This document shows positions 1-34,146 of a stretch of DNA of 34,146 nt, one piece after another (positions within the stretch are counted from its first letter, which is position 1; the number at the start of each line of letters is the position of its first letter). The DNA comes from a virus: IMG/VR virus record IMGVR_UViG_3300025313_000079, positions 1 through 34,146 of that record; one strand, written 5' to 3'. The translations under genes were made by a program, and so were the position numbers. The notes below the pieces were generated by a model. That model ran no database searches and had not been told where the DNA came from. It saw only the letters and a program-made list of their open reading frames with translations.

Positions 1-6581: not shown

Positions 6582-8049
6582 ATTCACCCCGGCGACCGCG
6601 GAGGTAAACTGGGAGCGCATTGAGACTTTGGTACACGGTCCCGGCGCGGGCTATGATAAGCGCACCATCAACTCCGCTGTATTTGCGTGTCTCATGGCGG
6701 TCGCTACTGCCTACCCGGAGCCTCCGCTGGTGGTCATGCAAAAAGACCCGGATGGAAACGATGAGCATCTGGAGGAACACCCCCTCCAGGATCTGCTGAC
6801 CTATCCAACGCCGGACGGCGAGCTGACGATGGAGGAGCTGTTGTTCTGGACTGCATGGGCGAAGCACGTCGATGGAAACGCCTACTGGTTGAAAGTGCGC
6901 TCTGGAAACGCGCTGACCGGCAACGTAGTGGAAATCTGGCCCATCTCGCCCTCTGTCATGGAGCCAGCAACGGAAAAGGGCGACAACGGCAGGCCCGCGG
7001 ACTGGATCAGCTATTACAAGTACCATATCACGCCCAGCGAGACAGTCAGGGTGCCGGTGAAAAACGTCGTTCATTTCCGCCTGGGCCTGGACGACAAGGA
7101 CATGCGCAAGGGGCTGGCGCCCCTGAAAGCCCTGGTGCGCGAGATGAGCTCGGATAATGAGGCCAACCAGTTCATCGATGCGCTGCTCAAAAACTATGCC
7201 GTGCCCGGATTGGTGGTTATACCTGCTGGCGGGGTAACTATCAGTGAGGGGGATGCGGATCGGCTTACGAACAAGTTGCGCCAAAAGTTCAGCAGCGAAT
7301 CGCGGGGCAATATTGCGGTGATGTCACGGGAGACCCAGGTTCATCAATTCGGATTTTCACCTAAGGACCTGGATATGTCCACTCTGCACCGTGTCCCGGA
7401 GGAGCGGATAGCGGCGGTCATAGGCGTACCGGCTATCGTTGCCGGGCTGGGTGCGGGTCTGGAGCGCGCTACCTATGCAAACTTCAAAGAGGCGCGCGAG
7501 ATGTTTACCGAGGGAAAGTTGATCCCCCAGTGGCGCGCAGATGACGCGAAGATCAACGCCTCACTGAAGCCGGATTTCACCGACGATCCCGATATCTACG
7601 TAAAGCGCGATCTGAACGAGGTGCGCGCCCTACAGGAGGATCAAAACTCAAAATACGAGAGATTGCAAAAGGCTGTAGCACAAAAGGCGTGGCTTACCCG
7701 CAACGAGGCGCGCACTGAGACGGGCTTTGATCCGGTCGAGGAGTGGGAAGAGGCGGACATTGCCCCGCCACAGATACCGCCGCAGCTCCAGCAGGGTCAA
7801 AACCAGAACCAGCCAGGGCAGAATGGCAATGGGCGCCTTCGAGAGGAAGAGGAAATGCTGAATGAGATGCGCACCTGGCATCGCTGGTCGCTGAAACAAA
7901 TCGAGAAATACGGCAGGATCGAGCGAGATTTTGAAACGAGCCACCTGCCATTATCATTATCTGGGGCAATAGCCGGCGCGCTGGAGGAAGCCAGGAGCGC
8001 CGATGACGTTGAGCGAGTATTCGCTAATATCTGGAATGGATATCCATAA
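6544..8049 (+). CDS. Portal protein, HK97 type
   Basis: The portal is the dodecameric ring at the capsid vertex through which DNA passes. The 501-residue product shows the family order: an N-terminal AVFACLMAVATAYPEPPL segment, HPLQDLL, the LFWTAWAKHVDGNAYW helix, VVHFRLG, then the crown with VSRET-like and RVPEERIAAVIGVPA, and GLERATYANFKEAREMFT. After about residue 410 a Gln/Asn/Pro-rich linker leads to a helical C-terminal extension of roughly 70 residues. The start has GGGGGTGAG upstream. It follows terL as in other HK97-like phages. The assignment is firm. Confidence 0.93.
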   Translation: MSLIKQLATRALKFTPATAEVNWERIETLVHGPGAGYDKRTINSAVFACLMAVATAYPEPPLVVMQKDPDGNDEHLEEHPLQDLLTYPTPDGELTMEELLFWTAWAKHVDGNAYWLKVRSGNALTGNVVEIWPISPSVMEPATEKGDNGRPADWISYYKYHITPSETVRVPVKNVVHFRLGLDDKDMRKGLAPLKALVREMSSDNEANQFIDALLKNYAVPGLVVIPAGGVTISEGDADRLTNKLRQKFSSESRGNIAVMSRETQVHQFGFSPKDLDMSTLHRVPEERIAAVIGVPAIVAGLGAGLERATYANFKEAREMFTEGKLIPQWRADDAKINASLKPDFTDDPDIYVKRDLNEVRALQEDQNSKYERLQKAVAQKAWLTRNEARTETGFDPVEEWEEADIAPPQIPPQLQQGQNQNQPGQNGNGRLREEEEMLNEMRTWHRWSLKQIEKYGRIERDFETSHLPLSLSGAIAGALEEARSADDVERVFANIWNGYP

Positions 8050-8067
8050 ATTCAGGAGGGAAATGAA

Positions 8068-8646
8068 ATGTTAGATACACTTGTACGACAAAACTGCAAG
8101 ACATGTGGGGCACGGCTGAAATCCAACCGCTGCAACGCCTGTGACGCGATCCAGTACGACGATGCGCCGGGCGATGATCATATCAAGGTGCGCGGCTTCT
8201 TCCGATTGCACATCACCGAGAGTGATGACATTGTCGGCGATTCGGGCTGGCAGAAAAACTTGGTCGTCAACGAGGGCTTCCGGGATTACCTGTCCCGCCT
8301 TCTGGGCGCCATTGCCAGCTCGAAGCAGGTCAGTTATGCTGCCCTGGGCACAGGCGGCGCTCCAGCGGCCGGGGATACCACCCTGGCGAACGAGGTCACT
8401 CACAATGCTTCTTCACGCGATGCGGTGACCGCTGCTACCAGCTCCAACTCTAAGGGCGTGAGATTCACCGGGACGTTCGCCAGCGCAGACAGCCACAACA
8501 CCGCAACCGTCAATATCAGCAATATCGGCCTGTTCCAGCAATCGAACACCAATACCGGCACGATCTTTGCGGGTGCGGCATACGCGTCGTCAAGCTGGGC
8601 GACCAACCAGAACGTTAATTATACTTACGATATCACATTTTCGTAG
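8068..8646 (+). CDS. Virion-associated protein with N-terminal zinc ribbon
   Basis: The first 30 residues contain two CxxC pairs (C10, C13, C22, C25), a likely zinc ribbon. The rest resembles tail or fibre modules that carry a WQKNLVVNEGF motif and YAALGTGGAPAAGDTTLANE, with a Ser/Thr/Asn-rich beta-type C-terminus ending NYTYDITFS. Such modules are common in phage structural proteins. The zinc ribbon in front of one is uncommon. AGGAGGG precedes the ATG. The product is probably a decoration or fibre-associated protein; which one cannot be decided. Confidence 0.55.
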   Translation: MLDTLVRQNCKTCGARLKSNRCNACDAIQYDDAPGDDHIKVRGFFRLHITESDDIVGDSGWQKNLVVNEGFRDYLSRLLGAIASSKQVSYAALGTGGAPAAGDTTLANEVTHNASSRDAVTAATSSNSKGVRFTGTFASADSHNTATVNISNIGLFQQSNTNTGTIFAGAAYASSSWATNQNVNYTYDITFS

Positions 8647-8668
8647 ATTACCTTTATATTATGTTTCG

Positions 8669-8677
8669 TGGTATAAT
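8669..8677 (+). promoter_or_regulatory. Extended -10 promoter for the HNH gene
   Basis: TGGTATAAT matches the extended -10 consensus TGnTATAAT and is set in a local A/T-rich stretch; the -35 region (about 8648-8653, TTACCT) is poor, as extended -10 promoters allow. Transcription would start near 8684, directly at the GGAGGTGAT ribosome site. This suggests the endonuclease gene is transcribed independently of the structural operon. Confidence 0.6.
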
Positions 8678-8693
8678 TTCCGCGGAGGTGATT

Positions 8694-9260
8694 ATGCCAG
8701 CGAAACTGAAATATCCGGGTTTACAAAACAAGGAATGGCTATATCGTAAATATCATATTGATATGCTTTCGACTAAACAGATTGCCAAAGAAATTGGTGC
8801 GACGTTTGGTGCAGTATCAAGTTGGATGCAGCGACATGGAATTGAGCGGCGTTCGATAAAAGAATCTCTGTCTGTGCGCTATCAGAATGGGAGATGTGGA
8901 AAAAAAGCGGCAAATTGGCGTGGAGGGAAAAGGGTAGCAAATGGATATGTTTTTCTATATACACCCGGTCACCCCAATGCAACTCCTGATAAACCCTACA
9001 TTCAGGAACATCGGCTTATTATGGAAAAGCATCTTGGGCGTTTCTTGGAGACTGATGAAGTAGTGCATCATCTGAATGGCGTCAAGACTGATAATCGCAT
9101 TGAAAACTTACAGGTGATTAAACGAGGAAAACATGTCAGCAACCACTTTAAAGCCAGCCATGAGGTTTTAACCATCCGCGAATATATAAAGGAGCTTGAA
9201 GCTGAAAACGAATATCTCAGAGCTGAAATCCAACGGCTTCAAAGTCGAGGAATTGCTTAG
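8694..9260 (+). CDS. HNH homing endonuclease
   Basis: The start at 8694 has a near-perfect GGAGGTGAT site 2-3 bases upstream; an in-frame ATG at 8661 lacks one. The N-terminus (EWLYRKYHIDMLSTKQIA... RHGIERRS) is a helix-turn-helix of the kind seen in homing endonucleases. Residues about 85-145 give the HNH core: GYVFLYTPGHPNA, QEHRLIMEKHLGR, EVVHHLNGVKTDNRIENL and KHVSNH. The enzyme makes a site-specific DNA break that spreads its own gene. The tail is a short coiled coil. The gene is A/T-richer than its neighbours, has its own promoter and overlaps the next gene by 65 bases, all signs of a mobile insertion. Confidence 0.9.
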   Translation: MPAKLKYPGLQNKEWLYRKYHIDMLSTKQIAKEIGATFGAVSSWMQRHGIERRSIKESLSVRYQNGRCGKKAANWRGGKRVANGYVFLYTPGHPNATPDKPYIQEHRLIMEKHLGRFLETDEVVHHLNGVKTDNRIENLQVIKRGKHVSNHFKASHEVLTIREYIKELEAENEYLRAEIQRLQSRGIA

Positions 9261-9777
9261 CCAAAATGCGGGCATCCATCTCGACCTTGGCGGAGGCGCG
9301 CATCCGCAACGCGGCTTTATCAATATCGATATCCGCGAGCTGCCAGAGGTCGATATCGTCCACGACTTACAGGTAGTCCCATGGCCGTTACCCGACGCGT
9401 GCGCCAGTCGGGTAATGGCTTCGCATCTGGTGGAGCATATCAGCCCGGCTGGAGGTGTATTTATCCGTTTTATGAATGAAGTCTGGCGGGTGATCAAGCC
9501 TGGCGGGGAGTTTATGATCTCAATGCCCTACGGCCTATCTCCCGGCTTCGTTCAGGACCCGACACACTGTAACCCCTGCAATGAGGCGACCTGGGCGTAT
9601 TTTGACCCGCTGCACCAAAGCCGGCTGTGGGAGATTTACAAACCGCGCCCGTGGTATTACCGCTATGTGTCGTTCGATCCGATGTGGAACATGGAGGTTT
9701 TGTTGATTCGGCATAGTGAGGATTCCCAATTATGGGAGAAAGAGAGGACAGAATGGGGACCGATGAGCTTCGAGTAG
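9196..9777 (+). CDS. Class I SAM-dependent methyltransferase
   Basis: The product contains LDLGGGAHP (motif I), FINIDIRELPEVDIVHDL (motif II region with the acidic residue), MASHLVEHISP and WRVIKPGGEFMISMP. This is a Methyltransf_11-type Rossmann fold like those that modify sugars or small metabolites. The TTG start at 9196 gives 193 residues but sits too close to GGAG; a TTG near 9250 is an alternative. The 65-base overlap with the HNH gene probably arose when that gene inserted. Next to a glycosyltransferase, sugar O-methylation is the likeliest role. The exact substrate is unknown. Confidence 0.85.
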   Translation: MKLKTNISELKSNGFKVEELLSQNAGIHLDLGGGAHPQRGFINIDIRELPEVDIVHDLQVVPWPLPDACASRVMASHLVEHISPAGGVFIRFMNEVWRVIKPGGEFMISMPYGLSPGFVQDPTHCNPCNEATWAYFDPLHQSRLWEIYKPRPWYYRYVSFDPMWNMEVLLIRHSEDSQLWEKERTEWGPMSFE

Positions 9778-10532
9778 AAACCACAATAATCAAATCCGGC
9801 TCCGATCCCTACTCTGGGCGGCTGTGCGTGGGAACGCCCACCCTGGGGACGATTCGCATCGAATGGCACCAGGCACGCATCGGCCAGATAATCCCGGTCA
9901 ACTGGTCGATGGTTACCATCATGGAGGGGATGGGCGGATACGTTCCACTTGGCTTTCTGGTTGCAGACGCTCAAAACCTGATCGTTAAGCATACCGTGGA
10001 GGGCAACTTCGATTGGCTGCTGCTCTATGAGGATGATGTCCTGCCCCCGGCGGATGCGTTCATCCGCCTGAACCAATATATGCTGGACGGGGATATACCT
10101 GTAGTCAGTGGGCTATATTATGCCAAGTCCAGGCCGCCCGAGCCGCTGGTATTCCGCGGGCGGGGGAATGGCGTATACCAGAAATTCAAGCTGGGCGAGA
10201 AGGTCTGGGCGGATGGCGTCCCGACCGGATTTCTATTAATCCATACCTCGATCCTCAAGGCAATGTGGCCGGACTGCGAGCCTTACCAGGTAAAGGGCAT
10301 GCAGACTCGGCGGATGTTTATCTTCCCGCGGGATCTGTTCCACGATCCCGAAACTGGGCATTGGCGCTCGCTGATGGGCACAAGCGATCTGGATTGGTGT
10401 ACACGAGTGATGGAAGGAGGCTATCTCAAGAAGGCCGGCTGGGACAGCTTCCAGCGCCGTAAATATCCGTTCCTGGTAGATACTAATCTGTTCTGTCACC
10501 ACATCAGCACGACGGGAGAGTTGTTTCCATGA
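9753..10532 (+). CDS. GT-A fold glycosyltransferase
   Basis: I choose ATG 9753, which has GAGAGG upstream, rather than the in-frame ATG at 9732. The protein (about 259 residues) begins with a strand SGRLCVGTPTLG. The key motif is WLLLYEDDVLPPADAF near residue 95, where EDD serves as the DxD metal and nucleotide-sugar site. Then come VVSGLYYAKSRPPEP and, further on, TSDLDWCTRVMEGG and FCHHIS, which match the acceptor side of such enzymes. It overlaps the methyltransferase by 25 bases, so the two are coupled. The sugar and acceptor are unknown. Confidence 0.8.
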   Translation: MGTDELRVETTIIKSGSDPYSGRLCVGTPTLGTIRIEWHQARIGQIIPVNWSMVTIMEGMGGYVPLGFLVADAQNLIVKHTVEGNFDWLLLYEDDVLPPADAFIRLNQYMLDGDIPVVSGLYYAKSRPPEPLVFRGRGNGVYQKFKLGEKVWADGVPTGFLLIHTSILKAMWPDCEPYQVKGMQTRRMFIFPRDLFHDPETGHWRSLMGTSDLDWCTRVMEGGYLKKAGWDSFQRRKYPFLVDTNLFCHHISTTGELFP

Positions 10533-10807
10533 CTACTGTATTGATTAATGATAACGAAATAAATGATGAGTTTCTAAAATTAGAAATCGAAAGGATTGAT
10601 AATATCCCTAAATCAACACTAATTAAAATACGTGTTAGGGGGGAAAAAGAATGGTTGTTTTATCAATTTCGTCTATATGAGGGACAGGGCCTTGTATTTA
10701 GGGATAATGGAAAAGACGAGTTTGTTGATAAGGGGATCGCAGAACGTACGCTTTCCAGGGAAGCCAAGAAAAAAGAAGTCATAGCAATGTGGGATGAAAT
10801 AGAATAG
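10529..10807 (+). CDS. Hypothetical A/T-rich gene
   Basis: The 92-residue acidic product is not recognised. It has alternating strand-like segments (STLIKIRVRG, EWLFYQFRLYEGQ) and a charged helical C-terminus, which suggests a small alpha/beta or beta-barrel fold. Its ATG overlaps the glycosyltransferase stop (ATGA). The DNA is markedly more A/T-rich than the flanking genes, which points to recent acquisition. Confidence 0.55.
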   Translation: MTTVLINDNEINDEFLKLEIERIDNIPKSTLIKIRVRGEKEWLFYQFRLYEGQGLVFRDNGKDEFVDKGIAERTLSREAKKKEVIAMWDEIE

Positions 10808-10815
10808 GAGATATT

Positions 10816-11025
10816 ATGCACCCAAAAGTTAGAGAGCTAATCGATGCGATCCTGGCATTGCCGAACGTCGATGATGTTTTGACGCTATCCGCTGAGGGCG
10901 GCGTTCCATTGATTGATGGTCGCTGGCTGGTGCCGCTAAATGTGTATTTGCGCTGGGGCAGAGAAGAATCTTTAGGGATTCATGTGGTAGAAAATATACG
11001 GACTGAGGATGTTTTTGGGGGATGA
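10816..11025 (+). CDS. Hypothetical small protein
   Basis: The 69-residue product starts 8 bases after the previous gene with a good AGGAGATATT-ATG site. It starts HPKVRELIDAILALPN, a helix, followed by short strands (LIDGRWLVPLNVYLRWG). No family is recognised. Its stop overlaps the next gene's start area (ATGAATGA), so it belongs to the same translational unit. Confidence 0.55.
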   Translation: MHPKVRELIDAILALPNVDDVLTLSAEGGVPLIDGRWLVPLNVYLRWGREESLGIHVVENIRTEDVFGG

Positions 11026-11610
11026 ATGAACCTCGCCATTGGCCTGATCCACAACAAGAACCCGGCCACCAACCGCAACCAGATTACCGCTCTTACGGCA
11101 TTGGTAGAGCGCCATGTGCTGAATCTGGCCGGTCAGGAGTTCGACCCTACAACGCAAGACGACGTCGGGATTTCCCGCGTCTACTACACGATTGCGGGTC
11201 TGAGTGTGCCTCACGAGGCGATTTTCTTCCAGGCTATCCCGACCGGAATCAATCCGCCCAACAATCTGTATAACTTAGACAGCTATAAGGTTTTCTACTC
11301 ACCTAATGATAACGCGGATAAAGTAGGACAACATCCGCGCTTTTGGAACTGGACGCTCAAGCGCGGCTTCGACTACGGGGCAGATATCTCCTGTGTGATC
11401 ACCGACCATCTCATGTTCACCGTCGCCGGATTGCAGCTCCAGATTGGGCGTCTTGCGGATCGCCGCGTGCTGGTCGTGCCGCTGTGGGGGCTGGCTGCAG
11501 CCGCCCGACTATTTCGCGAGGTGGGACAACTGCGCGAGGATTTAGGCTTTTCGGGCGCACTGGATGACCTGCGGGCGCGGATTGTCGCCAGGGGGTTAGA
11601 GCATGGCTAG
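11026..11610 (+). CDS. Possible GT-A-like glycosyltransferase, divergent
   Basis: The 194-residue product starts MNLAIGLIHN like the first strand of a Rossmann-type sugar transferase. FWNWTLKRGFDYGADISCVI followed by TDH resembles the part of GT-A enzymes that leads into the DxD motif, though DxD itself is replaced. The rest has AGLQLQIGRLADRRVLVVPLWG and a helical Arg/Leu-rich C-terminus. It begins right at the previous stop and overlaps the first repeat protein gene by 8 bases. The context supports a glycan role, but the family call is weak. Confidence 0.4.
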   Translation: MNLAIGLIHNKNPATNRNQITALTALVERHVLNLAGQEFDPTTQDDVGISRVYYTIAGLSVPHEAIFFQAIPTGINPPNNLYNLDSYKVFYSPNDNADKVGQHPRFWNWTLKRGFDYGADISCVITDHLMFTVAGLQLQIGRLADRRVLVVPLWGLAAAARLFREVGQLREDLGFSGALDDLRARIVARGLEHG

Positions 11611-13426
11611 GCTTGCCATTGTCGGCGCTGAGCTTAATACCACATCGTCGGGCGTTGAATGGACGGCGCGCGTCGCGTCTGGATGGCCGTCGATTTCCAG
11701 CACCATCAAACGCAGCGGCGGGTACAGCGTGCAGATCAATTCGCTGGTTTCCGCTACTCCAAAATGGGTAGCCAGCCAATACGCAGGAGGCGGGACAGGC
11801 CCGTGGTTTGCGCGGGTGTATATCCGCCCGGATACGCTGCCCAGCGCGGAGAATACGATCGTCGTTCTGAATGATGGCCCGAACGTTACAACCCCTATCA
11901 TCTGGGTGACGCTGGATAACACCGGCGTGCTGCGCCTGTATGACGAGGACGGCGCGATTGGCTCGGCGTCCTCCGCTTTGACCTTGGAGTCATTTGAGAA
12001 CCGCATCGAGTTCCAGACGAACGCCTCGGGCGGCGCGGGGGCGTGCGTCGTGCGCTGCCTCCTGAATGGGACGGAGTTCGCCGGTTCAAGCACGCGGTCG
12101 CTCTCTGCCGGGACTAACGCAATCGTCATCGGCGGCAACCTGCAATCCGAGGCGCAGACGCAGGGCGAGTGGTATTTCGATGACCTGGCGATCAACAATA
12201 ATTCGGGGTCGTTTCAAAATAGTTACCCCGGCGCGGGTAATGTAGTCGCGCTACGCCCCAACACGACGGGCGACAATGCAGCCTTTGCCCGCGGCGGGAC
12301 GGACAGCGGGGCGAACTGGTCTCAGACAGACGAGATTAATCCCAACGACGCCACCGACTATGTGTCATCAGGGACGGTGGAACATATTGACGACTACAAC
12401 TGCGAAGCCTCGCCCGCGGATGTAGATACGGTCAACGTCGTCGCCGTGGGCGTGCGCCACACGCTATCCGCGGCTACCGGCTCCGACCCCTTATTTGTCA
12501 CCCGCATCAAAGCCTCTGCTGGCGGGACGGTCGAGGAATCGGCCACCCATTTTGTAAATAATACTACCTGGTACTCTAACTCCGAACCGACATTTGCGGC
12601 GAACTCCCGCCTGGTCTTGTACGACCTGCCTGGGGCGAGCACCACAGCCTGGACGAAGTCTGACCTGGACGCAATGCAGATCGGGGTGCGTATCTCTACC
12701 GGCGATGCCGATGCGGCCTGGGTTTCGACGCTCTGGGCGCTGGTGGACTACGTGCCAAGCGGCGTTTCAGATCTCACCGTATCCAAAACCGAAGCCGTAA
12801 CGCTGGGAGATACGCCTACTGTTGCCCCGCTGGTTATCCCCAATCTGAGCCTATCTGACACGGTATCTATCCTGGACACCGTAGTAATGGAGCTCAATAT
12901 TGAGATCGCTGTCTCTGACATGGTTGCAGTTGCCGACGTTGCCAGCATTGGCCCGCTTATTCTGCCAGACCTCAATATCACAGATAGCGTAGCCGTCGCC
13001 GACGCTGCCCAGATAGAACCTCTCGTTATTGATGTTTCGGTTGCTGATGCAATATCAGTAGTAGATTCCGCAACTGTAAGTATCCCTGTTGAGGGTGATC
13101 TAAACGTATCTGTCTCTGACGCGGTTGCTGTCTCTGACGCGGCCCAGGTCGACCCCCTTGCTCTAAGCCTGTCAGTATCCGAGGCTGTAGCAGTTGGAGA
13201 GACAATCGCAGCTATTGTTTCCGATCCGGCAATATCCGTAAGCGATGCTGTCTCAGTCACAGATACGGCTACCGTAAGCATCCCGGTCGAGGGCGAGCTG
13301 AGTATATCCGTATCCGATGCGGTTTCCGTTTCCGATGTAGCCCAGGTTGTATCTTCGACCGACCTGTCAATCGAAGTCAGCTATGATAACTTTGCCTACT
13401 GGAAAAGCGGGGTAAAAATCTCGTGA
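11603..13426 (+). CDS. Large Ser/Asp-rich repeat virion protein (fibre or decoration)
   Basis: The 607-residue product has two parts. Residues 1-390 are beta-rich and probably form two lectin-like jelly-roll domains: a ConA/LamG-like first half with GPWFARVYIRPDTLPSAEN and WYFDDLAINN, and a second domain ending ALVDYVPSG. From about residue 390 come at least nine tandem units of about 20-24 residues with consensus ISVSDAVSVTDTA. No signal peptide or sortase motif is present, so a virion fibre or capsid-attached decoration is more likely than a secreted adhesin. It overlaps both neighbours. The exact place in the particle is unknown. Confidence 0.7.
   Translation: MARLAIVGAELNTTSSGVEWTARVASGWPSISSTIKRSGGYSVQINSLVSATPKWVASQYAGGGTGPWFARVYIRPDTLPSAENTIVVLNDGPNVTTPIIWVTLDNTGVLRLYDEDGAIGSASSALTLESFENRIEFQTNASGGAGACVVRCLLNGTEFAGSSTRSLSAGTNAIVIGGNLQSEAQTQGEWYFDDLAINNNSGSFQNSYPGAGNVVALRPNTTGDNAAFARGGTDSGANWSQTDEINPNDATDYVSSGTVEHIDDYNCEASPADVDTVNVVAVGVRHTLSAATGSDPLFVTRIKASAGGTVEESATHFVNNTTWYSNSEPTFAANSRLVLYDLPGASTTAWTKSDLDAMQIGVRISTGDADAAWVSTLWALVDYVPSGVSDLTVSKTEAVTLGDTPTVAPLVIPNLSLSDTVSILDTVVMELNIEIAVSDMVAVADVASIGPLILPDLNITDSVAVADAAQIEPLVIDVSVADAISVVDSATVSIPVEGDLNVSVSDAVAVSDAAQVDPLALSLSVSEAVAVGETIAAIVSDPAISVSDAVSVTDTATVSIPVEGELSISVSDAVSVSDVAQVVSSTDLSIEVSYDNFAYWKSGVKIS
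12768..13356 (+). repeat. Tandem SVSDAVSVTD repeat array, first copy
   Basis: About nine units encode a degenerate motif (I/L)xVS(D/E)xVxVx(D/E)xAxV joined by PLV, PVEG or similar spacers. The protein motif is much better conserved than the DNA, so the array is old and maintained by selection rather than freshly duplicated. Each unit offers several exposed Ser or Thr residues. Confidence 0.8.
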
Positions 13427-13767
13427 GCTATCGTATCTATTACGCGGATGGAAGCACATACGATGGCGACCCCTGGCAGGCGCCGTTTTATCGGGCGCTT
13501 CTTATTCTGGAGCGCGATCCGGATCATGGGCGGCGCATCGTCTCCGGCGCAGACTACTACTGCTGGATGCCAGAGGAAAACCGCTGGCGGGGCTACGACC
13601 TGCCAGGCATGATGCAATATATGTATATTCCAGGTCCTAAGCGCTACCTGGTCGGCGAGATGGTCAATAACGACCTGTGGAACGCCACTTATCGACGAGC
13701 CGAGAATGACCCCGATTTCCCTTCCCGCACGGCATACGGCGTTTACGAGGAAAAGGGCGCAAGATGA
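13423..13767 (+). CDS. Hypothetical protein between the two repeat proteins
   Basis: The 114-residue product starts with GTG at 13423, overlapping the stop of the repeat protein. It is rich in Tyr, Trp and Arg, with SYRIYYADGSTYDGDPWQAP at the start. This resembles short phage proteins with a DGsxxdgdp-type turn. GADYYCWMPEENRWRGYDLPG follows in the middle. It may be a chaperone or cap for the repeat fibres given its position. No catalytic motif is visible. Confidence 0.6.
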   Translation: MSYRIYYADGSTYDGDPWQAPFYRALLILERDPDHGRRIVSGADYYCWMPEENRWRGYDLPGMMQYMYIPGPKRYLVGEMVNNDLWNATYRRAENDPDFPSRTAYGVYEEKGAR

Positions 13768-15296
13768 CCAATCCCAGTTATACCCAGGTTGGATTTCGCG
13801 GGCGCAACGATAACGGCAGTGAATCCAGCGCTACCTGGAAAGCCAACGAAAACGTCAACTGGTCGCAGAACGTGGCGGAGAATTTCCGCGTCCGCTTCAG
13901 GATCGATGAGACGGTTCCTAGACTCTGGACCAATAAGACCTTTAACTTGTACTATTCTGTGGGTGCAGGATATAACCCGGTCAGCGGGACGACCCCGGTA
14001 CAGTTTGCGCTGTCAAGTAATTTCAACAACAACGATGACTGCACCCAGCAGCTAACCGGCGGGACAGGAACATTCCTGGTTAACAACAATGGGATGAAGG
14101 AGGCGACCGGCGGATCTGTCAATACCGGCGCAGGTGGGGAGATTTGGGATACTGAATGGTGTTTAACCATAGACCCCGCACAGGTGGCTGACGGAAATAC
14201 GATTACCCTGCGCATCTATGACGGCGCCTCTGCCATTACTACCTATTCTAATACGCCCTCGATCACGGTTGTCGAGCGCAGTTTCAGCGTTTCCGACGCG
14301 GTGACGGTAGGGGATAGCGCGACCGTCCAGGTCGAAGCCCCAGTAATCACAGACCGGGAAATAAATACATCTGATGCCGTGGCATTAGCGGAAAGCTCGA
14401 AGGTGGAGCTGGAGAGCCTTGTCAGCGCCAGCGAAGCCGTAGCCGTTACGGATACGGTACGCTATTACCAGGAACACATCAACGTCTCTGAATTTGTCTT
14501 AGTAGAGGTCGAGGCGCTGATAGGAGATCTGGATATCAGCGTATCCGATTCCGTCGCCGTTGCGGATAGTGCGCAGATCGAGCCATTGACTCTGGATATA
14601 TCGGCGTTAGAAGCGGTTGCTCTTGCCGAAGCGCAGCAGCTCGATATCTCCATCGAAATCAGCCGGAGCGAAGCGGTTGCAGTTGCAGAAGCGGTCACGA
14701 CCGTTGTTTCTGGGCCAGAGATACTGATCAGTGACGCCGTTTCAATCACGGACACGGCCTCTGTCACTATCCCAGTCGCCGGGCAAATAGAGATCAACAT
14801 CTCGGATAACGTGACGATATCCGACGCCACAACTATTGCCCCGTTGGAGATCAACGCAAGCGCCTCCGAAGCCGTCTCAGTCGGTGAAGCACAGACATTA
14901 GACATCCCCATTAATATATTCGCCTCAGATGCGGTTTCGGTTACGGATACTGCAAGCATTGCGCTCCCCGACGCCCTGGCAATCAGCCAGACCGAGAGCA
15001 TTGCCGTTGCCGAGGCGGTAACAATAAGCTCCGCCCTGGAAACGCCGTCCATTTTTGTTACCGATAACGTCTCAGTCACTGATAACGCCATAATGGCATT
15101 TGCCGGTACGCTGGTGATCGAGGCGTCAGAGGCCATTTCAGTTACCGATGTGCTCCAGGCGTTTGTCCCGGCAGGCGTGGGGCATAGGGTATTTGTACGT
15201 TTCGAGGACAGGCGCGCATACGTGGATTTTGAAAATCGGCGCCATTACGTGCGCTTCGAAGACCGGCGAGTTTATCAGGAGAAACATGATGAGTAA
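13764..15296 (+). CDS. Second Ser/Asp-rich repeat virion protein
   Basis: The 510-residue product starts with a beta-type domain (residues 1-170, with NENVNWSQNVAENFRVRFR and FNLYYSVGAGYNP). Then come about fourteen units of the SVSDAVxVxD type shared with the protein at 11603. It ends with three 9-residue repeats, VRFEDRRAY, VDFENRRHY and VRFEDRRVY, and a short charged tail. The two repeat genes look like paralogues with different N-terminal domains. The ATG overlaps the previous stop. A fibre or capsid-surface role is likely, and Ser/Thr residues could accept sugars from the nearby transferases. Confidence 0.7.
   Translation: MTNPSYTQVGFRGRNDNGSESSATWKANENVNWSQNVAENFRVRFRIDETVPRLWTNKTFNLYYSVGAGYNPVSGTTPVQFALSSNFNNNDDCTQQLTGGTGTFLVNNNGMKEATGGSVNTGAGGEIWDTEWCLTIDPAQVADGNTITLRIYDGASAITTYSNTPSITVVERSFSVSDAVTVGDSATVQVEAPVITDREINTSDAVALAESSKVELESLVSASEAVAVTDTVRYYQEHINVSEFVLVEVEALIGDLDISVSDSVAVADSAQIEPLTLDISALEAVALAEAQQLDISIEISRSEAVAVAEAVTTVVSGPEILISDAVSITDTASVTIPVAGQIEINISDNVTISDATTIAPLEINASASEAVSVGEAQTLDIPINIFASDAVSVTDTASIALPDALAISQTESIAVAEAVTISSALETPSIFVTDNVSVTDNAIMAFAGTLVIEASEAISVTDVLQAFVPAGVGHRVFVRFEDRRAYVDFENRRHYVRFEDRRVYQEKHDE
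14281..15162 (+). repeat. Tandem SVSDAVSVTD repeat array, second copy
   Basis: About fourteen units of 20-24 residues share the consensus of the array at 12768. Variants include SASEAVAVTD, NISDNVTISD and FASDAVSVTD. Some units replace Asp by Glu (SEAVAVAE), keeping charge and spacing. Confidence 0.8.
15195..15275 (+). repeat. Three 27-base repeats encoding V(R/D)FE(D/N)RRxY
   Basis: Three consecutive 9-residue units follow one another without spacers at the C-terminus of the second repeat protein. The Arg-Arg and Phe-Glu pairs are invariant. The basic-aromatic end contrasts with the acidic Ser-rich array before it and may bind the particle. Confidence 0.85.
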
Positions 15297-15636
15297 TGTT
15301 ATTGTCCCCCCAAAAGACCCAAACGAGATCAAGCCCTATCACGTTGTATGGTGCGATAAGGACGGCACCAACGATGGCAGCGCGAACGATGACGGCGAGC
15401 TGCAAAGTGCGACGATCAGCACCTCGACCTGGACGGTTCCCACCGGTCTTACCGAGCAAAGCAGCAATAAAAACGCGGTGACCATCAAGGGCGTGAGCTA
15501 TCTGATTAATACCGTAGCGACAATCTGGGTATCCGGCGGCACGGCAGGGAATGATTACGACGTGCTCAACCGGGTGGTGCTCAGCGATGGGCGTACACTG
15601 GATAAGACCATTACTATCCCAGTTCGGGATAAGTAA
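15286..15636 (+). CDS. Fibre-tail adaptor-like virion protein
   Basis: The start is the ATG-ATG at 15286-15291, with CAGGAG upstream. The product is about 116 residues and has one Ig-like beta domain with ISTSTWTVPTGLTEQ, TVATIWVSGGTAGNDYDV and SDGRTLDKTITIPVRDK. The pattern WxVPxGL ... VWLSGG..G..Y.V.N....SDGR...TI.I.V is known from short phage virion proteins described as fibre-tail adaptors or head fibres. Its place right after the repeat proteins supports attaching them to the particle. The function is inferred from pattern and context. Confidence 0.6.
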   Translation: MMSNVIVPPKDPNEIKPYHVVWCDKDGTNDGSANDDGELQSATISTSTWTVPTGLTEQSSNKNAVTIKGVSYLINTVATIWVSGGTAGNDYDVLNRVVLSDGRTLDKTITIPVRDK

Positions 15637-15653
15637 TATTCAACGGCTGAATT

Positions 15654-16337
15654 ATGGCAGACATACCGAATCGAGGCGAATTAGAACGCAGGATGGCGAG
15701 GCTGCTGGCCCGTTTCCTGTCCGCGCACGGGGGGCACTTGTTGGAGAAAATGGGCGACCCACCGCGCCTGGAAAACCTGCCGCTGGACTTCTGGTCCAGA
15801 GAGGGGAGGGCGCTGGCTAAAATCCTGTCCCCTTTCTTAGAGGACATATTCTTGGAGCAGGCCAGGCGATTGATGATGAGCCAGCCGGTCGGGGCGGATT
15901 GGGCGCTGGTGAATGAGGGCGCAATCAGATGGTCGTCGACCTATACGTTCGAGCTGATAAAGGGGATGAATGAGACCACGCAGAGGGTAGTCAGCCGCGC
16001 CCTGAGCAACTATTACCAGCAGGGACAGACCATCGGAGAGCTTCAACGGGCGCTGGCTGGCACATTCGGACCGGTGCGCGCCGAGATGATTGCAGTAACC
16101 GAGGTCACCCGCGCCAGCGTCCAGGGAGAGATGGCAATAGCGGGTGAGCTAAGAAAGCAAGGCATTGAAATGACACCGTTTTGGCAGACCAACGCCGACG
16201 AGCTTGTTTGCCCGATATGCCAGCCCAGGAATGAAAAACGCCAGGGGGATGGCTGGATTGATCCGCCGCCCGCGCACCCACGCTGCCGGTGTTGGATCAA
16301 TCACGAACTGCCGAAATTAATCGCAGTGAGGGCATGA
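15654..16337 (+). CDS. Mu gpF-like minor head protein
   Basis: This 227-residue protein belongs to the minor head morphogenesis (Mu F) family, which sits by the portal inside the capsid. Its signature is in the second half: EMIAVTEVTRASVQGEM, FWQTNADELVCPIC and PPPAHPRCRCW, including the Cys/His residues that could bind a metal. The N-terminal half is helical with WSREGRALAKIL. The ribosome site is weak. Usually this gene directly follows portal. Here about 7.6 kb of accessory genes lie between them. The family assignment is firm. Confidence 0.9.
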   Translation: MADIPNRGELERRMARLLARFLSAHGGHLLEKMGDPPRLENLPLDFWSREGRALAKILSPFLEDIFLEQARRLMMSQPVGADWALVNEGAIRWSSTYTFELIKGMNETTQRVVSRALSNYYQQGQTIGELQRALAGTFGPVRAEMIAVTEVTRASVQGEMAIAGELRKQGIEMTPFWQTNADELVCPICQPRNEKRQGDGWIDPPPAHPRCRCWINHELPKLIAVRA

Positions 16338-16792
16338 TGGCCGAGAATCCCCGCGGAATAGGCAAATTGCTGAGAAAACTGGATAGCCTGGAGGGCATGG
16401 CTATTGCCGTCCGTGCCCTACGCGCTGGCGCGTTGCACGTCAAAGGCAAAATTGCCAGATACCCGCCATCGAGCATTGCTAATAGCCCAGGGCAGCGCAG
16501 GTGGTACGAGCGTGGCTACGGCCCGCGCTGGCGGCGCAGAGATAACAGCATCGGAGGGAGTAAGACATCTGAGACGCTGGGGCGCAGATGGACAATAGGC
16601 GAGCGGTCAAGCGGCTTTCAGCAGGTGATCGGGAATAATGTCAGCTATGGGCCGTATGTGCAGTCAGAGGAGAAGCAGGCCAGGTTTCACAGGGCGCGCG
16701 GCTGGCTGACGGATGAGAAGGTTATCGACCAGGAGGAAAAAACAATCCTGAAATTTATCAAGGACGAGATCGATAAGGCACTAGCACAGTAA
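16334..16792 (+). CDS. HK97 gp10-like tail completion protein
   Basis: The start is the ATG-ATG at 16334, overlapping the stop of the Mu F-like gene. The 152-residue product contains ALRAGALHVKGKIARYPP, a Trp/Arg-rich stretch, and GNNVSYGPYVQSEEKQARFH with a helical C-terminus. The YGPYVQ...QARFH pattern is typical of the HK97 gp10-like or Phi-like tail completion proteins that join heads to tails. It ends the small head block, before the regulated leader at 16804. Confidence 0.7.
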   Translation: MMAENPRGIGKLLRKLDSLEGMAIAVRALRAGALHVKGKIARYPPSSIANSPGQRRWYERGYGPRWRRRDNSIGGSKTSETLGRRWTIGERSSGFQQVIGNNVSYGPYVQSEEKQARFHRARGWLTDEKVIDQEEKTILKFIKDEIDKALAQ

Positions 16793-16803
16793 AAGGAAAT
16801 GCA

Positions 16804-16856
16804 GTAATATTGGCTCCTTAGATTTTGTGATATAATATTCATCGACTGAATATTAC
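16804..16856 (+). promoter_or_regulatory. Extended -10 promoter nested in inverted repeats
   Basis: TGATATAAT (16828-16836) is an extended -10 element; the -35 match is poor. A perfect 8-base inverted repeat, TAATATTC/GAATATTA (16833-16840 with 16848-16855), overlaps the -10 and the predicted start. A second pair, GTAATATT/AATATTAC (16804-16811 with 16849-16856), spans the whole promoter. The arrangement fits an operator, or a hairpin at the 5' end of the transcript. Confidence 0.55.
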
Positions 16857-16984
16857 ACCTGGTTGCAAGATGACTCCAGAGGCCTCGAAGGGGCGGTAAC
16901 AGAGGCAATCGGGTAAGGCGTATAGAGGCTAGACTAATAGCAGCGCATCGGCGGGAGCGATCCCGCGATGGGGGGTTATTGTTT
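16857..16984 (+). other. Structured leader before the GT4 gene
   Basis: These 128 bases hold no gene. AGAGGC occurs three times at intervals of about 25-30 bases (near 16878, 16900 and 16925). A strong hairpin lies at 16946-16970: CATC plus GCGGGA pairs with TCCCGC plus GATG, with one bulged G and a GCGA tetraloop. The hairpin is followed at once by GGGGG, the ribosome site of the GT4 gene, so folding could set how much of that enzyme is made. Confidence 0.45.
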
Positions 16985-18100
16985 ATGGGTCATGCGAGGG
17001 TGCTGGCATTAGTGGGGGACATGGACGGATGTGCACTATGGCGCATCCTATTACCGTTCTCCGAATTGCTACGGCAGGGATACCAGGGGATCGAATGGGA
17101 TCTCAAGGACAACGATTTCCTGGCTAATATCGTCCATAAGTTTGATGCGGTTGTCCTGCCGCGAATGCACTGGGAGCGCAAGGAACAGCGCAAGGCTGAT
17201 AAATGGTTCGAGGCGCTACACAAAGCCGGCATTTGTGTGATTTATGAGATCGACGACGACCTGTTCTCGGAGGATTTCGAGCGGCGCCTGATTGCAGACA
17301 AGGGCTATACGGCAGAGAGGGCGCGCTTCAAGCGGGGGAGCATATTGCATACCATCCAGAAATGCGACGGGATTACCGTATCCAGCCAGAGGCTCGCAAC
17401 GATGACCCGCCGCTATGTGGACAAGCCGACTTATGTAGTGCCTAATTACATTGACCTGCGCTGGTTCAAGGAAATCCAGGACATGAACGAACGCAAGGTC
17501 GAGGGGCTGACCGTCGGCTGGGCTGGGGGATTGCGACCGGATAAAGATATCGAGACAATGGCTCGTGCATGGGGGAGACTGGCCGAAAAGTATCCCGATG
17601 TGACCTTCGTCATCCAGGGACATCACACAAAGCTGTTTTACGAGCTGGTCCCCGAAGAGCGGATCGCCATGATCGACTGGATGCCGATTGACGCATATCC
17701 GGCAGGGATGGTGAACATTGATATTGGCTGCTGCCCATTGACAGATACTACGTTCAATAGGGCAAAGACCTACATTAAGGCGATGGAGTATGCCGCCTCA
17801 GGCGCGCCGGTAGTTGCTAGCCCAACGGTATATAACCTGCTGATCGAGCACGGGGTAGATGGCTATATTGCAGAGACGGAAGATGATTGGTTCGATTATC
17901 TGTCCAGGCTGATCGAGGATGAGCAGCAACGCAGTGAGATGGCAGATAGATTACTGGCAAAGGTGCGCGAGTTCCACAGCCTGGAAGCCAATGCCTGGCG
18001 CTGGGTATATGCCTGGACGGAGATCGTCAGCCAATATCGAGCTAAAAAGCGTAAACGGATATATCTGCCTAAAGGGGTAGAAGTCCATGCCAACGCCTAA
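16985..18100 (+). CDS. GT4-family glycosyltransferase (GT-B fold)
   Basis: I choose ATG 16985; the frame is open from a TTG at 16979. The 371-residue protein has the two Rossmann domains of group 1 transferases. The N-terminal half reads VVLPRMHWER, VIYEIDDDLF and CDGITVSSQRLATM. The C-terminal half reads VPNYIDLRWF, TVGWAGGLRPDKDI, VTFVIQGHH, NIDIGCCPL and the donor-binding end YIKAMEYAASGAPVVAS. Such retaining enzymes add a sugar from a nucleotide donor to a glycan or protein. It lies between head genes and overlaps the protease gene by 14 bases, so it is made with the capsid proteins. Confidence 0.9.
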   Translation: MGHARVLALVGDMDGCALWRILLPFSELLRQGYQGIEWDLKDNDFLANIVHKFDAVVLPRMHWERKEQRKADKWFEALHKAGICVIYEIDDDLFSEDFERRLIADKGYTAERARFKRGSILHTIQKCDGITVSSQRLATMTRRYVDKPTYVVPNYIDLRWFKEIQDMNERKVEGLTVGWAGGLRPDKDIETMARAWGRLAEKYPDVTFVIQGHHTKLFYELVPEERIAMIDWMPIDAYPAGMVNIDIGCCPLTDTTFNRAKTYIKAMEYAASGAPVVASPTVYNLLIEHGVDGYIAETEDDWFDYLSRLIEDEQQRSEMADRLLAKVREFHSLEANAWRWVYAWTEIVSQYRAKKRKRIYLPKGVEVHANA

Positions 18101-19025
18101 CGAGGGGGAGAGTAAGGGGGAATTTATACAGCGTTGCATACCGATTGTTATCGAGGATAAGACCGCAGATGACCCCGACCAGGCGGTCGCGGTGTGCAGC
18201 AGTATATGGGAGCGTGCTATGGCTAAGAAAAATGACATTATCGAGGATGAAACCCTGGTCGCCTACGGCGGAGCCGTAAAAGCATTGGGGGGTGGCAGGG
18301 TGGGGGGCTATCTGGTGATATTCACCACGGACGAAGACCCGGACCTGGAGGGCGAATTTTTCACCAAAGATACCTATTTTGGCGATCCGGATCCCGTACC
18401 GTTGTATGGAACTGTTTACTATAACCACGGGCTTGATAAAAAAATTGGTAAACGTAGATTGGGGGTAGCAGAACATCGTGTTGATGATTTTGGCGTTTGG
18501 GCGGAGGCGCAGCTTAACCAGAGGGATAAATATGAGAAATTTATTTATCAACTCGCAGAACAGGGAAAGCTGGGCTGGTCGTCTGGTACCGCCAGTCATC
18601 TGATGGAGCGCGAAATGACGGGCAAGGCGGTATGGATTAAGTCCTGGCCGCTGGGCCTGGATGATACCCTGACGCCTGTACCGGCAGAGCCGCGCAATTC
18701 CGTGATGCCTCTCAAATCATGGGCGCCTATCATGCCCGCGCCCTCGCTGGCAGACCGGATGAAATGGCTTAATGTTGAGATAAAGGGTTTATACGATGAT
18801 TTACGCGGCCTGGTTGGCAATATCGACCGACCGCTGTCAGAAATCAAGCGGGGGGAATTGACGGAGCTCCTTGAGTCGTGCTCGGAGCTGGACGCAGTGC
18901 GTACCGACCTCCAGAAAGTTCTCGATACCGCGCCGATCCCGATCACGCTGGTTGAGATAAAAAAGACCAGCTACCAGTTGGCAGAGCTGCGTAAGCGGTT
19001 CGCCGACATACTCAAGGAGAATTGA
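18087..19025 (+). CDS. Prohead protease fused to a scaffold-like domain
   Basis: The product has 312 residues. Residues 1-42 (MPTPNEGESKGEFIQRCIPI... AVCSSIWE) are a short module found at the start of several phage proteases and portals. The protease domain follows (about 58-215) with GYLVIF...DLEGEFFT, YYNHG (H114) and LGWSSGTASH (S165/S166), the expected His and Ser of HK97-type prohead proteases. The last 90 residues are charged and helical and probably act as scaffold. It lies directly before the capsid gene, as in HK97-like phages. The protease assignment is good; the scaffold role is inferred. Confidence 0.82.
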   Translation: MPTPNEGESKGEFIQRCIPIVIEDKTADDPDQAVAVCSSIWERAMAKKNDIIEDETLVAYGGAVKALGGGRVGGYLVIFTTDEDPDLEGEFFTKDTYFGDPDPVPLYGTVYYNHGLDKKIGKRRLGVAEHRVDDFGVWAEAQLNQRDKYEKFIYQLAEQGKLGWSSGTASHLMEREMTGKAVWIKSWPLGLDDTLTPVPAEPRNSVMPLKSWAPIMPAPSLADRMKWLNVEIKGLYDDLRGLVGNIDRPLSEIKRGELTELLESCSELDAVRTDLQKVLDTAPIPITLVEIKKTSYQLAELRKRFADILKEN

Positions 19026-19026
19026 A

Positions 19027-20364
19027 ATGGCTGAGAAAAATTATTCGGACATGGCCGTAAGCGAATTACGGTCGGAGATCAAGGTTGCCTTTGGACAGGC
19101 TGACCTGATCGAGAAAAAGTACCCTAAGGGGGAAATCACCAACCAGGAAGACATGACCCAGGTGAAGAAACTGCTTACCGATATCGACGCGATGGAAAGC
19201 CACCTGGCGGTTAAGGAAGATGCGGAATCCCGCAAAGCGCGTATCCTGCAGGGCATCGAGCGGTACAACAAGCCTGCCGCGGGCGCGCTTCGCCCTGGCG
19301 CAACGGCTGAGAATTACGAGAATGCTATGCGCGTTACTCCAGGCGACCAGTTCATTAAGAGCCGCGAATACATGGAGCTCAAGCAGTCGGGTGTGTTTAA
19401 CTCTCACCTGGCGCGCGTCCAGTTCGCGGTGACCCTCATGGAGGGCACATCGCTTATCGAATGGGGGCAGCGGGCGAAATCTCAGAAGACTCTGCTCTAT
19501 GGCTCCAGTGAGACCTCTGGCGGCGGGTTCGTGGTTAATGACCGCCTGCCTGGCTACGTGGAAATCCTGCAGCGTGAGATCGTCCTTATGGACCTGGTTC
19601 CCCGCATCCCAACCGAGAGCGACACCGTTGAGTACGTCGTGGAGAGCACCTTCACTAATGCGGCAGCCATGACCGCTGAGGCTTCCGCGACGACCGGTAC
19701 CTCTGGTACGAAGCCCGAGAGCGCGCTGGCTTACGCGGTCAGCACCTCTGGCGTCAAGACCCTGGCGCATTGGATCCCGGTTACAAACCGGATGCTCTCC
19801 GACGGGCCGGCTATCCGCGGCATCATCAATGGGCGCCTGCTTCTGGGCCTTGACCTGGAATTGGAAGACCAGGTTCTGGGCGGCGATGGGACCGGGGCAA
19901 ACTTTAGCGGTATCCTGAGCACCGCGGGGATCAACATCCAGGGGCTGGGCAGTGATAATGTTTTGGATGCTATGTTCAAGGCCCGCACCCTGGTGCGCGT
20001 CAATGGCAAGGGACGTCCGCAGGCTTACTTGCTGCACCCGAATGACTGGCAGGCTGTGCGCCTGGCGCGTGAGAACGCGGCCTCCGCAACGCTTGGCGGC
20101 TATCTGATGGGTGCACCATCCGTGGCAGGCCCGGTCACTGCCTGGGGGATCCCGGTTATCGAATCGGAGGCCATAACTGAGAACACCGGCCTGGTGGGCG
20201 ACTTCGCTATGGGATGCACGCTGTTCGACCGCGAGCAATCCGCAGTGAGGGTTGGCACCATCGATGACCAGTTCGTGCGTAATATGCAAACCATCCTGGC
20301 AGAACTGCGGGCTGCGTTTGTCGTGTTCCGCCCCAACATGTTCACCAAGATCACCGGCATATAG
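19027..20364 (+). CDS. Major capsid protein, HK97 fold
   Basis: This 445-residue protein forms the capsid shell. The first 100 residues are a charged helical delta domain that serves as internal scaffold. After it come SETSGGGFVVNDRLPG, the E-loop region, a conserved VPRIPTESDTVEYVVES, WIPVTNRMLSDGPAI, GDGTGANFSGIL, AYLLHPNDWQAVRLA and WGIPVIES, ending RPNMFTKITGI. These match the Phage_capsid family throughout. AAGGAG precedes the ATG. Strong codon regularity fits a highly expressed gene. A stable hairpin follows it. The assignment is firm. Confidence 0.95.
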   Translation: MAEKNYSDMAVSELRSEIKVAFGQADLIEKKYPKGEITNQEDMTQVKKLLTDIDAMESHLAVKEDAESRKARILQGIERYNKPAAGALRPGATAENYENAMRVTPGDQFIKSREYMELKQSGVFNSHLARVQFAVTLMEGTSLIEWGQRAKSQKTLLYGSSETSGGGFVVNDRLPGYVEILQREIVLMDLVPRIPTESDTVEYVVESTFTNAAAMTAEASATTGTSGTKPESALAYAVSTSGVKTLAHWIPVTNRMLSDGPAIRGIINGRLLLGLDLELEDQVLGGDGTGANFSGILSTAGINIQGLGSDNVLDAMFKARTLVRVNGKGRPQAYLLHPNDWQAVRLARENAASATLGGYLMGAPSVAGPVTAWGIPVIESEAITENTGLVGDFAMGCTLFDREQSAVRVGTIDDQFVRNMQTILAELRAAFVVFRPNMFTKITGI

Positions 20365-20378
20365 TTCTAACTGCCGAA

Positions 20379-20408
20379 GGGGAGGGGCGGAGGGGATCGC
20401 CCCTCCCC
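20379..20408 (+). terminator. Stable GC hairpin after the capsid gene
   Basis: GGGGAGGGGCG (20379-20389) pairs perfectly with CGCCCCTCCCC (20398-20408) around an 8-base loop. No U tract follows, so it is not a standard intrinsic terminator. It may protect the 3' end of the capsid mRNA or reduce read-through into the glycosyltransferase block, whose first ribosome site follows at once. Confidence 0.6.
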
Positions 20409-20420
20409 AGAAAGGGAGTA

Positions 20421-21170
20421 ATGGAAACGGTCGCTATCCTTGTCGTGAACTATAACATGCCAGAGAGGACGGACGCACTGGCTGAGCACATTAACAACCG
20501 AATAGAATGGCCTCACATGCTTTTCGTGATCGACAACGGCAGCGATATCGCCCCACGGTCAAAACATACTAACGTGTTCCTGGAGAAAAACCGGCAGACT
20601 ACGGGCGGCTGGCTGGCAGGGCTGGAAGCGGCGGATAGTTACCATGAGGATTGGCTTGCTTACTGGTTTCTCATCACCTCTGCCGAATTCCCCGAATATG
20701 TTTTTGGTGACCCGCTTGCGCCGATGGCACAATTTCTTCTGGATGCGCCCAACGCGGTCGGCATACATCCCGCGCTTACACCCGACAGTACCACATCCTG
20801 GACACACCTGATAGCCCGCGGGGGAGATTATCCGCGCAGGACGTGGATGATAGACAATATCGCCAGCCTGTACCGCGCGGACTGGTTTAACAGCATCGGG
20901 CGATTCGACCCTGACCTGATTTACGGCTGGGGGATCGACCTGGAAACATGCTGGAAGGCGCGCCAACAAGGGCGGTCGCTGTGGGTGCATGAGGGTAGCT
21001 GGGTCAAGAAGATCACCGATATCGGCTATCAAATGGGGCGGATGAACATGAGCGCGGAGACGCGCCGCCAGGTAGCAGGCAATAACATGGCGGAGGTCTT
21101 ATCCGCTCGTTATGGGCCGGATTGGTGGGACAGAATGCTAAATGAAAATGTGGAGGCTGGCTGGAAATGA
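20421..21170 (+). CDS. GT2-like glycosyltransferase without a clear DxD motif
   Basis: The 249-residue protein has the GT2 opening VAILVVNYNMPERTDAL, FVIDNGSD, and NRQTTGGWLAGLEAA where such enzymes bind the nucleotide. Where a DxD is expected (about residue 90) it has WFLITSAEFPEYVFG. The acceptor side keeps LIYGWGIDLETCWKARQQG. It opens the seven-gene sugar block, and its stop overlaps the next ATG. The lost DxD means it may be inactive, use another metal-site residue, or be a carrier of a different activity. Confidence 0.75.
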   Translation: METVAILVVNYNMPERTDALAEHINNRIEWPHMLFVIDNGSDIAPRSKHTNVFLEKNRQTTGGWLAGLEAADSYHEDWLAYWFLITSAEFPEYVFGDPLAPMAQFLLDAPNAVGIHPALTPDSTTSWTHLIARGGDYPRRTWMIDNIASLYRADWFNSIGRFDPDLIYGWGIDLETCWKARQQGRSLWVHEGSWVKKITDIGYQMGRMNMSAETRRQVAGNNMAEVLSARYGPDWWDRMLNENVEAGWK

Positions 21171-21775
21171 ATGGTTTTTTCCGCTGGGATGATCCCAAGG
21201 TAAGCGAGGTGGCGGGCTACGCGTTGCCGCACGATTGGTGGTCACGTCCCTACGAATACGCCTGGGCGCTGGGCTTCGCAAAGCCGGGGCAGGTAGTCGC
21301 CGACATGGGCTGTGGATGGATGTACAGACCGTTCAAGGACGCGCTGGCGGGGATTTGCGAACATGTTTACGCGGTCGATCAAAACTCTCGACTGCTGGCG
21401 CAATCCAGGCCCGACAACATGACCTTCGTTATCGCCAACTTCAGCCAGAAGATCGAGGCGCTGGAAGCTGGCAGCCTGGACGCGATCTTCTGCATCTCCG
21501 TCCTGGAAGACCTGGGCGACTTCGCCGGCCACGCGCTAAAAGAGTTCGGGCGCCTGCTCAAAGATGATGGGCTGGTCGTGATTACCTTCGATGCGCCGTA
21601 TGACGATAACAACCCCACGCCGGTCTATCCGGGCCTGCCGCTGCATAAATTCAACAATGCAGTAAGGGCGGCGGGTTTGCGCCATAAGGGGATGTCTGAC
21701 TACCGCAAGGACAATGCCGTAAATCACGGCGAGTGGAATTTATCTTGCTTCCACTGTGTACTGGAGAAGCGATGA
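21167..21775 (+). CDS. Class I SAM-dependent methyltransferase
   Basis: Motif I is VVADMGCGWMYRPF (about residues 43-56), followed by VYAVDQNSRLL as motif II and LDAIFCISVLEDL and FGRLLKDDGLVVITFD as later strands. This is a Methyltransf_11-type enzyme of 202 residues. It overlaps the GT2-like gene by 4 bases and the next gene by 4. The context suggests methylation of a sugar. It is not closely similar in sequence to the methyltransferase at 9196, so the two probably have different targets. Confidence 0.82.
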   Translation: MNGFFRWDDPKVSEVAGYALPHDWWSRPYEYAWALGFAKPGQVVADMGCGWMYRPFKDALAGICEHVYAVDQNSRLLAQSRPDNMTFVIANFSQKIEALEAGSLDAIFCISVLEDLGDFAGHALKEFGRLLKDDGLVVITFDAPYDDNNPTPVYPGLPLHKFNNAVRAAGLRHKGMSDYRKDNAVNHGEWNLSCFHCVLEKR

Positions 21776-22512
21776 CGCCGCGACCGCTGGAGTGGATCAA
21801 AAACAATCTACACCCCCAAGGCGGAGTGCGCGCCTGGGCTGGCGGCCCGGCTTATCCCGAGGTAACTGGCTATCTCATCCCCACGCTGTTACGTTATGAC
21901 GAAATCGGAATGGCGATCGGTTTTGCCGATTGGCTGGGGAAGGTGCAGAATAAAGACGGCTCTTTTAATGGGCTGGATGGCAAGCCACGTTCTTTTGATA
22001 CCGCCGCGTGCCTGGAGGGATTGAGCATGACCTATCTCACTCAGCCAGCGGGCAGGGCGCGCGAATGGCTTTCCAGGATGCACGAGGGTGGGGTTTTCTG
22101 GACCACGCCGGAGCGGGATGAGCACAACGATTACACCATCCGGGTAAATGGAATTATGGGGATACCCCGCCAACTGCCCGAGAAGATAGCAGATAACCGC
22201 GTCCATTACATCGCTTACGCCCTGGAGGGCGCACTGGAGCTTGGAGAACGGGAATATGTCCAGGAAAAACTGGAATGGATGCGCAGTTACATGAACAACG
22301 GTTACACGCGCTACGAGATCAGGGACGGCTACGGCTGGGGGTTTGACCCCTGCGCTACTGCCCAGCTCGGAATACTGTACATCCGCTGTGGGATGGGTGA
22401 CCAGGGGACGCTCGCCGCGCTGGAGCGAGCTACTGCCAACGGATATCCGAACGCGTGGACGGCTAAATATCATCTGGATTTATTGGGGATGGTTGAACGT
22501 GCAGTCTTATGA
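21772..22512 (+). CDS. Alpha/alpha-toroid protein, terpene cyclase/prenyltransferase-like
   Basis: I choose ATG 21772, overlapping the stop of the methyltransferase gene. The 246-residue product has repeated helical units: NLHPQGGVRAWAGG, YPEVTGYLIPTLLRY, WLGKVQNKDGSFNGLDG, SFDTAACLEGL and NGYTRYEIRDGYGWGFDPCATAQL. QNKDGSF resembles the QW motif of squalene-hopene cyclase and prenyltransferase alpha/alpha barrels. No DxDD acid motif is evident, so cyclase activity is doubtful. In sugar gene clusters such toroids could act as lyases, epimerase-like enzymes or binding proteins. The fold is a fair inference and the activity is unknown. Confidence 0.6.
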   Translation: MTPRPLEWIKNNLHPQGGVRAWAGGPAYPEVTGYLIPTLLRYDEIGMAIGFADWLGKVQNKDGSFNGLDGKPRSFDTAACLEGLSMTYLTQPAGRAREWLSRMHEGGVFWTTPERDEHNDYTIRVNGIMGIPRQLPEKIADNRVHYIAYALEGALELGEREYVQEKLEWMRSYMNNGYTRYEIRDGYGWGFDPCATAQLGILYIRCGMGDQGTLAALERATANGYPNAWTAKYHLDLLGMVERAVL

Positions 22513-23020
22513 CAGGATTGTCAGGGAGATTACCGGCAGAATAGCCATGACACAGCCAGAATGTGAAATCATTGAGGAGATAGCAGGACAGGTTTCAACA
22601 TGGGTGGAAATCGGGTGTTTATGGGGTGGGTCTGCAATTCTGGCTGCAATGGCGAATCCCGATTTGCGGATATGTACTGTTGATCCGTTCGATAAATATT
22701 ACGATGATGATTTATGTGTTGAGACGGTCCTGGAAAATTTTGTGCGCTTTGGCGTTGCGCACCGGATATCAATTGTCAAAGCAAAGTCGCATCCCTGGCC
22801 TTTCCCCGCTTCTGTGCGATTTGATGCGGCATTGATCGATGGAAGCCATACGGTTCAGGATGTCAAGGCAGATTGGGAAAATGTGTGGGCTTCAACAGAT
22901 AGATTTGTTTTATTTCATGATTATGATGATCCGCCGATCCAGGATTTTATCGAGACTTCTGTGAAACTCAAACCATATCGGACAAGCAAGAGGATGGTTG
23001 CATTTGAACTACGAAATTGA
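22499..23020 (+). CDS. SAM-dependent methyltransferase, Methyltransf_24-like
   Basis: I choose GTG 22499, which has GGGGATGG upstream and overlaps the toroid gene by 14 bases; an ATG at 22547 is a shorter option. From the start the product reads VQSYDRIVREITGR, then WVEIGCLWGGSAILAA (motif I), ICTVDPFDKYY, and ALIDGSHTVQDVKADWENV, followed by VLFHDYDDPP. This pattern is found in the Methyltransf_24 family, some of which methylate sugars. The gene is A/T-richer than its neighbours. Confidence 0.78.
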   Translation: MQSYDRIVREITGRIAMTQPECEIIEEIAGQVSTWVEIGCLWGGSAILAAMANPDLRICTVDPFDKYYDDDLCVETVLENFVRFGVAHRISIVKAKSHPWPFPASVRFDAALIDGSHTVQDVKADWENVWASTDRFVLFHDYDDPPIQDFIETSVKLKPYRTSKRMVAFELRN

Positions 23021-23822
23021 TTATGAGGCCTGGAGTGCCCCAAAGACGTTCGGTTTCTCGGGATGCTTCCGCCTGCGCAACGAGAGCCAATTCATGGAAG
23101 CCGCGATCCGGTCTCATCTGCCCTGGCTGGACGAGGCGGTACTGGTGGTGCAGCCCTCTAAAGATGACACTACAGAGAGGGCCTATCGCATGGCTGGAGA
23201 GGACAGACGTATCAAAGTACATGAATATCCATTCGAGTGCGATTGGATTGATACGCCCGGCTTCTACGCCAAAGACCCCGACGCGCCGGGGCACATGGTC
23301 CACATGAGTAATTGGGCATTCACAAAATGCCGCTATTCCTGGATCGTCAAGGTTGAGGGCGACGTGATTGCTACATCGACATTTGCAGACATCGTTGAAC
23401 GGGTGCAAGCCCAGCCCGACAAATATATCTACTACGGGCGGGTGGTGCTGAACATGGCCGGCGAGATGTGCGATATGGTCTCCTGGGATAACCCGCGCAA
23501 TGGCGGCTGGGACGAGGCGGTCGTGCCCAATAACCCGGCCTATCATTTCAAGCGCCAGGATAAATGGGAGGTCTTGCAGAACCCCGGCGAGGGCATTTCG
23601 ATGGGCTGGTCCGGGCTGCACATGAAACGGTGCAAGCGCGGAAAAACGGATGGTTGGAACGGGGAGACATACATCCCGTTTACCAGGGAGGGCGTCAGGA
23701 GCGCGCTGGCGCATTTCAACCGCCACAAAATGTCTTATCCGGCGGCAGATGACCCGCTGGGGGCAGAATGTATCTACGAAGGGAATTGGATCGAATGGTA
23801 TCTGAAAAACTTGTCAGCGTGA
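22998..23822 (+). CDS. GT2-like glycosyltransferase
   Basis: The frame opens at TTG 22998, but TTG 23004 is better spaced from AGAGGATGG; either gives about 272-274 residues. The N-terminus has FGFSGCFRLRNESQFMEAAI and LDEAVLVVQPSKDDT, as in GT2 enzymes that begin with an RNE motif. WIVKVEGDVIATSTFADIV holds an EGD in place of DxD. The rest has NPGEGISMGWSGLHMKRC, HFNRHKMSY and a Trp-rich end. It overlaps both neighbours and is part of the sugar block. The donor and acceptor are unknown. Confidence 0.72.
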   Translation: MHLNYEIDYEAWSAPKTFGFSGCFRLRNESQFMEAAIRSHLPWLDEAVLVVQPSKDDTTERAYRMAGEDRRIKVHEYPFECDWIDTPGFYAKDPDAPGHMVHMSNWAFTKCRYSWIVKVEGDVIATSTFADIVERVQAQPDKYIYYGRVVLNMAGEMCDMVSWDNPRNGGWDEAVVPNNPAYHFKRQDKWEVLQNPGEGISMGWSGLHMKRCKRGKTDGWNGETYIPFTREGVRSALAHFNRHKMSYPAADDPLGAECIYEGNWIEWYLKNLSA

Positions 23823-24487
23823 TCGTGCCTACATTTGCCCGCCCTGCGCTATTGCACCGCGCCCTGGTGAGCATCTTGGAGCAGACCTACCCGCATTATG
23901 AGGCAGTGGTAGTCAATGATGGTGGGGTGGATATCCGCGGAGTTGTCGAGCAGTTTGGATTTGCCAGGCTGGTCGAGCACGAAGAAAACCAGGGGCTTCC
24001 CGCGGCGAGAAATACGGGGATAAGGAACGCTTATGGAGAATACATCACGTATCTTGACGACGACGATAAGTTTTACTCAAACCACCTGGAGCAGCTTGTC
24101 TCAGGTCTGGCAGGCGGTTATCGGTTTGCCTACACCGACGCACACGTCCAGTATCGCGGCGGAAACCCGAAGCTGTATATGTCCCAGGACTTCGACCGAG
24201 AGGGGCTTAGACGAGTCAACCAGTTCCCCGTGTGCTGCGTAATGCACGAGCATAATCTGATCGACGAGGCAGGATGGTTCGATGAGAGCTTGCCCAGCCA
24301 CGAGGATTGGGATTTATGGATCAGGATGAGCGAGATAGCCGACTTCCTGCACATCCGGGAAATAACCTGTCTGGTGGATAAGACCCAGATCGGCATGATG
24401 GATGACGGCACAAATATGCGCCGCGGCTATTTTATGGTGTTCAACAAATATGCTGAGAATCCTGTTGTATTGCCCCCTATCACCTAG
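23795..24487 (+). CDS. GT2 glycosyltransferase, canonical
   Basis: I choose ATG 23795, overlapping the previous gene by 28 bases; an earlier in-frame start at 23768 adds nine residues. The product (about 230 residues) shows the family order: VSVIVPTFARPALLHRALVS, YPHYEAVVVNDGG, NQGLPAARNTGIRNAYGEYI, the DxD motif YLDDDDKFY, and the acceptor-site SHEDWDLWIRMSE. This inverting enzyme transfers a sugar from a nucleotide donor. It is the clearest glycosyltransferase here. It overlaps the next gene by 38 bases. Confidence 0.9.
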   Translation: MVSEKLVSVIVPTFARPALLHRALVSILEQTYPHYEAVVVNDGGVDIRGVVEQFGFARLVEHEENQGLPAARNTGIRNAYGEYITYLDDDDKFYSNHLEQLVSGLAGGYRFAYTDAHVQYRGGNPKLYMSQDFDREGLRRVNQFPVCCVMHEHNLIDEAGWFDESLPSHEDWDLWIRMSEIADFLHIREITCLVDKTQIGMMDDGTNMRRGYFMVFNKYAENPVVLPPIT

Positions 24488-25115
24488 CTCTCCAGGGATA
24501 CATCCCAGGACGCGGGAGAGCATCGACGCCCTGAAATGGGAGGGGCCATTGGATATCCATTATGGGAGGGGAGACTTGATCGCCAACCCGAGCTGGACGG
24601 AAAAGAACGACAACATTACCTATAAATACAACACGGCGCGCAAAATGGCTCTTGACGGCGGCTATGATGCTCTTTTTACGGTCGAGGCTGACATGATATT
24701 ACCCCCACTTGCATTGGAGCGCATGACCAGGATAGAGGCGGATGTGGTGTATGGGCTGTATGTATCCAGGCACGGCAAACACCCCTGGTTGGCATTTAGC
24801 AGGGTGACACCCGAGATACGCGGCAGCAAGAGCTTCGATGAATACCCGGATTTGATGCAAGCCGCCTGGGGCAGAGCAGTAGAAACGGTCGGCGTGGGGA
24901 TGGGCTGCACATTGATCTGGCGGCACGTGCTGGAGGCAATACCGTTCCGAAATACCGATGAGCTGATTGCAAACGATTGGTATTTCTCGCTCGACCTCCA
25001 GGCCGGGGGCTATATGCAAAAACATGATTGCGGGGTGGTGTGCGGGCATATCGAGGGCGATCGGGTTTACTGGCCCGATCCGCTGAAAGGATACGTGGAA
25101 TATGGCTTACTGTGA
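24450..25115 (+). CDS. GT-A type glycosyltransferase
   Basis: I choose ATG 24450; no strong ribosome site is visible, and the 38-base overlap with the previous gene suggests coupling. The product starts LRILLYCPLSPSSPGIHPRT and has NTARKMALDGGYDALFTVEA, where EADM stands in the DxD position, then DVVYGLYVSRHGKHP and GVGMGCTLIWRHVLEAIPF. It ends DVVCGH-like with IEGDRVYWPD. The layout resembles the transferase at 9753, so the two may be distant paralogues. It is the last gene before the connector, overlapping it by 14 bases. Confidence 0.75.
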   Translation: MLRILLYCPLSPSSPGIHPRTRESIDALKWEGPLDIHYGRGDLIANPSWTEKNDNITYKYNTARKMALDGGYDALFTVEADMILPPLALERMTRIEADVVYGLYVSRHGKHPWLAFSRVTPEIRGSKSFDEYPDLMQAAWGRAVETVGVGMGCTLIWRHVLEAIPFRNTDELIANDWYFSLDLQAGGYMQKHDCGVVCGHIEGDRVYWPDPLKGYVEYGLL

Positions 25116-25671
25116 TGCGGCTGACGTAAAACAATACCTGGGCAAAGACGGGGCCGAGGATGATACCCTGCTTGAATCGCTGATCTCCAGGGCGCAAAAG
25201 GCAATCGAGCAATATACCAGGCGCCAGTTCGAGGCCGCTACGGAGACCAGGTATTTTGACCAACCCTCCGGAAGGATGCTATATACGGACGAGGATTTGT
25301 TGGCAGTAACCACGCTGACCAACGGCGATGGGACGACAATTGCTTCCGCCGATTATCAGCTATTGCCGCTGAACGAATCGCCCAAGTATGCCATACGACT
25401 GAAACAGGGCAGTAATCTGATCTGGGAGGATGACTCCGACGGCAATAGCGAAGGGGTGATTGTGGTCGCCGGATCGTGGGGGTACAGCACAACGCCGCCC
25501 GGTGATATCGTCCATGCCTGTGTCCGCCTGGCAGGATATTGGTATAAGCAGCGCGAAGCGCAGGTGTTCGACGTGACGGCCATCCCGGAGCAGGGGGCGT
25601 TGCTAATCCCCAAGGGCATCCCGCCTGATGTGAAGATGATCCTGGATAGATACGTGAGGGCCAGCCTGTGA
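25102..25671 (+). CDS. Head-tail connector (gp6-like)
   Basis: The 189-residue protein starts MAYCDAADVKQYLGK, followed by DDTLLESLISRAQKAIEQYTRRQFE. This is the start of the phage connector family (HK97 gp6, SPP1 gp15), which forms a ring under the portal. Beta strands (RYFDQPSGRMLYT, PKYAIRLKQG) follow, then a helical end with RLAGYWYKQREAQ and the usual IPPDVKMILDRYVR. Here it follows the sugar block instead of the capsid gene. The assignment is good. Confidence 0.85.
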   Translation: MAYCDAADVKQYLGKDGAEDDTLLESLISRAQKAIEQYTRRQFEAATETRYFDQPSGRMLYTDEDLLAVTTLTNGDGTTIASADYQLLPLNESPKYAIRLKQGSNLIWEDDSDGNSEGVIVVAGSWGYSTTPPGDIVHACVRLAGYWYKQREAQVFDVTAIPEQGALLIPKGIPPDVKMILDRYVRASL

Positions 25672-26066
25672 CCACATATGCAAATTTCGTCAAGAACCTG
25701 GGCGACCTGGCTATCAGCGATGTGTACTATAAGCTGGACGAGCCGCCAGTGATGCTCAATGACCTGCCCGCTCAGTGGGTGCAGTTTCCGACGGGCGCGG
25801 AGGGGGCAATGACCTTCGATGCTCACGGCGGCTGGCCAACGTTTACAGCCCAGCTCATCGTAGCTTATGAGGCGATTGGGCAGGGGTCGCAAAAGGCGAA
25901 CTTCGCCGGCACCGTGGGGATGATGGATAACGTTTCCAATGCGCTGAGGGCGGCAGTTGGCACGGTGGTAAAGGGCAAGCTGACCTGGATAATGCGGATA
26001 GCGGAGGTGCTGGTGGGAGAAATATCGTATTGGGCGGTGATAACCGAGGTCACAGGTCATGGCTAG
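25668..26066 (+). CDS. Probable tail terminator or head-tail joining protein
   Basis: The 132-residue product starts with GTG 25668, overlapping the connector stop. It has TTYANFVKNLGDLAISDVYY, AQWVQFPTGAEGAMTFDAHGG, and a helical middle followed by LTWIMRIAEVLVGEISYWAV. It is not recognised with certainty. Its size and place, between connector and tail tube, are those of the tail terminator. Confidence 0.55.
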   Translation: MTTYANFVKNLGDLAISDVYYKLDEPPVMLNDLPAQWVQFPTGAEGAMTFDAHGGWPTFTAQLIVAYEAIGQGSQKANFAGTVGMMDNVSNALRAAVGTVVKGKLTWIMRIAEVLVGEISYWAVITEVTGHG

Positions 26067-26238
26067 ATACATCGTATTGGAAACATTATCTTTTGGGTCC
26101 GACTTTGCCTATCCGGGCGAAGAGGTTGAGTTAGATGATGAAACGGCGCTCGTGTTGATGAGGAAACGGGCAATCAAGCCTGCTGAGTTACGGCAGGAAA
26201 ATAAAACAAGCGAGGTGAAAGATGGCTCAAACAACTGA
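26059..26238 (+). CDS. Small acidic phage protein before the tail tube gene
   Basis: ATG 26059 overlaps the previous stop and the frame ends in TGA at 26236-26238, inside the tail tube gene; the product is 59 residues. It reads MARYIVLETLSFGSDFAYPG, EEVELDDETALVLMRKRAI and so on. The YPGEEVELDDETA segment resembles short phage proteins in head-tail regions that have a small SH3-like fold and carry a (G/P)GE motif. Overlaps on both sides make it a likely real gene. The function is unknown. Confidence 0.6.
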   Translation: MARYIVLETLSFGSDFAYPGEEVELDDETALVLMRKRAIKPAELRQENKTSEVKDGSNN

Positions 26239-26686
26239 CAGTATTTGGGGAGGCGCGGCCTATATAGGTATATCCATCAATGGGAGCGCGTGGACGGATA
26301 TCAGCGGACACTCCAACCACGTCACGCCGGACGGCGGCGATAGGCGTACCGGCCAGGCCTACACTTTCGACGGGGAAAATCCCATCGTCAAAGTAGGCAA
26401 GAAAAACCCGCGGCAAACCAGGGTAGATATTATCTATACCGAGATTGCCACAGATGCATTCGAGGTCGCTCGGGCGCAGTTCGATGCGGCTGGCGGTGGG
26501 ACGATGTACGTGCGCTGGTCGCCAAAGGGCGGCGGTGTGGGCGATGCGGGTTATACGACCAGCTCGGGTTTCGTGCTCGATTTTCGTTTCCCTGAACCGG
26601 ACAGCGAAGAGGACGGACCGATGCACGGGTATTTTGTCGTACAGCACGCGGGTATCACGCGCTCGATTATTGCCACAGCCTGGTAG
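26222..26686 (+). CDS. Major tail tube protein
   Basis: The 154-residue protein begins with TDSIWGGAAYIGISING and SAWTDISGHSNHV. It continues as alternating strands (QTRVDIIYTEI, GTMYVRWSPKG, SGFVLDFRFPEPD), a single tube-type beta sandwich. Tail tube monomers stack as rings around the tape measure. GAGGTGAAAG lies just before the ATG. Its place just before the chaperone pair and tape measure is the classic order. Confidence 0.8.
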   Translation: MAQTTDSIWGGAAYIGISINGSAWTDISGHSNHVTPDGGDRRTGQAYTFDGENPIVKVGKKNPRQTRVDIIYTEIATDAFEVARAQFDAAGGGTMYVRWSPKGGGVGDAGYTTSSGFVLDFRFPEPDSEEDGPMHGYFVVQHAGITRSIIATAW

Positions 26687-26698
26687 AAAGGATCATAA

Positions 26699-27052
26699 AT
26701 GGCAGAGCGAAAACATAAGAAGTATCGCCGCGTGGATAGCTCAGAGATTCAGGGCGAAGGCTCTTACGTCTTGTTTGAATCTCCTGGCTTTGATGCTCTT
26801 GCAGTGGTTCTAAAAGTCGCCGAACTGGAGGGGATAGAAAGCGGCAATGTGGATATCTCCAAGCTGGACGAGGGGACATTCGATGCTGTTTTTGACCTTC
26901 TGGATCGCACGGTCAAGGAATGGAACTGGGTCGATGACGATGGACAGCCATTACCTCAGCCTGGAGAAAACGACGTTATCCGCAAGCAACTTACCCAAGA
27001 AGAGCAGGTTTTCTTAATCAGCTCTATGCCGCTTGGCGAAGCAAAAAACTGA
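26699..27052 (+). CDS. Tail assembly chaperone, upstream frame (lambda G-like)
   Basis: The 117-residue product starts MAERKHKKYRRVD. It has a beta segment GSYVLFESPGFDALAV and a helical middle (DEGTFDAVFDLLDRTVKE), and ends MPLGEAKN. It binds tape measure protein to guide tail assembly. A minus-one slippery heptamer ends three bases before its stop codon, so a fraction of ribosomes would add the downstream frame. The position between tail tube and tape measure and the frameshift together make the call strong, although the sequence itself is divergent. Confidence 0.82.
   Translation: MAERKHKKYRRVDSSEIQGEGSYVLFESPGFDALAVVLKVAELEGIESGNVDISKLDEGTFDAVFDLLDRTVKEWNWVDDDGQPLPQPGENDVIRKQLTQEEQVFLISSMPLGEAKN
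27043..27049 (+). other. Programmed minus-one frameshift site A_AAA_AAC
   Basis: In the reading frame of the chaperone gene, codons GCA AAA AAC TGA contain the heptamer A AAA AAC directly before the stop. It is one of the most efficient minus-one slippery sequences known. After slipping, the next codon is CTG at 27049-27051, and the new frame is open to 27255. Weak hairpins (GATG/CATC, GGTG/CACC) follow 10-45 bases downstream. A minus-one shift here fits the G/GT mechanism of phage lambda. Confidence 0.85.
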
Positions 27053-27255
27053 AACTGGCGATGCTGAAACATCTGTACGCGGGTGGATCAGCACCGCCAG
27101 AATACATCGAAATGATCTTATGCCGGGATATCTACCATTGCACGCCGGGTGAATTGGCGCAAATCCCGCTCGATACTATTCTTGCCCATCTAATTTGCCT
27201 GCGCGAGGAGCAAAAATGGGCCAAAGACAAACAGAGGTCTAAGGGTGGCAGTTAG
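27049..27255 (+). CDS. Tail assembly chaperone, frameshift extension (lambda T-like)
   Basis: This frame would normally be made only as a fusion to the preceding 117 residues, giving about 185 residues in total. The extension reads LKLAMLKHLYAGGSAPPEYI, then CRDIYHCTPGELAQIPLDTI, and ends in a Lys-rich segment. As in lambda T, the extension would bind the tail tube or recruit it to the tape measure. An ATG at 27061 could in principle start it separately, but no good ribosome site precedes it. It overlaps the tape measure gene by 11 bases. Confidence 0.8.
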   Translation: MKLAMLKHLYAGGSAPPEYIEMILCRDIYHCTPGELAQIPLDTILAHLICLREEQKWAKDKQRSKGGS

Positions 27256-29440
27256 TAGAAGCGAACTCGAAATCATCATCGGCCTGCAAGATAAAGCCAG
27301 CAGCGCATTGCGCGGCCTGACAGGGAATTTGAAGACTCTCGGTACGGTTGCCCTCAGTGCTGCGGCTGGCGGTATCGCCGCGCTTGGAGCTGGGTTGGGA
27401 TTGTTAGCATCCAAGGCCATCCCAGCGGCCTCCAACCTGAACGAGGCTCTAAATGCGACCAGGGTTATATTTGGCGAGACAGCCGAGGAGATTCAGAGAT
27501 TCGGCGAGATCGCCTCGAAAACAGCCGGGCTTTCCAGGCGCGAGTTCAATCAAATGGCCGCCGAAACCGGGGCGATGCTCCTGAACTTTGGAATCGACCT
27601 GAAATCGGCCACAAAAGGGACAATCGATCTTACCCAACGCGCCGCGGATATGGCCAGTATCTTCAACACCGAGGTTGGAGATGCCCTGGCTGCCATCCAA
27701 TCGGGTTTGCAAGGCATGTCGCTCCCACTGCGCCGATTTGGCGTTGATCTGTCCGACATAGCCATCAAAGCAAAGGCGATGGAAATGGGCCTGGGCGATA
27801 TCACGCGCCAGACAGACAGCGCGGCGTATGCGCAGGCAGCCATGGCGTTGCTAATGGAGCAAACAGACCGGATCGCCGGCGACTTCGTGAACACCTCTGG
27901 AGACCTTGCTAATGCGCAGAGAATAGCGAAAGCGGAGCTAGAGAATTTACTGGCAACTCTGGGGAGCATTGCCCTACCTGTTTTGGGGCAATTTTTTAAG
28001 CTCGTCTCATCCCAGATATTACCGGCATTAAATAACTTTGCCAATTATATAAAAGATGTGGCGGCTGGCGGGCCGCTGATTGGCGAAGCGTTTATGAAGC
28101 TACCCAAATTCCTGCAACCTATCGCTAAATTTTTGGGCCGATTGATTTCGGCATTCAAGGCGTTTTTCTCTGGACTGAAAAAGGGGGAATCTCCAATCAG
28201 TTTATTTGGTAAGATGGTCTTCAATCTATCTAAGGCATTTGGCGCGACCTCCGAGCAGGCGGGGAAGATAAAAGAGATATTCCTGGGGGTGGTCGAATTT
28301 ATTACTGGTTTAAAAGATCAGATCATGGAAGTTATTGGCCCCTTTGTCTCCTGGAAAGATGTGCTTATTGCCCTGGGGATTGCTATTGCAACAGTAATTA
28401 TCCCGCTCATTGGTGGATTAATTGGTGCGCTTGCCCCCATTATTCTAACGTTTGCAGCGGTGATATTGGCGGTCGCAGTACTGCGCAATGCCTGGGAGAA
28501 CAACTGGGGCGGGATCCGCGATAAGGTTCAAGCCGTGATCGCGTTCCTGGTGCCTCTGATTCGGGGATTCATTACCTCCATTCAGGCGTGGTGGGCGCAG
28601 AACGGAGAACAGATCATTGCCAGGGCGAAGGCAATCTGGGACGGAATTGTAAACGGTATTAATGCGTTTATCGCCTGGGCTGGACCGCTCATAAGCGGGT
28701 TTATCCAGTCAATCCGCGACTGGTGGGCTGAACACGGCGAAGGGATCATCGCCAAAGTACAAGAAATCTGGGATGGGATTCTCGCGATATTCGATTTTTT
28801 TGCCGCCCAATTCAAGACACTATTCGAGGCGTTCCAGTTAGCCCTTGAAGGCGATTGGCGCGCATTTGGCGAAAAGCTACGCGAGGGCTGGGACAGGGCC
28901 TGGAATGCCTTTAAGGAAGTAGTCACTACTTTTGGTACGTGGGTCGGGGGGCAAATAACTATATTGATAGATAATATCCGCACCTGGTTTACCGAGACCG
29001 ATTGGGCAGCGGTAGGGACATCGATCATCCAGGGTATTGCAAATGGGATCACAGCGGCGGCAGGAATTATCAAGGATGCTGCTTTACGCGCGGCAGCGGC
29101 AGCTTTTGAAGCAGTAAAAGGATTTTTCGGTATCGATTCTCCATCGAAAAAGTTTATGTTGGTTGGACAATCGCTCATGCAGGGAATGGCCCAGGGGGTG
29201 CGCCAAAACATCTCCGAGCCAGTCCGGGCAGCCACGCAAGCCGCAGCAGAAACCGTCCCTCAAATCCCCCAAATGCAGGGCTGGGGGAGCTCTCTAAGTA
29301 TTACTATACCTGCTATCAATGTCTATGGCACAGAGGGAACAACGGCCATAGATATTGCCAATGAGGTCGTCCGAATCATCATGGATTTAGCTGAGGCAAA
29401 CCGTGGAGGCGACTTTGCAGGACTATCGTACGCGGGGTGA
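27245..29440 (+). CDS. Tape measure protein
   Basis: The product starts with GTG 27245, after AAGG, and has 731 residues. The N-terminal part is Ala/Gly-rich with hydrophobic runs (about 30-60). The middle has a typical GETAEEIQRFGEIASKTAGL and MAAETGAMLLNFG, as in many tape measures. A hydrophobic region (about 375-415) and two Trp-rich units, AWWAQNGEQIIARAKAIWDG and DWWAEHGEGIIAKVQEIWDG, follow. FFGIDSPSKKFMLVGQSLMQ near residue 635 is a common tape measure end motif. At about 0.15 nm per residue the tail would be roughly 110 nm long. No lytic domain was seen. Confidence 0.93.
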   Translation: MAVSRSELEIIIGLQDKASSALRGLTGNLKTLGTVALSAAAGGIAALGAGLGLLASKAIPAASNLNEALNATRVIFGETAEEIQRFGEIASKTAGLSRREFNQMAAETGAMLLNFGIDLKSATKGTIDLTQRAADMASIFNTEVGDALAAIQSGLQGMSLPLRRFGVDLSDIAIKAKAMEMGLGDITRQTDSAAYAQAAMALLMEQTDRIAGDFVNTSGDLANAQRIAKAELENLLATLGSIALPVLGQFFKLVSSQILPALNNFANYIKDVAAGGPLIGEAFMKLPKFLQPIAKFLGRLISAFKAFFSGLKKGESPISLFGKMVFNLSKAFGATSEQAGKIKEIFLGVVEFITGLKDQIMEVIGPFVSWKDVLIALGIAIATVIIPLIGGLIGALAPIILTFAAVILAVAVLRNAWENNWGGIRDKVQAVIAFLVPLIRGFITSIQAWWAQNGEQIIARAKAIWDGIVNGINAFIAWAGPLISGFIQSIRDWWAEHGEGIIAKVQEIWDGILAIFDFFAAQFKTLFEAFQLALEGDWRAFGEKLREGWDRAWNAFKEVVTTFGTWVGGQITILIDNIRTWFTETDWAAVGTSIIQGIANGITAAAGIIKDAALRAAAAAFEAVKGFFGIDSPSKKFMLVGQSLMQGMAQGVRQNISEPVRAATQAAAETVPQIPQMQGWGSSLSITIPAINVYGTEGTTAIDIANEVVRIIMDLAEANRGGDFAGLSYAG

Positions 29441-29443
29441 TAC

Positions 29444-31945
29444 ATGGCATACGTAGCCAGATTAACGAGAGGCAACAGGACGCTCGATCTATCCTCAGGG
29501 CGGTATAGCTTGGCGGATGATTTTATCCCGCCCACCACTACCGAGCACATCCAGACCTCGGGGGGGACGGCGACCAACCGCTTTGGCGGCGCTAATAGGG
29601 TTGGGATGGTAGCGGTTAATTCCAGCCTATCGTTTGGGATAAATATCTCTGGCAGCTCAGCCGCGGAGATCGAGCAAGCCATCAGGGACGTGGATAAATT
29701 CCTGCGCCAGGCCGGGGATGAGAGTGATCCGCTGTATTTGGAATGGCGCCCAGATAACAACGTCCCTGCCGAGCCTATCTGGGGGCAGTTCGGCGCGTAC
29801 CTGAGGAGCGAGGTTATCTGGGGGGCGATATATAAGCCTCAGGACTACGGCAGCGCGGGACAGCGGACGACCCTGCTGACTGGCGTCCCGGTGGAAATGG
29901 AGATCAAGCCTTACGCCAGGGGATTAAGCCAGCGCGTGGGCAGCGCGAAGGGGTTTGTCTGGGAGAATAATATCTTCTCCGAGGATGGCCTGCTCTCGGG
30001 GCTGCACATAGGCGAGACCTATACTAATTTTCATAGTAACCCTGTCTTCGGGCACAGCACGTACAATAATGGCTGGACGGCGGGATCAAACCTGGCAATC
30101 AGCAAAAATACGGATAAACGCTACCGTCTATTTGGCAAGAACTCGGCCAGGGTAATTTCGCGCGGCACCACGCTAAATACATTTACGCAATCGCTATCGC
30201 TGACTGTTGGTCAGCCAGCTACATTATCTTATTACGTCAAGCTGCCCGACGGCGGGGTAGTATCTGCAACGCAGGTAGAAATTACCTACAATGGCTCGAC
30301 CCAGACGACGACTTATAGCGCAGCATCGAATGGATGGTACCGGCTGCGAGCGGATATCACTGTGGCTTCTGTCCCGCCGCATCCCTATGGAATTATCGTA
30401 AAGAACGGCTATACCGTCTATGTGGACGGAGCGCAAGTTAAAGAAGCCCCCAAGTTTTTTAATCCGTTCATGTATGGCGATATGCTGGGTTGCATCTGGA
30501 ATGGTACGGCTCACGCCAGTGACAGCACATCTACGGAGACATATTTGCGCTTCCCGGCAGAACAACAGATTGACGTTGGCGGCGGCACGATGCGCATGGT
30601 CTGGAAAACGGATAGCGCGAATACGGCGTATACGGGTAATGTTTTCCTATTCCGAAATCAGACCAGTAATTTTGGGCTATCTTTTGATTTTACAAATGAC
30701 CGCTTTATTTTTACAGATGGCACGAACAGCGCCAACGGCGCAACGCGCTCTTTTGCGGCGGGGGATACATTCATCATCCACTGCACCTGGAGCAAGGCAA
30801 ATGGGCTGAAGCTGTATGTCAATGGCGCGGCGGACGGCGCAGGAAACGCAACTTATACACCGCCCACGCTGGGGACATACAATTACCTCGGCTCTACTTC
30901 TATACCAGATCAACACATCGGCGGCACATTCAAAGGGTTGGAGTTCTACTCCCACGAAATGACCGCCGCCCAGGCGCTTGCGGACTATAACAACGCTCAA
31001 CCCCTGATAGCAGATAACCAAATGCTTAGTCCGATCCCCTATCGTTGGACCAAAGACGGGGATGATATCGTGGACAATGCCATCCAGGGCACGACCTATC
31101 ATAACTACGCCGTATTCGGCGGCATACCCGGAAACGTCCCCGCGGAGACGGAGCACCTGATCGACGTTGGGGCAATGGGCAGTGAGACGAAGCTGATACT
31201 GGCGCAGGCGGAGCTTGACGAATGGGCAGACCCGGCGGGTAACTTCTTCCGCAACGCGGGGGGGACGGCGACCACCAGCGCGGATGTGGATAGCGATGTA
31301 AGGACAGAATCGGTCAACACGACGAATGTTTTCGTCACCGCCCTGACGGACATCAACTATTTCGACCCATTGGCAGGCAGGTCGTTGGCATTGATCGCGC
31401 GCCTATCCGACGCGGGCGCGAACCTGACCGCGGCGACGTTCTGGGATTTAACCGGCTCCAACGCCGTGCTTACCGATTTCAAGGCCATCGTCGCAGATGC
31501 GACACGGCGGGTGTTCGTGCTGGACAATATCCTGGTCCCCACCAAGCGCGACCTGCTGGCGCACCGGCGCAGCTCAATGATCATCCTGGATGACCAGGTA
31601 GATATCGGGGTGGTGTTGGTGCGCACATCGGCGGGCGCGGCTAATGTGACAATCGACTATATATTCCTGGCACCCAGGCCGTTGCTTGAGCTGACCTATT
31701 CGGGACTATCCGCCTCGGACTTTTTCCTCATCAGCGGCAGGGAGGCGTATATCGTGCAGGCCAGCGGAACGCAATACAATCTGACCGGCAAGCCGGCGAC
31801 CGTAGGGCGCGACCCATTGGAGCTACTTCCTAACAAGGTCAATATCCTGTTCTCCCTGCTGGGCGGCGACGGCGAGGCGAATACGATCACCCGCACACTG
31901 ACTTATGTCTATACCGATATCATCCCGAGGTACGCAATTGCATGA
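29444..31945 (+). CDS. Distal tail protein with lectin-like domains
   Basis: The 833-residue product is a multidomain tail-tip protein. Residues 1-185 contain VARLTRGNRTLDLSS, then a segment (IEQAIRDVDKFLRQAG ... LYLEWRPDN) resembling the N-terminal domain of distal tail proteins. From about 195 a carbohydrate-binding-like jelly roll has NPVFGHSTYNNGWTAGSN and YYVKLPDGG. Residues about 365-530 form a LamG/ConA-like domain (FAAGDTFIIHCTWSKANGLK, KLYVNGAADGAGNATY, GTFKGLEFYSHEMTAAQAL). The rest is beta-rich. It probably ends the tail and may bind host glycans. Domain borders are approximate. Confidence 0.75.
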   Translation: MAYVARLTRGNRTLDLSSGRYSLADDFIPPTTTEHIQTSGGTATNRFGGANRVGMVAVNSSLSFGINISGSSAAEIEQAIRDVDKFLRQAGDESDPLYLEWRPDNNVPAEPIWGQFGAYLRSEVIWGAIYKPQDYGSAGQRTTLLTGVPVEMEIKPYARGLSQRVGSAKGFVWENNIFSEDGLLSGLHIGETYTNFHSNPVFGHSTYNNGWTAGSNLAISKNTDKRYRLFGKNSARVISRGTTLNTFTQSLSLTVGQPATLSYYVKLPDGGVVSATQVEITYNGSTQTTTYSAASNGWYRLRADITVASVPPHPYGIIVKNGYTVYVDGAQVKEAPKFFNPFMYGDMLGCIWNGTAHASDSTSTETYLRFPAEQQIDVGGGTMRMVWKTDSANTAYTGNVFLFRNQTSNFGLSFDFTNDRFIFTDGTNSANGATRSFAAGDTFIIHCTWSKANGLKLYVNGAADGAGNATYTPPTLGTYNYLGSTSIPDQHIGGTFKGLEFYSHEMTAAQALADYNNAQPLIADNQMLSPIPYRWTKDGDDIVDNAIQGTTYHNYAVFGGIPGNVPAETEHLIDVGAMGSETKLILAQAELDEWADPAGNFFRNAGGTATTSADVDSDVRTESVNTTNVFVTALTDINYFDPLAGRSLALIARLSDAGANLTAATFWDLTGSNAVLTDFKAIVADATRRVFVLDNILVPTKRDLLAHRRSSMIILDDQVDIGVVLVRTSAGAANVTIDYIFLAPRPLLELTYSGLSASDFFLISGREAYIVQASGTQYNLTGKPATVGRDPLELLPNKVNILFSLLGGDGEANTITRTLTYVYTDIIPRYAIA

Positions 31946-33705
31946 GATATCCGCCCAACGCCCTGACTATAGAGGCCTACTCCACAGGCACGACCCAGAT
32001 ACACGATATCTCTGGCGGGCTGGCGCGCCCTAATGGGCTGGCATTCCAGACTACCTATCCGGGCGGTATCTACGCTACCGCCTCTTTTTACATAGGGCGC
32101 AATATTTTCAACCATTGGCAACTCAAGGGGGCAAAGCGCGTCGTTATCCGCAATGGGCGGCTGGTGGTATATGAGGGTTACATCACCAATATGCAACGAT
32201 CATTAGAGGAGACTGCCCAGGGGATAATGATACGCTGTATTGGCGCCTGGGGTAAGATTATGATGGGTTGGCGCTGGCGGAAACGCTGGGCAGACGACAG
32301 GCTGAATGATGATGTCTGGGAATGGAATACGACAGCCAGCGCCGCAGAAAAGGCGGATGTCGACCGCACCAGTCGTTTGAGAATAACTCCGAAAAACGTA
32401 TCCTGGACGAGTGGCGAGGTTGCCAGCGTCCTTTATCGGCCTGCCCATGCAGACACCATTAAGGTCGTCACCTATGATTACAACCAGGGCGGGGCAAACA
32501 TGAATATCAATTTTGCCGACGTCGTAAATGGCGAACAGGTAATCGTCTCGGGCGGCGGATCGGGAACCAATCAGACATATATCCTGCCCACCGCGCTGAA
32601 TTATCCCGATGTATTGGCATTCCGACTGAAGGCGACCAGCACTCACACGCCCGCTTCCGATGGCACCGTTTATGGGCAAATCAGCAACGTCAAAGTTTAT
32701 TCGGAGAATAACCGTCCGGTCACAATGGAGGTAGTAGCTAAGGATATCATCTTAGAGGTCGCCGACCTGAATAGCAGCACGCGTTTCGTGGAAGCCGCTG
32801 GCAGCGCACTTACTTTAGAGCCGTTCATCGCAGATGATTTTGAAGCCATGGCCGAAATATTAGATGCTGCGGTATCTGCGGGCGACGCGGCAAACAATCG
32901 TTGGGCATACGGATTGCACCACAGCGAGCGCGCAACGACGCCAGACGGCAAGCCGGTACTATTCCTCCAACAATACCCGGACACCGATGATTATGATTAC
33001 GTTGTCAGCGTGGACGAAAAAAATGTGGTCGGGGAAATCAATATCTCGCAGGACGTGGACGCTATCGCTAATTGGATCACCGTGTCGTATACGGATGTGA
33101 ACGGCTGGGTATGGTACAGGTCGCCGGATAATAATGCCAGCCTGAAGAACCAGGCGAGCATTGATGCCTACGGCAGGCGCGCCGCTGTCATCAACATTGG
33201 AGAGGGGACATTAACCCTGGCCGATAATACCGGTATACGCTATCTGACAACTTATAAAGACCCACAGTGGCGCCTGATTGGATCGCTGGCCCTTCAAAGT
33301 TTTGTCCGAAAAAAGTCAGGCGACATAGAACCCGTCAGCCAGGTGCGCGCCGGAAAGCGCATCAAGATCGAGAATTTCAAAGAGGACTTATCCGGTTCCG
33401 GGCTGACATTCGTCATCACGCAGACCGATTACCGCGACGATGACCAGTCAATATCCATTGGCACAGGCACACCCACGGGGATTATTATGCCTAGATTTGC
33501 TCATCCCGCCCGTCTGCCTGTGGATCCCGTCCCTACCACACGTGGTGGAGGTGGAGGCGGAGGCGGAGGCGGAGGCGGAGGCGGAGGCGGAGGTGGCGGA
33601 ACGCGCCGACGCAGGCAACCTGCGCCAACCCCAGCGCCGAGGAGACCAACGCCAACCCCGCGCCCTGGAGTGCCGCGTAGAACGCCAGCGCCAAGGCCAT
33701 TGTAA
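31942..33705 (+). CDS. Tail hub protein with poly-Gly linker and basic Pro-rich end
   Basis: The 587-residue product overlaps the distal tail gene by 4 bases. Residues 1-120 (YSTGTTQIHDISGGLARP ... GRLVVYEGYITNMQ) resemble the start of tail hub proteins. A middle of beta-rich segments ends near residue 500 (FVITQTDYRDDDQSIS), as in the hub domains of siphophage tail-associated proteins. Then come 19 consecutive glycines (residues 535-553), TRRRRQ, and a repeating PTPAPRRPTPTP end. The tail is low-complexity, basic and probably flexible. It may touch the host surface. No hydrolase motif was found. Confidence 0.68.
   Translation: MRYPPNALTIEAYSTGTTQIHDISGGLARPNGLAFQTTYPGGIYATASFYIGRNIFNHWQLKGAKRVVIRNGRLVVYEGYITNMQRSLEETAQGIMIRCIGAWGKIMMGWRWRKRWADDRLNDDVWEWNTTASAAEKADVDRTSRLRITPKNVSWTSGEVASVLYRPAHADTIKVVTYDYNQGGANMNINFADVVNGEQVIVSGGGSGTNQTYILPTALNYPDVLAFRLKATSTHTPASDGTVYGQISNVKVYSENNRPVTMEVVAKDIILEVADLNSSTRFVEAAGSALTLEPFIADDFEAMAEILDAAVSAGDAANNRWAYGLHHSERATTPDGKPVLFLQQYPDTDDYDYVVSVDEKNVVGEINISQDVDAIANWITVSYTDVNGWVWYRSPDNNASLKNQASIDAYGRRAAVINIGEGTLTLADNTGIRYLTTYKDPQWRLIGSLALQSFVRKKSGDIEPVSQVRAGKRIKIENFKEDLSGSGLTFVITQTDYRDDDQSISIGTGTPTGIIMPRFAHPARLPVDPVPTTRGGGGGGGGGGGGGGGGGGGTRRRRQPAPTPAPRRPTPTPRPGVPRRTPAPRPL
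33544..33600 (+). repeat. GGAGGC microsatellite encoding poly-glycine
   Basis: Nineteen Gly codons run without interruption, mostly alternating GGA and GGC, so the DNA is a near-perfect hexamer repeat. Such a tract can slip in replication, changing the length of the Gly linker in steps of one codon without a frameshift for multiples of three bases. Other changes would alter or truncate the C-terminal tail. Confidence 0.9.
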
Positions 33706-33779
33706 TTACACGGTAATTACGGCGGTTCATGCTTATGGTAAGAGTACTTATCGAAAGCATTTAATTTCACGCAATAAAA

Positions 33780-33811
33780 AAGCCCCCTACTTCGAGGGGG
33801 CTTGCTCTTTT
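33780..33811. terminator. Bidirectional intrinsic terminator
   Basis: AAGCCCCCT (33780-33788) pairs perfectly with AGGGGGCTT (33795-33803) around ACTTCG. On the plus strand GCTCTTTT follows; on the minus strand six T residues follow. It lies between the end of the tail operon and a convergent gene, so it probably ends transcription from both sides. Confidence 0.9.
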
Positions 33812-33849
33812 AGCGGCTATCTCTGCATCAGCACCACGTAGACGCGGGC

Positions 33850-34146
33850 CTATTCCATTATCAGGCTGAACCAGCCCATTGCATCCTCAAACGGTACGCG
33901 CCAGGATGCAGAAGAATTGCCCGCCGCAGGACGGGCCAGCCCGCGGGAAACATAGAACTTGGTGATCTGTTGCGCCCAGGTGCGCCCGTTGCTGCCATCT
34001 GCCCATTGACGGACAGGGGCAAGGCTTTCGCCGCCGCACCCATCCAAGAACTCTTGTACGAACTCGAAGGGGATCAGCATCCCATCCACATCATACATTG
34101 GAATAGCACCGGCCACGCCAGGAATGGCGATAAGCGCGCTGCTCTG
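33850..34146 (-). CDS. Hypothetical protein, 5' end beyond the window
   Basis: The frame is open from the window edge to the stop at 33850-33852; at least 98 residues are visible, and a GTG at 34116 could be an internal start. The product reads ...AIPGVAGAIPMYDVDGMLIPF, then FVQEFLDGCGGESLAPVRQW, and ends EDAMGWFSLIME. The segment GRTWAQQITKFYVSRGLARPA suggests helices. It is not recognised. It is convergent to the tail operon, like the minus-strand genes at the other end. The operon could continue outside the window. Confidence 0.55.
   Translation of the reverse strand, partial: QSSALIAIPGVAGAIPMYDVDGMLIPFEFVQEFLDGCGGESLAPVRQWADGSNGRTWAQQITKFYVSRGLARPAAGNSSASWRVPFEDAMGWFSLIME

Follow-up and report, generated by a model that had tools for sequence, protein, structure and literature searches.

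In phage lambda, the tail assembly chaperones G and G-T are made in a 30:1 ratio through a frameshift at the end of G, and long-tailed phages conserve this arrangement even though their sequences are little alike (PMC5009743). The lambda slippery heptamer is G_GGA_AAG. Two haloarchaeal systems use related signals: HCTV-2 carries A_AAA_AAC in its g-t pair, and HCTV-1 carries G_GGA_AAC (PMC5009743). A_AAA_AAC slips less readily in E. coli than A_AAA_AAG does (PMC5009743). The latter is the heptamer of the bacterial dnaX cassette, in which a Shine-Dalgarno-like stimulator and a hairpin accompany the slip site. For stimulatory structures in such signals, a spacer of 5-9 nt is quoted (PMC7618472).

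We compared with these systems a locus in a 34,146-b IMG/VR virus sequence (the window), which carries capsid, portal and terminase genes. The parts of the locus all lie on the plus strand. Gene G (26699..27052), an open frame with AAAGGA upstream of its ATG, would encode a short tail assembly chaperone of 117 aa. It is preceded by a probable major tail (tube) protein gene (26222..26686), whose product has no Pfam or PHROG match and whose role is taken from synteny, homologues lying directly upstream of G in relatives. The end of G reads ...GGC GAA GCA AAA AAC TGA..., that is, a heptamer A_AAA_AAC (27043..27049) phased X_XXY_YYZ in the G frame, followed directly by the zero-frame stop TGA (27050..27052). 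From 27049 the -1 frame contains 68 open codons and ends with TAG at 27253-27255, overlapping the start of the tape measure gene (27245..29440; start codon GTG at 27245; phrog_58 match, 4e-38). This T domain (27049..27255) would be fused to G by the frameshift, giving a product of 117+68=185 aa. A first, sequence-only reading of this DNA had placed the heptamer immediately before the TGA of the 117-residue gene, the open -1 frame up to the tape measure gene and a fusion of about 185 residues, and all three hold to the base. The length of T and its overlap with the tape measure gene hold for the window itself; in two near-identical contigs (L005/L020 and L006/L019), where the heptamer is kept and the region is almost unchanged, position 27232 is T instead of C. 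This creates a TAG at 27232-27234, so that T there has 61 codons (seven fewer) and no longer overlaps the tape measure gene. The only other difference between 26699 and 27300 is at 27143, within T.

The window agrees with the lambda G/GT family in all features that a sequence can reveal. Two overlapping ORFs lie between the major tail protein gene (assigned by synteny only) and the tape measure gene, a slippery X_XXY_YYZ heptamer stands near the end of G, and the second ORF is in the -1 frame; relatives retain the arrangement even where protein similarity is low, with L081, L043 and L048/L049 as exceptions. The match to lambda in position and mechanism that had been proposed at the outset is supported, and the likeness extends to phasing, gene order, direction, the predicted G and G-T products and their presumed job. 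It differs in its heptamer, in a strong predicted hairpin 5 nt downstream, and in that G and T have no significant sequence match to any described chaperone family. Calling the site a textbook case was slightly generous, given the lower shiftiness of its heptamer in E. coli. HCTV-2 shares the very heptamer and the kind of gene pair, the two points compared, with other hosts and genomes; the heptamer of HCTV-1 recurs in the L082 and L083 relatives described below. The A-rich heptamer and a stable structure a few nucleotides downstream (within about 5-9 nt) also recall dnaX, whereas the window has no obvious upstream Shine-Dalgarno-like stimulator, the frameshift product would be longer rather than shorter, and it would be a chaperone rather than a polymerase.

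To gauge the part of chance, we counted comparable features within the window. The bare string AAAAAAC occurs 4 times, against 2.8 expected, and so shows no enrichment. In-frame X_XXY_YYZ heptamers number 42 in the 10,571 codons of the plus-strand gene calls, 12 of them with AAA as the second triplet; in only 2 of 39 genes does one fall in the last five codons before the stop. A -1 frame that stays open for at least 40 codons past the stop is common (21/39 genes), and we therefore rejected it as evidence on its own; the case rests on the conjunction of features plus conservation. In codon preference, the T frame exceeds the remaining forward frames only weakly and one of the reverse frames not at all. 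Several other features of the window were recorded in passing. At 13752-13767, an A_AAG_GGC heptamer lies two codons before the stop of the gene at 13423-13767, and the -1 frame there is the next gene (13764-15296), which has its own overlapping ATG, probably indicating simple coupling. The stretch 11603-15296 encodes two long proteins composed of repeats of the 'SVSDAVAV-D' type, and a run of ORFs between the capsid and head-tail connector genes (20421-25115) looks glycosyltransferase- and methyltransferase-like by eye.

A scan with the T domain (motif ELVLCRDIYHCTP) recovered homologues in 28 further viral contigs (38-53% identity), which share EL[VI]LCRDIYHCTP or a sequence close to it. These contigs form six groups, and in five of them an in-frame heptamer near the G stop precedes a T in the -1 frame: A_AAA_AAA three codons before the G stop in L078/L079, C_CCA_AAG one codon before it in L080, G_GGA_AAC directly before it in L082, G_GGA_AAC one codon before it in the ten loci of the L083 group, and C_CCA_AAA directly before it in the thirteen loci of the L085 group. 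Counting the window's own, six of seven T-family lineages have a slippery heptamer. Relatives lacking any slippery heptamer at this place had been named as what would speak against the frameshift; this check speaks for it, as five further T lineages carry one. The expectation that the heptamer itself would be kept was borne out for its class and place; its letters differ among lineages, and L081 has none. Inside the L083 and L085 groups the heptamer is invariant, while third positions of upstream G vary at 53/66 and 32/66 sites, respectively. In every case T is flanked by G and the tape measure gene, and most lineages keep the order major tail protein-G-T-tape measure, with homologues of the major tail protein immediately ahead of G in L080, L081, L082 and the L083 and L085 groups (phmmer 1e-5 to 7e-29). 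Single-sequence searches recognised G only in L078/L079 and L081 among the T-family groups, indicating that T is the better conserved of the two. In L081, G and T are homologous to those of the window and T is in the +1/-2 frame. A possible +1 site around AAA TTT CGA was noted there (L081:2664-3225), or else an assembly indel.

The sequence-only reading made no mention of a hairpin, and the one found here is new relative to it. The predicted structure (27055-27100; 18 bp, three helices and a tetraloop) starts 5 nt after the heptamer, inside the quoted spacer range, and has a folding energy of -29.2 kcal/mol (z about -6.2 to -6.5). None of 200 and none of 300 shuffled sequences was as stable, and it is one of only 6 such stable places in the 34-kb window. 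Across all six -1 lineages, a main stem lies 2-9 nt past the heptamer, with MFE from -18 to -45 kcal/mol and z from about -1.8 to -7.4. Stems are strong in L082 (z -7.4), L080 (-4.1) and the L083 group (-2.1 to -4.7) and moderate in the L085 group (about -2.3 to -3.4) and L078 (-1.9); by energy alone, those of L080, L085 and L078 are not exceptional relative to their own locus. Synonymous change is suppressed around the hairpin: within spacer plus stem, fewer third positions vary than elsewhere in T, both in the L083 group (3/17 vs 28/53, p=0.010) and in the L085 group (3/17 vs 23/46, p=0.019). We saw no compensatory base changes in the L083-group hairpin, where the stem hardly varies and no pair changed on both sides, and DNA alignments across lineages were too divergent for counting base pairs. 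Since the hairpins are stable in the -1 lineages and synonymous change is suppressed in two groups, a stimulatory role for the predicted hairpin is likely. The strength of the hairpin may reflect the lower shiftiness of A_AAA_AAC. At the end of G in L081 no hairpin is predicted (z +0.25); we put at about even chances the reading in which the hairpin is a needed part of the signal and the L081 branch has lost both heptamer and hairpin, with T now in the +1/-2 frame. We found nothing specific on hairpins at tail chaperone frameshifts in the open-access literature searched, and claim no novelty for the hairpin as such.

Inside the groups of relatives, pairwise dN/dS in the T frame is about 0.02-0.06 and changes fall mostly in third positions; these comparisons mark T as a conserved domain on which purifying selection is strong in relatives. 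In principle, T could be a gene of its own, translated by reinitiation or by coupling once G has ended at its TGA and starting from ATG 27061. The window does offer an in-frame ATG at 27061, 8 nt after the TGA, and T-frame ATGs occur near the T start in L080, L082 and the L085 group. The ATG at 27061, however, is almost wholly buried in the predicted hairpin stem and has no obvious ribosome-binding site, and in 8 of the 10 members of the L083 group the T frame lacks any ATG, GTG or TTG before the conserved motif is reached, which means that no separate start could yield a whole T there. Reinitiation would also leave unexplained why heptamers of different letters sit at a fixed place, and we regard it as very unlikely.

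A fusion could also arise by transcriptional rather than ribosomal slippage, on the run of six A in the window heptamer or the eight in L078. Most relatives, however, have G_GGA_AAC, C_CCA_AAG, C_CCA_AAA or C_CCA_AAC at this place, none of them homopolymer runs, and the kept X_XXY_YYZ phasing and the hairpin past the slip site fit ribosomal slippage; we give this explanation scarcely any weight. That the heptamer is a chance string, with T unexpressed or made only by background frameshifting, draws on the lack of enrichment and the common open -1 frames noted above and has next to no probability left, as the relatives already contradict it with a T that is selected, always placed after G and ahead of the tape measure gene, and preceded by a heptamer in nearly every lineage. 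The class of the heptamers, the frame of T, synteny, selection on T and the hairpin kept in relatives instead argue for a programmed -1 ribosomal frameshift, which very probably sets the ratio of two tail assembly chaperones in this virus.

In more distant relatives, found through their capsid or tape measure proteins, G likewise ends in a heptamer: C_CCA_AAC in L007, L008, L010, L012, L024 and L030, C_CCA_AAA in L009, L026, L062 and L073, and A_AAA_AAC in L011, L029, L070 and L071. Hairpins are not evident in several heptamer-bearing distant relatives (L024, L026, L029, L030, L059 and L062). The exceptions are L043 and L048/L049, in which T is in the +1/-2 frame; these capsid relatives (L043:18019-18670, L048:9446-10103) have a different kind of T (NPTLRFEYQMARELGMT). 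A PWE-type T is found in L007, L012, L026 and L062; we do not take its likeness to the T family of the window as homology, the hhalign comparison being not significant (prob 6%).

To characterize the two proteins further, we searched families and folds. Neither G nor T has a significant match in Pfam or PHROGs, tail assembly chaperone families included; the best weak profile link is to phrog_9001 (tail assembly chaperone), with E 0.033 for the T relatives. For an AlphaFold model of G (mean pLDDT 72), the first two PDB matches are both to 2ob9, the tail assembly chaperone of HK97, at weak scores (prob 0.66, E 0.3-0.4 with 0.31 the best, TM 0.43-0.46), and the top viral structure matches include annotated tail assembly chaperones of Bacillus and Gordonia phages. 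The resemblance of this model to 2ob9 is suggestive at most. The structure search with T gave no decisive match.

Tblastn searches of isolated phages with the G and T of the window, and of plasmids with T, returned no match, and scans of genome contigs with the capsid alignment and a single capsid found no host genome. Only the G of L081 reached an isolated phage by tblastn, Thermoanaerobacterium phage THSA-485A (CP003186). Within its 14.3-17.4 kb region, profile searches over a set of 40 ORFs matched both G (2e-12) and T (1e-8), and its T gives E 0.01 against phrog_9001. As in the window, a homologous G is followed by T in the -1 frame before a tape measure gene, here of TP901 type. The candidate heptamer differs, being G_GGT_TTT, 13-14 codons before the stop. 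In the record, G is called hypothetical, and the T domain (CP003186.1, about 15563-15793) lies mostly unannotated between Tsac_2850 and the tape measure gene, which bears out the earlier remark that this feature is missed in annotations.

By the frameshift reading, most ribosomes would read G to the TGA at 27050 and release the 117-aa G protein. The hairpin at 27055-27100 would slow ribosomes while AAA and AAC occupy the P and A sites, and a minority would slip back one base at A_AAA_AAC and read on as CTG AAA CTG ..., producing the 185-aa G-T. By analogy with lambda, G would form a coat on the tape measure protein, and in the few G-T molecules the T part would bring in the major tail protein, allowing polymerisation of the tube around the tape; neither product would be expected in the virion. 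We infer the slippage and its efficiency, the stimulation by the hairpin and the binding partners of G and G-T as parts of this explanation.

Altogether, this analysis adds the hairpin in this cassette, the exchange of heptamers among relatives and a T family that is absent from the searched libraries. In a chaperone family missed by Pfam and PHROGs, the predicted G/GT frameshift is located to the exact base, which allows annotation of both products in this virus as well as in some 30 related contigs and no fewer than one isolated phage. With several heptamers, hairpins and one change of frame, the related lineages form a natural series for the trade-off between heptamer and hairpin outside E. 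coli.
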